This document shows, piece by piece, positions 1 to 64,000 of a stretch of 64,000 nucleotides of DNA. The notes beneath the pieces were generated by a model, which had not been told where the DNA came from, did no database searches, and worked only from the letters and a program-made list of their open reading frames with translations. This stretch comes from Bacteroidota bacterium. Its GTDB lineage: Bacteria; Bacteroidota; Bacteroidia; B-17B0; Aurantibacillaceae. A program made the position numbers and the translations under genes. How positions within the stretch are numbered: position 1 is the first letter of the stretch; each line of letters starts with the position of its first letter. Location: the NCBI GenBank assembly GCA_021156365.1, contig JAJNDK010000010.1, forward strand, positions 62,001 to 126,000, written 5' to 3'.

Positions 1-210
1 GCGATGCTTTATCCAAATCCAACAAGCACATTATTAAGTATCAAAACAGATGAAGAGATAAAAGAAATTTCTATCTACAATAGTATAGGAGTTTTGGTGC
101 AAAAAGAAAAAACAAATACATTTTCTGTTGAGCAATTGGCATCCGGATTGTATTTTTTAACCATTAAAACTTCAACGGGAACAAGTTCAGCACGTTTTAT
201 AAAACAATAG
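1..210 (+). CDS. T9SS cargo protein, C-terminal fragment (5' end outside window)
   Basis: The reading frame is open from the first base, so this is the last 69 or so codons of a larger gene. The visible part is a complete type A T9SS sorting domain: a 'YPNPTS' opening, the 'IYNSIGVLVQ' strand, the 'GLYFLTIKT' strand and a basic end. Family knowledge: this domain is recognised by the T9SS translocon and removed or anchored at the cell surface. It closely resembles the C-terminus of the next gene, sharing the 'FSVEQL' segment and the same spacing, so the two are probably tandem paralogues or use a locally homogenised sorting domain. The ATG at base 4 lies inside the domain and is not the start. 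Confidence 0.85.
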   Translation, partial: AMLYPNPTSTLLSIKTDEEIKEISIYNSIGVLVQKEKTNTFSVEQLASGLYFLTIKTSTGTSSARFIKQ

Positions 211-324
211 GGTGTTTCACATTTAAATCCATTCCTAAACCCTATTGTCTGTTGCTGAAGAAATACAGTCAGTAATGGATTACTCATCTATTTTTACCCT
301 GAATTCATCACAAATCAATTTACT

Positions 325-3300
325 ATGAAAAAATTCTTACTCAGTATCATTCTTGTCGCATTTGGGATTACCATACATGCGCAAACAACTTATGTAAACA
401 TTAATGCAACCGGAGCCAATAACGGTACATCCTGGGCAGATGCTTACACCGATCTACATTCGGCAACCTACAACACTACCTCAGGTGAAATTTGGGTAGC
501 GCAGGGAACTTACAAGCCAAGCCGTAGTTTTACAGGGAACATTCCGGGAAGTAATACACAAAAAACATTTCGTGTTGTAAACAATATAAAAGTTTATGGA
601 GGTTTTATTGGAAGCGAAACTATGCTTTCGCAACGCAATTGGAAAACCAACATAACAATACTTTCAGGCGACTTTGGCGCTGGTTCAAAAAGTTACAATG
701 TTGTTCGATTTGATGCTAATACAAATGCAACAGAATTAGACGGTTTTACAATAGAAGGTGGAAGTGCCACTAGCGCTAATGCCACTGAACAATTAGGAGG
801 TGCAGTTTATATGACTACTAATGCAAGCCCTATCATTCGCAATTGTATATTTAAAAATAACATTGCCCAACAACATGGAGGAGCTATCTATGTTTTAGGT
901 GGTTCACCGGAATTTTTGAACTGTGAGTTCAAAAACAACTCCACGATATTGTTTGATGGTGGAGCACTTTACATTTCCGGCGCAACAAGCACTAATATAG
1001 TAAACTGTTTATTTAATAGTAATATAGCTACGCGCTATGCTGGTTGCGTGCTTATTGCAAATACAACTACTTCATTTGTTACTAATTGTACATTTGTAAA
1101 TAACCAAAGTAGCAATAATTCAGGGAAAACTATTTTTCATTCGGTTACAGCTGGTTCGCCTGTAATGACAGTAAGTAATTGTATCTTTTATGCTAACACA
1201 CCTACAAATGCAGATGAGATATACACCAACGGAGGAAATTACCATGTTAAAAATTGTTTATCACCTGGTTTAGTAACTGACTATATTGCGGCAACTTCAC
1301 AAACAAATAATTTAACTGGTGTTCCATTCTTTACTGATTACATTAATAACGATTTTACTTTGCAGTGTAAATCACCAGCAGTAAATACCGGTAATGCAAC
1401 CGGATTAACTATACCAGGTGTTGACTTAGCAGGTAATCCAAGAACAAATAATACAATTGATATGGGAGCCTACGAGAATAATATTTCGTCAATTGGCATT
1501 GAAGCTAACACAACAAACATTTGTCAAGGTGAAGCCGTTATACTAAGAGGAACATGTGATGCAACAGGTTATACCTGGACAGGTGGAGTAACAAATGGAG
1601 TAGCATTTTATCCAACTTCTACACAAACGTATATTTGCACAGGAATATCAAGTTCTACTATCGATTCTATTACTATTGAGGTTGCAAACATTACAAATGA
1701 ATCATTGACCGGCCCAACAACTGTGTGTTCAGGAAATATCGCAACAATAAGTTTAGCAAATTCATCTACCGGTGCGTCTTACTTTTTACGAGACAATGTA
1801 ACTGATTATATTGTTGATGGTCCTGTTTCAGGAACAGGATCGGCCTTAAATTTCACCACGAATAATCTTACGGCAACAAGTACTTTTAATGTTATTGCAA
1901 GTTCTAATCCTATTGTAAGCACAATTGGAGGTGTTGGTGTTGATTTCGATGGTTCAAATGATAAAATTACTACCAACTACTTTTTTCCAACAACCTCTAA
2001 TTTAAGTCTTGAAGCATGGATTTATCCGGAATCTTCGATATACGGAAGAATACTATCAAATTTTGGCGGAAGTACCGGTACTGCATCCGACATTGTTTTT
2101 GACAACGCCAATGCTTCCCAAAATAATGGCAGAGCACTAAGACTGGTTGTGGGAACATCTGCAACCGCTACTGTTCCAAATGTTTTAACATTAAATGCAT
2201 GGAATCATGTAGCAGCCACATTTAATAGTGGAGTAATTAATTTGTATGTAAATGGAGTTTCCGTTGGAACCTTTACAGTGCCAACAACAACATTGTTAAC
2301 AAATGGATTTCGTTCATTAACCATAGGTGAAGATTACGCTCAAGGTGTAAATCCAGAATATTTTAATGGTAAAATGGATGAAATTAGGATTTGGAACAGG
2401 ACGTTAAGCCAAATGGAAATTGCAGCAAACATGAATGCATGCTTCACTGGCCCACAAAACCAATTAGAAGTTTATTATAAAATGGATGAAGGGTCCGGAA
2501 CTGTTATAAATGATTATAGTGGCAATGGTCGTAATGGCACCTTTATAAATAACACAGCTAATAATCATTGGATTACTTCTGCTCATTCTTGCAATGAAAT
2601 GCTTACAACACCAACTAATACAGGTAAGGCACTGGATTTTGATGGAACAAATGATTTGGTAATGACAACATTTAGAATGCCAGCAACATCTGTATTTACG
2701 GTTGAAGGATGGGTTTTTCCGCGTTCTACAAATTTTGACAGATTATTTTCTAACTATGCTTTTCCACTGAATGGCGCCATTATTATTGATACTTACAATG
2801 CATCTCCCAATAACGGAAGAGGAGTGCGTTTTAACGTGTATGGAACCGGAAACGCACTCTTTTCAGTTAGCGCACCCAATCTGTTAATATTAAATGCATG
2901 GAATCATATTGCGTGCACATTCAACAATGGTGTTATGACTGTTTATGTAAATGGTTTTGAAGTAGCAACTGGAACAGCACCATTCACATCTATTCCTCAA
3001 ATAGGCTCAAGTTTTGTATTTGGTGAAGATTTTGTAACTGGGACAGCTGAACATTTAAATGGTAAATTAGATGAAATTCGTTTTTGGAATAAAGCGTTAA
3101 ATCAAACAGAAATTACAAATAATATGAACAATTGTTTAACAGGAACTGAAACGGATCTCCTGGCATATTACAATTTCGAAAACGGAAGTGGTAGCGTTGT
3201 AAGTGATCTTACTGTTAATCAAAATGATGGTTTAATGCAAAATATGGATGCATTAACAGACTGGGTAGCAGGACAATTTTCCTGTGAAACAAATTGCAGT

Positions 3301-3786
3301 CTTGAAATGACACAAACGGTTACTGTTAATGTTATAACTGTTGATAAAACAACCACCCAAAATTCGACGGTTGTATCTGCTAACCAAAATGGTGCTTCCT
3401 ATCAATGGCTGGATTGTAATAATACTTACGTGGCACTACCCGGGGAAGTTGCACAATCCTATAACCCAACAGTAAACGGAAGTTATGCAGTTGCAGTGAC
3501 TTTGAACGGCTGTACGGATACTTCTGCCTGTGTTGTTTTTAATTCGATCTCACTTGAGAAATACAACAGAGGTTCGTTTGGTATGTTCCCTAATCCAACG
3601 TCGGGTACTGTAACTATTGATACAAAAGAAAAAATAGAGGCCGTTTATATTTATAACCTGATTGGGGCATTGGTTCAGACAGAAACGGGAGATTCGTTTT
3701 CTGTAGAACAGCTACCCGTAGGTATATACCTGGTGAAAATCAAAACAACAAATGGCGCAGGAACGTTGCGGTTGATTAAAGAATAA
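325..3786 (+). CDS. Secreted beta-helix / twin LamG-domain protein with T9SS type A sorting domain
   Basis: An 1153-residue protein with a signal peptide (MKKFLLSIILVAFGITIHAQ). Residues about 25-390 look like a right-handed parallel beta-helix of the POMP/choice-of-anchor kind: short repeats such as 'GGAIYV' and 'IRNCIFKNN', ending in 'DMGAYEN'. A Cys-containing Ig/PKD-like stretch follows. There are then two LamG/concanavalin-like domains, at about 537-690 and 769-925, each opening 'DFDGxND' and containing 'LNAWNHxAxTFN' and 'NGKxDEIRxWN'. Residues about 1090-1153 are the sorting domain ('MFPNPTSG'). The likely role is surface adhesion or glycan binding; the ligand is unknown. The gene is markedly AT-richer than the downstream genes. 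A strong terminator follows. Confidence 0.85.
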   Translation: MKKFLLSIILVAFGITIHAQTTYVNINATGANNGTSWADAYTDLHSATYNTTSGEIWVAQGTYKPSRSFTGNIPGSNTQKTFRVVNNIKVYGGFIGSETMLSQRNWKTNITILSGDFGAGSKSYNVVRFDANTNATELDGFTIEGGSATSANATEQLGGAVYMTTNASPIIRNCIFKNNIAQQHGGAIYVLGGSPEFLNCEFKNNSTILFDGGALYISGATSTNIVNCLFNSNIATRYAGCVLIANTTTSFVTNCTFVNNQSSNNSGKTIFHSVTAGSPVMTVSNCIFYANTPTNADEIYTNGGNYHVKNCLSPGLVTDYIAATSQTNNLTGVPFFTDYINNDFTLQCKSPAVNTGNATGLTIPGVDLAGNPRTNNTIDMGAYENNISSIGIEANTTNICQGEAVILRGTCDATGYTWTGGVTNGVAFYPTSTQTYICTGISSSTIDSITIEVANITNESLTGPTTVCSGNIATISLANSSTGASYFLRDNVTDYIVDGPVSGTGSALNFTTNNLTATSTFNVIASSNPIVSTIGGVGVDFDGSNDKITTNYFFPTTSNLSLEAWIYPESSIYGRILSNFGGSTGTASDIVFDNANASQNNGRALRLVVGTSATATVPNVLTLNAWNHVAATFNSGVINLYVNGVSVGTFTVPTTTLLTNGFRSLTIGEDYAQGVNPEYFNGKMDEIRIWNRTLSQMEIAANMNACFTGPQNQLEVYYKMDEGSGTVINDYSGNGRNGTFINNTANNHWITSAHSCNEMLTTPTNTGKALDFDGTNDLVMTTFRMPATSVFTVEGWVFPRSTNFDRLFSNYAFPLNGAIIIDTYNASPNNGRGVRFNVYGTGNALFSVSAPNLLILNAWNHIACTFNNGVMTVYVNGFEVATGTAPFTSIPQIGSSFVFGEDFVTGTAEHLNGKLDEIRFWNKALNQTEITNNMNNCLTGTETDLLAYYNFENGSGSVVSDLTVNQNDGLMQNMDALTDWVAGQFSCETNCSLEMTQTVTVNVITVDKTTTQNSTVVSANQNGASYQWLDCNNTYVALPGEVAQSYNPTVNGSYAVAVTLNGCTDTSACVVFNSISLEKYNRGSFGMFPNPTSGTVTIDTKEKIEAVYIYNLIGALVQTETGDSFSVEQLPVGIYLVKIKTTNGAGTLRLIKE

Positions 3787-3811
3787 CAAGCAACACTAAT
3801 TATACGAATAC

Positions 3812-3848
3812 AACAAGTGCCCACTATCTATGGTGGGCACTTGTTTTT
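3812..3848 (+). terminator. Rho-independent terminator after the LamG protein
   Basis: A perfect 13-bp stem (3812-3824 with 3833-3845) and an 8-base loop, followed by a run of T. It lies 25 bases after the stop of the LamG gene. It also sits at the 3' end of the convergent minus-strand gene and may serve both, but the better T-tract is on the plus strand. Confidence 0.85.
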
Positions 3849-3880
3849 AAAAAGGAATTATCTGAAAACAGAAAATATAA

Positions 3881-5212
3881 TTACAAAGAGATCTCTTGCT
3901 CTTCAAATTTTACATCAAAGCTTTCCAGTTCGGTAAGCAGATCTTCATAAATATTTTTGGTCGTTGGGATTTGAACCCCGCTTGATGTTATTTTTCCGTT
4001 AAGAATGTTTTTAACCGTTATAGCCAATGGCAGCCCTACTGTTTTAGCCATAGCTGTATGTATCTGGTCTTGACCTTTCACTACCAGAGAAGAAATAATC
4101 GCTTTTTCTTTGCCATCCAGCGTATATCCGAAGTAATGCTGCATTACGATCATGTCTTTATCAGTTTCACGCAACAGCCATTTTTTCTCCAGCAGATCCT
4201 GCAGGATCTGAGCAGGTGTTGCATCTTTTAATGGGATGGGAGTGGCTTCATAAATGCCCAGCCATTTCAGTTTACTCAACACATCTTCGCTGGCATCCTT
4301 CCCTAAGAATTCTTTCATACGCTGTTCCATGTTTCCCGGTCCCTCCGGCAGGAAAGCATCGATCAATTGTGCCCAGGTCATTTTTTCGGAACCATGGATC
4401 TTCCAGGAATCATCCGTCAGGCCAAGCTTCACAAAACTGTTCCATGCAATGCAATAGCCCGGCATGCGTAATGTACCGCGCAGCATCGTTTTTACATCCG
4501 AAAGGTTGTAGATGTCTTTATAGCCGATCGAATCCCTGTTGGCATAAGCATCGAATTGTCCGTGCCCGGCTACTTCGATTGTTTCGGTTTGTGAATAGAT
4601 GCGATTGTATGGAATGAATTTGATTTTACCATTCTCCAGGAATTGCGCAGTTCCCTGTCCCGCAAGGATCACATTCCGCGGATTCCACGAAAATTTATAG
4701 CCCCATGGATTGTCGTTGCTTTCGGGAGCTACCAACCCGCCGCAAAACGATTTGAAAGTATGGATCTTTCCGCCTTTGTGATGGATCTCATCGATCACCT
4801 TCAGAGCAGAAGCATGATCGATACCCGGGTCCAGCCCGATCTCGTTCATCAGGATAATGTCTTTGGACTTCGCTTCGGCATCCAGTTCTTTCATCAGGTC
4901 GGATACATAGCTCGCCGTTGCCATATGTTTGCCAAAACGTACACAATCTTTTGCCACCTCACCGTGCATAAAGGCAGGAAGCATAGAGATCACAAGGTCT
5001 GCGTTTTTTATTTCGGCTTCCCGCTGCGCGGCATTGTTGATGTCGAATGAAATGGCTTTTGCATTCGGATGAGCGCCTGTTTTACTTTTGGCCAGCTGCA
5101 GATCCATATCGGCAACGGTAATATTCCATTGATGAGCAGCAGCATTATTTAACAAATAATCGATCAGGTAAACAGTAGAACGCCCGGCTCCAATAACTAA
5201 AATATTCTTCAT
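3881..5212 (-). CDS. Saccharopine dehydrogenase family protein (LYS9-like)
   Basis: 443 residues. The N-terminus is a Rossmann fold with the nucleotide motif 'VIGAGRSTVYLIDYL'. The middle and C-terminal half match saccharopine dehydrogenase/reductase: 'NEIGLDPGIDH' at about 123, 'SFCGGLVAPE' at about 155, and 'WNSFVKLGL' in the C-terminal domain. Family members interconvert saccharopine with glutamate and aminoadipate semialdehyde using NAD(P). In Bacteroidota the enzyme is usually linked to lysine degradation, but the sequence alone does not fix substrate or direction. It is monocistronic and divergent from the DUF423 gene. A TAnnTTTG box lies just upstream of the ATG. Confidence 0.85.
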   Translation of the reverse strand: MKNILVIGAGRSTVYLIDYLLNNAAAHQWNITVADMDLQLAKSKTGAHPNAKAISFDINNAAQREAEIKNADLVISMLPAFMHGEVAKDCVRFGKHMATASYVSDLMKELDAEAKSKDIILMNEIGLDPGIDHASALKVIDEIHHKGGKIHTFKSFCGGLVAPESNDNPWGYKFSWNPRNVILAGQGTAQFLENGKIKFIPYNRIYSQTETIEVAGHGQFDAYANRDSIGYKDIYNLSDVKTMLRGTLRMPGYCIAWNSFVKLGLTDDSWKIHGSEKMTWAQLIDAFLPEGPGNMEQRMKEFLGKDASEDVLSKLKWLGIYEATPIPLKDATPAQILQDLLEKKWLLRETDKDMIVMQHYFGYTLDGKEKAIISSLVVKGQDQIHTAMAKTVGLPLAITVKNILNGKITSSGVQIPTTKNIYEDLLTELESFDVKFEEQEISL

Positions 5213-5232
5213 AACGGGAAGTAATTTAGTTC

Positions 5233-5240
5233 CAAAATTA
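5233..5240 (-). promoter_or_regulatory. Bacteroidota -7 promoter box (TAATTTTG) for the saccharopine dehydrogenase gene
   Basis: On the minus strand this reads TAATTTTG, a full match to the Bacteroidota consensus TAnnTTTG, about 20 bases before the ATG at 5212. No clear -33 TTG is visible at the usual distance, so the call rests on one box. Confidence 0.45.
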
Positions 5241-5243
5241 GTT

Positions 5244-5251
5244 TAATTTTG
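5244..5251 (+). promoter_or_regulatory. Bacteroidota -7 promoter box (TAATTTTG) for the DUF423 gene
   Basis: A second full TAnnTTTG match, on the plus strand, only 3 bases from the divergent minus-strand box. It lies about 80 bases before the DUF423 start. If both boxes work, the two promoters are back to back. There is no clear -33 element. Confidence 0.4.
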
Positions 5252-5332
5252 GCATTATTCAGGAAGAAGGGTAAAATAATAATGCCGTAGCACAAGGCTT
5301 TCGGTACAAAAACAGCAGCAAACACACGCACA

Positions 5333-5749
5333 TTGAAAAATTATATTTTAGGAATAACAGGTTTTCTGGGTGCCAGTGGTGTAGCCCTGGGTGCATTCGG
5401 AGCACACACACTCAAAGCAAAAATGCAAATGGGACTGATCACGCCTGATCAGCTCAATGGATTTGACACCGCTGCCAAATATCAATTGTTTCATACCATT
5501 GCACTGGCTGCTTTGTTTTTTGCGGCTAAGGATAAGAACTTTCGCTGGTTGAACATCGGCGCCTGGTTTTTCATTGCCGGCATCCTTTTGTTCTCCGGCT
5601 CACTTTACCTGCTTACTACCCGTTCGCTTACAGGGATGGAATTCCTTACTTTTCTCGGGCCGGTTACTCCTTTCGGCGGTCTGGTCCTGATGGGAGGCTG
5701 GATCTGCCTGATCGTACAGTCCTTCAAATTTGCAAAAAAAACGAACTGA
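5333..5749 (+). CDS. DUF423 family small membrane protein
   Basis: 138 residues with four predicted hydrophobic segments. The family signature 'LGASGVALGAFGAHTLK' is near the N-terminus, and 'YQLFHTIALAALFF' and 'LGPVTPFGGLVLMGGWICL' follow. DUF423 proteins (YgdD-like) are widespread inner-membrane proteins without a settled biochemical role. The best start is a TTG at 5333, which places the first membrane segment correctly; no ATG or GTG fits as well. The M32 carboxypeptidase gene follows on the same strand, 73 bases downstream. Confidence 0.85.
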   Translation: MKNYILGITGFLGASGVALGAFGAHTLKAKMQMGLITPDQLNGFDTAAKYQLFHTIALAALFFAAKDKNFRWLNIGAWFFIAGILLFSGSLYLLTTRSLTGMEFLTFLGPVTPFGGLVLMGGWICLIVQSFKFAKKTN

Positions 5750-5822
5750 TCATTTTTACCGGTCGCATGAAAGGTACCAAAGCTTTCATGCGATTGCACA
5801 CACACAACTAATACCAGAGAAC

Positions 5823-7313
5823 ATGAGTTATTCGAAGTTTGAAAGCCACATGAAAAAAATCGCAGATGTCGGTTTTGCAATGGCTGTATTAAGCTGGGAC
5901 CAGGAAACCTATATGCCTGAAAAGGGCGCTGATTTCCGTGCGCAGCAATTATCAACGCTTTCCGGAGTATATCACAAACTGTTTACGGAAGATGAATTGG
6001 GGAAATTGCTGAGTGACCTGTCCGCAGATGCTTCACTCAACGAACAACAAAAGAAAAATATTTCACTCACACTCGAGTCGTACCAAAAACAAAAAAAATT
6101 CACTACGGAGTTTGTGGAGCTGATGAGCAAAACAGTTTCCGAGTGTTTCCAGGCCTGGCAGAGTGCAAAAGAAAAAAACGATTTTTCTGTTTATCAGCCG
6201 AAGCTGGAGAAATTAGTAGAATTAAAAAAACAGGAATGTGAGCTGTTGGGCTACGAAGGACATCCGTACAATGCGCAGCTCAACGAGTATGAGAAGGGAA
6301 CAACAACAGCGGATATTGAAAAATTATTTGAAGAAGTACGGAAGGAACTGGTTCCTTTTGTGAAAAAAATAAAGGAAGCACAGCAGGTAGACGATGCTCT
6401 TTTCTACCGTGACTATCCAAAAGACAAGCAATGGGATTTCGGGATCGAACTACTTAAACAAATGGGCTTCGATTTTACTTCGGGCCGCCAGGATATTTCG
6501 TCGCATCCTTTCACTACCAGTTTCAATCCGTATGATGTACGTGTTACCACCCGCGTCAATGAAAAGGATCTGAGTGAGATGATCTGGAGCTGTATCCATG
6601 AAGGAGGACATGGTTTGTACGAGCAGGGACTTCCTGCCGGTCAGTATGGCTTGCCCTGTGGGGAAGCAGTTTCATTAGGTATCCACGAATCGCAATCGCG
6701 CCTTTGGGAAAACAATGTGGGGCGAAGCATGGCTTACTGGAAAAAGAATTTTAACCTGGCAAAAAAGTATTTCCCTGAACAGCTACAGCAGGATACCGCA
6801 GAAGGTTTTTATAAAGCCATGAACAAAGTGGAGCCCTCGCTGATCCGCACAAGCGCCGATGAGCTTACCTATCACTTTCACATCATGATCCGTTTCGAGA
6901 TCGAAAAAGCATTGTTTGAAAACAAACTGAAGGTAAGCGATCTGCCGGCCTATTGGAACGCCAAATACAAAGAGTATCTGGGAATAGATGTACCGACTGA
7001 TACGAAAGGAGTACTACAGGATATTCACTGGAGCCACGGTTCATTCGGATATTTCCCGACCTATTCCATCGGAAGCTTTTATGCAGCACAATTCTTCGAT
7101 CAGGCCAAAAAAGAAATTCCCGGTCTGGTACAACAGATCGAAAACGGAGACTTACACTCCCTACTCAATTGGCTGCGTGAAAGGATCCACCGCCACGGGC
7201 GGTTTTATACCGCTTCGGAGCTGTGCGAGAAGATCACCGGCGAAAAGCTGAACTTCTCTCATTTTATGAATTATGCAAGGGAGAAATACAGCGCTATTTA
7301 CGGACTGAAATAA
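5823..7313 (+). CDS. M32 family metallocarboxypeptidase (thermostable carboxypeptidase 1 type)
   Basis: 496 residues from the ATG at 5823 (MSYSKFESHMKKIAD). An open frame extends 31 codons upstream into the DUF423 gene, but that stretch is unlike the family. Zinc motif HEGGH at residues 259-263, followed by 'GIHESQSRLWENN', the conserved M32 metal-ligand helix. Also present are 'SWDQETYMP' near the N-terminus and 'DIHWSHGSFGYFPTY' near the C-terminus, both family hallmarks. These cytosolic enzymes release C-terminal residues from peptides and usually spare those before proline. Length and motifs are complete. The stop is only 2 bases from the stop of the convergent lipoprotein gene. Confidence 0.93.
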   Translation: MSYSKFESHMKKIADVGFAMAVLSWDQETYMPEKGADFRAQQLSTLSGVYHKLFTEDELGKLLSDLSADASLNEQQKKNISLTLESYQKQKKFTTEFVELMSKTVSECFQAWQSAKEKNDFSVYQPKLEKLVELKKQECELLGYEGHPYNAQLNEYEKGTTTADIEKLFEEVRKELVPFVKKIKEAQQVDDALFYRDYPKDKQWDFGIELLKQMGFDFTSGRQDISSHPFTTSFNPYDVRVTTRVNEKDLSEMIWSCIHEGGHGLYEQGLPAGQYGLPCGEAVSLGIHESQSRLWENNVGRSMAYWKKNFNLAKKYFPEQLQQDTAEGFYKAMNKVEPSLIRTSADELTYHFHIMIRFEIEKALFENKLKVSDLPAYWNAKYKEYLGIDVPTDTKGVLQDIHWSHGSFGYFPTYSIGSFYAAQFFDQAKKEIPGLVQQIENGDLHSLLNWLRERIHRHGRFYTASELCEKITGEKLNFSHFMNYAREKYSAIYGLK

Positions 7314-7315
7314 GT

Positions 7316-8083
7316 TTAGGGAAGGACTCTGATATCTTTAAAATAGTGTGTAGAGGTAATGAAATTGAAGGATTTTCCATTAAAAAGCTGTCCGTTATTG
7401 TTGACGAACGTTAGTCGGAGCTCAACCGAATTAAAGGGAGGGAGCAATGTAAGTTCACTAACAGGGAAAGTAATTTCTGCGCTCGTACCATTAACTTCAA
7501 CCGCTTTATATCCTCCGGCAAGAGACAAAATCACCGTATTACAATTTTGCAGACCATTCAGCTCTATGGTGAAAGATGTGCTCTTGTAAATTGTATCAGG
7601 AAGATTTGCATATCCCTGGTAAGATGGATACATGGCCCAGTGAATATAATCAATATCGGGTATGAGACCTTTGCCGTCTACTTTCCAGTGATGCGGAGCC
7701 GAAAATGATCCATTTGTGGTGTCTATATAGAAATAACTGCTAAAGTCATCTTTAAAAGAAATAGTATTAAGAATAACACCGTCAACTTCTACATAATTGA
7801 GATTAGTTGCGGGCTGAACATTAGCGATCTGAAGGTTTGTTGCCGGCTGATCCGTAAAAAAGGCGTGCGATGTAGTATAACCTGTGTTTACCTGGACAAT
7901 TCCCGAAGGATTAATCTGGAATTCCCGTTGTACAGCCAGCCAGCCATACCAGGCTGTATCGGCAGACTTTTGCCCGCCATTCGTACTGAGTTGATTTGCA
8001 CCAGCCTGTTCGTCTTTTTTTTCTTTTTTGCATGAGAAAGAAACCAACGCAAAGAGGGTGAGAATAAAGAGATAATGCATCAT
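7316..8083 (-). CDS. Lipoprotein of unknown function
   Basis: 255 residues. A lipoprotein signal ends in 'LVSFSC' (lipobox, Cys at about 18) followed by KKEKKDEQ, a charged tract of the sort that follows the lipidated Cys in many Bacteroidota lipoproteins. I do not recognise the rest. It is rich in beta-strand-like sequence and Asn/Thr, with one Cys ('LQNCNTVIL') beyond the lipobox, and its C-terminal half resembles a small all-beta domain ('GGYKAVEVNG', 'VELRLTFVNNNG'). It probably sits in the outer or inner membrane facing the periplasm or surface. It has its own upstream region and lies tail to tail with the M32 gene. Confidence 0.7.
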   Translation of the reverse strand: MMHYLFILTLFALVSFSCKKEKKDEQAGANQLSTNGGQKSADTAWYGWLAVQREFQINPSGIVQVNTGYTTSHAFFTDQPATNLQIANVQPATNLNYVEVDGVILNTISFKDDFSSYFYIDTTNGSFSAPHHWKVDGKGLIPDIDYIHWAMYPSYQGYANLPDTIYKSTSFTIELNGLQNCNTVILSLAGGYKAVEVNGTSAEITFPVSELTLLPPFNSVELRLTFVNNNGQLFNGKSFNFITSTHYFKDIRVLP

Positions 8084-8307
8084 ATTATTAAAGTAACAAG
8101 CGAATAACGTCCGGGTTTAGTATAAAATTGCAGGAAGAATAAAAAAAGCACTCCCTGCCCGAAAAGAAGTCGGAAAAGATAGTTAAGTCCTAAAAATGCC
8201 TCTGAAATAGCCCGGATTTCATTTAATTTTCAATTTATTGAACTTAATTTGCTGTAATTCAATATTTTGAATTGCATCGCAGGATTCCTGTTCACATTTA
8301 AAATACC

Positions 8308-8315
8308 TATCTTAG
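8308..8315 (+). promoter_or_regulatory. Possible -7 promoter box (TATCTTAG) upstream of accA
   Basis: TATCTTAG matches TAnnTTTG at seven of eight defined or free positions and lies 22 bases before the accA ATG. The same octamer stands 15 bases before rlmB (29339-29346), which supports its use here. The 254-base gap 8084-8337 is otherwise AT-rich with no ORF. Confidence 0.4.
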
Positions 8316-8337
8316 CACCCCTAAAAAAAGGAAGAAT

Positions 8338-9300
8338 ATGGCTTATTTGGATTTTGAGAAACCGATCGAAGACCTGGAGAAGGAGTTGGAAAAACTCAGA
8401 GAAGTGGCGGAGAAGAGCAAGGTCGATGTAAGCAAGTCGGTGGAAGAACTGGAAGCAAAGATCCTTGAGGAGAAAACAAGACTATACACGAATCTTACAC
8501 CCTGGCAGCGTGTAATGGTTTCGAGGCACCCGGAACGCCCATATACCCTCGCTTATATCGAATACCTGACCAAAGGCACGTTCATGGAACTGCATGGCGA
8601 CCGCACCGTAGGGGATGATAAGGCAATGGTGGGCGGCTTTGGCGAGATGGATGGAAGAACCGTAATGTTTATCGGGCAGCAAAAAGGGATCAATACAAAG
8701 ATGCGCCAGATCCGTCGTTTTGGTATGGCCAATCCCGAAGGATACCGCAAAGCACTGCGCCTGATGAAAATGGCGGAGAAATTCAATAAACCGATCGTTA
8801 CCCTGATCGATACACCCGGCGCTTATCCCGGATTGGAAGCGGAGGAACGTGGGCAGGGAGAGGCAATTGCAAGGAACCTGCTCGAAATGTGCCAGCTGAA
8901 AGTACCGGTGATCTGTATCGTGATCGGTGAAGGAGCTTCTGGTGGTGCATTGGGAATAGGGATCGGGGATAAAGTACTGATGCTCGAAAACTCCTGGTAT
9001 TCAGTGATCTCGCCGGAGAATTGTTCTACTATTCTGTGGAGGACCTGGAACTTTAAGGAACAGGCAGCAGAAGCATTAAAGCTGACTGCAACGGACATGA
9101 CCAAAAACAATCTTGTGGACGGAGTGATCGAAGAACCGATCGGTGGCGCACATACCAATAAAGAAGAAATGTTTGAGCGGGTGAGACAGCGGATCGTGAA
9201 AGAGCTGGCAGAACTGGATAAGAAAACACCGGATCAGCGGATCAATGAGCGTATCGACAAATTCAGCTCGATGGGTGTTACAGAGGAAATTGAAGATTAA
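8338..9300 (+). CDS. accA: Acetyl-CoA carboxylase carboxyltransferase subunit alpha
   Basis: 320 residues, the usual length. It contains an N-terminal helical segment ('[20 protein letters not shown]'), '[13 protein letters not shown]', '[16 protein letters not shown]', '[21 protein letters not shown]', '[21 protein letters not shown]' and the oxyanion loop '[12 protein letters not shown]'. With AccD it transfers the carboxyl group from biotinylated BCCP to acetyl-CoA, giving malonyl-CoA for fatty acid synthesis. accD, accB and accC are not in the window. efp follows 57 bases downstream and is likely cotranscribed. Confidence 0.97.
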
Positions 9301-9357
9301 ATATAAAGCGAATAAAAAATAACGAAGTAATACCTGCTTCACTAAAAACAAATCGAA

Positions 9358-9921
9358 ATGGCTAACACAGGCGACATCAATGTAGGATCAGTGATCCGTT
9401 ACAACGGAGAATTGGTAGTGATCACAGAATATCAACATCGTACACCGGGGAATTTAAGAGCATTCTACCAGGCAAAAATGCGCAACCTGAAAACAGGTAA
9501 ACAAACAGAGAACCGTTTCCGTTCGGGAGAAGAGGTAACCTTGGTACGTGTGGAATACAAAATGATGCAGTTCATTTACACCGAAGGTGAATTTATCGTT
9601 TTGATGGATAACGAAACCTATGAGCAGGTACATATCCCGGCTATAATGGTGGGTGAAGGCATCGAATTCCTGAAGGAAGGAATGGAAGTGAAAGTGACGT
9701 TTGAAGAAGACGATGCGATCCTGGCTGAGCCCCCTACTTTTGTTGAGCTTGAGATCACCTATGCCGAACCGGGCGTTGCGGGTAATACTGCTACGAACAC
9801 ATTGAAACCGGCGAAAGTGGAAACCGGCGCTGAGATCATGGTGCCTTTATTTATTACCGAAGGAGAAACGATCAAGATCGATACACGTACCCGTAGCTAC
9901 GTGGAGCGTGTGAAAAAATAA
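9358..9921 (+). CDS. efp: Elongation factor P (non-canonical tip loop)
   Basis: 187 residues with all three beta-barrel (KOW and OB) domains. 'GSVIRYNGELVVITEY' begins domain I and 'TRSYVERVKK' ends domain III. EF-P binds between the ribosomal P and E sites and helps form bonds at polyproline stretches. The domain I tip reads 'HRTPGNLRAF'. The residue aligned with Lys34 of E. coli (beta-lysylated) or Arg32 of Pseudomonas (rhamnosylated) is Asn32, with an Arg two positions later. I recall similar 'TPGNLRAF' tips in other Bacteroidota, so this is probably lineage-wide rather than damage. It follows accA and is closed by a terminator. Confidence 0.95.
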   Translation: MANTGDINVGSVIRYNGELVVITEYQHRTPGNLRAFYQAKMRNLKTGKQTENRFRSGEEVTLVRVEYKMMQFIYTEGEFIVLMDNETYEQVHIPAIMVGEGIEFLKEGMEVKVTFEEDDAILAEPPTFVELEITYAEPGVAGNTATNTLKPAKVETGAEIMVPLFITEGETIKIDTRTRSYVERVKK

Positions 9922-9938
9922 TTTTTATCAACCATTGG

Positions 9939-9979
9939 AAAACCCTGTATCCTGCATATATTGAAGGACAGGGTTTTTT
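9939..9979 (+). terminator. Rho-independent terminator after efp
   Basis: A 10-bp stem (9939-9948 with 9968-9977) ending in a run of T. The 19-base loop can extend the pairing a little. It lies 17 bases after the efp stop and separates accA-efp from the downstream carboxyltransferase gene. Confidence 0.75.
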
Positions 9980-10061
9980 GTTACTTTTACGAATAGCAGA
10001 TCATGATTTCTGTTGCAGCTAAACAAAACACCGGGAATAAAAAACCAGAAATACCAGGGAT

Positions 10062-11606
10062 ATGAACTCAAAAATAGAAGCACTTGACCAGAAAATAGCC
10101 GAAGCACAATTAGGCGGAGGACAAAAACGTATCGATGCACAGCACAAAAAAGGAAAGCTTACTGCACGCGAACGGATCCATTTTTTGATGGACGAGGGAA
10201 GCTTCGAAGAGATCGGGATGCTGGTAACACACCGAAGCAATGACTTTGGTTTGGAGAACGAAAAATACCCGGGAGATGGAGTAGTGACAGGTTACGGAAC
10301 CATTCACGGACGTTTGGTATATGTATTCTCACAGGACTTTACGGTATTCGGAGGTTCGCTCTCCGAAACACATGCAGAGAAGATCTGCAAGATCATGGAC
10401 CTCGCCATGAAGAACGGCGCACCGGTAATCGGTCTGAATGACAGTGGTGGAGCCCGTATCCAGGAAGGTGTTGTTTCACTCGGTGGGTATGCAGATATTT
10501 TTTACCGCAACACATTAGCTTCCGGAGTGATCCCGCAGCTTTCTGCTATCATGGGACCTTGTGCCGGCGGTGCGGTATATTCTCCTGCGATCACGGATTT
10601 TATTCTGATGGTAGAAAACACTTCGTACATGTTTGTAACAGGCCCGAACGTGGTGAAGACCGTAACACATGAGGAAGTTACTTCGGAAGAATTAGGCGGA
10701 GCGATGACACATGCAAGCAAAAGCGGTGTCACACATTTTGCCTGTGCCAATGAAATTGAATGTATCAATTATCTGAAACAATTGCTGAGCTATGTGCCAC
10801 AGAACTGTGAAGAAGATGCACCTTCCGCGCCTTATTCAACTCCTGCGTCCGAAAAACGCACACAGCTGAACGATATCATTCCCGAAAATGCAAACCAGCC
10901 GTATGATATGCGCGAGGTGATCAATGGAGTGATCGATGAGGATACGTTTTTTGAAGTGCACAAACATTATGCAGAGAATATTGTAGTGGGCTTTGCGCGT
11001 CTTGCGGGTAAAAGCATTGGTATCGTTGCTAATCAGCCTGCCGTGCTTGCCGGAGTACTGGATATCCATTCTTCAACCAAAGCAGCCCGTTTTGTACGTT
11101 TCTGCGATTGTTTCAATATTCCCTTGCTGGTGTTCGAAGATGTTCCGGGCTTTTTACCGGGCACCGACCAGGAGTGGAACGCAATTATTACCAACGGAGC
11201 GAAATTGTTGTATGCATTCAGTGAAGCAACTGTTCCGCGCATTACGGTTATTACCCGCAAGGCATACGGTGGCGCATACGATGTAATGAACAGCAAGCAC
11301 ATCGGTGCTGATATGAACTACGCATGGCCATCTGCAGAGATCGCTGTGATGGGCGCAAAAGGAGCTGCTGAAATTATCTTTAAAAATGAGATCGCCGCTG
11401 CCGCCGACAAAGACGGAAAGTGGAAAGAAAAAGAAGCGGAGTACCAAACGATGTTTGCCAATCCATACCGTGCTGCAGAACGCGGATTTATTGACGAGGT
11501 GATCAAGCCGGAGGATACCCGTGAGAAGCTGATCAAAGCCTTCAAAATGCTCGAGAACAAAGCGGTGAAATTGCCGAGAAAGAAACACGGGAATATTCCT
11601 TTGTAA
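10062..11606 (+). CDS. pccB: Acyl-CoA carboxylase carboxyltransferase beta subunit (propionyl-CoA carboxylase / methylmalonyl-CoA carboxytransferase type)
   Basis: 514 residues, complete for the PccB/MmdA family. The two crotonase-like halves are clear: '[14 protein letters not shown]' and '[13 protein letters not shown]' in the N-terminal half (biotin side), '[14 protein letters not shown]' and '[17 protein letters not shown]' in the C-terminal half (acyl-CoA side). It moves CO2 from carboxybiotin to propionyl-CoA, or the reverse; the usual substrate in this phylum is propionyl-CoA, but specificity cannot be read with certainty. The biotin carboxylase and carrier partners are not nearby. Its stop codon touches the stop of the convergent lipoprotein gene with no gap. 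Confidence 0.93.
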
Positions 11607-12455
11607 TTAAGGGATTACCATGTATCCGTTTTGAAGATTGTTCGTGTTGATGGCTGTGTATACCTGTGAATTGTAAATTCCACCGGTGCCATAATAGATT
11701 TGTGAGTACAAGGTCGTAGGATAAACCTGGTAGAAAATAGTATCTCCGGATTGAGGGAATGGAAGACGGTTATACGCTATGGCTACATTCGTTGCGCCAT
11801 AGATTCCCGGGCACCGAACATAGTCATAGTACTCGTAAGTGGCGGTATCGAGAGGGTTAATTTGATTCACTTTACTAAAGTAGATGCCAATATCCATATA
11901 ATGTCCCACGGCAAGCTGACTGGTTGTAACCGGGAAACTAAATCCCTGCTCAACCTGTCCATTTGTTCCCACACCTCCGTTTGTATAGAAAACTTGCGTG
12001 ACAGGGGAAGAGGAACCGATGGTTAAACTCCACGTTGGTGTTTGAGAAATTCGAAATTCACTGTTATTCCAGTTGCCTCCATGACCCGGAGTACCGGGAG
12101 TGTGTACAAATGGACCGACATAAATTTGTCTCCTGGAAACTCCGAACCCTGGCTTTGTAATAGCAACGGTATAAGTATTTGCAGGCAGGCCGTCTAAAAG
12201 AAAATACCCATTTGAATTACAATGGGTGCTATAACTGGTGCCTTCGAGGCTTACCATGATGGAAGCAGGTGAAGAGGTGATTGCCTCATCGTACATGTCA
12301 TACTGGCGCACGGTTCCGCTGATATAATAATCAACTGGTGTTACAGTCGCTGTACCAGGGTTTTGTGTAGACGCGGCGGCTTGCGAAGGCTGCTTTTCCT
12401 TTTTACAGGAGAAAAACAGGAGTGAAGCAAAAAATAGACAAACTGCGTATTTCAT
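11607..12455 (-). CDS. Lipoprotein with carboxypeptidase-regulatory-like (CNA-B/transthyretin fold) domain
   Basis: 282 residues from the ATG at 12455 (MKYAVCLFFASLLFFSC); an earlier ATG at 12503 would put 16 residues before the signal peptide. The lipobox Cys is followed by KKEKQPSQ. Residues about 50-110 resemble a carboxypeptidase-regulatory-like domain ('ISGTVRQYD', 'SNGYFLLDGLPANTYTVAITKPGFG'), a fold that often rigidifies surface proteins. The remainder is a beta-rich domain I do not recognise ('GTPGHGGNWNNSEFRIS', 'DTATYEYYDYVRCPGIYG'). It was probably placed in its lineage beside pccB by chance; it abuts that gene tail to tail and has its own promoter region. Confidence 0.7.
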   Translation of the reverse strand: MKYAVCLFFASLLFFSCKKEKQPSQAAASTQNPGTATVTPVDYYISGTVRQYDMYDEAITSSPASIMVSLEGTSYSTHCNSNGYFLLDGLPANTYTVAITKPGFGVSRRQIYVGPFVHTPGTPGHGGNWNNSEFRISQTPTWSLTIGSSSPVTQVFYTNGGVGTNGQVEQGFSFPVTTSQLAVGHYMDIGIYFSKVNQINPLDTATYEYYDYVRCPGIYGATNVAIAYNRLPFPQSGDTIFYQVYPTTLYSQIYYGTGGIYNSQVYTAINTNNLQNGYMVIP

Positions 12456-12540
12456 GGTGTGCGTAATATACAGGAAAGGTACATAATAATTCAATAATCT
12501 CAAAAAGAGGGGTTCATTCCCTCGGCCGGTATAATTTTCG

Positions 12541-12548
12541 TACTTTTG
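12541..12548 (+). promoter_or_regulatory. Bacteroidota -7 promoter box (TACTTTTG) for the ABC-F gene
   Basis: TACTTTTG matches TAnnTTTG fully, is followed by 'CAGCC' and lies 24 bases before the ATG at 12573, an ideal distance for a -7 box with a short leader. No clear -33 TTG is present. Confidence 0.55.
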
Positions 12549-12572
12549 CAGCCTTAAATTTCCAATTCTCTC

Positions 12573-14492
12573 ATGAACTTATTATCCGTAGAAAATCTCA
12601 GTAAAGGCTTTGGTGGTAAACAGCTTTTCAGAAAAATATCCTTTGGTCTTAATTATGGCGATAAGGTGGCCTTGCTGGCGAAGAATGGAAGCGGCAAAAC
12701 CACCATTCTCAATATCCTGAAAGGACTCGAGATCCCCGATGAAGGGAATGTGGTTTTCAAAAAAGATATAAAAGTGGGTTTCCTCGAACAGGAGCCTAAG
12801 CTGCAGGGTGGCAATACCATTATTGAAGTATTGCTGAGTGCAGAGAACCCGATCTCCAAAGCGCTAAAAGATTATGAAGAAGCGTTGAAAGCACACGAAA
12901 CAGATCCGATGAATGAGAAGAATGCGGATCGCCTCGATGCAGCAACAACCCAAATGACCTTACTGAATGCCTGGGATGCAGAAGTGCGGATGCAGACCAT
13001 TGCCGGAAAATTAGGACTGACCAATTTCGACCAGGAAATAAAAACCCTGAGCGGTGGTCAGCGTAAACGACTGGCGCTTGCCTGCCTGTTGCTGAACGAG
13101 CCGGATCTATTGGTACTGGATGAGCCGACCAATCACCTCGATATTGAAATGATCGAGTGGCTGGAGCATCACCTTTCTACAGCAGTGAAAAGCCTGTTGC
13201 TGGTAACCCACGACAGGTATTTTATGGATGAAATCTGCAACCAGATCGTTGAGATCGATAACCAGCAACTGTATCACTACAAAGGAAATTACCAGTATTA
13301 TATCGAGAAGAAAGCAGAGCGGATGATGAGTGAAGCTTCTGAAGTGGATAAAGCACGTAACCTGTATCGCAAAGAGCTGGAGTGGATGCGCAGGATGCCG
13401 AAAGCACGTGGTACCAAAGCGAAATCTCGGATCACTTCTTTTTACGAAACGGAAGAAAAAGCGAAACGAAAAGTAGAAACAAAAAAGATCGACCTGAGTG
13501 TGAAGATGGCGCGTCTGGGTTCGAAGATTCTTGAGCTGATCAAGATCTCCAAATCCTATGGCGATAAACACCTCCTGAACCCTTTCTCTTACACATTTAA
13601 AAACGGTGATAAGATCGGTTTGGTTGGAAAGAACGGAAGCGGGAAAACAACTTTACTGAATATTATTTTAGGAACCGAACCTGCTGACACCGGCAAGATC
13701 CAGACCGGTGAAACGGTTGTGTTCGGATATTATTCGCAGATGGGCATGAACATCCCGGACGATAAACGTGTGATCGAGATCGTAAAGGATTTTGGCGAAT
13801 ACATTCCTTTGGCAAACGGAACGACTATGAGCGCTTCACAATTGCTGACACGTTTTAATTTCCCGCCGGATGTGCAGTTTGGCTATGCATCTAAATTAAG
13901 CGGCGGAGAAAAACGTCGTTTGTACCTGATGACCATCCTGATGAAGAACCCGAATTTCCTGATCCTCGATGAGCCAACGAATGACCTCGATATTGAAACG
14001 CTGCAAACACTCGAAGACTTTTTGGTGGACTTCGGAGGCTGTGTATTGATCGTCTCCCACGACCGTTATTTTCTCGATAAGATCATTACTCAGGTCTTCG
14101 CTTTTCAGGGAGACGGGACCATGAAAGATTTCCCCGGCAATTATACGGAGTATCGTAACTGGCAGGACGAGCAGGAAGAACTAAAACGTGAACAGGCGAA
14201 ACTGCCTGCTAAAAAAGTGGAAGAGAAACCGGTTGTTACTGAACAGATTGCTCCTGATCCGGCCAAACAAACAAAAAAGCTCAGCTACAAAGAGCAACGT
14301 GAAGTAGAGGAATTGGAAAAGGAAATTGCTGGTCTTGAAGAAGAGCGAAAAGCAATAAGCGAAGAGCTTTCAACCGGTACTCTTGATCATAAAGAATTAC
14401 TGGACAAAGGACTCAAGCTGCAGCAGATCGAAGAAGCCCTGGACACTAAGTCCACCCGCTGGCTGGAGCTGCAGGAAAAGATGGAAGCCTGA
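12573..14492 (+). CDS. ABC-F family ATPase (Uup-like)
   Basis: 639 residues with two ABC ATPase cassettes and no membrane domain, the ABC-F layout. First cassette: Walker A 'AKNGSGKTT' near residue 38, signature 'LSGGQRKRLA' near 158, Walker B 'LVLDEPTNHLD'. Then the ABC-F linker helices ('ERMMSEASEVDKARNLYRKE'). Second cassette: Walker A 'GKNGSGKTT' near 350, 'LSGGEKRRL' near 442, 'LILDEPTNDLD'. Residues about 555-639 form a Lys/Glu-rich coiled coil, as in Uup. ABC-F proteins act on ribosomes or nucleic acid rather than transport. The short linker and C-terminal coiled coil favour Uup over an antibiotic-resistance type. The rhomboid gene follows 15 bases later. Confidence 0.92.
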   Translation: MNLLSVENLSKGFGGKQLFRKISFGLNYGDKVALLAKNGSGKTTILNILKGLEIPDEGNVVFKKDIKVGFLEQEPKLQGGNTIIEVLLSAENPISKALKDYEEALKAHETDPMNEKNADRLDAATTQMTLLNAWDAEVRMQTIAGKLGLTNFDQEIKTLSGGQRKRLALACLLLNEPDLLVLDEPTNHLDIEMIEWLEHHLSTAVKSLLLVTHDRYFMDEICNQIVEIDNQQLYHYKGNYQYYIEKKAERMMSEASEVDKARNLYRKELEWMRRMPKARGTKAKSRITSFYETEEKAKRKVETKKIDLSVKMARLGSKILELIKISKSYGDKHLLNPFSYTFKNGDKIGLVGKNGSGKTTLLNIILGTEPADTGKIQTGETVVFGYYSQMGMNIPDDKRVIEIVKDFGEYIPLANGTTMSASQLLTRFNFPPDVQFGYASKLSGGEKRRLYLMTILMKNPNFLILDEPTNDLDIETLQTLEDFLVDFGGCVLIVSHDRYFLDKIITQVFAFQGDGTMKDFPGNYTEYRNWQDEQEELKREQAKLPAKKVEEKPVVTEQIAPDPAKQTKKLSYKEQREVEELEKEIAGLEEERKAISEELSTGTLDHKELLDKGLKLQQIEEALDTKSTRWLELQEKMEA

Positions 14493-14507
14493 TTTAATTA
14501 CCCATAA

Positions 14508-15974
14508 ATGACCGCACCCGGCTTTAAAATGGAAGATAAAACTGTATTTATATTCAATGATCTCTCACCGGAAACGTATTATTTCCTGGCATACGAATCG
14601 GCAAGACAACTGCAATTGCATCTGGTGAAAGCAGAAAAGGGAAAATCGTTGAACTATGTCTTCGATCACGGACTAGTATCCGAAAAGAAGCTTGTTATTG
14701 TAGTTGAATCCGACAAATTGATTTTTACGGTAAGGAACGTACCGGAACCTGAGACCCGGGTGTATGCAGAGGAATATGCTGACATGATCCTTTCTACCAT
14801 AGAACGTATCAGGAAAGAACTAAGTATAGAGCAGATTGAACAGAGTATAAAAAAAATGAACGATACCCTGTTTGCGGAAAGCAATGAATTTATGATCGGC
14901 GGAGAGGGCGAACAAAAATGGTACAGGCGTTTCGCTTCGGGTCTTTTGCCAAAGCAGGGCTATTTTGTGACGCCGATTCTTGCCGGGATCAATCTATTGG
15001 TGTTTGTACTAATGGTGCTGACGGGAGTAAATTTCTTTTCACCGGGAAATGAAGCATTGGTGACCTGGGGCGGAAATTTCAGACCGCTCACATTGGGTGG
15101 TGAATGGTGGCGCATTATCACCTCCAATTATCTTCATATTGGTATTATACATCTTGTATTTAATATGTACGCCCTTATCTATATTGGCGGGCAACTGGAA
15201 CCACTTGTTGGGAAGCTTCGGTTTTTTATCGTATACCTTGTTACCGGTGTGTGCAGCAGTCTGGCCAGCTTGTGGTGGAACGATAATGTGATCAGCGCGG
15301 GAGCTTCCGGAGCTATTTTTGGCACTTATGGTTTTTTTATTGCATTGCTGGCAGGCAATTATATGGGAAGAGATATCAGGAAAGAGCTCATGACCAATAT
15401 GCTTGTATTTGTCGGTTTCAATCTTTTAATTGGAGTGCAGGCCGGCTTTGATAATGCAGGGCATGTGGGCGGTGTGCTCAGTGGTTTCCTGCTTGGCTTC
15501 GTGTATCTTCCGGGGCTAAGGAAACCGGCTAAGCAGAAAGCGACCAACCTCGCAATTGTCGGATCACTTGTGCTGATGCTCGGAGCTACTCTCTTTGTAT
15601 TCCGGATCACTCCTAATGACATAGGCATGTATGAGAAAAGAATGGAAGCGTTCTCTGCGATGGAGGAAAAAGCTTTAGTGATCTTTTCGCTTCCTGAGAC
15701 GACACCGGACAGCACTTACCTGCGCATCATTAACCAGGAAGGGATGGATAACTGGAAAAAATGCAGGACGCTTATTGAAGAAGTGGACAAGCTCGATCTG
15801 CCTTCCTCCATTCACGAACGAAATACAAGGCTGAAGGATTATTGCGATCTGCGCCTTGAGTCCTACGGACTGATCAGTCTTGCCATAAAAAATCAATCGC
15901 AGGAATATGATGAGGAGATAAAATCCGCTAATCTCCGTATAGATGCAGTTTTAAAGAATCTGAACGGGGAGTAG
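14508..15974 (+). CDS. Rhomboid family intramembrane serine protease with extra N- and C-terminal domains
   Basis: 488 residues. The rhomboid core (about 155-345) has 'GEWWRIITSNYLHIGIIHLVFNM' divided over TM2, the catalytic serine in 'GASGAIFG' (Ser267) and the catalytic histidine in 'GHVGG' (His319). Both residues are present, so it should be active, cutting substrates within the membrane. Residues 1-140 form a soluble alpha/beta domain without a family I recognise. The C-terminal 120 residues after the last membrane segment are a soluble helical tail ('MEAFSAMEEKALVIF'). It lies 15 bases after the ABC-F gene and is probably cotranscribed. A start at Met8 (MEDKTVF) is possible. Confidence 0.88.
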   Translation: MTAPGFKMEDKTVFIFNDLSPETYYFLAYESARQLQLHLVKAEKGKSLNYVFDHGLVSEKKLVIVVESDKLIFTVRNVPEPETRVYAEEYADMILSTIERIRKELSIEQIEQSIKKMNDTLFAESNEFMIGGEGEQKWYRRFASGLLPKQGYFVTPILAGINLLVFVLMVLTGVNFFSPGNEALVTWGGNFRPLTLGGEWWRIITSNYLHIGIIHLVFNMYALIYIGGQLEPLVGKLRFFIVYLVTGVCSSLASLWWNDNVISAGASGAIFGTYGFFIALLAGNYMGRDIRKELMTNMLVFVGFNLLIGVQAGFDNAGHVGGVLSGFLLGFVYLPGLRKPAKQKATNLAIVGSLVLMLGATLFVFRITPNDIGMYEKRMEAFSAMEEKALVIFSLPETTPDSTYLRIINQEGMDNWKKCRTLIEEVDKLDLPSSIHERNTRLKDYCDLRLESYGLISLAIKNQSQEYDEEIKSANLRIDAVLKNLNGE

Positions 15975-16009
15975 CAGATATAGACCTGATTCTTTTATTA
16001 CCCGCTTCT

Positions 16010-18538
16010 TTACTTCGTTACAATCACCTTCTTTGTTTTCACCATTCCATTTGAAGAAACACTTACAAAATAAGTTCCGTTCTCCAGTGTTGAAATATCG
16101 ATCTTAGTATCCGATCCCAGGGCTTGTTTAAGCACTGTTTTACCGAGAATATCTTTTATTTCAATACTGGCATTTTTTAAGGCATCGGATTTCATCGAAA
16201 TGCACAGTTCGTTGCCGGCAGGATTCGGATATACAACAAGATCGTTTGCAGCTGTATTTTCAAATTCCGGAATGCCTATCGGGTTGAGTGTTCCCATTTT
16301 CATCCCGTTCCCGAAACTGCTCACCCATACTTCATTTGTATTATAGGGGTTGAAGAATACACGCTCTGGTTGCTGGAAGGGATAGCTTTGTACCTGTGTG
16401 AATGTCGGTGTTGAAGTATTCATGTTATTGGAAATCCACAGGCCCTGCACTTCTGTTGTCATATAAACCTGGTTCGGATTATTCGGATTAAATGTACAGG
16501 ATGTTACACGATCCATTGCAGCTGTATTGGAAAGCCTTGTCCAGCTTATTCCACGATTCGTTGTTTTATACAAACCGCCTGTTCCATTCGGAGGACCGCC
16601 CCATCCGCTGAATACTCCAACGTACCAGGTATTTTGTGTAACATCATTCGGATCGATCACAATATCTTTTGTCCAGTAGTACATACCCGGATCGGATACA
16701 TCGGTCCAACTTCCAGCCCCGGCCGGATCGTAGATAAACGTTCCCGAACAGTTTTGGAAAGTCCCTCCGGCGTTTCTTCTTCCGGAATATGTACAAACCA
16801 TTTTTCCATCGTTTAATACGACAATGCTGGCAGGATGTTTTTGTGTCCGCGGAGGATCAGTCAGCAAAGTCCAGGTAGAAGTGGTAAGGTTCTGTAGATC
16901 ATTGGTCACATAAATGCCACCCACACCAGCCCCTCCGTTGTAATGGATTACACTTGCATAAGCACGGTTCGGATTGTTCGGATCGAGTGCGATCCAAAAA
17001 ACGGGATGATTGAACAAATGCAGGAGCTGCCAGGTTTGTCCGTTATTGGTGGAATAAATGATCTTTCCCTGCGGATCATTTGCATCCAATTGTGCATCCT
17101 GCAGGCGCGTACTTTGATACATATCGTGAATGTTGGAAGTAGCGGCAAACAAAGTTCCGTTGGTCGGATGTTCTGTCAGCCGGTACATGGAGTTGGCCGA
17201 ATGCCCTGTGTAATTAAAAGACCATGAATTACCTGCATCCGTACTGCGTACTCCTTTTATATCTGAAAAGCAGGAGAACATGTTGGAGGAGTCTACCCAA
17301 CAGATCTGCCAGCAGGTAGTGTTTTCGATCCCGACACTTTGATAACTTTGAGCAGGAGGTGTATTTGATCCTGCAGGATGTTGATCCGCAGTGTTCACAT
17401 AAGCTTGTTGCCAGCTTGTTCCGCCATTACTTGTTTTATGCACGAATCCGAAATCGCCGAAGATCACCCGGTTTGCGTCGTTTGGGGCAATAGCCAAAGC
17501 AAAAGGACATTCACCGTAGCTCCATGGGCGATCGCCACCTTGTCCGCTCCACCCGGTGGAAATATTCTGGTTGCCTGTTGAGTTGAATGTATTGTTCCAG
17601 TTACTTCCGGCATTGGTAGTTTTAAAAATAGTGGGCACGCTGTTGTCATTGCTTCCGGCGAGATAAACCGTATTGATATCATTCGTAGCCATACCTACGA
17701 ACATGGGAAAATCACTAGACAGATTAATGCCTGTTAATTTGGGTGTCCAGTTGCCGCTTCCATAATCTACAGAGTATACACCTTTCGCAAAATCCCAATA
17801 ATCGGATCCTACTAATCCTGGGTACACATCACCCACGTCCCCGGTGATACAAAAGAAACGCGTTATGCCTCCCGATTTGGCGCCGGCGAATGAGGAGATC
17901 CGCTCAGTGGAAGGGATACCGGTAATTGTTACATTGTTCCAGCTGGTACCTGCATTGGTGGAAACAAATACACCGTCCGAAGTCCCGATATAAATGTTGC
18001 TGCCGTCAAAGAACACACCTCCTACCAATACATCTCCTGAACCACTCATGTCTGTATACACATTGGTAAATGAGTTACCTCCGTTATCCGAATAATAAAT
18101 ACTTCCGTAGTAAGAAATGATCACACGGTTGGGATTGGTATAATCAGCGTCGATCGTATAGGTTTCTTCGGAATTGTCGGGGTTGCCGTTCAGTACATTC
18201 CAGGTGAGACCGTTGTCTGTGCTTTTCATCGGTCGTACCATATCCTGGGCGTAGCTGATGGTATATAACAAACCGGGAGTGGAAGTGTAACAAACCTTCG
18301 AATTATGTCCTCCGATGACCTGGGTGAAATGCACCTGGTCGTATGAGTTACCATAATCCTCCGTGTGAAAGAGCTCGCCCATATCGCAAGCGACATAATA
18401 TTCATTATTATCAGCAGGATTGATGGACAGTGCAAACAAAGCTCCGCCTCCTCCGATACCCCTTGATGAGAACGAAGAGGGCTGTGCGAAAGTTGAACCG
18501 GCAAATGCAAGAAGTGAAAATGTAAGGATCTTTTTCAT
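16010..18538 (-). CDS. Secreted BNR/VPS10-like beta-propeller protein with T9SS type A sorting domain
   Basis: 842 residues from the ATG at 18538 (signal peptide MKKILTFSLLAFAGSTFAQ). It has many BNR/Asp-box-like turns ('STDNGLTWN', 'SDNGGNSF', 'STNAGTSWN', 'TTNAGSNWN', 'TSNGGTSWQ', 'TTNRGISWT'), as in sortilin VPS10, GH74 and sialidase-like propellers. They span residues about 50-740, suggesting one or two propellers. Residues about 765-842 are a type A sorting domain ('VVYPNPAGNELCISM' and the C-terminal 'TKKVIVTK'). I cannot assign an enzymatic activity: catalytic acids of GH74 are not identifiable by eye. It is a stand-alone minus-strand gene facing the rhomboid gene tail to tail. Confidence 0.82.
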   Translation of the reverse strand: MKKILTFSLLAFAGSTFAQPSSFSSRGIGGGGALFALSINPADNNEYYVACDMGELFHTEDYGNSYDQVHFTQVIGGHNSKVCYTSTPGLLYTISYAQDMVRPMKSTDNGLTWNVLNGNPDNSEETYTIDADYTNPNRVIISYYGSIYYSDNGGNSFTNVYTDMSGSGDVLVGGVFFDGSNIYIGTSDGVFVSTNAGTSWNNVTITGIPSTERISSFAGAKSGGITRFFCITGDVGDVYPGLVGSDYWDFAKGVYSVDYGSGNWTPKLTGINLSSDFPMFVGMATNDINTVYLAGSNDNSVPTIFKTTNAGSNWNNTFNSTGNQNISTGWSGQGGDRPWSYGECPFALAIAPNDANRVIFGDFGFVHKTSNGGTSWQQAYVNTADQHPAGSNTPPAQSYQSVGIENTTCWQICWVDSSNMFSCFSDIKGVRSTDAGNSWSFNYTGHSANSMYRLTEHPTNGTLFAATSNIHDMYQSTRLQDAQLDANDPQGKIIYSTNNGQTWQLLHLFNHPVFWIALDPNNPNRAYASVIHYNGGAGVGGIYVTNDLQNLTTSTWTLLTDPPRTQKHPASIVVLNDGKMVCTYSGRRNAGGTFQNCSGTFIYDPAGAGSWTDVSDPGMYYWTKDIVIDPNDVTQNTWYVGVFSGWGGPPNGTGGLYKTTNRGISWTRLSNTAAMDRVTSCTFNPNNPNQVYMTTEVQGLWISNNMNTSTPTFTQVQSYPFQQPERVFFNPYNTNEVWVSSFGNGMKMGTLNPIGIPEFENTAANDLVVYPNPAGNELCISMKSDALKNASIEIKDILGKTVLKQALGSDTKIDISTLENGTYFVSVSSNGMVKTKKVIVTK

Positions 18539-18691
18539 ATACATGGGGTTTTGATACCGCTAAAGCTATAGGAAAAAGTACTTGAAACAAATTGTATTTA
18601 GTTAAAGTGAACTCTTTTTGATTTTAAGATTCTAAATGCATTTAAAGATGAAAAATTAGAATTAAATTAGTGACGTAATTTTCTTCCGGCT

Positions 18692-20395
18692 ATGTTCCGT
18701 AGTTTAAAATATAGTTTATTGTTTTTTCTTTTCTCTTCCCGGATACTGGCAGGGGGCGCAAAACCATTGCTGGACAGTGGATGGGCGGCATTGGTGAAAG
18801 ATCGGGAGGTGGAAGCATTGAAATATTTTGAGCTGGCGCTGGAGAAAGCGACAGATGAAAACAACACAGAAGAGAAAGCTTTGTCCCTGTTCAATATGGG
18901 GATTTGCTACTACAGTTTTAGTTACACCAAAGGTATGGAGTATGCTACCAAAGCGATGGAAGCATACAAAGAACTGGAAACATCCGATCCTGCAAAAGCC
19001 CTGGAAGGGCGTAGCAGATGTCTCCAGCTGATCAGTACGATCAACAGCCGGCAGGGAAAATTCAAAGAAGCCATTGCTCTGAGCAGACAGGCCATGCGTG
19101 GTCTTCCCCCCGAAAGGGATTCTACGGGTTCTCTCATTCTAATCTATAATAGTCTTGGTGTGGCATACAGCCATTTGGGCATGCAGGACTCGTCGGAATA
19201 TTATCACCGCCTGGCATTGAAGGAAAATGAGCTGACCGGAAATCTTGCCTATCTGCCTGCTTCCTGTATCTATGTGGCAGAGATCGAACAGAAACATAAC
19301 AATAAACAGCTAAGCAAAGAATTGTACGACCGGGCATTACGCATTGCCGACAGCACCGGTAACCGGCAGGCGCAGTCGGCTGCTCTGCTTGGAATGGGAA
19401 AATGGACGCTTGCTTTTGAAAAGAATGAAGCAAAAGCGGAATCACAGTATATGCAGGCGCTCCTGATTGCAAACGACCTTAGCGATAAATCGTTCCATAT
19501 CAAATGCCTGCAACACTTCGTTGATCTGAAAAAACTGCAGGGCAATTTCAGTAAAGCACTGGAGTTCGAAGAAGAAATGGTGGTATTGAAAGACTCACTG
19601 AATTCTTCCGAGAAACAACGTGCCGTGCAAAGCCTCGAAGTGCAGTTCAGGGTAGCGGAAAAGGACAGGCAACTGAAGCTGCTGGAGAAAGAGCAGGATG
19701 TAACACGGCTCTCCAATTATCTGCTCTGGGGCGGCATCATTTTCCTTGCGCTTGCTTCGATCGGCATCATTCTGTTCCTTCGCCGGATCAATGCGCGCGA
19801 CAAACTGCTCCTGAAAACCAAAGAAGAATTGGTGGCAGCTATCGAAGAGCAACGACGCATTCGTGAGCAACAAATGCAGAACGAGCTGGAGCTGAAAGAG
19901 ACGCAGTTGCAGACAAAGGAAGCCCTCGTAGAAGCTACAAAGGAGCAACAAAGGATAAAAGAGCTGCATTATAAGAATGAGATAGAGTTCAGGGAGAGTC
20001 AGTTGAGCGCCATGACATTGCAGATGTTCCAGAAAAATGAGCTGATGCAGGAATTAAAAGAACGCCTGGATCAGAATAAAGAAGTAGCCGGAGACAGCTC
20101 CCTGAACAGGATCATCAGTAAAGGCTTTAACCAGGATAAAGAGTGGCAGGATTTTAACAAGCATTTCGAAAGCATCAACAAAAATTTCTACACACATTTA
20201 AAAGAAGCCTACCCGGATATCAGTCCGAACGATCTTAAATTATGTGCCCTGATCCGGCTGAACCTATCCATAAAAGAAATGGCCGGCATTCTCAATATTT
20301 CTCCGGATAGTGTGAAGACAGCACGCTATCGCTTGCGTAAAAAGCTACAACTCAATACAGAGGACAATCTGACAGAATTTATCATGAAGCTCTGA
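18692..20395 (+). CDS. TPR-transmembrane-coiled coil-LuxR-type HTH sensor/regulator
   Basis: 567 residues. A signal peptide (MFRSLKYSLLFFLFSSRILAG) precedes about six TPR repeats (residues 25-310; 'ALSLFNMGICYYSF', 'IYNSLGVAYSHLG', 'AALLGMGKWTLAF'). A single membrane helix follows ('LLWGGIIFLALASIGIILFL', about 345-365). Next are a long Glu/Gln-rich coiled coil (370-475) and a C-terminal HTH ('IKEMAGILNISPDSVKTARYRLRKKL'). The layout is common in Bacteroidota: periplasmic TPRs sense, the cytoplasmic HTH binds DNA. Target genes are not known; the adjacent T9SS cargo genes at 16010 and 20558 are candidates. Confidence 0.88.
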   Translation: MFRSLKYSLLFFLFSSRILAGGAKPLLDSGWAALVKDREVEALKYFELALEKATDENNTEEKALSLFNMGICYYSFSYTKGMEYATKAMEAYKELETSDPAKALEGRSRCLQLISTINSRQGKFKEAIALSRQAMRGLPPERDSTGSLILIYNSLGVAYSHLGMQDSSEYYHRLALKENELTGNLAYLPASCIYVAEIEQKHNNKQLSKELYDRALRIADSTGNRQAQSAALLGMGKWTLAFEKNEAKAESQYMQALLIANDLSDKSFHIKCLQHFVDLKKLQGNFSKALEFEEEMVVLKDSLNSSEKQRAVQSLEVQFRVAEKDRQLKLLEKEQDVTRLSNYLLWGGIIFLALASIGIILFLRRINARDKLLLKTKEELVAAIEEQRRIREQQMQNELELKETQLQTKEALVEATKEQQRIKELHYKNEIEFRESQLSAMTLQMFQKNELMQELKERLDQNKEVAGDSSLNRIISKGFNQDKEWQDFNKHFESINKNFYTHLKEAYPDISPNDLKLCALIRLNLSIKEMAGILNISPDSVKTARYRLRKKLQLNTEDNLTEFIMKL

Positions 20396-20409
20396 TCGGG
20401 TCTTGTACA

Positions 20410-20431
20410 CCTGAAAAGCACCATTTTCAGG
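20410..20431 (+). other. Hairpin after the TPR-HTH gene, without a T-tract
   Basis: An 8-bp perfect stem (20410-20417 with 20424-20431) and a 6-base loop, 14 bases after the stop. No run of T follows, so it could stabilise a 3' end or be a weak terminator. The next gene starts 127 bases later. Confidence 0.35.
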
Positions 20432-20557
20432 GGCTTTGTATACCTCATGTCTACCCAAAATTTTAGGATTTCCCTGTACTCCACGGTAATTTTGTCGGGA
20501 AGGAAAAGAGAAAGGATTTCTTTTCCGGGCAGGAAGAATCATTAAAAAAATTGGATT

Positions 20558-21463
20558 ATGAGAAAAAAGCTATGTATTGTTTTGTTAGCCGTATTTGGTT
20601 TTATGGCAAAAGCGCAGGTTCCGAACAGCGGATTTGAGAGTTTAAATAGTAATAATAATACCAGTTATTGGGGGGAAGCTCATCTTCTTGTATTTCATGT
20701 CGACTCGAACGGTGTTTTTCATGGTGACTCTATCGTGTGGGATGATCCGGGTAGCCGCCTGTATTTTCCGACAACGGATGCCTACCAGGGAATGTATGCC
20801 CTGGAAATGAGGAATGCCTTTAATTATACGACCGGGAGTATGATGGTTGGTAATGCCAGGTTGAGTGGTGATTCGGTTGATTACTCAGCTTTTGGAGGGG
20901 TCTACGTACCGGTTAGCCAACATCCTTTAGATCTGAGCTTCTATTATAAGTATTTCCCTGCAGGTCCCGATACGGCTATTGCATATATCACAGTAAATGA
21001 CAGTAATGGAACGGAGATCGCTAACCTGCTTATTGAAATAATGGATACGGCGAGCTCCTATACCTATATTTCACGTCATATTAATTACACCTTGCCCGGA
21101 ACGGCTGCTTATATAACCATGGGATTCAGTAACTCCAAACCTGGCTCGCCTGTTACGTTTGGTACACGCTTCCAGGTAGACGAAGTGAATCTGCAGTCGG
21201 TGGGATTAAAACAAGCAGTGGATACAAAAGAATTTATTGACTGTTATCCTGTGCCGGTAACGGATAAACTATACCTGAAGTCAAAAGATCTGAATGCGAT
21301 TAAGCGCGTGCGTGTAGTGAATGCGCTGGGAGAAGAGATGCTGTCGCTGGATGAAGGATATATTTATTCAGCCGGGATCGATGTTGCATTTTTAGCGCCG
21401 GGAATATATAGTATCGAGGTGCAGGGTATGAATGGAATTGTAAAAGGAAAATTCGTAAAATAA
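20558..21463 (+). CDS. Small secreted protein with C-terminal T9SS-like sorting domain
   Basis: 301 residues with a signal peptide (MRKKLCIVLLAVFGFMAKAQ). It opens 'VPNSGFESLNSNNNTSYWG', typical of Bacteroidota secreted proteins with a galactose-binding-like beta-sandwich. Residues 100-205 continue as a beta-sandwich ('LDLSFYYKYFPAGPDTAIAY'). The last 75 residues have the sorting-domain pattern ('VVNALGEEM', 'LAPGIYSIEVQG', 'KGKFVK'), but the usual 'YPNP' is replaced by 'YPVP'. Function unknown; probably a surface or secreted carbohydrate-related protein. It lies between the TPR-HTH regulator and a UUCG terminator. Confidence 0.78.
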   Translation: MRKKLCIVLLAVFGFMAKAQVPNSGFESLNSNNNTSYWGEAHLLVFHVDSNGVFHGDSIVWDDPGSRLYFPTTDAYQGMYALEMRNAFNYTTGSMMVGNARLSGDSVDYSAFGGVYVPVSQHPLDLSFYYKYFPAGPDTAIAYITVNDSNGTEIANLLIEIMDTASSYTYISRHINYTLPGTAAYITMGFSNSKPGSPVTFGTRFQVDEVNLQSVGLKQAVDTKEFIDCYPVPVTDKLYLKSKDLNAIKRVRVVNALGEEMLSLDEGYIYSAGIDVAFLAPGIYSIEVQGMNGIVKGKFVK

Positions 21464-21523
21464 TCCCGATTGCTCCCCGTTTCTGTGATTGGTTCCGGAG
21501 AGCGCGTTTAGTGGGTGTGTGTG

Positions 21524-21557
21524 AAAAATCTTCCGTCTTCGGGCGGGGGATTTTTTT
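21524..21557 (+). terminator. Strong UUCG-tetraloop terminator between convergent genes
   Basis: A 14-bp stem (21524-21537 with 21542-21555) closed by the extra-stable C(UUCG)G loop. Three positions are U-G wobbles. A T-run follows and an A-run precedes it, so it can also act on the minus strand, where it overlaps the stop of the DUF4407 gene. Confidence 0.85.
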
Positions 21558-22575
21558 ATGGTTTCCCCAACATACTTTTGATCCGTTCGTTGGTTTTGTG
21601 GTTCCGTTCAGACATCCGCTCGATCTTGAAATTCTCGAAACCCTGTTCGTGCGTTTCCAACAGATCGTCATAGGGTCCGCGTGAAGAGATCAGCTTTACA
21701 AAAATGGGCGCTGTTTCCAATGCAATAAAAAGGAACATCAGAAATATGTTCGCCAGATTGATGGCATTGCTTTCGGAGGAAAGTGCCCATAAAGCATCGA
21801 TCCGTGCAGCCAGGCCATCATAGGCATCAATCGTTGGTTTCTGCTTCTTAAATTCCTCTTCTCTTTTGATGGTTAGTTGTCCGATCTCTTTTTCATATTG
21901 ATCGATCTTTATACGGTTCCGTTCCGTTGTTTTTTTCAGATCTTCCGTTGCTTCATTCAGCTGGATCTCTTTTTTCTTTGCATTGGTACCGATACCCGGG
22001 ATACCGGTAGTACCTGCTGTTTTTTTTCCGAAGCGTTCAAAATCGTATTCCTGCTGTTTTTGGTTCCGGAAGGTTTCCTTTTCACCCGTCTCTTTTTTTA
22101 GCACGGCGATCTTATTTTCAACTTCGGTTATTTCAGGGAATCCCTGGTTAATAAGCTTTTTGGCTTTGATGGCTTCTTCGCTTTTTTTCTGATCGATCTT
22201 CCGGTTGATCTCTTTCTCGAACATTTTTAATTCGAGGGGTTTTGAGATCACCACTGCGAGCAATATAGCCAGCAATATCCTTGGTGTAGCTACTTTAACT
22301 TCCAGCCAGAGCTTATTTCTTTTTTTTATACTTGCTACAATAAAGCGGTCGAGATTGAAGATCATTGCGCCCCATACAAAGCCAAATCCAATGGCAGCCC
22401 ACAACGAATCAAAAATGGTGTAAAGTGCATAACCTGCCGAAAGTGCTGCAAGCAATCCTGTGAAAAAAATAGTGGCTCCGATACCGGCATATTTGCTGGC
22501 TTCTGTCGGGCAGCGTTTTAATAGCGTCCGGCTTGCACCGGAACAGAACCAAAAGAAATTTCTGAAAGCACTCAT
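21556..22575 (-). CDS. DUF4407 domain-containing membrane protein
   Basis: 339 residues. It opens 'FWFCSGASRTLLKRCPTEASKYAGIG', the DUF4407 signature. Two close membrane segments follow ('GATIFFTGLLAALSAGYALY', 'AIGFGFVWGAMIFNLDRFIV') and then a third ('ILLAILLAVVISKPLELKMF'). A long charged coiled coil (about 125-245) precedes a fourth membrane segment ('INLANIFLMFLFIALETAPIF'). This layout is the family norm; biochemical role unknown. The gene is monocistronic, and its stop overlaps the UUCG terminator. Confidence 0.85.
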   Translation of the reverse strand: MSAFRNFFWFCSGASRTLLKRCPTEASKYAGIGATIFFTGLLAALSAGYALYTIFDSLWAAIGFGFVWGAMIFNLDRFIVASIKKRNKLWLEVKVATPRILLAILLAVVISKPLELKMFEKEINRKIDQKKSEEAIKAKKLINQGFPEITEVENKIAVLKKETGEKETFRNQKQQEYDFERFGKKTAGTTGIPGIGTNAKKKEIQLNEATEDLKKTTERNRIKIDQYEKEIGQLTIKREEEFKKQKPTIDAYDGLAARIDALWALSSESNAINLANIFLMFLFIALETAPIFVKLISSRGPYDDLLETHEQGFENFKIERMSERNHKTNERIKSMLGKP

Positions 22576-22683
22576 GTTGTTTTTCTTAAGCGGAATAGCT
22601 TTGCACTATAGGTGAGCTAAGCTACAATTATTCAACTGTGCTCACAAGAAATTAAAGAATTTTGGGAAATAGGGGCAATAAAA

Positions 22684-22710
22684 AACGGATCCACCTCAGG
22701 CAGATCCGTT
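22684..22710 (-). terminator. Terminator after the pappalysin-type metalloprotease gene
   Basis: A perfect 8-bp stem (22684-22691 with 22703-22710). On the minus strand it is followed by six T, 25 bases after the stop of the metalloprotease gene. Confidence 0.75.
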
Positions 22711-22734
22711 CGTAGTATGAAAAGAGGTGTTTTG

Positions 22735-25700
22735 CTATTGCACCACTACTTTCCTGCAGGCACTGTTCCTGCCTGATTTCAATGTCACAAAGTACAATCC
22801 CGCTCCATATTTGCTGATATCAAGCTGTTTGGAATACGTTGTGTTATTTTCGTGGATCGTTTCTTTATGGATCGTCTCTCCCAATAGATTTGTAACTTCA
22901 AGAGTAGTATTTGCTCCGGCAGTGCAGGTGATCAGAAATTCTCCTTTGTTCGGGTTCGGGAATATACTGAAAGGAACGGAAGCAGCCGTGGAATTCAAGC
23001 CTACATTGTTGATCGTAATTGGTGCCGACACCGCTGACACGCAACCGTTCCCATCGATAACAACTACAGTATAGCTGCCATTTTGCGTGACGGTATAGGT
23101 TTGTGAAGTTGCTCCGTTTATCGGGCCGCCGTTCAGGGACCATTGATTCCCGCTTGCTGCGTTTGAAGTCAGCACAAGTCCGTTTGCACTGATGGAAGGT
23201 GTGACAGGTAAATTAAGCACCGTAACCACGGAGGTCGCTCTCGGCCCTTCGCATCCATTCATGCTTTGCGATACATAATAGCTGGTAGGCCCTGGAATAG
23301 CTGAAGAGGGAGTTGGTGCTACAGAACTGCCCGTTCCACCAACAAGAGAAGTATACCACAGGAGATTGCTGCCACCTGCTGTTAATGGAACCGTAGTGGA
23401 AAACTGGCAATAGAAAGTAGTATTTGTGGTAGGGGCTGATGGCAATGCAGTCACGTTCAGGGTTGCCGGATTCGAAGCGGCGTTGGGTGCACAGGCGCCG
23501 ATAGCGATGCAGCGATACAGATAAGTATTCATGCCGGCGAGTACACCGTTCATTGTAAGAACGGCGGTGTCTGCACCCATGTATAAAGAACTGTTGCTTA
23601 TCGGGCTCCAGCTTCCGCCTCCGTTGGTACTCAGTTCCCAAAAATAGCTCATCGCATTTAAAGCATCTATCAAAAAAGTAATTGTATCACCTTCGCAGAG
23701 TGTAGCATTGTCAGGATGGTTACTTACGGTAGGAGCTGTGCAATTCACATCCATAGTGCTCACATTCGATGTGCAGGGTGATGCGATCACATTTGTAAGA
23801 TTGGAGGTCATCACGCAATGGATCATATCATTGTCGGCAAGTGAGGTGCTGGCATATGTTACATTGTTTTCACCAGGGATCAGCACATTGTTCTTATACC
23901 ATTTATAGGAAGGCGTTATTCCTCCGTTAACAGGTGTGGCTGTAAACGTAACAAGGGTGCCTGCATTGATCGTGCCCGAAGGAGAAGCGGTGATGGAAAC
24001 CCTTGCCACCTTATCCGTGATCCACACACTGTAATCCTGGAATTGTCCACGGGTAGTGTTGGTGCAGGAAGTAACGGTTTCGGTATTACGGCCGCTGACA
24101 ATACGCATGCGAAGGGAAGTATTCAGCGTTGGAGCAGCAGGGGTGGTAAAGCCCATGCTCATGGTACCTGCGCTACCGACAATATCATTAAAAAATGCAA
24201 TTTCTTCTCCCGGATCGGTGAATACTCCATTGTTGTTGTAATCAATATAAGTCCTGAAATCCTCTGTCAATCCGGCATTCGAAGTTCCTTTAAGAGTAAG
24301 TGTGTAGCTTGTATTTGCTTCCAGCACTGTTCCGGCAGCACAGCTGAAATCGCCATAACCGGTCCCATTGGTAGCGCCGCTTTGGATATCTGCATAGGTG
24401 CTTCCCGAAAGATGATACAATGTATTCAGTGCCACTGTATAAATTCCATATCCAAGATTACTCGTTGGTCCTGTATTGGTTCCCACACAGGTGCCCGCGG
24501 TAGGAGCCGTACTGATAATGATCATTCCCTGGTTTGTGTACGAGCTGGTGCCTGCCGGATTGGTAATGCTTAATGTTATATCGTAGGTACCGGCATTTGC
24601 AAATGTAATGCTGGGATTCTGATCGGTGGAAGTGTAAGTAGTGCCGCTGTTATTCGTAAACGTCCAGTTGTATGAACTACTTGTCCAGGGTGTATTCAGG
24701 TAAGTGTTGGGCGAGCAGGAAGAGTGGTCGGTAAAATCGATGGTACTGCCTGTGCAGGCAAACCCGGAGCTGGAAATAAAACTGATCTCTGCAAGGGTAG
24801 GTGGGACAAGGCTCATATTCCCATTGCTTTCGAGGAAGGAAGCACGGGTTGTGGTAAGTGCCGTGATCATCCGTGTTTTTTGGTTGGCGGTGAACATGTT
24901 CTGACAACCATCGGACGAATAATCAAGATAATTGTGAATGTACAGATCGGCAGTGCTTCCGCCATCGCAGGTGTTAGCGACATCCGTGCAGGTGAGCACG
25001 GTTGTGCGTCTGTGAGGTGGAATATCACCGCAGCAATCACCAAGCCCGGAACCGCATTGATTGCCGGTAGGACAAGTGGTACCGTTCACATCGCCTTCGA
25101 ACGTGTGATACAAATTCAGTGCATGGCCAAGCTCATGTGTAAGGGTGATACGATCCTGGCGGATAAAACTGTTTCCAAGCATTACGGCCCCGTCGGTTGC
25201 AGTGCCATGTGAGGAAGCAAAAAAGGCATAACCTTGTGTCCCGTTCCCTCCGTTATTATCATCAATTTCCGATATCAACCACATGTTGTAGTACTGACTT
25301 TGATTCCATGAAATGATCGCTTTCAGGGCAGCATCCGTGATCCCGTTTGCGCCACTGCGTTTCACACCGTATTGCATATAAGTGGCATCACCTGACATAT
25401 CGTTGCGTGTGATCCCGTTGGTGCAATTACCGTTTACATCACGAACGGCCAGTGCAAATTCAATTTCCACATCCACACCGGTACCGTCTCCCGGTGTACC
25501 GGCTATTTTGCGGTAACGCTGGTTCAGGTATTTGATCCCGTTCTTAATATCATCATCCGAAATATTGGTGCCTGTTCCCACTGCTTCTCCTTTGTGCATC
25601 ACATGTACCACTACTGGTATTTTGTATACAGGAAGAACGGTTCTGTTGGTTTCATTGCTGACTGCATTGGCAGCCAGTACTGCCTGTTCGTATTGCAATG

Positions 25701-25842
25701 TTTTTTGACGATAAACATCATCGTTGGCCATATGCCAGGCGTGGATCTCATCTGAAGCGCATTTTTGCTGGGCGGATGCTGCAATGGATTGAATGCAGAT
25801 AAAACCAATTACCAGTGCCCGAAGGAAGTATGTTCTTTTCAT
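22735..25842 (-). CDS. Secreted pappalysin-type (M43B) metalloprotease with PKD/GEVED/Ig-like domains and T9SS sorting domain
   Basis: 1035 residues from the ATG at 25842 (signal peptide MKRTYFLRALVIGFICIQSIAASA). The protease domain (about 65-340) contains 'KIPVVVHVMH', the zinc motif HELGHALNLYH and the Cys-rich loop typical of cytophagalysin/ulilysin. The Met-turn segment reads 'NYLDYSSDGC', with Leu where Met is expected. Then come a PKD-like domain ('SYNWTFTNNSG'), a GEVED domain ('YIDYNNNGVFTDPGEEI') and Ig-like repeats with paired Cys ('NATLCEGDTITFLID'). The sorting domain is 'IFPNPNKGEFLI' to the end. Probably degrades extracellular protein. Transcribed alone from downstream of uvrC. 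Confidence 0.9.
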   Translation of the reverse strand: MKRTYFLRALVIGFICIQSIAASAQQKCASDEIHAWHMANDDVYRQKTLQYEQAVLAANAVSNETNRTVLPVYKIPVVVHVMHKGEAVGTGTNISDDDIKNGIKYLNQRYRKIAGTPGDGTGVDVEIEFALAVRDVNGNCTNGITRNDMSGDATYMQYGVKRSGANGITDAALKAIISWNQSQYYNMWLISEIDDNNGGNGTQGYAFFASSHGTATDGAVMLGNSFIRQDRITLTHELGHALNLYHTFEGDVNGTTCPTGNQCGSGLGDCCGDIPPHRRTTVLTCTDVANTCDGGSTADLYIHNYLDYSSDGCQNMFTANQKTRMITALTTTRASFLESNGNMSLVPPTLAEISFISSSGFACTGSTIDFTDHSSCSPNTYLNTPWTSSSYNWTFTNNSGTTYTSTDQNPSITFANAGTYDITLSITNPAGTSSYTNQGMIIISTAPTAGTCVGTNTGPTSNLGYGIYTVALNTLYHLSGSTYADIQSGATNGTGYGDFSCAAGTVLEANTSYTLTLKGTSNAGLTEDFRTYIDYNNNGVFTDPGEEIAFFNDIVGSAGTMSMGFTTPAAPTLNTSLRMRIVSGRNTETVTSCTNTTRGQFQDYSVWITDKVARVSITASPSGTINAGTLVTFTATPVNGGITPSYKWYKNNVLIPGENNVTYASTSLADNDMIHCVMTSNLTNVIASPCTSNVSTMDVNCTAPTVSNHPDNATLCEGDTITFLIDALNAMSYFWELSTNGGGSWSPISNSSLYMGADTAVLTMNGVLAGMNTYLYRCIAIGACAPNAASNPATLNVTALPSAPTTNTTFYCQFSTTVPLTAGGSNLLWYTSLVGGTGSSVAPTPSSAIPGPTSYYVSQSMNGCEGPRATSVVTVLNLPVTPSISANGLVLTSNAASGNQWSLNGGPINGATSQTYTVTQNGSYTVVVIDGNGCVSAVSAPITINNVGLNSTAASVPFSIFPNPNKGEFLITCTAGANTTLEVTNLLGETIHKETIHENNTTYSKQLDISKYGAGLYFVTLKSGRNSACRKVVVQ

Positions 25843-25947
25843 GTCTTGAAATTTTAAATGAAAGTAGAACAAATCCGGATAGGGCCCGGGGCTTTTTGGC
25901 GAGCATACACTTTTCAGGGGTGAAATGCAGGTATATTGGTTTGAACG

Positions 25948-27786
25948 TTATACAAGGATTTGTTCATCCTGTGCTTTACCGTCGCCACTTTCCTTAAAAT
26001 AATTCCAAACCAATCCCGCTTTCGATTTTCCGATCACCTGTTCCAGTTCTTCGAGTGTGGCTTCTTTAATGCCTTTTACGGATTTGAAATGGATGAGGAG
26101 TTTTTGGGAGGTCACATCGCTGATGCCTTTGATGCCGCTGAGCTCTGTTTTGATCGTTTCACGGCTGCGTTTGCTGCGATGATGAGTGATCCCGAAGCGA
26201 TGCGCCTCATCACGAATGTGTTGCAGGATACGTAAGGTCTCCGAACGTTTGTCGATATATAATGGCAGGGGATCGCCGGGAAAATAAATTTCCTCCAGTC
26301 GTTTTGCAATACCGATCACTGTTACTTTTCCCATCAGCCCTACTTTTTCAAGGCTGTTGATGGCAGCGCCCAATTGTCCTTTTCCACCGTCGATCACGAT
26401 CAGTTGCGGCATGCCTTCCTGTTCTTCAACTACCCTGCTGTATCTGCGAAAGATGACTTCTTCCATCGTGGCGAAATCATCCGGTCCTTCCACTGTTTTC
26501 ACATTATAGTGCCGGTATTCTTTTTTGGCAGGCTTGCCGTTTACAAAAACGGTCATCGCACTTACTGCGTGTGCACCCTGTATATTGGAGTTATCAAAAC
26601 AATCGATCCTGCGCGGTTCTTCTTTCATGCGCAGGTCTTTCATCATCTGCTGCATGATGCGGTTGGTGTTTTTGTCAGGATCGATGAGTGCCTGTTGTTT
26701 TTCTTTTTCCTTCGCGTAGTTCTCGGCATTTTTTCCCGACAGTTCCACTAGTTTTTTCTTGTCGCCGATCTTCGGAACAACTACTTCCACACCGGGAAAC
26801 TGAACACTGATCTCAAAGGGAAGAATAATTTCTCTGGTGGTGCTCTGAAAACGCTGACGTAATTCGAGTATCGCAAATTCCAGTAATTCGGTATCGCTCT
26901 CGTCCAGTTTTTTTTGCAGCTCAATTGTGAGTCCCTGGATCACTGCTCCATCTTTTACTTTGAAATAATTTACAAAGGCGGAAACAGGGGAGCTATACAT
27001 GCCGAACACTTCCGCATCTTCGATAGAAGGATTGACAACCAGGCTGCGTCCCTGGAATTTTTCCAATGCGGCTAATTTTTCCTTTACCACCTGTGCCAGC
27101 TCAAACTCCATGTGTTCCGAATGTGCATTCATTTTTTCTTTCAGGCTTCGGATCACGGTGGTGATGTTTCCTTTCAGCAGGTGTTTTACCTGCGCCATAT
27201 TTTCATTGTATTCCTGCTCTTCCTGGTTCGCTACACAGGGGGCCTTGCAACGCCCAATGTGATACTCAAGGCAGGGCCGGAATTTTTTTGCCTGGATGTT
27301 CTTTTCGGAAAGATCCAGTGAGCAGGTCCTTAAGGGATATAGCTCGCGGATAAAATCAAGCAGTGTTTTTAGACTATAGGCCGATGCAAAAGGTCCGAGA
27401 TAATCCGAGCCGTCTTTAATTTTTTTGCGTGTATAAATTACTCTCGGGAACCGCTCTTTTTTGATACAAACCCAGGGATAGGTTTTGTCATCTTTTAGAT
27501 TGATATTGTAACGCGGCTGTAATGTTTTGATCAGGTTGTTCTCTAACAGCAAAGCATCCATTTCGGTGCTCACCTTAATGGTTTTGATGTCGTGGATCTT
27601 TCTTACGAGGATACGCAGGCGGCCATTGTCATGCTCTTTGGTGAAATAAGAATTGACACGTTTCCTGAGGTTCTTTGCTTTGCCTACATACAGGATCTTT
27701 CCATCGAGGTCATAGTATTGGTAGATCCCCGGTTCTTCGGGAATGCTTTTCAGAATGGCGTTGATATGTGAGGCGATTTCGGCCAA
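25948..27786 (-). CDS. uvrC: Excinuclease ABC subunit C
   Basis: 612 residues, full length. Order: GIY-YIG nuclease ('EPGIYQYYDLDGKILYVGKAKNLRKR', split about residues 17-42), the Cys cluster 'CLEYHIGRCKAPC', and a UVR helical domain ('FELAQVVKEKLAALEKFQ'). The RNase H-like C-terminal nuclease follows ('RIDCFDNSNIQGAHAVSAMTVF', 'LIVIDGGKGQLGAA', 'RDEAHRFGITHHRSKR'), then tandem HhH motifs ('LSGIKGISDVTSQKLLIHF'). It makes the two incisions beside a UvrB-bound lesion in nucleotide excision repair. The ATG at 27786 fits the family. It is downstream of aroF-type DAHP synthase on the same strand, separated by a repeat-like gap. Confidence 0.97.
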   Translation of the reverse strand: MAEIASHINAILKSIPEEPGIYQYYDLDGKILYVGKAKNLRKRVNSYFTKEHDNGRLRILVRKIHDIKTIKVSTEMDALLLENNLIKTLQPRYNINLKDDKTYPWVCIKKERFPRVIYTRKKIKDGSDYLGPFASAYSLKTLLDFIRELYPLRTCSLDLSEKNIQAKKFRPCLEYHIGRCKAPCVANQEEQEYNENMAQVKHLLKGNITTVIRSLKEKMNAHSEHMEFELAQVVKEKLAALEKFQGRSLVVNPSIEDAEVFGMYSSPVSAFVNYFKVKDGAVIQGLTIELQKKLDESDTELLEFAILELRQRFQSTTREIILPFEISVQFPGVEVVVPKIGDKKKLVELSGKNAENYAKEKEKQQALIDPDKNTNRIMQQMMKDLRMKEEPRRIDCFDNSNIQGAHAVSAMTVFVNGKPAKKEYRHYNVKTVEGPDDFATMEEVIFRRYSRVVEEQEGMPQLIVIDGGKGQLGAAINSLEKVGLMGKVTVIGIAKRLEEIYFPGDPLPLYIDKRSETLRILQHIRDEAHRFGITHHRSKRSRETIKTELSGIKGISDVTSQKLLIHFKSVKGIKEATLEELEQVIGKSKAGLVWNYFKESGDGKAQDEQILV

Positions 27787-27789
27787 GTT

Positions 27790-27883
27790 TTTTTTGCCGC
27801 AGATTCGCGCAGATTTCGCAGATGCATTTTCATAGCAGATCTATGAACTTTTCTCAGCGCAGCTAAACCTGTAGAATCCGCAT
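27790..27883. repeat. Degenerate copy of an intergenic 'CGCAGATT' repeat element
   Basis: The gap between uvrC and the DAHP synthase gene contains 'CCGCAGATTCGCGCAGATTTCG' in two close CGCAGATT units, then a short hairpin (CATAG/CTATG) and a degraded right arm ending 'GAATCCGCA'. It resembles the better-preserved element at 29226-29315. No ORF. Confidence 0.5.
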
Positions 27884-28930
27884 TTATTTATTTTTTTCTT
27901 CCTTTTTGCTCATCAGTTCCGTTTGCACACGAATGGATTCTTCGTGCAGCAGCAAACATAGTTTCTCAATAAAATCTTTGTTCATTTTTTTATCGATCCC
28001 CGATTGTGTTCTTGACTTCAGGATCTCCATCCACCGCTCCAGCTGGAATACAGAAACATTGTTGTCCTGTTTGTATTCAGCGATCTGCTCAATAATATCG
28101 ATCCGTTTCCGGGTAAGCTGTATCATTTCTTCATCGAGCTCGTCAATGATGTTACGCAGGTGCTGCAATTTGTCATTGAACTTTGCATCGGTTGTTGTTG
28201 TTTTTCTGAATGTAAGCTCGCTGAGCAATTGATGGAGTGCATCGGGAGTAAGCTGCTGCTGTGCATCGCTCAATGCTTTGTCAGGCTGGATATGCGATTC
28301 GATCATCAATCCCTGCATCCCTAAGTCCAGCGCTTTTTGAGCGATCTCTTTCAGAAACATCCGTTTGCCGCCGATATGGCTCGGATCGCAGATCACCGGC
28401 AGGTTTGGGAAAATAGTTTTCAACTCGATCGGGATCTCCCAGAGCGGGTGATTCCGGTAGATCCCTGTATGTCCATCATGAAAGCCACGATGGATCGCGA
28501 TCATTTTGTCAATACCTGCCTGCTGGATACGTTCAATAGCACCAATCCACAATTGCAGGTCGGGATGAACGGGATTTTTGATCATTACAGGAATATCAAC
28601 ACCTTTCAGCACATCGGCTATTTCCTGCACGGAGAAAGGATTTACGGTAGTCCGTGCACCGATCCACAATACATCTACCCCATATTTCAGCGCCAGCTCT
28701 GTATGTTCCTTGTTGGCTACCTCCACGGTGGTAAGAAGACCGTAGGTTTTTTTGACCTCCTGCAGCCATTTTAACCCGGTTTCTCCTACTCCTTCAAAAG
28801 AATTGGGGCGTGTGCGGGGTTTCCAGATACCGGCCCGGAAAATCTTTATCTGGTCGTTTTTTGCAATTCCTTCGGCAGTCTGCATTACCTGTTCGTAGGT
28901 TTCTGCGCCGCAGGGCCCGGCAATAAGCAA
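27884..28930 (-). CDS. Bifunctional 3-deoxy-7-phosphoheptulonate synthase / chorismate mutase (type II)
   Basis: 348 residues from the TTG at 28930. Residues 1-250 are a DAHP synthase: 'LIAGPCGAETYEQ', 'FRAGIWKPRTRPNSFEGVGE', 'WIGARTTVNPFSVQEIA', 'PVMIKNPVHPD', 'CDPSHIGGKR'. Residues about 265-345 are an AroQ chorismate mutase ('LRNIIDELDEEMIQLTRKRIDIIEQIAEYK'). It links the first step of the shikimate pathway to the first step of Phe/Tyr synthesis, a fusion usual in Bacteroidota. The same frame stays open upstream to a stop at 28994-28996 and encodes a family-like N-terminus ('ISAFCNWNPDKNEHL'), but contains no ATG, GTG or TTG there. The true start may be ATC at 28990 or ATA at 28972. Confidence 0.93.
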   Translation of the reverse strand: MLIAGPCGAETYEQVMQTAEGIAKNDQIKIFRAGIWKPRTRPNSFEGVGETGLKWLQEVKKTYGLLTTVEVANKEHTELALKYGVDVLWIGARTTVNPFSVQEIADVLKGVDIPVMIKNPVHPDLQLWIGAIERIQQAGIDKMIAIHRGFHDGHTGIYRNHPLWEIPIELKTIFPNLPVICDPSHIGGKRMFLKEIAQKALDLGMQGLMIESHIQPDKALSDAQQQLTPDALHQLLSELTFRKTTTTDAKFNDKLQHLRNIIDELDEEMIQLTRKRIDIIEQIAEYKQDNNVSVFQLERWMEILKSRTQSGIDKKMNKDFIEKLCLLLHEESIRVQTELMSKKEEKNK

Positions 28931-29053
28931 ATGTTCATTCTTATCGGGATTCCAGTTGCAAAAAGCGGATATGTCGAGTTCCTTTTTGATAGCCTACAAA
29001 TTTACCCTTTTTGAGGTATTGTTGTTGCAAGAAAAGTTAAACAATTTTGTAAG

Positions 29054-29188
29054 GTGAGAAAAACCAAAAATCCCATAGCGATCCAGTGCCCGCTTTCCAT
29101 CTATTTTGCAGACAGCAAGAAAAAGAAGAAATGCTGCAAGGAATTCAAAACCGGCGACCGCTGCAAAAAATGCCCGGGCAGGAAATAA
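29054..29188 (+). CDS. Small Cys/Lys-rich protein (44 residues)
   Basis: GTG start at 29054 and TAA at 29186-29188, preceded by 'AAG'. The product begins 'MRKTKNPIAIQCPLSIYF' and continues with a Lys cluster and 'KKCCKEF', ending 'DRCKKCPGRK'. It has five Cys after residue 11, arranged C-x14-CC-x8-C-x2-C, and about 30% Lys/Arg. The pattern suggests a small zinc- or RNA-binding protein. From memory, similar 'KKKCCKxYKKGxxCKxCP' mini-proteins occur in other Bacteroidota, but I cannot verify this. It lies between the DAHP synthase gene (divergent) and the palindromic repeat before rlmB. An opposing 71-codon ORF covers the same bases and looks like a shadow. Confidence 0.6.
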   Translation: MRKTKNPIAIQCPLSIYFADSKKKKKCCKEFKTGDRCKKCPGRK

Positions 29189-29225
29189 CCTACGAGCCTT
29201 TTCTCCCATACTATTTACATTTGTT

Positions 29226-29315
29226 TTTTAACCGCGGATTTTCGCAGATGACACAGATTCTTTGCGTACTATATTCATAATCCGCGAAATCTGCGTTAAT
29301 CTGCGGCCGGTTTAA
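29226..29315. repeat. Intergenic palindromic repeat of CGCAGATT units
   Basis: An imperfect inverted repeat of about 90 bases. The left arm is 'AACCGCGGATTTTCGCAGAT' and continues 'GACACAGATT'. The right arm, read on the minus strand, begins 'AACCGGCCGCAGATTAACG' and continues 'CAGATTTCGCGGATT'. The arms share the CGCAGATT/CGCGGATT core. Such elements are scattered between genes in many Bacteroidota genomes (general knowledge). It lies between the 44-residue gene and rlmB and could form a long hairpin in RNA. Confidence 0.7.
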
Positions 29316-29338
29316 AACGCCTATTTCCGGCTTATTAG

Positions 29339-29346
29339 TATCTTAG
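29339..29346 (+). promoter_or_regulatory. Possible -7 promoter box (TATCTTAG) upstream of rlmB
   Basis: The same octamer as before accA, 15 bases before the rlmB ATG; one mismatch from TAnnTTTG. The leader would be very short. Confidence 0.4.
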
Positions 29347-29361
29347 CGCAAAAATTGGCTC

Positions 29362-30129
29362 ATGCATCGTAACGACCAGGAGAATAAAGAAGAAAATTGC
29401 ATATACGGCATTCGTGCGGTAATTGAGGCGATCCGTGCGGGCAAAGAACTGGATAAGATCCTGCTGCAGAAGGGCTTATCGAATGACCTTTTCGGGCAGC
29501 TGCGCAAAGAGCTGGTAGGGAAGGAAATCCCTTACCAATTTGTTCCTCCCGAAAAACTACGCCGGATCAGCACTGCCAACCACCAGGGCGTGATCGCTTA
29601 CCTTGCCAATGTTACGTATTACAAAACAGAAGAGCTGCTGCAAACCCTTTTCGAAAAAGGAAAGATACCGTTCGTACTGATCCTCGACAGGATAACGGAT
29701 GTGCGGAATTTCGGAGCAATTGCGCGGAGCGCGGAGTGTGCAGGTGTGGACTTTATTGTAATTCCTTCGAGGGGAGCAGCACAGATCAATGCAGATGCCG
29801 TAAAAACATCTGCAGGTGCTTTACACAGGATACCTGTTTGCAGAGAAGATAACCTTAAGGAAACATTGGAATATTTGAAGGATTCGGGCTTAAAGATCTT
29901 TGCTTGCCATGAAAAGACAGAGAACACCATTTATACTGTTGAATACAATGAACCGCTGGCAGTGATCATGGGCTCGGAAGAGAACGGGATTTCCGGGGAA
30001 TACCTGAAAAGAAGCGATTTGCAGATCAAAATACCAATGGCAGGAAACATATCTTCACTCAACGTTTCGGTTGCCACCGGTATTATTTTGTTCGAAATTT
30101 TAAGAAGCCGCACTGCCTCTGGTTCGTGA
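29362..30129 (+). CDS. rlmB: 23S rRNA (guanosine-2'-O-)-methyltransferase RlmB (TrmH/SpoU family)
   Basis: 255 residues. The N-terminal substrate-binding domain has 'YGIRAVIEAIRAGKELDKILLQ' split across its first helix. The SPOUT methyltransferase domain has motif 1 'DRITDVRNFGAIARSAECAGVD', motif 2 'AVIMGSEENGIS' and motif 3 'IPMAGNISSLNVSVATGI'. These bind SAM in a trefoil knot. It methylates the 2'-OH of G2251 (E. coli numbering) in the P-loop of 23S rRNA; related TrmH3 proteins can have other targets. Its last 30 bases overlap the convergent small membrane-protein gene. Confidence 0.93.
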   Translation: MHRNDQENKEENCIYGIRAVIEAIRAGKELDKILLQKGLSNDLFGQLRKELVGKEIPYQFVPPEKLRRISTANHQGVIAYLANVTYYKTEELLQTLFEKGKIPFVLILDRITDVRNFGAIARSAECAGVDFIVIPSRGAAQINADAVKTSAGALHRIPVCREDNLKETLEYLKDSGLKIFACHEKTENTIYTVEYNEPLAVIMGSEENGISGEYLKRSDLQIKIPMAGNISSLNVSVATGIILFEILRSRTASGS

Positions 30130-30411
30130 GGAAGTAGAGCGGGTTTGTGAGGTTCTGTGCCTTGCTGCCGTGGCTTTCATCTGTTCTTTCAGCTCAGCCC
30201 TTTTCTTCTTGTCGTATCTTAGTTTGAAGATCAGCAGGAGAATGAAGGCTACACCAAATGCCACACCGGACCAAATGAGCATTGGACCTGTTTCGGTACG
30301 CTCGTTTCCACCCAGATGGAATTTATCCTGTTGTGCCTGTGCACAAAAAGATGCGAAAAGCAATACTGAGAGTATTGCCCTGCTTAGTTTGGTTGAAATT
30401 TTGTTTCCCAT
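30100..30411 (-). CDS. Small membrane protein with signal peptide and basic tail
   Basis: 103 residues. A signal peptide (MGNKISTKLSRAILSVLLFASFCAQAQ) is followed by a short exported linker. One membrane helix comes next ('GPMLIWSGVAFGVAFILLLIF'), then a basic Ser/Thr/Arg-rich cytoplasmic tail ending in 'RTRGSAAS'. I do not recognise a family. The clean signal-TM layout suggests a real gene despite the 30-base tail-to-tail overlap with rlmB. The overlap falls in the low-complexity tail, where constraint is weak. Confidence 0.6.
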   Translation of the reverse strand: MGNKISTKLSRAILSVLLFASFCAQAQQDKFHLGGNERTETGPMLIWSGVAFGVAFILLLIFKLRYDKKKRAELKEQMKATAARHRTSQTRSTSSRTRGSAAS

Positions 30412-30459
30412 AATTCAAATATTTGATAATTAAAACACAATGAATTTACTCAAATTTAA

Positions 30460-30503
30460 CGACGGAAAAAAGTAATTTAACGTTTTTTTATTATTTTTCG
30501 TCG
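30460..30503. other. AT-rich inverted repeat in a divergent promoter region
   Basis: Arms 'CGACGGAAAAAAGTAA' and, read from the other strand, 'CGACGAAAAATAA', pairing across 30460-30503. It lies in the 203-base gap between the divergent small membrane-protein gene and the DPP-IV-like gene. It could be a terminator remnant or an operator-like site. No ORF or clear promoter box is evident in the rest of the gap. Confidence 0.35.
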
Positions 30504-30614
30504 AAATCGGAGCCTTTTCCAGATACGACGCAGGATTTGGCAGGAACCGTTCGTACTTTTTTTGGAGTTTTGAACAGGCAAAAGTTTAATTTAGTATCCT
30601 TATAAACAAAAAAA

Positions 30615-32777
30615 ATGCGTAAAACGATCCCAATTCTTGCCCTGTTGATAGTTTTTTTCTCCCTTGATGCTCAAAAAATGCTAACCGTTTCGGATGCCGT
30701 TTTGAAGCAACGGACAACATTAGCTCCTGAAAAATTGCTTCAGCTTTCATGGATGGGTAGCACTACATCCTATGCCTATATTGATAACAAGGAAAATATA
30801 CCAACGCTTTTTACAGCTGATGCAAAAACGAATCAGCCAAAAGTGGTGATGACGCTTCCTGAATTCAATACGCTGCTGAAAGGAAAGGGATTGAAAGAAG
30901 CAAAAGAATTTCCACTCTTAAAATGGAGCACTGCCAATCTGTGCGCATTCGAAAAAGAAGGCAAGCTGATCACTGTTGACATAACTGCGAAATCAATTAC
31001 TTCTACGGTAGATCTGCCGGTATTGTCGGAAAATGCCGAAAATATAGATAAAGCGGGTAACGGGAATTATGCGTTTACGGTGAACAACAATCTCTATGTA
31101 AATGTATCGGATAAAAATGTGCAGGTAAGCACGGATGGAAGCGATAACCTCGTATATGGCAAATCGGTGCACCGCGAGGAGTTTGGGATCTACAAAGGAA
31201 CCTTCTGGTCACCGGATGGAAAAGCCCTCGCATTTTACCGGATGGATCAGTCGAAAGTAACAACGTACCCCATCATGGAGATCGGTGATCGTCCTGCAGG
31301 CGCACGTATGATCAAATACCCGATGGCGGGCGACAGCAGTCATTTTGTTACGGTAGGTGTTTACAATTGCGATACCAAAGCTACCGTTTATCTGAAAACG
31401 GGCACCCCGCGGGAGCAATACCTGACGAACGTTGCCTGGAGCCCGGATACGAAACATATCTATATTGCAGTGATCAACCGTGATCAGAATCACCTGAAAT
31501 TTAATTCCTACAATGCGATCACCGGCGATTTCGAAAAAACGCTGTTCGAAGAGAAAGATGAAAAATATGTGCAGCCGATGAACATCATGGAATTCGTACC
31601 CGGTAAACCGGATCAGTTTATCTGGCAGAGTGAGCGCGATGGATATAAACAGGTGTATCTCTATGATATTACCGGAAAGATGATCAAACAGCTCACCAAA
31701 GGGAATTGGGTAGTAACAGCTACAAATGGCTTTGATACAAAAGGGGAAAATTTATTTTTTACTTCCACTATCGAAAGTGGCATCACACGCCACCTGTGCA
31801 AGGTAAACCTGAAATCAGGAAAAACAGAGCAAATCACTTCGGGCACCGGCACACATACTGCACTTGTTTCTGCAGATGGGGCGTATTTACTCGATCACAT
31901 GCAGAGCCTCGATGTTCCGCGTGAACAAAGCGTGTATGCCTGCGCAGATAAAAAGAAAACTTTCGTGTTGAAGAATGCAGAGAATCCACTGAAGGATTAT
32001 GCATTGGGCAAACTATCGATCTTCACGATCAAAGCAGCAGATGGAGTGACTCCTTTGTACGCACGCCAGTTCCTGCCCATCAACTTTGATTCTACCAAAA
32101 AATACCCAACACTGGTGTATCTATATGGAGGGCCGAATGCTCAAATGGTGAATAACACCTGGAATGGTGGTGGTGATCTGTGGTTCCAATACATGGCAGA
32201 GCAGGGATACGTGATATTCACAGTCGACAGCCGTGGAAGCGAGAACAGGGGCAAAGCATTCGAGCAGGTTACATTCCGCAACCTTGGAGTAGAAGAGACC
32301 AAGGATCAGCTCGAAGGTGTAAAATACCTGAAAAGCAAAAGATGGGTAGATGCAGATAATATGATCATTTACGGATGGAGCTTTGGTGGCTTTATGACGA
32401 CCAATATAATGGTGAAACATCCGGATATTTTCAAAGTGGGGATTGCAGGCGGTCCGGTGATCAACTGGAAATACTATGAAGTGATGTACACCGAGCGCTA
32501 CATGGATACACCGCAGGCGAACCCGGAAGGATATAAAAATTCGGATCTTACTTTATACGCAAATAATTTGAACGGACGCTTACTGATGATCCACGGAACG
32601 GAAGATCCGGTGGTGGTGTGGCAGCACAGTCTCCTGTTCTTGAAGTCCTGTGTGGATAAGGGGAAATTGCTGGATTACTATGTGTATCCGGGACACGAGC
32701 ACAATGTATTAGGAAAGGATCGCGCGAACCTGTACGATAAGATCACCGATTATATTTTCCTGCACACGAAGAAATAA
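30615..32777 (+). CDS. S9 family peptidase, dipeptidyl peptidase IV type
   Basis: 720 residues with a signal peptide (MRKTIPILALLIVFFSLDAQ). Residues about 95-450 form the DPP-IV N-terminal beta-propeller ('REEFGIYKGTFWSPDGKALAFYRMDQS', split, with the 'REE'-type substrate-anchoring Glu pair usual in the family). The alpha/beta hydrolase domain contains the nucleophile 'YGWSFGGFM' (Ser589), the acid 'HGTEDPV' (Asp664) and 'YPGHEHN', with the catalytic His probably His696. It should release dipeptides X-Pro/X-Ala from peptide N-termini in the periplasm. It is a single-gene unit; the downstream SGNH gene faces it. Confidence 0.93.
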   Translation: MRKTIPILALLIVFFSLDAQKMLTVSDAVLKQRTTLAPEKLLQLSWMGSTTSYAYIDNKENIPTLFTADAKTNQPKVVMTLPEFNTLLKGKGLKEAKEFPLLKWSTANLCAFEKEGKLITVDITAKSITSTVDLPVLSENAENIDKAGNGNYAFTVNNNLYVNVSDKNVQVSTDGSDNLVYGKSVHREEFGIYKGTFWSPDGKALAFYRMDQSKVTTYPIMEIGDRPAGARMIKYPMAGDSSHFVTVGVYNCDTKATVYLKTGTPREQYLTNVAWSPDTKHIYIAVINRDQNHLKFNSYNAITGDFEKTLFEEKDEKYVQPMNIMEFVPGKPDQFIWQSERDGYKQVYLYDITGKMIKQLTKGNWVVTATNGFDTKGENLFFTSTIESGITRHLCKVNLKSGKTEQITSGTGTHTALVSADGAYLLDHMQSLDVPREQSVYACADKKKTFVLKNAENPLKDYALGKLSIFTIKAADGVTPLYARQFLPINFDSTKKYPTLVYLYGGPNAQMVNNTWNGGGDLWFQYMAEQGYVIFTVDSRGSENRGKAFEQVTFRNLGVEETKDQLEGVKYLKSKRWVDADNMIIYGWSFGGFMTTNIMVKHPDIFKVGIAGGPVINWKYYEVMYTERYMDTPQANPEGYKNSDLTLYANNLNGRLLMIHGTEDPVVVWQHSLLFLKSCVDKGKLLDYYVYPGHEHNVLGKDRANLYDKITDYIFLHTKK

Positions 32778-32802
32778 ATTATCGCGAGGCTTTACAATAA
32801 TT

Positions 32803-33480
32803 TTATTTCTTCAATACTTTTAATGCTTCCGGCAGAATCATCTTTTCCCACAAAGCATATTCTTTGGCAGAGGGATGTAATCCGTCTTCGGCTACCAGCT
32901 CTTTACTTTCTTTCATGTATTTGCTCAGCGAATAAATATCCACACAGCTGAGGTTCCGTTTTTTTGCTTCTGCCTTGATGATCTCATTGAATTCGGCAAT
33001 ACCTTTGGAAATATTGCGGCCGTTGCCATACATAGATCCCTGCGGAGTAACGCCAAAATCAGGGATCGTGATAAGAATAAGATGGTTTTTCTTACTCAGC
33101 TTTTTCTGGATCTCATCAATAATATAAACAAGGTTCTTTTTATACGTAACAGCATCCACTTCGCGTACCCAGTCATTCACACCGATTAGCAATGTTGCAA
33201 AATCAGCTTGTTGTTTTTCCAGTTCAGGCAATTCGTGATCGATCAGGTTTTGTGTGCTGAACCCATTTCTGGAAGGATTGGCGATCAGTTCGGTTTTGAT
33301 ACCAGCTTCTGTGAGGTGTTTGCTCAGGATGTTGGGCCAGTGTTCACTGTCGGCATTTGTTCCGGTGCAGATAGTGTATGAATCGCCGAAGGCAATATAT
33401 TTTATTGCAGGGCCTGGATTTTCTTTTTGCATAAAAGAGAGAAGAAAAATGGTGGAAAGGACAAACAGGATCGTTTTCAT
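32803..33480 (-). CDS. SGNH/GDSL-type hydrolase
   Basis: 225 residues from the ATG at 33480 (MKTILFVLSTIFLLSF, a signal peptide); the frame opens 19 codons earlier, but that part is basic and precedes the signal. SGNH blocks: block I 'FGDSYT' (nucleophile Ser), block II Gly/Asn in 'NPSRNGFSTQ', block III 'IGVND', and block V 'DGLHPSAKEY' supplying Asp and His. It is an esterase/lipase-like hydrolase acting in the periplasm or at the surface; substrate unknown. It is divergent from the TonB receptor gene, and the two are 158 bases apart. Confidence 0.88.
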   Translation of the reverse strand: MKTILFVLSTIFLLSFMQKENPGPAIKYIAFGDSYTICTGTNADSEHWPNILSKHLTEAGIKTELIANPSRNGFSTQNLIDHELPELEKQQADFATLLIGVNDWVREVDAVTYKKNLVYIIDEIQKKLSKKNHLILITIPDFGVTPQGSMYGNGRNISKGIAEFNEIIKAEAKKRNLSCVDIYSLSKYMKESKELVAEDGLHPSAKEYALWEKMILPEALKVLKK

Positions 33481-33638
33481 ACTATAGTATACGAAGAAAA
33501 TCCGGCGAAGGATCTTTTTGAGCTGCTTTTGTTTCATTCCTGGAAATTACAATTCAACCTTTTATTTCTACAATTCATCTCTTTTCCTCTTTCGGGCCTT
33601 CTATAGAGGAAGTACTATTGCGGTATAAACCAAAAGTC

Positions 33639-36014
33639 ATGAAAAAATCCTATTTACTCTTTTTTCTTTTCGTATTCTTTTTCGCGTCTGTGGGCTCAGC
33701 TCAGGAAGTAAAGCAAACCATACGGGGGACGGTTGTGGATAAACAATCCCAGACTACTCTGCCTGGTGTAAATGTCGTAGTATCAGGCACAGATCCCCTG
33801 AAGGCAGCCGTTACCGATATGGATGGGAAATTCAGGATCACGGATATTGCTCCCGGTCGCTACGATATCAAAATAAGCTACCTCGGTTATAAGGAAATCG
33901 TGTTGCCGAATGTGGTGGTAAGCGCAGGCAAGGAAGTGGTGCTGGAAACAGGTATGGAAGAAAATGTAAATTCTCTTACGGAAGTAACCGTGGCAGCCAC
34001 CAAGAAAAATGAAACTGCCAACGAGCTCACTACTGTCAGCGGTCGTTCGTTTTCTATGGAGGAAGTGAACCGCTATGCAGGCGGGCGATCCGATCCTTCA
34101 CGCCTGGCAGCCAATTTTGCAGGGGTCAGCTCTCCGGATGATTCGCGCAATGATATTGTGATCCGGGGGAACTCACCAACGGGTGTGCTTTGGCGCATCG
34201 AAGGGCTGAATGTCCCGAATCCCAATCATTTTTCGACCATCGGAACAACGGGCGGGCCGGTAAGTGCTATTAATACCAATTTATTGAAGAACTCGGATTT
34301 TTTCACCTCAGCCTTCCCTGCAGAATACGGGAATGCAAATGCCGGTGTGTTCGACCTTGGGTTTCGTTCGGGTAATTCGGAAAAACGGGAGCATACCTTT
34401 CAGATAGGAGCGCTTACAGGGATCGAAGCTATGACGGAAGGACCGATCAATAAGAAAAAAGGGTCTTCCTACCTGCTTGCGTATCGTTATTCTTTCACCG
34501 GTGTTGCTCAAAAGATCGGCATTCCTATCGGAACTGCTGCTACTCCTTTTTACCAGGATCTGTCGTTCAAAATCAATGGAGGTAATACAAAATTCGGTCG
34601 CTTCACTTTGTTCGGACTGGGCGCAAAAAGCAATATCAATTTTAATCATGCCGAGATCGACAGTACGGATCTTTTCGCAGACCCAACGAGAGACAGTTAT
34701 TTCAAAAGTGATATCGGTATTGTTGGATTGAAACATTTTATCAAAGTAGGGGAGAAGTCGTATTTTAATACGGTGCTGGGAGCCAGTTACAATGGCTCCG
34801 ATTATGTAGAAGATTCCATTTCGAAAGCGGATGCTGCTACTGTTCGCATTCTTGAGAACAGGACTTCGCAGATCCGATATTCACTCAATACTTCCTTCAA
34901 TTCCAAGATCAATTCCAGGTTGTTTGTCAAAGTGGGTGCCATTGGTGAAGTGATCAACCTTAATCTACATTATCGTAACCGCGAGTTCACACCCGAATGG
35001 ATCCAGATCTGGGATTACAACAATTTCACTTCACTGATACAGGGCTATGCACATGCCAAGTACCGTTTCACCGATAAGCTGACGCTCAATGCAGGTGTGC
35101 ATTCGCAATTCCTTACACTCAATAATTCGGTATCGGTAGAGCCGCGCGTTGGACTGAAATTCCAGGCCAACGAAAAAAACACATTCAGTCTCGGCTATGG
35201 TATGCACAGCCAGATGCAACCTACCGATGTTTACTTCTACCGCACTCTGAACGCAGATGGCGGGTACGATCAGTCAAATAAAGATTTAGGGTTTACAAAA
35301 AGCCAGCATTTTGTACTGGGATATGATCTGCTGCCTGCCAAAGACTGGAGGATAAAAACGGAAGTATATTATCAGCTGCTCTCCGGTGTACCCGTTACTA
35401 TCGCGCCCGGCAGCTTCTCCATGCTGAATGCAGGTGCCAGCTTCAGTCCCAACGAACAAGGTTACCTGGCGAATAAAGGAACTGGAACGAATTACGGTGC
35501 TGAGCTTACAGTAGAAAAATTCTTTAGCAAGGGATTTTACGGACTTGTTACCGCCACCGTATATGAATCGAAATACAAAGGCAGTGACGGCATTGAACGC
35601 AATACTGCATTCAACGGAAAATTTGTATACAATGTACTTGCAGGAAAAGAATTCAAAGTGGGCAAAGAAAAAAGAAATGCCATCACTATCGACGTGAAAC
35701 TGACACAGGCCGGCGGACGCTATTACACACCGGTAGACCTGGAAGCTTCGCAGGTAGCTGGTCAACAAATATTGAAAGGTGATGCTTATACCTTTTCCGA
35801 AAGGAACGCGGATTTTTTTCGCCTCGATGTGAAAACGGGCTTCACGCTGAACAGCGCCAAACGCAAACTCTCACAATCTGTTTTCTTTGATGTGCAGAAT
35901 GTGACCAACAACAAAAACGTATTCGCGCAGCGTTACAACCCGATCACTAATACGATCAACACGGCATACCAGATCGGTCTGTTCCCGAATTTTGTTTACA
36001 AAGTGCAGTTTTAA
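33639..36014 (+). CDS. TonB-dependent receptor with N-terminal carboxypeptidase-like domain
   Basis: 791 residues from the ATG at 33639 (signal MKKSYLLFFLFVFFFASVGSAQ); a TTG 21 bases earlier is less likely. Residues 25-110 are a carboxypeptidase-D regulatory-like domain ('IRGTVVDKQSQTTLPGVNVVV', 'DITGxY'-like 'DIAPGRYDIKISYLGY'). A plug domain follows ('GRSDPSRLAANFAGVS', 'IVIRGNSPTGVLWRIEGL'). A long beta-barrel ends '...YKVQF', with the aromatic C-terminus needed for outer-membrane insertion. The ligand is unknown. No SusD partner is adjacent, so it is not a classical SusCD system. A histidine kinase and LytTR regulator follow on the same strand, 46 bases downstream. Confidence 0.92.
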   Translation: MKKSYLLFFLFVFFFASVGSAQEVKQTIRGTVVDKQSQTTLPGVNVVVSGTDPLKAAVTDMDGKFRITDIAPGRYDIKISYLGYKEIVLPNVVVSAGKEVVLETGMEENVNSLTEVTVAATKKNETANELTTVSGRSFSMEEVNRYAGGRSDPSRLAANFAGVSSPDDSRNDIVIRGNSPTGVLWRIEGLNVPNPNHFSTIGTTGGPVSAINTNLLKNSDFFTSAFPAEYGNANAGVFDLGFRSGNSEKREHTFQIGALTGIEAMTEGPINKKKGSSYLLAYRYSFTGVAQKIGIPIGTAATPFYQDLSFKINGGNTKFGRFTLFGLGAKSNINFNHAEIDSTDLFADPTRDSYFKSDIGIVGLKHFIKVGEKSYFNTVLGASYNGSDYVEDSISKADAATVRILENRTSQIRYSLNTSFNSKINSRLFVKVGAIGEVINLNLHYRNREFTPEWIQIWDYNNFTSLIQGYAHAKYRFTDKLTLNAGVHSQFLTLNNSVSVEPRVGLKFQANEKNTFSLGYGMHSQMQPTDVYFYRTLNADGGYDQSNKDLGFTKSQHFVLGYDLLPAKDWRIKTEVYYQLLSGVPVTIAPGSFSMLNAGASFSPNEQGYLANKGTGTNYGAELTVEKFFSKGFYGLVTATVYESKYKGSDGIERNTAFNGKFVYNVLAGKEFKVGKEKRNAITIDVKLTQAGGRYYTPVDLEASQVAGQQILKGDAYTFSERNADFFRLDVKTGFTLNSAKRKLSQSVFFDVQNVTNNKNVFAQRYNPITNTINTAYQIGLFPNFVYKVQF

Positions 36015-36060
36015 GCATACGCAGCGATATTCAGAAGATTATATTCAGTATTTTTAACCC

Positions 36061-37071
36061 ATGAAGAAAAGGAAAATAAGGTTTGTTTACATGATAGCGT
36101 TAGGCACCCTTATTTCTTTTCTTTTGGACCTGATCGAGCGAAACAAAGAGAGTCATTTCTTTGCAGGTATGATCACTTCTATCGTGATCACAATTTTTGT
36201 CTGGGAAGGCAATAATCAGATCGATCATTTTCTCGAAAAAAAATTACCATGGATAAAAGCTCCTGGTAAACGGGCAATGGTGCACTTGCCGTTTAGTATG
36301 GTTTTCAGCACGGCAGCCATTTATTTCCCGATGTTAGTGTTCAACAGGTTCATTTGCGAACATTCCGGTGAAAAACAGAATTCCTTCATGATCTCTTCAC
36401 TGGTTATCGGAGTGCTTGTCTCTTTTGTGATCATTTCGGTTGAATTCAGTCTTCAGTTTTTCGGGTATTGGAGAAAATCGCTTGTAGAAGTAGAAAAATA
36501 CAAAGCGGAAAGCCTGCAGGCACAATTGCAGAATCTGAAAGACCAGGTGAACCCTCATTTTCTGTTCAATAACCTGAGTGTGCTGTCATCGCTTGTATAT
36601 ATCAACCAGGATAAAGCGGTGGATTTCATCAATCAGCTGTCGAAGGTATACCGCTATGTACTCGACAACAAAGATAATGAGCTGGTGCCGCTCGACACAG
36701 AGCTTGCATTCATCAGGTCGTATACGTATCTGTTCAAGATCCGTTTTGACGAGAACATAGAATTTAAATTCGATATCTCCGAAAGTTGCGGGCAGCTGCT
36801 GATCCCGCCCATGGCTTTGCAGATCCTGGTAGAAAATGTGATCAAGCACAATGAGATCTCATCCGAAAAGCCGTTGAAGGTATGGATAACCGCCTTTGAA
36901 GATGAGCTTGAAGTGAAGAACAAATTTCAGCCGCGCTCTAACCCGGAGCCTTTGTCCAATACCGGCTTAAAGAATATATGTGAGCGGTATAAACATTTTA
37001 CGGACAGGAAAGTGGTGGTGTCGAAAACCGAGACTATGTTTGATGTGAAAATACCTTTACTTGCATCCTGA
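36061..37071 (+). CDS. LytS/YehU-type sensor histidine kinase
   Basis: 336 residues. The N-terminal half holds four predicted membrane segments (about 10-30, 38-52, 70-95, 112-135). A short coiled coil leads to the His_kinase domain ('NPHFLFNNLSVLSSLVYI', phospho-acceptor His166). The ATP-binding domain is shortened and low in canonical boxes ('IPPMALQILVENVIKHN' is the N box; 'NTGLKNICERYK' the G-box region). This is the LytS group, which partners LytTR regulators. Stop and next start overlap as TGATG, so the pair is translationally coupled. No large sensory domain is present, so the signal is probably perceived within the membrane or via a partner. Confidence 0.92.
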   Translation: MKKRKIRFVYMIALGTLISFLLDLIERNKESHFFAGMITSIVITIFVWEGNNQIDHFLEKKLPWIKAPGKRAMVHLPFSMVFSTAAIYFPMLVFNRFICEHSGEKQNSFMISSLVIGVLVSFVIISVEFSLQFFGYWRKSLVEVEKYKAESLQAQLQNLKDQVNPHFLFNNLSVLSSLVYINQDKAVDFINQLSKVYRYVLDNKDNELVPLDTELAFIRSYTYLFKIRFDENIEFKFDISESCGQLLIPPMALQILVENVIKHNEISSEKPLKVWITAFEDELEVKNKFQPRSNPEPLSNTGLKNICERYKHFTDRKVVVSKTETMFDVKIPLLAS

Positions 37072-37826
37072 TGAAAGTGATCATTATAGAAGATGAAAAA
37101 TTGTCTGCCGATCACCTGGCTAACCTGCTGGCAAAAACAGACAGCGGGATGAAAGTGGTGGATACCATCGATTCGGTAAAAAAAGCAGTTGAGATGTTTT
37201 CGAAAGGCATTGATGCGGACCTTCTTTTTGTGGACATCCATCTGGCAGACGGGATCAGTTTCGATATTTTCTCGAAAGTGAATATAGATGTCCCTGTTAT
37301 CTTCACAACAGCTTTCGACAAATATGCGGTACAGGCTTTCCGTGTAAACAGCATTGACTATTTGCTAAAACCGGTGGGAAGAGAGGAGCTGACTACTGCC
37401 ATTGAAAAGTTTAAAAAGCTGAACCAGAAAACCCGCCAGCTGCTCCCCGAAAACATTCCGGAAATATTTGCAAGCATCAATAAACAATACAAGAATCGTT
37501 TTATGGTGAAAATGGGAGACACGATCGTTTCGCTGAAAACGGAAGAGATCGCTCATTTTATCTCCGAAGATGGATTGGTGTTGGCTGCTGTTGGATCGGG
37601 CAGGCGGTACCCGGTAGATTATACACTGGACCAGGTAAGCGGCCTGGTATCCCCCGATCGGTTTTTTCGGATAAACAGGAAGGTACTGATCAGTATCGAT
37701 TCGATACAGAAGGTAAATTCTTACTTTAACGGAAGACTAAAGATCACGACTGCAGGTATGCAGGAGGAGGATGGTATAGTAAGCAGAGAACGTGTAAGTG
37801 ATTTTAAGCAGTGGCTGGATAAATAA
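37071..37826 (+). CDS. LytTR-family response regulator
   Basis: 251 residues. The receiver domain (1-120) has acidic 'IIEDEKLSADHL', phospho-acceptor Asp55 in 'LLFVDIHLADG', and 'TTAFDKYAVQAFRVNSIDYLLKPV'. A LytTR DNA-binding domain follows (about 145-250: 'MVKMGDTIVSLKTEEIAHFISEDG', split, and 'FFRINRKVLISIDSIQKV'). It is the cognate partner of the upstream kinase (1-base overlap). Targets are unknown; the TonB receptor gene ahead of the pair is the obvious candidate. The stop is 1 base from the stop of the convergent PPK2 gene. Confidence 0.94.
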   Translation: MKVIIIEDEKLSADHLANLLAKTDSGMKVVDTIDSVKKAVEMFSKGIDADLLFVDIHLADGISFDIFSKVNIDVPVIFTTAFDKYAVQAFRVNSIDYLLKPVGREELTTAIEKFKKLNQKTRQLLPENIPEIFASINKQYKNRFMVKMGDTIVSLKTEEIAHFISEDGLVLAAVGSGRRYPVDYTLDQVSGLVSPDRFFRINRKVLISIDSIQKVNSYFNGRLKITTAGMQEEDGIVSRERVSDFKQWLDK

Positions 37827-37827
37827 G

Positions 37828-38553
37828 CTAAACGTATTTCAGCTTCAGTTTTTTCATTTCTTTTACGATCGTCTTTGCTACCACATGATCGCGGTACCAG
37901 TTCTGATCCCCTGGAATGATATGCCATTCGGCAGCTTCCGAACACTCATCAAAGATCTGCTCGTATACTTTTATGAAATCTTCCCGTCGTGCTGCATCCA
38001 CTGCATCATGATCGCTGTGTTTCCAGAATTTTTTCGGATTGGTTTTCCGCTCTTCCAGGCGTGCTGCCTGCTCTTCCCGGGAAACATGCAGGTAGAATTT
38101 TAGTATCAGGGTGTTATTGTCCACTAATAATTGCTCAAAATCATTGATATGACGGTAATATTTTTTGATCTCTTCTCTCGGAGCCAACTTGTTCACGGAG
38201 CCTACTAAAATAGCTTCGTAGTGCGAACGATTGAAAATATGGATCATGCCTTTGCCCGGCACATGTGGATGCACACGCCACAGGAAGTCGTGCGCCGCTT
38301 CTTCTTCGCTTGGTTTTTTGAATGCCTGCACCCTGCAGCCCAATGGATTAATTCCTTTGAAAACACTGCTAATCGTACCATCCTTACCGGATGCATCCAT
38401 ACCCTGCAGGATGATAAGAATCCGGTGCTTCCCCTGTGCATACAGGATCTTTTGCAGCTCGCCGAGCTCCTCTACGAGTTGTGCAGTGCCTGCTTTTGTT
38501 TCTTCCTTATTAGCTGATTTAGGAGCTTTGGTAGAAATTTTAGATAGTTTCAT
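37828..38553 (-). CDS. Polyphosphate kinase 2 (PPK2) family protein
   Basis: 241 residues from the ATG at 38553; an earlier in-frame ATG (38658) would lie in the Gly-rich tail of the upstream gene. It has Walker A 'LQGMDASGKDGTI', a lid region 'VQAFKKPSEEEAAHDFLWRVH', Walker B-like 'IFNRSHYEAILV' and the C-terminal 'IPGDQNWYRDHVVAK'. These are the PPK2 signatures. The enzyme transfers phosphate between polyphosphate and nucleoside mono- or diphosphates; which nucleotide is used cannot be read from the sequence. It is the last gene of a likely operon after two TPM-domain genes, 23 bases downstream of the second. Confidence 0.93.
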   Translation of the reverse strand: MKLSKISTKAPKSANKEETKAGTAQLVEELGELQKILYAQGKHRILIILQGMDASGKDGTISSVFKGINPLGCRVQAFKKPSEEEAAHDFLWRVHPHVPGKGMIHIFNRSHYEAILVGSVNKLAPREEIKKYYRHINDFEQLLVDNNTLILKFYLHVSREEQAARLEERKTNPKKFWKHSDHDAVDAARREDFIKVYEQIFDECSEAAEWHIIPGDQNWYRDHVVAKTIVKEMKKLKLKYV

Positions 38554-38576
38554 GATGTATGTGATTAGAGAAGAAT

Positions 38577-39353
38577 TTACCATTTCCCACCGCTGCCGCC
38601 ACCGCCGCCACTTCCGCCGCCGAAACCGCCAAAGCCACCGGATGATCCTCCGCCCCAACTGCTTCCGCCTCCCCAGCTCCGTCCACTGCTCCAGCCACCA
38701 CTGTAGAAAGTAGTTCCGCCTCCGCCTCCGCCCTTCTTACTGAAAAAGAAGATCAGGGCCACGATACCCAAAACGATCCCAAGAATACCGATCGGTGATC
38801 TGTTATTCCCTTTGCTGCTTTTTCTCCCTATGTTATACTCTCCTTTTGCAGCCTGCATAAGGGCTTTGCAGCCTTTGTACAAACCAAGGTAGTTGTTGCC
38901 TTCTTTGAATTCAGGTACGATCTCGTTCTCGCGGATATGTTTGGTCTGCAGATCCGTAATGGCGCCTTCCAGGCCATACCCGACAGTGATAAAAAGATCA
39001 CGGCCGCCGTCACCACCGGTAGGTTTTACTAATATCACTACCCCGTTGTTCGATTTCGCCTGCCCTACACCCCATTGATTTAAAATGGCTGTTGCGTATT
39101 GCGCCGCATCCATTCCATTGAGGTCGTCTACAATAACGACACAGATCTGGTTGGAAGTGGCTCTGTCAAATGCATCGAGGGTATCTTCCAGCTGCTGTTC
39201 TTCTGCTGAAGATAAAAAATCCGGAAATTCCTGCGAGAGGTTATTTACCAGCCTTTGTGGTGATGGCCGTTGGGCTACCTGTGCCGGCAGCATTAAAGCT
39301 CCGGCTGCAAAAAGAAAGAAGAAAAGGATTTTAAGAAAACGAGATCTCATCAT
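38577..39353 (-). CDS. TPM-domain (TLP18.3/Psb32/MOLO-1) protein with Gly/Ser-rich tail
   Basis: 258 residues with a signal peptide (MMRSRFLKILFFFLFAAGALMLPAQ). The TPM domain (about 40-170) contains 'LSSAEEQQLEDTLDAFDRATSNQICVVIVDDL', split by its first helix, 'NGVVILVKP' and 'FITVGYGLEGAITDLQTKHI'. One membrane helix follows ('SPIGILGIVLGIVALIFFF'). The tail is almost all Gly, Ser and Trp ('GGGSSGGFGGFGGGSGGGGG'), a feature of the YgcG branch. The protein should lie in the inner membrane with TPM outside. It overlaps the preceding TPM gene by 23 bases. Confidence 0.9.
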   Translation of the reverse strand: MMRSRFLKILFFFLFAAGALMLPAQVAQRPSPQRLVNNLSQEFPDFLSSAEEQQLEDTLDAFDRATSNQICVVIVDDLNGMDAAQYATAILNQWGVGQAKSNNGVVILVKPTGGDGGRDLFITVGYGLEGAITDLQTKHIRENEIVPEFKEGNNYLGLYKGCKALMQAAKGEYNIGRKSSKGNNRSPIGILGIVLGIVALIFFFSKKGGGGGGTTFYSGGWSSGRSWGGGSSWGGGSSGGFGGFGGGSGGGGGSGGKW

Positions 39354-39768
39354 TCAGCTCATTAACATCATTTTTTTGAATCGGGAAATATTTTTTCAGC
39401 TGCCGGCCGCATTCGAGTATGGCTTCTTCGAGGCCTTCTGCAAATTGTTGTTGTTTGAACTGTTGGAGCGCTTTGTCTTTTACCGAATCCCAGAATCCGG
39501 CCCCCACTTTTGCATGAATGCCTTCGTCGCCCACCACTGCAAAATCTTTAGAGCTCACAGCGAGGTAAAACAGGATGCCGTTCCGTTGTTCTGTCTGGTG
39601 CATATTCAGTTTCCGGAACACTTCCCCGGCCCGGCTTATCGGATCACCCTTGCAGGTGTTTTCGAGATGCACCCTGATCTCGCCCGAAGTATTGAGCTCT
39701 GCCTGTTTAATGGCATAAACAATATCGGATTGTTGTTTTTTGGTGAAAAAGTTCCTGGAAGTAGGCAT
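39331..39768 (-). CDS. TPM-domain protein, short cytoplasmic type
   Basis: 145 residues from the ATG at 39768 (MPTSRNFFTKKQQSDIVYAI); the frame is open to 39954 but that part overlaps the serC start region. It carries a TPM domain ('ELNTSGEIRVHLENTC', 'RNGILFYLAVSSKDFAVVGDEGIH', 'FAEGLEEAILECGRQLKKYFP') and no signal peptide or membrane helix. In many Bacteroidota such a protein pairs with a second TPM protein and LemA. Here the second TPM gene overlaps its 3' end, but no LemA gene is adjacent; the upstream neighbour is the divergent serC. Confidence 0.9.
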   Translation of the reverse strand: MPTSRNFFTKKQQSDIVYAIKQAELNTSGEIRVHLENTCKGDPISRAGEVFRKLNMHQTEQRNGILFYLAVSSKDFAVVGDEGIHAKVGAGFWDSVKDKALQQFKQQQFAEGLEEAILECGRQLKKYFPIQKNDVNELNDEISFS

Positions 39769-39871
39769 ATGCTTACAAAACAAATTTGATGATACGAATG
39801 TAAAATTATTTTGCCAAAGATTTGTACGTGGTAATGGCATTATTCCTAATTTTACATAAAATTTATTTTGT

Positions 39872-40945
39872 ATGTCAGTCATCCACAATTTTAGCGCCGG
39901 CCCCGGGATCCTTCCAAAAGAAGTATTGAAACAGGCTTCCGAAGCATGTATCAACTTCGATAATATGAACCTTTCTTTGCTGGAGATCTCTCACCGCAGC
40001 AAGAATTATGTGAATGTGATGGATGAGGCACGCCAGTTGGTGAAAGATCTTTTTGAAGTAGGGGATGAGTATGAGGTGATCTATCTCGGTGGTGGTGCAA
40101 GCCTGCAGTTCGGCATGGTGCCTATGAACCTGCTTAGCGAAGCCGGTTATGCCGCCTATGTGAACACAGGAGTTTGGGCCAGCAAAGCTATCAAGGAAGC
40201 GAAGATCGTTGGGAACACGAAAGTGCTCGCATCTTCCGAAGACAAAAAATTCACCTATGTTCCGAAAGGTTATGAGATCCCTTCGGATGCTGATTATTTC
40301 CATATTACTTCCAATAATACCATTTACGGAACACAGATGAAATCCTTTCCGAAATCACCGGTTCCGATGGTGTGTGATATGAGCTCCGACCTGTTCAGCA
40401 GGAGAGTGAATGCGAAGGATTTTGCTCTTATCTATGCAGGCGCACAGAAGAACATGGGTCCTGCCGGTAGCACTATGGTAATGATCCGTAAAGACATGCT
40501 GGGCAAATCAGGTCGTAAAATGCTTTCGATGCTGGATTACAGTGTGCATATAAAAGGTGAAAGTATGTACAACACTCCACCTGTATTCCCGGTGTATGTG
40601 AGCATGCTTACCCTGCGCTGGCTGAAACAAAACGGTGGTGTGGACTGGATCGAAAAGATCAACCAGCAAAAGGCTGATCTGCTTTACAATGAGATCGACC
40701 GTAACTCTTGCTTTGTGGGCACCGTGGAAAAAGAAGACCGCAGCCATATGAATGTTTGTTTCCTCCCAACCAAAGCGGAATACGAAGCAGAATTTGATAA
40801 AATAGCCAAAGAACGCAATCTGAGCGGGATCAAAGGACACCGTGATGTAGGTGGGTACCGTGCGTCGCTGTACAATGCGCTTCCATTGGAAAGTGTACAG
40901 GTGCTTGTGGATGCTATGAAAGATTTTGAGAAGAAATTCGCGTAA
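39872..40945 (+). CDS. serC: Phosphoserine aminotransferase
   Basis: 357 residues, normal length. It begins 'HNFSAGPGILPKEVLKQA'. It carries 'GGGASLQFGMVPMNLL', 'HITSNNTIYGTQ', the PLP lysine in 'YAGAQKNMGPAG', and 'GHRDVGGYRASLYNALP', all SerC signatures. It converts 3-phosphohydroxypyruvate with glutamate to phosphoserine in serine synthesis, and also serves pyridoxal phosphate synthesis in some bacteria. serA and serB are not in the window. It is divergent from the TPM-PPK2 operon and followed by a palindromic repeat. Confidence 0.97.
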   Translation: MSVIHNFSAGPGILPKEVLKQASEACINFDNMNLSLLEISHRSKNYVNVMDEARQLVKDLFEVGDEYEVIYLGGGASLQFGMVPMNLLSEAGYAAYVNTGVWASKAIKEAKIVGNTKVLASSEDKKFTYVPKGYEIPSDADYFHITSNNTIYGTQMKSFPKSPVPMVCDMSSDLFSRRVNAKDFALIYAGAQKNMGPAGSTMVMIRKDMLGKSGRKMLSMLDYSVHIKGESMYNTPPVFPVYVSMLTLRWLKQNGGVDWIEKINQQKADLLYNEIDRNSCFVGTVEKEDRSHMNVCFLPTKAEYEAEFDKIAKERNLSGIKGHRDVGGYRASLYNALPLESVQVLVDAMKDFEKKFA

Positions 40946-41055
40946 TTTTCTCGCAAAGACGCAGAGTCCGCAAAGCTTTAATTTTTAAATAGTAAATCCG
41001 GCTTTGTGTTCGAAAATGGTACTTTGCGCTCATTGCGTCTCTGCGTGCCAACGGT
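40946..41055. repeat. Intergenic palindromic repeat of CGCAAAG/CGCAGAG units
   Basis: Two 24-base arms, 40952-40975 and 41022-41045, are inverted copies matching at 19 of 24 positions. Each is built from CGCAAAGACGCAGAG-like units, with an AT-rich centre. The element fills the gap between serC and the Nudix gene, which are convergent. 'GCAAAGACGCAAAG' elements of this type occur between genes in several phyla (general knowledge). This family is distinct from the CGCAGATT element at 29226. Confidence 0.75.
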
Positions 41056-41610
41056 TTATTTCAATTCCAGCATGATCCTGTATATGGCTGCAACACTGAT
41101 AGCATCTGTGATCTCGCCCCTCAGGCACATTTGGTAGGCTTCCGAAATGTGTACTTTTTTCACCTGGAGGATCTCACTTTCTTCCGGTTCTGCCTCTTCA
41201 AATTCCAAGTCCCTTGCCACATACACAATGGCTAATTCATCGGTAGCCGAATTGCTGAGGTGCAGGCGCATCAGCTCTTTATATTCTTTTGCCACGATCC
41301 CGGCCTCTTCTTTCAGCTCCCGCCGGGCTGATTCCAGGGGATCCAGGTGCATGGGACCACCGCCTTCTATGATCTCCCAGCTGTAGCTATTGGTAGGGTA
41401 TCTGAACTGGCCTACCAGCCAGGTATTGTTCTGCTCATCGAGGGGAAGGATACCGATCGCCAGGTTTTTGAATTCGACATAGCTATACAGAGCCGGGTTG
41501 CCTGCGGGGTTTATTACATCGTTCTTATGCACCTTTATCCAGGCCGATTCGTATACTAATTCTGAGGTTTTTGTTACCCAGGGGTTAGCTGTTGAGTTAT
41601 CTGTATTCAT
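41056..41610 (-). CDS. Nudix hydrolase (ADP-ribose pyrophosphatase-like)
   Basis: 184 residues. The Nudix box is 'GGGPMHLDPLESARRELKEEAGIV': the REL-x-EE-x-G core is intact. The first Glu of the textbook box (G-x5-E) is replaced by Leu, a variant I associate with the ADP-ribose pyrophosphatase-like branch. 'TWLVGQFRYPTNSYSWEIIEGG' precedes it, typical for sugar-nucleotide pyrophosphatases. The product likely hydrolyses ADP-ribose or a similar dinucleotide. It is divergent from the giant adhesin gene, about 100 bases apart. Confidence 0.88.
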   Translation of the reverse strand: MNTDNSTANPWVTKTSELVYESAWIKVHKNDVINPAGNPALYSYVEFKNLAIGILPLDEQNNTWLVGQFRYPTNSYSWEIIEGGGPMHLDPLESARRELKEEAGIVAKEYKELMRLHLSNSATDELAIVYVARDLEFEEAEPEESEILQVKKVHISEAYQMCLRGEITDAISVAAIYRIMLELK

Positions 41611-41712
41611 GGCACAAAGGTTTTAACAATTTGCCGTGAATAAAACATCTTTTTTCAAAAAAAGGTAACTAAATTTTCGATATATTCGTAAAATAGAATT
41701 GTTGTTAATTGT

Positions 41713-44700
41713 ATGTTAATAAACCCTACCTTGAAGAGACTTCTACTATTCCTGTATATATCAATAGCATTTGTTTCCCTTCGGGCCGAAAAACTGTATT
41801 GGGTAGGGGGTTCGGGGAATTTTAATGATCCTGCTCATTGGTCCCGGCAGAGTGGGGGAGCAGGAGGGGCAAAAGTGCCTGGTATTACGGATGATGTCGT
41901 GTTTGATGCAAAGTCTTCTGATTCCCCATCAATTATCAAACTACTTGGGGAAATTAAAATACACGATTTTAATGCTGATGCCGTCACAAAAAAAATTCTT
42001 TTTGAGGGAAGTTCATTTTCAAGACTTACTATTAAGGGATCTCTGAATTTAAGAGGCAATATAGACTGGCAATATGAAGGCAGAACAACTTTTGCAACAG
42101 ACGGATTTTCGGGCATTGATTATGGGTTTGCCTCTTTAAAAGGAGATGTGATTTTTGATGGCTCGGGAGATTGGGAATTAAAATCTAACATTATCGGAGG
42201 CAATGCAGTCAGTGTTGTACTTGAGAATGGGAAAATCAGTATAGGCTCTTTTGCCATTTCAAGCGGTATTTTAATTCAGCAAAATGGCCCTTTTGAGATT
42301 ACTTCCGATCAGGGATTTATTAATGCAACCAATTTTGCCATTATTAGGGATAATCTGAATGTTTCAGGCTCAGGATTGGATATTGCTGTGAATAGAAATA
42401 ATCCGAACACAGTTATCGGACAGAGTTTACAGACTTCCGCGAATCTAAGGCTTATTGATAATTCGGGAAACTCTGTACAAGCTGTTGGTGCTTCCAATAT
42501 AGACGATGTTACTTGTAATGGAAGTGAAGATGGTAGTGTTTTAATCAATTGGGCAGGCGGCGCACCATGTGCCTCGTTTCAAATACAATTCAATCCAACA
42601 TTTCCTGCAGCTCCATATAATGCACCTGCTTCACCTTTTCTTTGTACTAATATTCCTGCAAATACATACCTGGTAAGGGTTATTTGCCTCACCTCCGGAA
42701 TATTCGTACCGGGAATCACTACTGTTGAAATATCCCAGCCGGCCGTAATTCAGGCTGTTTATGATAACAGTGTAATTCCACTTTGTAATGGTGGTTGTAA
42801 TGGTGAAATTTCATACAGCATTGCAGGTGGTAATCTGGTTTACAATGTGGATTGGGCTCCAACAGGAGGCACAGGAATTACTTTAAATGCAAGTGAACAG
42901 GATACTATTAAAAATCTATGTGCCGGAACCTATACAATCAACATTGTTGATACATCTGGATGTACCGGTGTGGATTCAATTATGGTTGTGCAGCCGGCAG
43001 TCATTTCACCCAATAGCGGAGTTGGAAATCAATTATGTTTCGGAGCATGTGATGGGTATGTATACGTTGCGCCAAGCGGTGGAACCCCTTTTGCTATGGC
43101 ACAGGCCAGTGGTCTTTTTTACCAGGTGCAGTGGGATGGCAACGTAATGTTGACAAATGATACATTGTATAATCTTTGCCCGGGCACTCATTCTTTTGTA
43201 ATCACAGATGGTAATAATTGTTCCGTAAGTGGAAGCGTTACCATTACTGCGAAAACGCCGCTTGTCTTCACGAAATCAATACCAGGCCCTATTACCTGTG
43301 CTGATATATGTAATGGCAATGCTAATGTTACGGCTGTTTCAGGAGGCACTCCCCCCTATTCTTTTTCATGGACGGGACCAAGCGTACCCACTGTGGTAAG
43401 CACTGCAACGACCTCCACAGCAACTGCAATGTGTGCCGGCACTTATTCCTGTACGATCACGGATGGAAACGGTTGTGATACAACCACAACTTTTATCATT
43501 ACAGCTCCTCCTTTGCTGGTAGGTGGGATATCCACTACCAATGTTTCCTGTTTTAATGGCAACAATGGAACTGCCACCGGATCGCATACAGGCGGAACAG
43601 GGCCAACATTTATTTTTAACTGGTTCAGCTCGACAAATCCTACAGGTGGCCCTCCGTTTTCGACAGCCAGCCCAATGGTAAGTGGTTTAATCGCCGGAAC
43701 GTACACATTAGTAGTTATAGATAACAATGGCTGTAACGACACCGTGACATTTACGATCACACAGCCTACACAGTTGCAGGTAACATTAACGCCTACCAAC
43801 CCGAACTGTTTTGCAGCAACCAATGGTCAGGTCTGCGCCAATCCAACCGGAGGAACCGGTGGTATCGCACTCTCCTGGTTACCTGTCGGTGGCACAGTGG
43901 CAGGCAATTGTTATACGAATCTCGGTGCTGGGACATACACCGTTACGGCAACAGATGCAAACACATGTACAGCCACAGCAACAACAACACTTACTGTTCC
44001 TCCACAGATCTTTCCGAATCTTACGCATACGGATCCTACCTGTAATATGGCCTGTAACGGAACTGCCACGTCTGCCCCGGTGGGTGGAAGCAATTCAGGT
44101 TTCACATTCGTTTGGTCTTGTTCTGCCAGCACTTCGGCATCGATAACCGGTGAGTGTGCAGGCACTTGTACCGTTACTGTAACTGACGATTCAGGATGTT
44201 CACAGACAGCCAGCACAACATTTGTGGATCCGAATCCACTGACGGTTAGTGTGAATGCAACTACATTGAATTGTGCAGGAGCCAGTACAGCGCAGATAGC
44301 AAGCACAGTGAATGGTGGAACAGCACCTTATACCTACTCCTGGAATACAGGACCTACCACTCCCGGTTTATCCAATGTCCCTGCGGGTTCTTATACACTA
44401 ACTGTAACGGACGATCAGAATTGTGTTCGAACAGCTTCAGTTACTATTGCCTCTCCAACGCCGATCGTTATAATGGCTACTCCAACCAACCCTACCTGTT
44501 CTGGTGGTTGCAACGGAAGTATCTCAACCACGCTATCGGGCGGAACAGCTCCATACACTGTTTTATGGAATCCAACCAATTCAACGAACTTAAACCAGGT
44601 GAACCTTTGTGCATTTACCTACACGATCAATGTAAGGGATGCAAATAATTGCCTTCAATCGCAAACAGTAGTGGTTGCAAACCCTACACCGGTTACTGTT

Positions 44701-47700
44701 ACTACAGACTCCACACTTACTTCCTGTATCGGGGTATGCGATGGTACTGCTACAGCGACTGCAACCGGTGGTAATATGGGGGGTTATACTTACCTATGGA
44801 ATCTCGGTGGACAAACAACACAAACTGCTGTAGGGCTTTGTGACGGAACGTATACGGTAACTGTAACGGATCCATTGGGTTGTGTGGGCTCCTCGACTGC
44901 AACCGTAACCGAACCAACTGCAGTAACTGTTTCTATTTCTGCTATCACTCCAAGCTGTTCCAATATTTGTACGGGTACTGCCACTATTAATGCAGGTGGC
45001 GGAACTCCGGGCTATACCTACACACTCGATATGGTATCCATTGGTGCGACTACAGCGCTTAGCGGCTTATGTTCAGGTACACATACATTGGTGGCCACCG
45101 ATTTAAACGGTTGTACGGCCACAACTACTTTTGTAGTGCCCACACAGGTTTCAATTTTTGTAACCTCTTCCTCCACTACACTTACCTGTAACGGAGACTG
45201 TGACGCCATCGCTACTGCGAATGTTTCAGGTGCAAACGGCACTGTTTCCTATTCGTGGATGCCGACAGGGCAATCCACGCAAACAGCCACCGGCCTTTGC
45301 GCAGGAATACATACCGTAACGATCACGGATGGTGTTGGTTGTACGGTTTCAACTACTGCTACTTTTATAGATCCACCGGCCCTCACTGCAACGATGGCGA
45401 CAACACCAGTTGATTGTCACGGGAATTGCACAGGCACGGCCAAAGTAACACCGGGCGGAGGAACTCCTCCATACACAGTTACCTGGTCCAACGGTGCAAC
45501 AACAGATTTAATTACAGGACTGTGTGTAGGTACATACACTGCAACCATTGTGGATGCTAACGGATGTACGATCCAAAGCATCGCTACGATAACACAGCCT
45601 ACGGCATTTACGGTAAGCAGCGCGCCTACGCCTCCTACAACCTGTGGTGGAACGGATGGAAGCATCACTGTTACTCCTTCCGGCGGATCCGGTACATATA
45701 CATTTAACTGGAGCGCACCGGGTGGCAATACTGCTACACTTTCCAACCTTGTGGCAGGAGTGTATACATTAACATTAACGGATGCGATCACCGGTTGTGA
45801 TACGGTTATTCCTTTTGCACTAAGTGATCCTTCGGGGCCGCTTACAACACAGTCTTCAACAAATGTATCCTGCCCGGGTGCATGTATCGGAAGTGCAACA
45901 GTAAATGCTACAACAGGTGTGTCGCCTATGGTGACCTGGCCGGGTGGAACCCCACCGCCGGGCCCGCCACCGGTAACAGCCACTAACCTTTGCGCCGGTG
46001 TGTACAATGTATTGGTGACGGATGCCACTACTTGTATTTCGTTTGAAACAGTGATCATCACACAGCCATTTAATTTTGTGGACAATGAAGTGCTGACCAA
46101 TATTACCTGTAATGGAACGGCCACCGGAAGTATCGTACTGAACCCTTCGGGCGGAACAAGACCTTTTACTTATACCATTAATGGAATTGCGGATGATTCT
46201 TCCATGACCAATCTGCTGGCAGGAACGCATACGGTGGTAGTGACAGATGTGAATGGCTGCAGCTATACATTTAATTATACACTTACACAGCCAACATTGC
46301 TGACGGCCACTGAAACCCACGCCAATATAAATTGTACTACGGGTTTTGGTTCTGCTACGGCTATTGGAAGCGGTGGAGTAATGCCGTATACATTCCTGTG
46401 GTCGAATGGAGCTACCACTGCTACTGCGGCTAATCTTATAACCGGTACGTATACCTGCACCATTACAGATGCAAATGGCTGTACTGCCCAGGTAACGGCA
46501 ACAGTGAGCACGAACCCGCCAATAGTAAGCGGGTTTACGAGCACCGATAATTTATGTAACACCGGCTGCTCGGGTACAGCAACTTTTGCAGCATCCGGAG
46601 GATCAGGTGTGTATACCTACGCATGGAGTAGTACAGGCCTTACAACCCCAAATATCAGTGGAATTTGTCCGGGCTCATACACAGCTACTGTTTCAGATAA
46701 CAATGGCTGTTCGGTAACGGAAAGCTATACGATCACTGCACCGCCGTCTGTAGCACTGAGTCTTTCATCTACTAATCCTTCCTGTAACGGAAGCGGTAAC
46801 GGGACAGTGTCTTCTACTCCTTCCGGTGGAACCCCGGGATATACGTATTCCTGGTCTCCGAATGTCAGTGTTTCTCAAAATGCAATAAACCTGACTGACG
46901 GTTCATACACACTTACCGTAAGTGACATCAATGGATGTACTGCCACTCAAATTGCAACGCTCACAGAACCAGCAGTGCTTCTTTCCAATGTGATCCCTAC
47001 CCAACCGACCTGCTTTGGTGATTGCAATGGCATTCTTGTTTCTGCACCTGCAGGAGGTACCGCTCCATACTCGTATGCATGGGGCCCAAGCCCGACAGGT
47101 AGCAATGATTCACTTACCGGTTTATGTACCGGTTCTTATTCGGTTGTGATAACCGATGCCAACTCGTGTCGTGATTCAACATCTATAACTTTAGCACAAC
47201 CTCCACAGGTAGGATTAACAGCTTCAAGCAGCGCGGCGAATTGTGGCACTGTCCCATGCAACGGATCTATTACTATCAATAGTATTGTGGGTGATTCGGT
47301 GAACTGGCTCAACTCCATTCCACCGGGCTTTACCGGATTATCGCAAACGAATCTGTGTGCAGGGATTTATAATATAGAAGTGATCAATGCAAACGGTTGT
47401 AAGGATACGGTTGCGGTTGGTGTTAGCAATGCGAATGGACCTTTGGTTACCTTGGATACGGATTCTGTCAGCTGTCTTGGAAATTGTAACGGATCGGCAA
47501 CAATTGTTGCTGTTTCTTCGGGCAATCCGCCCTATTCATACTCATGGGCTGCACCTATAACAGATACGGATAGCATTGCTACCAACCTGTGTACAGGGAC
47601 TTATTTATCGCAGGTAACCGATGCGAATGGCTGTACCACTATTACAGCTGCTGATATAGATGAGCCATTACCTTTGGATGATCATGAGGTAATAACCAGT

Positions 47701-50700
47701 GCAGCCTGCACCGGTGTAAATAGCGGAAGCATTGTTCTTGCGCCTACCGGTGGCACCGCTCCATTCTCGTATGCGTGGAGCAATATGGCAACCAATTCTC
47801 CTTCCAATCCGAACCTTGCTCCGGGTACGTATTCAGTGACGATCACCGATGCAAATTTGTGTACCTACCAGTTTGTGTACAATGTAGGATTCAATTCACA
47901 GATCCTCTATCAGATGGCGGTCACCAACCCTACCTGTTTCGGACAGTGCAACGGAACGGTTGTAATGAACAATGTGAACGGTGGAACAGCTCCGTATACA
48001 TTCGTATGGAACGATGGTCAGTCCGGGACTACTGCTAATATGCTGTGTGCAGGAAGCTATACCGTTACTATTACGGATAATGTCGGATGTTCGAGAATAG
48101 TTGATACGCTTATTTCACAGCCCTCCCAATTAGCACCGAATCCTACAGTTACCAATACAGCCTGTGGGGTTTGCGCGGGGACAATAGCGCTTGCACCTAC
48201 AGGTGGAACTTCATCCTACAATTACGTTTGGAGTAACGGACAGAGCACTTCTACGGCTACCGGTCTTTGCTCCGGGATCTATATGGTGGATGTTACCGAT
48301 GCACTTGGATGTGCAAGCCAGTTCAGCATTGCCGTTAATAATACAAACGGACCGACTGTTAATACAGCTATCACAAATGTTGCCTGTGGCGGACAATGCA
48401 CAGGCGCAGCTACTGTCACTCCTACGGGTGGAACAGCACCTTATCAATACAACTGGATCAGCGGCGGACAAACATCTGCTACGGTTTCCAGTATGTGTGC
48501 AGGAACTTATTTTGTACAGGTAAAGGATGGAGGAAATTGTGTGATCAATGATACAGTAGTGATCACCGAAACAGCTATCCTGGTTGCTACGAATACTACA
48601 ACACCCACTACCTGCAATGCATGTAATGGTGCGGTAACGATGTCACCTTCGGGTGGAACCGGATCCTACACTTATGTATGGTCGGGCGGATTGCCTGCCA
48701 CATCCACACAGTCGGGTTTATGCGCAGGTAATTACAGTGTAGTGGTGGCAGATGGCGCCGGTTGTGCAATAACTGAATTTATTACCATTAACAGTAACAA
48801 TGCCCCTGTTGTGAGTGTTGCTACCGACTCTGTACTTTGTAACGGTAACAGTGACGGACAAGCTACAGTCGGCATTATCGGGGGCACAGCGCCTTATACC
48901 GTTTCATGGAGCACCGGATCTCCGGCAAATCCAACACTCACCGGTATTATGGCAGGAACATATGCAGTAAGTGTAACAGATGCTATTGGTTGCAGTACTT
49001 CCAAAACATTTACAATAGAAGAACCGAACCCATTGGCCCTCTCACTTAACAATACATTATTACCGGGTTGTGCGGTGGCCTGCAATGGTGCTGTAACAGC
49101 TATCCCAAGCGGCGGTTCTCTGGGGTATTCGTATGCATGGGTGCCGGGTGGTGCTACTACCGGGACGATCTCTAATCTTTGTGCAGGGACTTATTCTGTA
49201 GCGGTAACTGATTCCAAAGGTTGTCTGATCAATCAGGTAACGCAATTGGATAATAATCCAATGCCGTTTGCTGTTGTTCCAACAAATGTAAATGCAAGCT
49301 GTGGTCAGTGCGATGGATCATCATCACTTTTAGTTACAGGAGGCGTACCGACATATACATACAACTGGAGCAACGGAAGCACCAGTTCTTCCACTACCAA
49401 TCTGTGTGCAGGTGTCTACATGGTGGATATTACCGATAACATCGGATGTTCACAACAATACAGTGTAGCTATCAGTAATACAAACGGTCCTGTTCTTGAT
49501 GTGGATACGACCGATGTTACGTGCGCGGGACAATGTACGGGAACTGCAACTGTAACTGTTTCAGGTGGAACAGCTCCATACCAATACAACTGGCTGAGTG
49601 GCGGACAAACTACGGCTTCTGTGACCGGTTTGTGTGCAGGAACCTATTTTGTACAGGTACGTGATGCAAATAACTGTACAACCACAGAGTCGGCAATCAT
49701 CAATGAGCAAACAGCCATAACAGCAAATACGTTTACCACTGCAGCAACTGCCTGCGGAGCCTGTGACGGAACAGCAACATTAAATCCTTCCGGAGGAAGT
49801 GGTAGCTACACGTTTGTGTGGTCAGGTGGTTTACCTGCCACTGCTATACAAACAGGTCTTTGCGCAGGTATTTATTCCGTGGAAATTACAGATGCAATGA
49901 ACGGTTGTAAGGATACAACATTGCTTACAATCATCAGTAGTGTGAATGCACCATTGGTTACCGTAAGTGTGGATTCTGTACAATGTAACGGAAGTAATAA
50001 TGGTCAGGCAACAGTGAGTGTTTCCGGAGGTGTATCTCCATATGTGGTTATCTGGAGCACAGGTTCAGTAGTGAATCCGACGCTTAGTGGTCTGGGAGCA
50101 GGCACATATGCAGTGACCGTGGAAGATGCGCTGGGTTGTATCTCCGGACAGGTATTCACCGTAGAGGAACCGAACCCACTAACGTTATCGTTGAACAATA
50201 CACAATTGCCAAGCTGTTCTGCTGCATGTAATGGTGCTCTGGTTGCTATCCCAAGTGGTGGTACTTTGTCTTACACGTATTTATGGTCGCCCGGAAATAC
50301 AACAGCTGATACCCTGGTGGGGCTTTGTGCGGGAACGTATTCCGTACAGGTAACTGATTCCAAAGGCTGCAGCACCGGTCAGGTGACACAACTGAATAAT
50401 AACCCTGTTTCTTTCACTGTAACACCTACTACTACGAGTCCGGCCTGCGGGGCTTGTGACGGATCATCTTCACTTGCAGTTGTGGGTGGTTTGGCGCCGT
50501 ATACATTCAGTTGGGGTAACGGAGACAATACTTCTACAGGCGACAGTTTGTGTGCAGGGGTATACCCGGTTAATATTACGGATGCTTTGGGATGTGCACA
50601 ACAATACAGTGTAGCTGTGAGCAATCCGAACGGTCCTTCATTAAATGTAACAATTACAGACATTGCCTGTGCGGGACAATGTACGGGTGCCGCAAGCGTT

Positions 50701-53700
50701 GTGCCTTCAGGCGGTTCAACACCATACCAGTACAACTGGCTGAGCGGCGGGCAAACCACTGCTGCAGTGAGCGGCTTATGTGTCGGAACTTATTTTGTGC
50801 AAGTGAGAGATGCTGATAACTGTATCAGTACACAACCGGTAGATATTAATGAACAAACACTTTTAGTAGCCAATGCATTTTCTACGAATACTACCTGCGG
50901 TGTTTGCAATGGAACAGCTACACTTAACCCTACCGGCGGAAGCGGAACGTATACATATGTATGGTCGACCGGTGCAACGACGCAGACGCTCACTGGTTTA
51001 TGTGCAGGAACGTATTCGGCAGAAATAACCGATGCAGGTAATGGATGTAAGGACACCGTGTTCATAGCGATCAGCAGCTCAAATACGCCACTCGTATTAT
51101 TGGATGTGGATTCGGTAATATGTAATGGCAATGCTGACGGGCAGGCAATACTTACTATTTCCGGCGGCTCCACTCCATATACTGTAGCCTGGAGCACAGG
51201 TTCTGCTGCGAACCCTGCTTTAACGGGCCTTGCTGCAGGAAATTACGCAGTTAGTGTGACCGATAATGCAGGCTGTGTTTCAGCACAGGTGTTTACCATA
51301 GATGAACCGGATCAATTGGGTTTATCACTTAACAATACGCAATTGCCGAATTGTGCTGCCGTATGCAACGGCGCTCTTACAGCGATTCCGAGCGGCGGGG
51401 CATTACCATACAGTTATGCCTGGTCACCGGGTGGCGCTACTACCGATACCCTTGGTAGTCTTTGTGCAGGGACTTATTCTGTAACAGTTACAGACCAGCG
51501 TGGTTGTTCGGTTACACAAACTACTATTCTGAATAATAATCCTACTCCTTTCAGTGTAACAAATGTAGTTACCTCACCAGCTTGTAACATGTGCGACGGT
51601 GTGATCGATATCACACTTACAGGTGGTATGGCTCCGTTCACGTATGCATGGAACAACGGATCGATAACGGAAGATATAGACAGCGTATGTGCAGGTCTTT
51701 ACCAGGTCAACATTACGGATAGTGTAGGTTGTGCTCAAACGGTTTCACTGCCGGTAAGTAATTCAGCCGGTATCACCGGTGAAACGATCGTATCGACCAA
51801 TGAATCCTGTTTCGGCTCTTGTGATGGTACGGCTACTGTAACACCGATCGGTGGAACTCCGGGTTATAGCTATCAATGGTTGTTTAACGGAGACACTACC
51901 AACAACCAAACTAACTTATGTGCAGGCACTTACTATTTGCAGATCAGTGATACAGTAGGTTGTATCCGCACTTCTGAAATTGAAATTTTATCACCGTCAC
52001 AAATGATCGTTGTCCCAAGCATAGTTTCTCCTTCGTGCGGAAACAGCGACGGAAGTATTACACTGAATGTGAGTGGCGGAACAGGAACTTTATCCTATGC
52101 ATGGACCCCGGCATTCCCGGGAAATACGAATGCGGCAACCAATCTTCCGGCCGGCATTTATGTGATCGATATTACCGATTCATCGCCTACTCCATGTACA
52201 CAGTCGTTCACGGTGAACCTGAGCAATATTTCAGGCCCTGCTGTTGTGGTATTGGATACAAATGTTTCCTGTAAAGGCTTGTGTGATGGAAGTATTACAC
52301 TGAACATTACCAATACGAACCCAACCACTGTTTTCTGGAATACAGGTTCCGGCGCGAATCCACTCGTAAATCTCTGTCCGGGGAACTACACTGCTACTAT
52401 TACAGATAACGTGTTAGGTTGTTTAACTGCAATTGCTGTTACCATCACCGAACCGGATACACTTAATTTCAGCCTGGTGAATTCAGTGGATCCATTGTGT
52501 AACGGGATCTGCACAGGAGCGATCACATCTATCCCTTCAGGTGGAACCCTGCCGTATACTTTCAACTGGTCACCGGTAACAGGTAGCACGGGTTCACTTA
52601 TCAACCTGTGTGCAAATTCATACACAGTAACGGTTACAGATGCAAACGGATGCATGAGCACACAAAACACCACACTTGTTGAACCAACTGATATCGTTAC
52701 TACGGGCATAACCACCAATGCTTCCTGTAGCTCGGTAGCGACCGGATCGATCGATATCACTGCAACAGGCGGAACACCAAACAGTGCGGCTCCTGCCTAC
52801 ACGTATCAGTGGAGTGGAGGAAGCACTTCAACTACAGAAGATCTCACTTCCATCCTGTTTGGCAGCTATACGGTTGTGGTTACAGATGCAAATTCCTGTA
52901 CGGATACGACCACGTATAATGTTTCCGCGCTGGATACAGTAATTTCCAATGCAGGGCCTGATCTTACTTTCTGCGTTATAGGCGATGTAATACTGGATGG
53001 CTCTGCTTCTTTTATCAACAATGGAACGATCACATACCAATGGCTGAACGTACCTGCAAGTGGAACAGTAGGTACAGATGATAGTTTATTGGTAAGTCCG
53101 GTTGCAGGCACTTTCTCTTATCAACTGATCGTAAGCAATTCATTGGGTTGTTCCGATACGGATACGGTAATGATGATTGGTAATCCATTGCCACTTGCAA
53201 GTGCCGGTCCGGATGTGGAGATCGTTTACGGACAATCTGCCTCCATCGGAGGAAGCCCTACGAACCCTATTGGAACAACACTTTCCTGGCTTCCGGCGGC
53301 AGGACTTTCCGGTAGCACCATACCGAATCCGGTTTCTTCCAATACCGTTACTACTACGTATACCGTTACAGTGATAGATACTGCCACCGGTTGTGTTTCA
53401 CGCGATTCTGTATTGTTTACGGTATTGCCTCAGGTCATCATCCCGAATGGTATATCTCCGAACGGTGATTTAAAAAATGATACCTGGATCATCGATGCGA
53501 TCTACAAATTCCCGAACAATGAAGTGGAAATTTATAACAGATGGGGAGAGCTGCTCTATTCCAAAAAAGCGTATGATAACTCGTGGGGCGGAACGTACAA
53601 TGGAAAACCATTGCCGATCGGAACGTATTACTATGTGGTCAAGCTGAACGATGATGCCTATCCGGAACCGTATACAGGACCAATAACCATATTCAAATAA
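41713..53700 (+). CDS. Giant SprB-repeat surface adhesin with type B T9SS C-terminal domain
   Basis: 3995 residues. Residues 1-25 are a signal peptide. Residues about 26-260 form an N-terminal beta domain opening 'KLYWVGGSGNFNDPAHW'. Residues about 265-3740 hold about 45 SprB-type modules of 70-85 residues. The module is roughly C-N-G-x-C-N-G, 'GGTAPYTYxWS', 'LCAGTYTVTVTDAxGC', then 'EP'. PKD/Ig-like domains follow (3740-3905), then the gliding-motility-associated type B sorting domain ('IPNGISPNGDLKNDTW' to 'GPITIFK'). Family knowledge: SprB is a mobile surface adhesin moved by the gliding machinery, though many relatives occur in non-gliders. Partner gene porP/sprF follows 3 bases later. 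The N-terminal part is AT-richer than the repeats. Two of four cysteines per module co-vary. Confidence 0.93.
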   Translation: MLINPTLKRLLLFLYISIAFVSLRAEKLYWVGGSGNFNDPAHWSRQSGGAGGAKVPGITDDVVFDAKSSDSPSIIKLLGEIKIHDFNADAVTKKILFEGSSFSRLTIKGSLNLRGNIDWQYEGRTTFATDGFSGIDYGFASLKGDVIFDGSGDWELKSNIIGGNAVSVVLENGKISIGSFAISSGILIQQNGPFEITSDQGFINATNFAIIRDNLNVSGSGLDIAVNRNNPNTVIGQSLQTSANLRLIDNSGNSVQAVGASNIDDVTCNGSEDGSVLINWAGGAPCASFQIQFNPTFPAAPYNAPASPFLCTNIPANTYLVRVICLTSGIFVPGITTVEISQPAVIQAVYDNSVIPLCNGGCNGEISYSIAGGNLVYNVDWAPTGGTGITLNASEQDTIKNLCAGTYTINIVDTSGCTGVDSIMVVQPAVISPNSGVGNQLCFGACDGYVYVAPSGGTPFAMAQASGLFYQVQWDGNVMLTNDTLYNLCPGTHSFVITDGNNCSVSGSVTITAKTPLVFTKSIPGPITCADICNGNANVTAVSGGTPPYSFSWTGPSVPTVVSTATTSTATAMCAGTYSCTITDGNGCDTTTTFIITAPPLLVGGISTTNVSCFNGNNGTATGSHTGGTGPTFIFNWFSSTNPTGGPPFSTASPMVSGLIAGTYTLVVIDNNGCNDTVTFTITQPTQLQVTLTPTNPNCFAATNGQVCANPTGGTGGIALSWLPVGGTVAGNCYTNLGAGTYTVTATDANTCTATATTTLTVPPQIFPNLTHTDPTCNMACNGTATSAPVGGSNSGFTFVWSCSASTSASITGECAGTCTVTVTDDSGCSQTASTTFVDPNPLTVSVNATTLNCAGASTAQIASTVNGGTAPYTYSWNTGPTTPGLSNVPAGSYTLTVTDDQNCVRTASVTIASPTPIVIMATPTNPTCSGGCNGSISTTLSGGTAPYTVLWNPTNSTNLNQVNLCAFTYTINVRDANNCLQSQTVVVANPTPVTVTTDSTLTSCIGVCDGTATATATGGNMGGYTYLWNLGGQTTQTAVGLCDGTYTVTVTDPLGCVGSSTATVTEPTAVTVSISAITPSCSNICTGTATINAGGGTPGYTYTLDMVSIGATTALSGLCSGTHTLVATDLNGCTATTTFVVPTQVSIFVTSSSTTLTCNGDCDAIATANVSGANGTVSYSWMPTGQSTQTATGLCAGIHTVTITDGVGCTVSTTATFIDPPALTATMATTPVDCHGNCTGTAKVTPGGGTPPYTVTWSNGATTDLITGLCVGTYTATIVDANGCTIQSIATITQPTAFTVSSAPTPPTTCGGTDGSITVTPSGGSGTYTFNWSAPGGNTATLSNLVAGVYTLTLTDAITGCDTVIPFALSDPSGPLTTQSSTNVSCPGACIGSATVNATTGVSPMVTWPGGTPPPGPPPVTATNLCAGVYNVLVTDATTCISFETVIITQPFNFVDNEVLTNITCNGTATGSIVLNPSGGTRPFTYTINGIADDSSMTNLLAGTHTVVVTDVNGCSYTFNYTLTQPTLLTATETHANINCTTGFGSATAIGSGGVMPYTFLWSNGATTATAANLITGTYTCTITDANGCTAQVTATVSTNPPIVSGFTSTDNLCNTGCSGTATFAASGGSGVYTYAWSSTGLTTPNISGICPGSYTATVSDNNGCSVTESYTITAPPSVALSLSSTNPSCNGSGNGTVSSTPSGGTPGYTYSWSPNVSVSQNAINLTDGSYTLTVSDINGCTATQIATLTEPAVLLSNVIPTQPTCFGDCNGILVSAPAGGTAPYSYAWGPSPTGSNDSLTGLCTGSYSVVITDANSCRDSTSITLAQPPQVGLTASSSAANCGTVPCNGSITINSIVGDSVNWLNSIPPGFTGLSQTNLCAGIYNIEVINANGCKDTVAVGVSNANGPLVTLDTDSVSCLGNCNGSATIVAVSSGNPPYSYSWAAPITDTDSIATNLCTGTYLSQVTDANGCTTITAADIDEPLPLDDHEVITSAACTGVNSGSIVLAPTGGTAPFSYAWSNMATNSPSNPNLAPGTYSVTITDANLCTYQFVYNVGFNSQILYQMAVTNPTCFGQCNGTVVMNNVNGGTAPYTFVWNDGQSGTTANMLCAGSYTVTITDNVGCSRIVDTLISQPSQLAPNPTVTNTACGVCAGTIALAPTGGTSSYNYVWSNGQSTSTATGLCSGIYMVDVTDALGCASQFSIAVNNTNGPTVNTAITNVACGGQCTGAATVTPTGGTAPYQYNWISGGQTSATVSSMCAGTYFVQVKDGGNCVINDTVVITETAILVATNTTTPTTCNACNGAVTMSPSGGTGSYTYVWSGGLPATSTQSGLCAGNYSVVVADGAGCAITEFITINSNNAPVVSVATDSVLCNGNSDGQATVGIIGGTAPYTVSWSTGSPANPTLTGIMAGTYAVSVTDAIGCSTSKTFTIEEPNPLALSLNNTLLPGCAVACNGAVTAIPSGGSLGYSYAWVPGGATTGTISNLCAGTYSVAVTDSKGCLINQVTQLDNNPMPFAVVPTNVNASCGQCDGSSSLLVTGGVPTYTYNWSNGSTSSSTTNLCAGVYMVDITDNIGCSQQYSVAISNTNGPVLDVDTTDVTCAGQCTGTATVTVSGGTAPYQYNWLSGGQTTASVTGLCAGTYFVQVRDANNCTTTESAIINEQTAITANTFTTAATACGACDGTATLNPSGGSGSYTFVWSGGLPATAIQTGLCAGIYSVEITDAMNGCKDTTLLTIISSVNAPLVTVSVDSVQCNGSNNGQATVSVSGGVSPYVVIWSTGSVVNPTLSGLGAGTYAVTVEDALGCISGQVFTVEEPNPLTLSLNNTQLPSCSAACNGALVAIPSGGTLSYTYLWSPGNTTADTLVGLCAGTYSVQVTDSKGCSTGQVTQLNNNPVSFTVTPTTTSPACGACDGSSSLAVVGGLAPYTFSWGNGDNTSTGDSLCAGVYPVNITDALGCAQQYSVAVSNPNGPSLNVTITDIACAGQCTGAASVVPSGGSTPYQYNWLSGGQTTAAVSGLCVGTYFVQVRDADNCISTQPVDINEQTLLVANAFSTNTTCGVCNGTATLNPTGGSGTYTYVWSTGATTQTLTGLCAGTYSAEITDAGNGCKDTVFIAISSSNTPLVLLDVDSVICNGNADGQAILTISGGSTPYTVAWSTGSAANPALTGLAAGNYAVSVTDNAGCVSAQVFTIDEPDQLGLSLNNTQLPNCAAVCNGALTAIPSGGALPYSYAWSPGGATTDTLGSLCAGTYSVTVTDQRGCSVTQTTILNNNPTPFSVTNVVTSPACNMCDGVIDITLTGGMAPFTYAWNNGSITEDIDSVCAGLYQVNITDSVGCAQTVSLPVSNSAGITGETIVSTNESCFGSCDGTATVTPIGGTPGYSYQWLFNGDTTNNQTNLCAGTYYLQISDTVGCIRTSEIEILSPSQMIVVPSIVSPSCGNSDGSITLNVSGGTGTLSYAWTPAFPGNTNAATNLPAGIYVIDITDSSPTPCTQSFTVNLSNISGPAVVVLDTNVSCKGLCDGSITLNITNTNPTTVFWNTGSGANPLVNLCPGNYTATITDNVLGCLTAIAVTITEPDTLNFSLVNSVDPLCNGICTGAITSIPSGGTLPYTFNWSPVTGSTGSLINLCANSYTVTVTDANGCMSTQNTTLVEPTDIVTTGITTNASCSSVATGSIDITATGGTPNSAAPAYTYQWSGGSTSTTEDLTSILFGSYTVVVTDANSCTDTTTYNVSALDTVISNAGPDLTFCVIGDVILDGSASFINNGTITYQWLNVPASGTVGTDDSLLVSPVAGTFSYQLIVSNSLGCSDTDTVMMIGNPLPLASAGPDVEIVYGQSASIGGSPTNPIGTTLSWLPAAGLSGSTIPNPVSSNTVTTTYTVTVIDTATGCVSRDSVLFTVLPQVIIPNGISPNGDLKNDTWIIDAIYKFPNNEVEIYNRWGELLYSKKAYDNSWGGTYNGKPLPIGTYYYVVKLNDDAYPEPYTGPITIFK
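48340..49476 (+). repeat. Super-repeat copy 1 in the adhesin gene (five modules, A-B-C-D-E)
   Basis: 379 codons encoding five modules in a fixed order. A: 'NxNGP..GQCTG..PYQYNW'. B: 'GSYTYVWSGGLPAT'. C: 'DSVLCNGNSDGQ'. D: 'LALSLNNT..PSGG'. E: 'CGQCDGSSSL'. The same order occurs in the next two blocks. A lone E-like module precedes it (about 48120-48339). Confidence 0.85.
49477..50622 (+). repeat. Super-repeat copy 2 in the adhesin gene (A-B-C-D-E)
   Basis: 382 codons with the same module order as copy 1. Markers: 'CAGQCTG..YQYNWLSGGQTT', 'SGGLPAT', 'DSVQCNG', 'LTLSLNNTQLP', 'CGACDGSSSL'. It is clearly closer to copies 1 and 3 than to other modules of the protein. Confidence 0.85.
50623..51759 (+). 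repeat. Super-repeat copy 3 in the adhesin gene (A-B-C-D-E)
   Basis: 379 codons with the same order: 'CAGQCTG..YQYNWLSGGQTT', 'GTYTYVWSTG', 'DSVICNG', 'LGLSLNNTQLP', and an E module that has drifted ('CNMCDGVIDI'). The block ends where 'NSAGITGE' replaces the 'NxNGP' junction. Confidence 0.85.
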
Positions 53701-53703
53701 AAC

Positions 53704-54642
53704 ATGAAAACGAAAAAAAGTAGATTCAAGACTATTTTGTTGCTGAGTGTTTTATTTAGCACCTGTGATTTTTATGCCCAGCAGCTTCCGCAGTATACAC
53801 AATATATGCTGAACGATTTTGTAATGAATCCTGCTATAGCAGGTAAAGGGAAAGACTATTGGGATTGCCGTTCCAATAACCGTTATCAGTGGAAGGGAAT
53901 TACAGATGCTCCGCGTACCTATATCCTGTCGGCACATGGTCCTTTCAAAAACCGCAAAATGGGTATCGGGGGAACATTATTTACTGATATTGTCGGGCCT
54001 ACAAGAAGGGTTGGTTTCAATATGGCCTATTCTTATCATCTGAAACTGAACGACAAGTATCAGCTGAACCTCGGTTTGAGCGCAGGTATTCTTCAGTATT
54101 CGGTGGATGGTCATAAGCTGTTATTGCATGACAATGACGATCTTATTTTAGTAACCCAGTATCGTTCCGCTATTACGCCTGATTTCGGTGCAGGAATATA
54201 TCTGCACAGCGATAAATTGTTCGTAAGCGTTTCCGTTCCGCAGTTCTATGAAGCGCAGGTGAAGCTGGACGGGATCACGCACAGCACCCTGAGCCGGATA
54301 CGGCCACATTTGTATACGTTAGCCGGTTATACTTTCGACATTGGTGAAGACTTCCAGGTGGAGCCTTCCGTGTTGGTCAAATATCTGCAACCGACCCCGG
54401 TGAAAGTGGATGTGGGTGTACGCGGGATCTATCAAAAGAAGATCTGGCTGGGACTTAGTTACCGAACCAATGACGCGATCTCTGCCATGCTCGGATACAT
54501 GCACAATAACTGGCTGATGGTTGGCTATAGTTATGATTACACTACGACGAACCTGCAGAAGTACTCAAGTGGTACGCATGAGATCACCCTGGGTTTACGT
54601 TTTAGTAAACCGGATAGCAAATCGGCTGTTAAAACCGATTAA
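53704..54642 (+). CDS. PorP/SprF family outer-membrane protein, adhesin partner
   Basis: 312 residues with a signal peptide that ends near 'CDFYAQQ'. It opens 'LPQYTQYMLNDFVMNPAIAG', the PorP/SprF signature, and continues with alternating beta-strands of an outer-membrane barrel. The end is 'EITLGLRF' plus a short Lys/Asp-rich tail. In gliding bacteria SprF is needed for SprB secretion and attachment; here the gene starts 3 bases after the giant adhesin gene, so the two almost certainly act together. A short imperfect palindrome (AATACG/CGTATT, 54641-54654) follows the stop but lacks a clear T-tract. Confidence 0.93.
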   Translation: MKTKKSRFKTILLLSVLFSTCDFYAQQLPQYTQYMLNDFVMNPAIAGKGKDYWDCRSNNRYQWKGITDAPRTYILSAHGPFKNRKMGIGGTLFTDIVGPTRRVGFNMAYSYHLKLNDKYQLNLGLSAGILQYSVDGHKLLLHDNDDLILVTQYRSAITPDFGAGIYLHSDKLFVSVSVPQFYEAQVKLDGITHSTLSRIRPHLYTLAGYTFDIGEDFQVEPSVLVKYLQPTPVKVDVGVRGIYQKKIWLGLSYRTNDAISAMLGYMHNNWLMVGYSYDYTTTNLQKYSSGTHEITLGLRFSKPDSKSAVKTD

Positions 54643-54737
54643 ATACGGTCGTATTCCTTTGCTTTCAACAACTTTTTGTTAATCCTTTGCGGTAAGTAAA
54701 GGGCAGATGCTCTTCGAATAAGCAGTATTTTTACCCT

Positions 54738-55511
54738 ATGCACAAAAAACCGCTGATCCTTGTCACGAATGATGATGGTATAACCGCCCCCGGGATCGCT
54801 TACCTAGTTTCGATCGCAAAAAAGATGGGTGATGTACTGGTAGTGGCTCCTGATAAACCACAAAGCGGTATGGGACATGCGATCACCATCAACTCCACCT
54901 TGCGGGTGCAGGCAACAAAGCATTACGGCCTGGAAACGGAATTCAGCTGTACAGGGACCCCGGTTGATTGTGTGAAGATGGCGATCAACTCCCTGATGCT
55001 TAGAAAACCGGATCTTATTTTATCGGGGATCAATCATGGTTCCAATTTATCGATCAATGTTATTTATTCGGGAACTATGAGTGCGGCAGTGGAAGGAGCG
55101 GTAGAAGGAGTTCCATCTATCGGAATCTCCCTCTGTGATTATGCACACGAAGCGGATTTCACCCAATCCGGCACTTTTATAGAGACGATCATTGATGCTG
55201 TTTTGAAAAAGGGTTTACCAAAAGGTGTTTGCCTGAATGTAAACATCCCTAAGCTGAAAAGCGATGAGCTGAAAGGAATAAAAGTATGCAGACAGGCAAA
55301 CGCGCTCTGGCTGGAACATTTTGACGAACGAAAAGATCCGTATGGCCGCTCGTATTACTGGCTTACAGGTGAGTTTAAAAACCTGGAACCGACGGCAAAA
55401 GATACAGATGTGTGGGCAAATGAGAACGGCTATATCAGTGTGGTGCCTACACATGCTGATATGACGGCATATGAAGCGCTGGCAGGTTTAAAGAAAAGTA
55501 TGGAAGGATAA
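54738..55511 (+). CDS. surE: 5'/3'-nucleotidase SurE
   Basis: 257 residues. Metal ligands Asp12-Asp13 in 'VTNDDGITAPGI', 'VVAPDKPQSGMGHAIT' and 'GINHGSNLSINVIYSGTMSAA' (Ser and Asn ligands) are all present. SurE is a divalent-metal phosphatase acting on nucleoside monophosphates. In this phylum surE often lies upstream of lpxB, as here. It starts a tight co-directional group: the next gene begins 7 bases after its stop. Confidence 0.96.
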   Translation: MHKKPLILVTNDDGITAPGIAYLVSIAKKMGDVLVVAPDKPQSGMGHAITINSTLRVQATKHYGLETEFSCTGTPVDCVKMAINSLMLRKPDLILSGINHGSNLSINVIYSGTMSAAVEGAVEGVPSIGISLCDYAHEADFTQSGTFIETIIDAVLKKGLPKGVCLNVNIPKLKSDELKGIKVCRQANALWLEHFDERKDPYGRSYYWLTGEFKNLEPTAKDTDVWANENGYISVVPTHADMTAYEALAGLKKSMEG

Positions 55512-55518
55512 TAATACA

Positions 55519-55875
55519 GTGGAAGACTATAAAAAAGAAATAGAAAAGATCAAGGGTATCGGTGCCAAGAAGTTCAACAACTTTTGGCTGGGCGTGTTTA
55601 TCGGTCTTGCTATACCGATGCTGTTCCTTTTTATATACTGGCTATGGTCGTTCCGGTTCATGGGTTTCATTCCGGGTTTTTTCCGGTATCTGGTGCTGAT
55701 GAAAATACTTGCACCCACCCTGAGCCTTTGCGTAGTTCCTAACCTGGGAATGTTCTTTTTGTTTTTGAACCAGGAACGTTACAAATCGGGAAGAGGAATT
55801 ATACTGGCAGCATTTATCTACGGGGGTATCATCATGTACCTGAAGATGTATGTGGAAAATACCATGTTTGGTTGA
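55519..55875 (+). CDS. Small conserved-looking membrane protein between surE and lpxB
   Basis: 118 residues, GTG start at 55519. A charged N-terminal helix (MEDYKKEIEKIKGIGAKKF) precedes three membrane segments: 'WLGVFIGLAIPMLFLFIYWL', 'YLVLMKILAPTLSLCVVPNLG' and 'GIILAAFIYGGIIMYLKMY'. I do not recognise a named family. Its position between surE and lpxB, 7 and 57 bases from them, suggests a link with envelope biogenesis, by context only. Confidence 0.8.
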   Translation: MEDYKKEIEKIKGIGAKKFNNFWLGVFIGLAIPMLFLFIYWLWSFRFMGFIPGFFRYLVLMKILAPTLSLCVVPNLGMFFLFLNQERYKSGRGIILAAFIYGGIIMYLKMYVENTMFG

Positions 55876-55932
55876 AAATAGTTTTGCCTGCTACAATTAG
55901 TTTTAAACGCACACAAATTGATATAAGAAAAG

Positions 55933-57060
55933 GTGAAGTATTACGTTATAGCAGGGGAAGCATCCGGTGATCTGCACGGAGCCAATTTACTGGCAGAGCT
56001 GAAAAAGCTCGATGCAAATGCTTCTTTCCGTTGCTGGGGCGGTGATAAAATGAAAGCGGAGGGCGCCGAAGTGGTGAAGCATATCAAAGACCTCGCCTTC
56101 ATGGGATTTGTGGAAGTGCTGCTGAATATCCGTACCATCGCGCGTAATATCCGTTTCTGCAAAGAGGACCTGGTGAAACACAAGCCGGATGTATTGATCC
56201 TGATCGATTACCCGGGCTTTAATCTCCGTATTGCAGAATTTGCGCACAGCAAAGGTATTAGTGTATTCTTCTATATTTCACCAACTATCTGGGCCTGGAA
56301 AGAATCGCGGGTGGAGATCATTAAGCGTTCGGTAGACCATATGTTCGTGATCCTGCCTTTCGAAAAAGCATTTTATGCAAAACACAATTGTGTAGTGGAT
56401 TATGAAGGACATCCGCTCGTAGACGAAGTGGAAAAGATAAAAACACAGATCCCTGCCTTTGATATATTCGTGAAAGAAAACGGTCTCAGTGGAAAACCGC
56501 TGATTGCCTGTATGCCAGGCAGCCGTAAACAGGAGATCAAAGTAATGCTGGCCGCTATGCTGAAATTGAGGAACGACTTTCCTGCCTATGAATTTGTCGT
56601 AGTGGCAGCGCCGAATTTACCTGAAGAATACTACCGGTCCGTTACCGATCTTGGACAAACAAAATTGCTTTACAACAAAGCCTACCAGGTATTACAACAT
56701 GCACATGCAGGGCTTATCAAATCAGGCACTTCTGTACTGGAAGCAGCTTTGTTCCACCTTCCGCAGGTTTGTTGTTATTACGGCAACGGGATCACGATCT
56801 GGATAGCAAAACGCCTCGCGAAAGTAAAATATATCTCCCTGCCCAATCTGATCCTTGATAAACCGGTAGTGACGGAGCTGATACAGGAAGACATGAATTA
56901 TGAGCGGATGAAATCGGAGTTGCATGCGCTCGTAAATGATCCGTCAAAAAGAAACGAAATGGAAGCGGAATACAAACGACTTGATGAAGTATTGGGTGGC
57001 TCCGGAGCTTCGGAGCGTATTGCAAAAAAAATGTATGAATATTTGATCAAAGAAAATTGA
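55933..57060 (+). CDS. lpxB: Lipid-A-disaccharide synthase
   Basis: 375 residues, GTG start at 55933 (MKYYVIAGEASGDLHGANLL). Signatures: 'GEASGDLHGA', 'MGFVEVLLNI', 'IDYPGFNLRIAEFA', 'YISPTIWAWKESRVEII', 'LPGSR'-like 'MPGSRKQEIK', and 'KSGTSVLEAAL'. A GT-B fold enzyme at the inner membrane that condenses UDP-2,3-diacylglucosamine with lipid X to form the lipid A disaccharide. Its stop overlaps the start of the next gene as TGATG, implying translational coupling with a SpoIID-like protein. Confidence 0.97.
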   Translation: MKYYVIAGEASGDLHGANLLAELKKLDANASFRCWGGDKMKAEGAEVVKHIKDLAFMGFVEVLLNIRTIARNIRFCKEDLVKHKPDVLILIDYPGFNLRIAEFAHSKGISVFFYISPTIWAWKESRVEIIKRSVDHMFVILPFEKAFYAKHNCVVDYEGHPLVDEVEKIKTQIPAFDIFVKENGLSGKPLIACMPGSRKQEIKVMLAAMLKLRNDFPAYEFVVVAAPNLPEEYYRSVTDLGQTKLLYNKAYQVLQHAHAGLIKSGTSVLEAALFHLPQVCCYYGNGITIWIAKRLAKVKYISLPNLILDKPVVTELIQEDMNYERMKSELHALVNDPSKRNEMEAEYKRLDEVLGGSGASERIAKKMYEYLIKEN

Positions 57061-58286
57061 TGCGGAATTCACTTTACATACTAAGCCTGTGTCTGTTGTT
57101 TTTAGCAGCCATACCGATGACCACCGGCACACGTGGAGGAAATACGCCTGCGCCTGCAAAAAAGTACAGCACCAGATTTACATCTGAAGAAATGATCAGT
57201 GTCCGGGTTCTTTCCCAGACAAAAGTTCAGTCGCTGATAGTGGCGCCGATAAAAGGAATATACACGCTGATCCTGGATGGCAAAACAAGTGTGGAGCTGA
57301 ACGAGGAATCCGTGCTGAAAGCAAGTCTTGTGAATGATTCCATCGAGATAAAAACCTTTGAGAATGTGATCGGGAAATGCAGGTCGTTTAAAGTAGTATC
57401 GGCAGCCGAAGAAAAGACCATTAAAGTAAAAGTACTGAACCCTGACCGAAAGCCCCGGTTTTTTGATGATAATATTATTGTATCGGTGGATGCGGACCGG
57501 CTCCGTGTCATTAACTATACGCGGGTGGATCATTATATTGCGGGCGTTTCGGAAGCGGAAGCAGGCTCACACTCCACCGTGGAGTTTTACAAAGTGCAAT
57601 CCATCCTCGCACGTACCTATGCACTGGCGCATATGTATAAACACACGATGGAAGGATACAACCTCTGTGACCAGGTGCACTGCCAGGCATTTTATGGAAA
57701 AACCCATGATGCAGAAATACTAGAAGCGGTGGCCACTACCAAAGGCCTGGTAGTAGTAGACGAAAATCTGCAACTGATCACGGCTGCTTTCCATTCGAAC
57801 AGTGGTGGACAAACGGTGAATTCGGAAGATGTATGGGGAACGAAAACCACTTACCTGCGTTCGGTGAATGATTCTTTCAGCCTCAAAATGCCGAATGCAC
57901 ACTGGGAACGAAAAATGGCTACGGAAGACTGGTTGACCTATCTGAAGCTGAAACATAAATACCCGGTTGAAGATAGCCTGGCGAAAGAAGCGGCGGTCAA
58001 TTTCAAGCAGTGGAGCCGCAAGATCAATCTCGAATACGCTTCCTGCAAAGTACCACTGAAATTAGTACGTACAGATCTGCAGTTAAAATCTACTTTTTTC
58101 AGTATAGAATCAAAAGGAGATACGGTTCTTTTCAGAGGAAAAGGATTTGGTCACGGGATCGGCATGTGCCAGGAAGGTGCTATGCGTATGACCAAAATGG
58201 GATACGATTACAAAAAGGTATTAAAGTTCTATTACCAGAATATTCACATTATTAATTTGAAGGAGCTGAATTTTTTTAAGGAATAG
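57060..58286 (+). CDS. SpoIID/LytB domain-containing protein
   Basis: 408 residues from the ATG at 57060 (signal peptide MRNSLYILSLCLLFLAAIPMTTG). The SpoIID domain spans about 150-330: 'YIAGVSEAEAGSHSTVEFYKVQSILARTYAL', split, with the catalytic-type Glu in 'SEAEAG', 'DQVHCQAFYG', and 'AAFHSNSGGQTVNSEDVWG'. The end has 'GKGFGHGIGMCQEGA'. SpoIID in Firmicutes is a lytic transglycosylase on denuded glycan; in Bacteroidota such proteins are thought to act on peptidoglycan. The 1-base overlap with lpxB makes cotranslation likely. It faces an unknown secreted gene, with the stops 1 base apart. Confidence 0.92.
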   Translation: MRNSLYILSLCLLFLAAIPMTTGTRGGNTPAPAKKYSTRFTSEEMISVRVLSQTKVQSLIVAPIKGIYTLILDGKTSVELNEESVLKASLVNDSIEIKTFENVIGKCRSFKVVSAAEEKTIKVKVLNPDRKPRFFDDNIIVSVDADRLRVINYTRVDHYIAGVSEAEAGSHSTVEFYKVQSILARTYALAHMYKHTMEGYNLCDQVHCQAFYGKTHDAEILEAVATTKGLVVVDENLQLITAAFHSNSGGQTVNSEDVWGTKTTYLRSVNDSFSLKMPNAHWERKMATEDWLTYLKLKHKYPVEDSLAKEAAVNFKQWSRKINLEYASCKVPLKLVRTDLQLKSTFFSIESKGDTVLFRGKGFGHGIGMCQEGAMRMTKMGYDYKKVLKFYYQNIHIINLKELNFFKE

Positions 58287-58287
58287 A

Positions 58288-58983
58288 TCAATCGATCTCG
58301 ATCAGCTTCATTCTCCGCATCAGGATCCATTTGTTCAATGGAAGCCCGGGACGCATGGATCTAAAATACCTGTGTTCTTCCTCATACACCGGCACCAGGC
58401 TGGCTTTATCTATGAGAAGGATCTTCCGGATGTCCAGATGTTTCGTTTGTTGATACAGCTCTGCTTTGTAACAGTCAAGTGTGAATTTCCTGAAAGTGAT
58501 CAGTGTATCTGTTTTATAAACACCATTAAAGTCAAAAAGCTCGCTGCCCCATTCGATGTGTTTGGTGTACACGGCTTTTTCCTTTTCCTGTTTTACGGAT
58601 GTAGAATCTACAAAAAGAGTGTATCCTCTGTAGTTCCTGATCGTGTCGCGGGTGTTGAGCGGGAGAAAGTAAACGAGATTTTTTTGTTTACTAAGTGGAT
58701 TGAAATAACGGATGAACAAGGAATCGGACCTTTTCACCAGGCAGAATTCCAGGTAAACAAAGGAAACTTCTGCTTCCCGGAAAGCGCTCCATTCTTCGAT
58801 CTCAATGAGCGAATCGATGCTGAAATTGAAATACTTGATAGTAGTATCGGTTAGCTCTCTTGAAATGATCGTATGATAGGAAGTTTCCTTGAAAAGAAGA
58901 TTTCCCTCATATTTTTTCAGGGTTTTCTGACCAAAGATAAACAGTGGCAAAGAAAGAAAAAAGAGGTAGAAAATTCTTTTCAT
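58288..58983 (-). CDS. Secreted protein of unknown function
   Basis: 231 residues with a signal peptide (MKRIFYLFFLSLPLFIFGQ). The mature part has no recognised family. Landmarks are 'NYRGYTLFVDSTSV' near residue 115-128 and a C-terminal tail rich in aromatic and basic residues ('EEHRYFRSMRPGLPLNKW'). Predominantly beta-strand-like; two Cys (about 82 and 170) are too far from one another to call a motif. Probably periplasmic. It is convergent with the SpoIID-like gene. Confidence 0.7.
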   Translation of the reverse strand: MKRIFYLFFLSLPLFIFGQKTLKKYEGNLLFKETSYHTIISRELTDTTIKYFNFSIDSLIEIEEWSAFREAEVSFVYLEFCLVKRSDSLFIRYFNPLSKQKNLVYFLPLNTRDTIRNYRGYTLFVDSTSVKQEKEKAVYTKHIEWGSELFDFNGVYKTDTLITFRKFTLDCYKAELYQQTKHLDIRKILLIDKASLVPVYEEEHRYFRSMRPGLPLNKWILMRRMKLIEID

Positions 58984-59025
58984 AATTTACATGAAGATAG
59001 CGTATTTTTTTATTGTGGAGGATCG

Positions 59026-59625
59026 CTATTTAGCTGTGAATCCCATCTTTTCATTCATCAGTTTGAGTGCTATCTGTAACCGGTTACTCGTTGGTAATTC
59101 GTCGGCAAACAATAGGTTCAATTGCTTTTTGTACGTATCGAGCAATGCTGCTTCTGATTTCTCCTGGCTTTGTATGGTATTGTTCTTCAATATATGTTTT
59201 ATCTCAAATCCCTCTTCTTTCAATGCCGGTGAGATCATGGCAAAACGATGACATTCCAGCGGCTCGCTTTCTGCACACATCAGTGCGATCGAATATCCTT
59301 TTTCTGTTCCTTGTTTCAGGCGTTCGATCCCTTTTTTGAATACAGCAGATTGCCGTACTTTTTCAAAATCCACCAGGCCTTCGCTCAGGTCATTCGGATC
59401 TGTACGTCTTGCCCCGAATTCTTCTGCAAAATGCAGGTAGCGTATTCCGTTCTTTTTCAGGAAGTCTTCCAGTGCTTTTTTGTTGTATTGGGGATTGAAC
59501 CGGCTGGCAGCTACGCTTCGAACATCCACTACACAGTTCACCTGGTTCGTGGTAAGCAGTTTCAGGAAATGCTCAGCAGGATGAGTGGAATGCCCGATGG
59601 TGTATATGATCGGAAGTAAGTTCAT
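59026..59625 (-). CDS. DUF488 family protein
   Basis: 199 residues from the ATG at 59625 (MNLLPIIYTIGHSTHPAEHF). DUF488 marks are 'TIGHST', 'CVVDVRSVAASRFNPQYN', 'FAEEFGARR' and 'LMCAESEPLECHRFAMI'. The Cys and His of 'CAE...CHR' are the conserved pair of the family. Biochemical role uncertain; the family has been related to stress or sulfur/nucleic acid chemistry only loosely. It starts 92 bases downstream of the receiver-domain gene on the same strand and could be read from its transcript. Confidence 0.9.
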   Translation of the reverse strand: MNLLPIIYTIGHSTHPAEHFLKLLTTNQVNCVVDVRSVAASRFNPQYNKKALEDFLKKNGIRYLHFAEEFGARRTDPNDLSEGLVDFEKVRQSAVFKKGIERLKQGTEKGYSIALMCAESEPLECHRFAMISPALKEEGFEIKHILKNNTIQSQEKSEAALLDTYKKQLNLLFADELPTSNRLQIALKLMNEKMGFTAK

Positions 59626-59717
59626 GTAAAAGATGTATTTTCCGCGGGGCTTGCTTATAGTGTCAGAGTTAAAATAGTCAGGGTGAGCGAAGATATAGTG
59701 CGTAAGTGGCGGATGTA

Positions 59718-60116
59718 TCAATGCGGAAAATATTCCAATATGATCTCCTGCACCATTTCTCCTGTCAAGGGCTTGTTACGGAAACCTGAAACCTCCTTTA
59801 TTTTCTCCGCTTTCTTTTTGTCATCCGGATTGGCAGAAGTGGTAAGAATAAAGATCAGGGAGTTTTTGTGCAGACCCTTGTATTTTTCCAGGAAATCCCA
59901 GCCATTCATGCCCGGCATGTTCAGGTCGAGAAAAATAAGATCGGGCTCGGTCTTGTCGGCGCCTTTCGAACGCTCGAGGATCTCGAATGCTTCTGTTACC
60001 GTTTCGGCCACCTCAATGTTCTTTATTTCCACATTGTCTTCCAGAACGATCTTATGCAAAAAATTGGTGGATTCGTCATCGTCGATCAGTAATACACGAT
60101 TTAATTTTTTCCCCAT
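59718..60116 (-). CDS. Single-domain response regulator (CheY-like)
   Basis: 132 residues forming one receiver domain: acidic pocket 'IDDDESTNF', phospho-acceptor Asp64 in 'IFLDLNMPGMNG', 'LTTSANPDD' and 'NKPLTGE' (Lys). There is no output domain, so it should act as a phosphorelay shuttle or bind a target. It lies 5 bases downstream of the REC-histidine kinase gene, so the two are in one operon and probably a cognate pair. Confidence 0.93.
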   Translation of the reverse strand: MGKKLNRVLLIDDDESTNFLHKIVLEDNVEIKNIEVAETVTEAFEILERSKGADKTEPDLIFLDLNMPGMNGWDFLEKYKGLHKNSLIFILTTSANPDDKKKAEKIKEVSGFRNKPLTGEMVQEIILEYFPH

Positions 60117-60121
60117 GACTA

Positions 60122-61294
60122 TTAATTTTTACTGATAGTTATAAAAAATGTGCTCCCTCCGTTCAATGTAGACTCTACCCAAATTGTTCCCTTATGCAGT
60201 TCCGCGATCTTTTTGCAGTGTGCAAGTCCGATCCCGTTCCCGATGTAATCTTTCCGCGCATGCAGTCGTTGGAAAATAATGAATATCCGGTTAAAAAACT
60301 TTTCTTCTATACCGATCCCATTGTCTTTTACGGAAAATTTCCAGAGATGGTTCTCTTCTACTGCATCTATTTCGATGATGGGGTTTATTTCTTTTCTTCT
60401 GAATTTCAGTGCATTGGCGATCAGGTTCTGGAACAGCTGCCGGAGCTCAACAGGATAAGCGTTCAGTTTTTTTGGCAAGGGATGAACAAATATCGTTGCA
60501 TTGTTCTCTTTGATCAGTGTATCAAGATCCGTACGAACTTCCGAAAGGATCTGGTTGCAATCAACAGCTTCCTTCTCTTTTTCTTTTCCGATCCGCGAAT
60601 ATTCGAGCAAACCGGTGATGAGGGTACGCATCCGCTCTGAGGATTTGGTGATGTGCTGCAGATACAGCTCCGATCGTTCATCCAGCTTACTTTTTATTTC
60701 CTTTTCCAGCAAAGCAACATAACTGGAGGTGGTGCGCAAAGGTTCCTGCAGGTCATGTGAAGCGATGTAAGCAAATTGCTCCAGCTCTTCGTTCTTTCCT
60801 TTCATCATATGCAGCATATGCTCCAGGTCGCTGTTGGCGTTTTCGAGTTCCTGGGTACGTTCCTGTACGCGTATTTCCAGCTTTTTGTTCAGTTCATACA
60901 GCGCGATCTCCTGCTGGTGTTTTTCAATGAAGAATTTTACCTTATTGATCAGGATCTCGGGTTGGAAGGGTTTGGTGATAAAGCTGAAGGCGCCTTTTTC
61001 GTAACCTTTGAAAACATTAAGGTTGTCCGTATAAACAGCGGATATGAATATAAAAGGCAGGCGTGCGGTTTTCTCCTCTTCCCGTAAAATGGAAGCCAGC
61101 TCGTAGCCATCCATTTCCGGCATCTGGATATCCAGCAGGGCCAAGGCGAATTCATTGTGCAGGGTTGCCTTTAATGCGTCGTTACCACTTTTGGCTTCGA
61201 TCAGCTCCAGGTCCAGGTCACGGAGTACAGTCCGTATGGCGAGCAGGTTTTCGTACCTGTCGTCCACTACCAGTATTTTAGGTTTTGCGTTCAT
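60122..61294 (-). CDS. Response regulator-histidine kinase fusion (REC-HisKA-HATPase)
   Basis: 390 residues, no membrane segment. An N-terminal receiver (Asp55 in 'ALLDIQMPEMDG', Lys in 'ITKPFQPE') is joined by a coiled coil (130-165) to a HisKA domain. The phospho-acceptor is His180 in 'ASHDLQEPLRTTSSYV'. A HATPase_c domain follows: N box 'LFQNLIANALKFR', G1 'VKDNGIGI', G2 'IGNGIGLAHCKKI'. The upstream receiver suggests a soluble relay that takes phosphate from the large hybrid kinase 20 bases upstream. The partner CheY-like gene lies 5 bases downstream. Confidence 0.95.
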   Translation of the reverse strand: MNAKPKILVVDDRYENLLAIRTVLRDLDLELIEAKSGNDALKATLHNEFALALLDIQMPEMDGYELASILREEEKTARLPFIFISAVYTDNLNVFKGYEKGAFSFITKPFQPEILINKVKFFIEKHQQEIALYELNKKLEIRVQERTQELENANSDLEHMLHMMKGKNEELEQFAYIASHDLQEPLRTTSSYVALLEKEIKSKLDERSELYLQHITKSSERMRTLITGLLEYSRIGKEKEKEAVDCNQILSEVRTDLDTLIKENNATIFVHPLPKKLNAYPVELRQLFQNLIANALKFRRKEINPIIEIDAVEENHLWKFSVKDNGIGIEEKFFNRIFIIFQRLHARKDYIGNGIGLAHCKKIAELHKGTIWVESTLNGGSTFFITISKN

Positions 61295-61314
61295 CTTGTT
61301 TCAATGGTTTTAAT

Positions 61315-64000
61315 TTATTTACTAAGCCACACCCGCATCAGCGACAGTAATCTTTCCACATCTACAGGTTTGGTAATATAATCATTTGCACCGGCGTCAA
61401 TACATTTTTGTTTATCGTCTTTCATTGCTTTGGCAGTAAGCGCTATTACCGGCAACTGCCTGAATTTTTCCTGTGCCCGGATCCTTCGCATGGCTTCATA
61501 GCCGTCCATTTCCGGCATCATGATATCCATCAGCACAATGTCAATGCTCTTATGCTGCTCCAGCATCTCCAGCGAGTTTATGCCATTGTCGGCTTTGATC
61601 ACTTCCATACCCCTTTCTTTCAGCACTTTCGAAAGTGCAAATATATTCCGCATATCATCGTCCACCAACAGGACCCTTTTACCCTGGAAAGCAGCTTCCT
61701 TGTCGTAGAGGCGATTGATGATCGATTGTTTGGATTCGGGCAGGTTACTGATCGTACGATGCAGGAATAGCGCGGTTTCATCCAACAGGCGTTCTTCTGA
61801 TTTTACACCTTTTATAATAATGCTTTCGGTGTATTTCTGCAGCTCCAGGTTTTCTTCTTTGGTAAGCTCTTTGCCCGTATAAATAATGATAGGAGGGATG
61901 TGCCCTTTTTCTCTTTCCAATTGATAGATCAGCTCAAAGCCTGTCATATCCGGTAAGCCGAGGTCGAGTACAATACAATCGAAGTAGGTTTCCCTGTGCA
62001 GTTTCAGCGCTTCTGCCCCGGTCGCTGCTTCGTAACATTTTACATCGCCATTACCGATCAGCTTGCGCATGGCTTTCCGTGCATTGTCATCGTCTTCTAT
62101 GATGAGCAGATTTTTCATTTTCCTGTTCACAAAATTCTCGATCCTGTTAAAGGCTTCTTCGAGATCGTTTTTGGTAACGGGTTTCATCAGGTATTCGATC
62201 GCGCCTTCTTTGATCGGTTCGATCGTCCGTTCATTCACCGACATGATGTGCACAGGAATATGCCGCAGCGCAGGTTTCGATTTTAGCGCGGCAAGCACAC
62301 TGTGACCATCTATACCCGGAAGATCAATGTCGAGAACGATTGCAGTAGGTTTGTATTTTTCGGCCAGTAACAATCCATCCTCACCGGTAGCAGCCGAGAT
62401 GCATTTGAAGCCTTTCTGCGTAGCCTGTTTCATCAGCACACTTGCAAATGTAAGGTCATCTTCAATGATCAGCACTACCTTATCATCTGTTGTTATTGAA
62501 TCCCTGTTGTCAGGTGCTGCCGGATAATCGATATACTGATTGCTTTTTGCGGAAGACCGGTTATACTGGATCTTTTCCTCCTCTTTGTTACGCATCCCTT
62601 CCGTTGGATTGATCGTCAATGGAACGATGAGTGAGAAGGTCGATCCTTCATTCACTTTGCTGCTCAGACGGATCTCTGTACCTAATAATTTTGCGAGCTC
62701 GCGCGAGATGGAAAGTCCCAGTCCGGTACCGCCATACTTGCGCGAAGTGCCGCCATCCGCCTGCTGAAATGCTTCGAATACAGCCATTTGTTTTTCCGCC
62801 GGGATACCAATGCCGGTATCGGTAACATTAATACTTACTTTGTCCGCAGAATATCGGCTGATACCAATAGTGATGCTGCCTTTTTCCGTGAACTTGAGCG
62901 CATTTGACAACAGATTTTTCATGACCTGGTTCAGACGCTGAGGATCTGAGCTGATAGATACTGGAAGATCAGGATCTAATTTGGAAACAAGCTGCAGCTT
63001 TTTTTGATCTGCCTGGTGTTTAAATTCGCGCACCAGGTTATCGGAAAAGGCTTTCAGGTTTATTTCCTCTATATTCACATCCATCTTACCCGCCTCGATC
63101 TTCGACAGATCCAGAACCTCGTTGATCAGCACGAGAAGATCCTGTCCACTGTTATAGATGATCTCTGCACTTTCTACCTGATCGCGGTTAAGATTTTGTA
63201 TACGGTTATCGGCCAGTTCCTTTGACAGGATCAACAGACTATTGAGCGGTGTCCGTAGCTCATGCGACATATTGGCCAGGAATTCCGATTTATAGCGGCT
63301 GCTGACTTCCAGCTGTTTTGTTTTCTGTTCGATGTCATAACGCGCCAATTCCACTTCCTTATTTTTCATTTCCAGTGAGCGGGTTTGCTCTTCCAGCTCC
63401 TCATTGGTCATTTGCAATTCTTCCTGTTGCTGTTTAAGGTTCTGTGTATGCTCTTCCAACTCTTCATTCAGCTGTCTCAGCTCTTCCTGTTGCGACTGCA
63501 GCTCTTCACTCTGTGCCTGCGTTTCTTCCAGCAGCTCTTTCAGTTTGGCTCTTGATTGTGAAGAATTGAATGCGATCCCGAGATTTTCAGCGATCATTTG
63601 AAGGAACTGCATACTAAGTTCTGAAAATGCGGTTACAGAACCGATCTCTATGACTCCTTTTACTTTTCCGGCATATTGAAAGGGAAATACAAGAACATGT
63701 TTCGGAAGGGTATTGCCAAGCGTTGAATTGATTTTCATATAGTCGTTCGGAACCTGCTCAAGATGGACTGGTTTTTTCTCGCGTGCAGCCTGTCCAAGGA
63801 GGCCTTGTCCTACTTTTACCGGCGGTTGCCCTTTGCTGAGATCGATCGCATATCCTCCGGTCATATACAGGTGATCGTCTTCCAAAAGATACAGAGTTCC
63901 TATTTGTGCTTTCATGTATGGGACAATCTGTCCCATTACGTCTTTTGCCAGTTCGGTTACTTCTTTTTCGCCATGTGTCTGATCATTCAGGAGTGAATTA
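61315..64000 (-). CDS. Multi-receiver hybrid sensor histidine kinase (5' end outside window)
   Basis: Frame open to the window edge; about 894 visible residues. They begin with a GAF domain ('MGQIVPYMKAQIGTLYLLE' near the visible start), which the upstream residues suggest is preceded by HAMP or more sensory sequence. A long Glu/Gln coiled coil follows ('LQSQQEELRQLNEELEEH'), then HisKA ('ANMSHELRTPLNS'), HATPase ('NQVMKNLLSNALKF', 'DTGIGIP', 'GGTGLGLSI') and three receiver domains. Their phospho-acceptors sit in 'IVLDIDLPG', 'IVLDLGLPD' and 'VLMDIMMPE'. There is no HPt domain. It heads an operon with the REC-kinase (20 bases downstream) and CheY-like gene. Confidence 0.94.
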   Translation of the reverse strand, partial: NSLLNDQTHGEKEVTELAKDVMGQIVPYMKAQIGTLYLLEDDHLYMTGGYAIDLSKGQPPVKVGQGLLGQAAREKKPVHLEQVPNDYMKINSTLGNTLPKHVLVFPFQYAGKVKGVIEIGSVTAFSELSMQFLQMIAENLGIAFNSSQSRAKLKELLEETQAQSEELQSQQEELRQLNEELEEHTQNLKQQQEELQMTNEELEEQTRSLEMKNKEVELARYDIEQKTKQLEVSSRYKSEFLANMSHELRTPLNSLLILSKELADNRIQNLNRDQVESAEIIYNSGQDLLVLINEVLDLSKIEAGKMDVNIEEINLKAFSDNLVREFKHQADQKKLQLVSKLDPDLPVSISSDPQRLNQVMKNLLSNALKFTEKGSITIGISRYSADKVSINVTDTGIGIPAEKQMAVFEAFQQADGGTSRKYGGTGLGLSISRELAKLLGTEIRLSSKVNEGSTFSLIVPLTINPTEGMRNKEEEKIQYNRSSAKSNQYIDYPAAPDNRDSITTDDKVVLIIEDDLTFASVLMKQATQKGFKCISAATGEDGLLLAEKYKPTAIVLDIDLPGIDGHSVLAALKSKPALRHIPVHIMSVNERTIEPIKEGAIEYLMKPVTKNDLEEAFNRIENFVNRKMKNLLIIEDDDNARKAMRKLIGNGDVKCYEAATGAEALKLHRETYFDCIVLDLGLPDMTGFELIYQLEREKGHIPPIIIYTGKELTKEENLELQKYTESIIIKGVKSEERLLDETALFLHRTISNLPESKQSIINRLYDKEAAFQGKRVLLVDDDMRNIFALSKVLKERGMEVIKADNGINSLEMLEQHKSIDIVLMDIMMPEMDGYEAMRRIRAQEKFRQLPVIALTAKAMKDDKQKCIDAGANDYITKPVDVERLLSLMRVWLSK

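Follow-up and report, generated by a model that had tools for sequence, protein, structure and literature searches.

Judged by its conservation, a 44-residue frame at positions 29054-29188 (plus strand) of the window, the whole 64,000-nucleotide stretch of Bacteroidota DNA that was analysed, is a real gene under purifying selection. It encodes a small basic Cys4 protein, and the promoter regions compared below make its membership in a Bacteroidota iron-homeostasis regulon well supported. What chiefly places it in iron metabolism is that two different operators, both common to iron genes, are found on this one gene family. Since neither Pfam nor NCBIfam gave a match to the small protein up to an E-value of 1, what emerges is a conserved family of small proteins that has no model in either collection and now gains a testable physiological setting, iron limitation.

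A conserved small basic protein with four invariant cysteines

The frame opens with GTG at 29054, closes with TAA at 29186-29188 after 44 codons and encodes the peptide MRKTKNPIAIQCPLSIYFADSKKKKKCCKEFKTGDRCKKCPGRK. Re-reading of the sequence bore out the first-pass annotation, made from the DNA alone, in its description of a GTG-initiated 44-residue frame with five cysteines, a CC...CxxC arrangement and a lysine cluster: the cysteines stand at residues 12, 27, 28, 37 and 40, and a KKKKK run is present. The product has a pI of 10 and a net charge of +12, with no signal sequence obvious by eye. Across 48 loci the family spans 38-60 aa and a pI of 9.1-10.4, and its median length is 50 aa as against 44 aa in the window. 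The gene lies between an ORF for DAHP synthase/chorismate mutase (27884-28930, minus strand) and rlmB (29362-30129, plus strand). This gap had been called otherwise empty, which holds in that no other likely gene was seen there, but not to the letter, as a mechanical 71-aa ORF (28994-29209) runs antisense to the small gene.

The divergent DAHP synthase/chorismate mutase gene, identified by family matches, is placed at 27884-28990 (minus strand); its 348-aa ORF reaches 28930, and the frame extends to about 28990 without ATG, GTG or TTG in the extension. At 28988-28990 (minus strand), near the expected DAHP synthase N-terminus, there is an ATC codon 6 nt past a perfect -7 box; it might be a rare start codon of a leaderless mRNA. 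In the congener locus L007 (genome G002), the 5' end of the DAHP synthase gene looks like that of the window. A dispersed repeat, CCGCGGATTTTCGCAGAT...ATCTGCG, is present in the window at 29225-29314, where pieces of it match four other sites of the genome, and at about 27796-27880, a copy found by eye.

Relatives of the small protein were sought in 60 genomes, the window's own included, with E-values up to 0.1. Matches initially found in 23 of the 60 genomes were reduced to 22 by curation, which removed G045 (E 0.05, a stop in frame) as well as the additional match of G018 (two stops). The carriers are 19 of the 37 genomes of the window's family and 3 of the 23 outside it, and the top match in another genome, at E 3e-15, is in a congener. 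A profile search of 395 genomes of the phylum (E up to 0.01) returned 24 genomes; four matches (E 0.0057-0.0075) were discarded by sight as unrelated frames, leaving 20 carriers, the window's own genome among them, all within its class. The carriers named among at least 14 loci include Chryseobacterium daecheongense, Pedobacter rhizosphaerae, a Sediminibacterium MAG and a Saprospiraceae MAG. The working set comprised 48 loci, after repeats (L030, L032, L033, L037, L041, L043 and L045) and spurious loci were dropped.

Selection was measured on an 18-codon block around CC-x8-CxxC in 47 loci, L058 being left out as it does not have this spacing. The pooled pairwise pN/pS was 0.18, against 1.96 (with 3 stops) and 1.08 (with 95 stops) for the other two forward frames of the same block. 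In all of these 47 loci the four cysteines of CC-x8-C-x2-C are present, written with both Cys codons, as is one tail lysine, and five further Lys/Arg positions are kept in 42-46 of the 47; only about 20 residues of the protein are conserved. The homologue search that had been proposed as a check was thus run, and it sustained the core claim of an overlooked short Cys/Lys-rich gene, with the cysteine pattern retained and third positions varying. The link to iron goes beyond that first-pass annotation. The view that the frame is non-random likewise stood, given the congener match and the difference in pN/pS between frames. The cysteine pattern itself held for CC...CxxC and needed amending in extent: only residues 27, 28, 37 and 40 make up the conserved set of four, and Cys12 is common, not invariant. 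A metal-binding knuckle would fit these four invariant cysteines. The family profile matched no PDB chain up to E 1, and structure prediction (AlphaFold, 15 sequences) gave a pLDDT of 59 and a pTM of 0.23, too poor to use. Four pieces of the protein motif were absent from the literature searched.

A palindromic operator with rigid promoter geometry

A palindromic operator of the form TACC-N8-GGTA lies at 29003-29018, starting 51 nt before the start codon. The same operator is found upstream of the small gene in 27 of the 48 loci, namely the 19 of the window's family, three from other families (L026, L027 and L050) and five MAG records, and one half is degenerate in three of the 27 (L009, L011 and L050). 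The spacing from operator to start codon is exactly 51 nt in 21 of the 27, or in 22 when L008 is counted from its upstream ATG. In L007 the 5' end of the small gene is altered relative to other loci: ATG AGA TAG stands at the usual 51-nt phase, and the small frame's own ATG follows 87 nt later. The DAHP synthase gene is divergent from the small gene in 17 of the 19 loci of the window's family and in all five further MAG records with the operator; it is missing from L009 and L011, and likewise from L030 and L043, the longer copies of these two. In other families, where 18 loci were read, the neighbours vary; the small gene thus stands alone, and its product probably acts in trans.

The pattern was then counted across whole genomes against a reversed control. 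It gave 7 matches versus 1 in the window's genome; 37 versus 5, with a near-identical pattern, in 12 relatives of the window's family, which had been selected among small-gene carriers; and 9 versus 3 in three genomes of other families, for a total of 53 versus 9 in 16 genomes. These are undercounts, as the strict pattern misses many small-gene operators, finding 7 in the 16 genomes. The 53 matches represent 52 distinct places, L081 and L092 being one promoter. They front the small gene (7), suf (6), aconitase (3), feo (5), HmuY (3), TonB receptors (3), DUF4856/imelysin genes (5), porin-like genes (3) and genes without a clear class (7), and 10 fall in coding sequence. Family searches on representatives confirmed Fe-S_biosyn, FeoB, FeoA, Aconitase, HmuY, TonB Plug, DUF4856 and Imelysin; the remaining members were assigned by eye on sequence similarity, and the porin-like L091 and L122 had no family match. 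In G047, from another family, the five matches front suf, a porin-like gene, imelysin, DUF4856 and the small gene, with 2 matches for the reversed control. A literature search found no paper on DUF4856 together with imelysin, and a search for Bacteroidota iron regulons listed no paper that by its title dealt with one and nothing on the small protein.

The position of the operator relative to the promoter was expressed as a phase: the count starts at the T of TACC and stops where a -7 box (TAnnTTTG, 5/6 or better) ends. In the window the -7 box CAATTTTG (29042-29049, plus strand; 5/6) stops 4 nt short of the start codon, and a possible but weak -33 TTG, read from the sequence, lies 20 nt from it at 29019-29021 (plus strand). 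A phase of 47 nt, first noticed at the small gene and a handful of other loci and counted afterwards, was found in 7 of 7 small-gene loci (0.14 expected from shuffled flanks), 17 of 19 uptake-type loci with the porin-like ones included (0.55 expected) and 5 of 7 loci without a clear class (0.18 expected). The uptake-type exceptions are L070 and L073, the latter at 46. The phase was absent from suf (0 of 6; 0.16 expected), acn (0 of 3; 0.07) and coding sites (0 of 10; 0.19). A 47-nt phase would put the palindrome around -44, an activator position. At all six suf loci the palindrome instead runs into a perfect TAnnTTTG box, a 22-nt geometry that would suit repression. At 5/6 this geometry is less specific: four uptake-type loci also have it on their far side, and one of ten coding sites has it too. 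On the DAHP synthase side of the window, the operator overlaps the -7 box TAAATTTG (28997-29004, minus strand; 6/6 in L006). The 22-nt geometry on that side is perfect in 3 of the 22 loci with DAHP synthase, the window included, and 5/6 or better in 15 of the 22, evidence that is weakened by the operator itself supplying two letters of the box. We infer the signs, activation or repression, from geometry alone.

With hand-chosen start codons, a TAnnTTTG box (5/6 or better) lies at most 14 nt away in 36 of 48 loci and exactly 4 nt away in 27 of 48. As these starts had been picked with the promoter box in mind, the test was rerun with mechanical start rules. Taking the first in-frame ATG, the box lies 2-6 nt before the start in 27 of 45 loci and at exactly 4 nt in 23 of 45, against a shuffle rate of 0.074; taking the last ATG or GTG at least 36 codons from the stop, it was found in 21 of 48 loci against a shuffle rate of 0.07. 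Since a -7 box so near the start implies a leaderless message, this arrangement suggests that the small-gene mRNA is leaderless. For comparison, one figure reported for B. thetaiotaomicron is that only ~3.7% of 5' UTRs are shorter than 10 nt (PMC7366714). A search for leaderless small proteins returned no title on this small protein.

An operator with such rigid promoter geometry across iron genes implies an iron regulator. Two candidates were considered and rejected. The first, Rrf2/IscR, had no match to the Rrf2 family at E 0.001 in the window's genome, whereas 13 of 14 control genomes gave one. The second was an autoregulated Fur or DtxR gene; the genome holds two Fur and two DtxR-type genes, with no good TACC site within ~1.5 kb on either side, the best PWM score near them being 4.7 compared with 24.8-39.2 for the 24 sites from which the PWM was built. 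As a separate observation, an uncharacterised pair of genes for a 130-aa protein and a larger one is preceded by the operator at phase 47 in L074 (G018) and L078 (G003). The 130-aa protein of L074 has no Pfam match, and the pair is a candidate new member of the iron regulon.

Fur-box-like sites in other lineages

Among the 21 loci without the TACC operator, 17 carry a Fur-like box of 14-17 matching letters out of 19 (shuffle p at most 0.017), although 7 of these 17 are not independent, as they carry near-identical Chryseobacterium-type peptides. No such box was found in the 27 TACC loci (lowest p 0.297), and four loci (L057, L058, L061 and L062) have neither operator. The small gene of the window is accordingly without a Fur-like box and has a different iron-gene operator instead, an apparent swap of regulators between families on the same target gene. 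The box in Riemerella, ATTTAGAATTATTCTAAAT, is a prediction, with promoter fragments bound by Fur in EMSA (PMC5609570); in another Riemerella paper the Fur box quoted for this strain has a different sequence (PMC7976709).

A strict 19-bp Fur pattern run on four genomes found one palindromic site in one genome. A looser pattern, a Fur half-site plus promoter, gave 33 matches against 36 for the control in the four genomes and so was not enriched. Thirty of the 33 were examined as loci, of which 10 were intergenic with at least 14/19 box letters, with two more in coding sequence. The 10 intergenic boxes front four small genes, three TonB receptors, one PNPOx-type gene, one sRNA candidate and one gene judged MreB-like by eye; the TonB-receptor boxes come from two of the four genomes and from a source pattern unenriched over control. 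The sRNA candidate, possibly iron-controlled, lies at ~1412-1500 (minus strand) of L133 in G057 and at ~1500-1610 of L156 in G151. A Fur-box-like promoter is followed by ~90 nt free of ORFs and by a GC stem with a T run, and the fold z is -4.3. All three elements, promoter, core and terminator, are found again in G151, the only congener of G057 sampled, and elsewhere among 40 family genomes it gave short-piece matches only.

Proposed role and alternatives

Our preferred, though tentative, reading is by analogy: a small basic protein of an iron regulon may be an Fbp-like iron-sparing effector that binds RNA through its Cys4 tail. FbpA, FbpB and FbpC of B. subtilis are described as small basic Fur-regulated proteins and proposed iron-sparing effectors, and a role as RNA chaperones of the sRNA FsrA has been postulated for them, with RNA binding given there as unconfirmed (PMC8464778). 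The likeness lies in very small size, basic charge and iron control, here read from operators. As to an sRNA partner like FsrA, what was seen is the candidate described above, which comes from a family other than the window's. The two differ in phylum and in the second, non-Fur-like operator of the window's family, and they have no sequence relation, Pfam and NCBIfam being empty, so that on sequence the protein does not belong to the Fbp family. To our knowledge, a Cys4 tail is not known in Fbp proteins.

Under the Fbp-like reading, the small protein would be induced at iron shortage together with uptake genes, and the same type of operator in the window's family would hold down suf and perhaps DAHP synthase. 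Such a layout would amount to iron sparing, with uptake and the small protein up and Fe-S assembly, perhaps also DAHP synthase, down. The protein is predicted to be cytoplasmic; its Lys/Arg-rich Cys4 tail may bind RNA, whether an sRNA, an mRNA or the ribosome, and may hold zinc, iron or a cluster and could sense the iron state. An iron-linked small protein is of note in a phylum with known sRNAs, where Bacteroides is described as having no obvious Hfq or ProQ homologue (PMC7366714). A wider joint reading, which we offer as unlikely when taken whole, would make the protein an iron-state-sensing RNA partner that does, for iron sparing, the work of the Hfq/ProQ missing in Bacteroidota and has an iron-controlled sRNA as its counterpart; would have a second, dual-acting iron regulator replace Fur on the small gene in the window's lineage; and would have that regulator activate uptake and the small protein and cover the suf and DAHP synthase promoters through the same palindrome.

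Nearly as likely as the RNA-binding effector, and itself doubtful, is a role in handling iron or Fe-S, in which the four cysteines would hold iron, a [2Fe-2S] cluster or zinc and the lysines would dock on ferritin or SUF, in the manner of Bfd. The four invariant cysteines, the operator common to suf and feo and the Fur-box-like control in other lineages all agree with this. Bfd is short, has four cysteines and is iron-regulated, and its Cys spacing is other than CC-x8-CxxC. The likeness in length and cysteine number, however, does not extend to the domain: the Bfd-type [2Fe-2S] domain went unmatched in Pfam up to E 1, which argues against such a domain by sequence, about 20 conserved residues would be very short for a cluster protein, and the conserved Lys/Arg of the tail suit nucleic acid. 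The SEC-C motif of the SecA C-terminus, ~20 residues, Lys-rich, with two Cys pairs 8 residues apart in the form CxC-x8-C(C/H), offers another comparison. The small protein differs in its CC-x8-CxxC spacing and in standing alone, not as the tail of a large protein, and Pfam returned no match to this motif either.

Rather improbable is a zinc-knuckle protein that belongs to the ribosome or the translation machinery and is produced when iron or zinc is scarce. Size, charge, Cys4 and the high Lys/Arg content speak for it; against it, no PDB chain was matched by the profile, the distribution is patchy (20 of 395 phylum genomes) and the operators point to iron. Very improbable is a cis-acting leader peptide for the downstream gene, rlmB in the window. 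The short frame does precede rlmB on the same strand, but the downstream gene varies between families and selection acts on amino acids, which rules such a leader out; in the stretches examined from other genomes no rlmB stands beside the small gene, the rlmB matches at L038 and L040 being 28-32% identical and kilobases upstream of it. Finally, a chance ORF in an intergenic spacer, for which the short length, the GTG start and the lysine-rich coding might speak, is ruled out to near certainty by conservation, with homologues in several families that keep all four cysteines at the low pN/pS given above.
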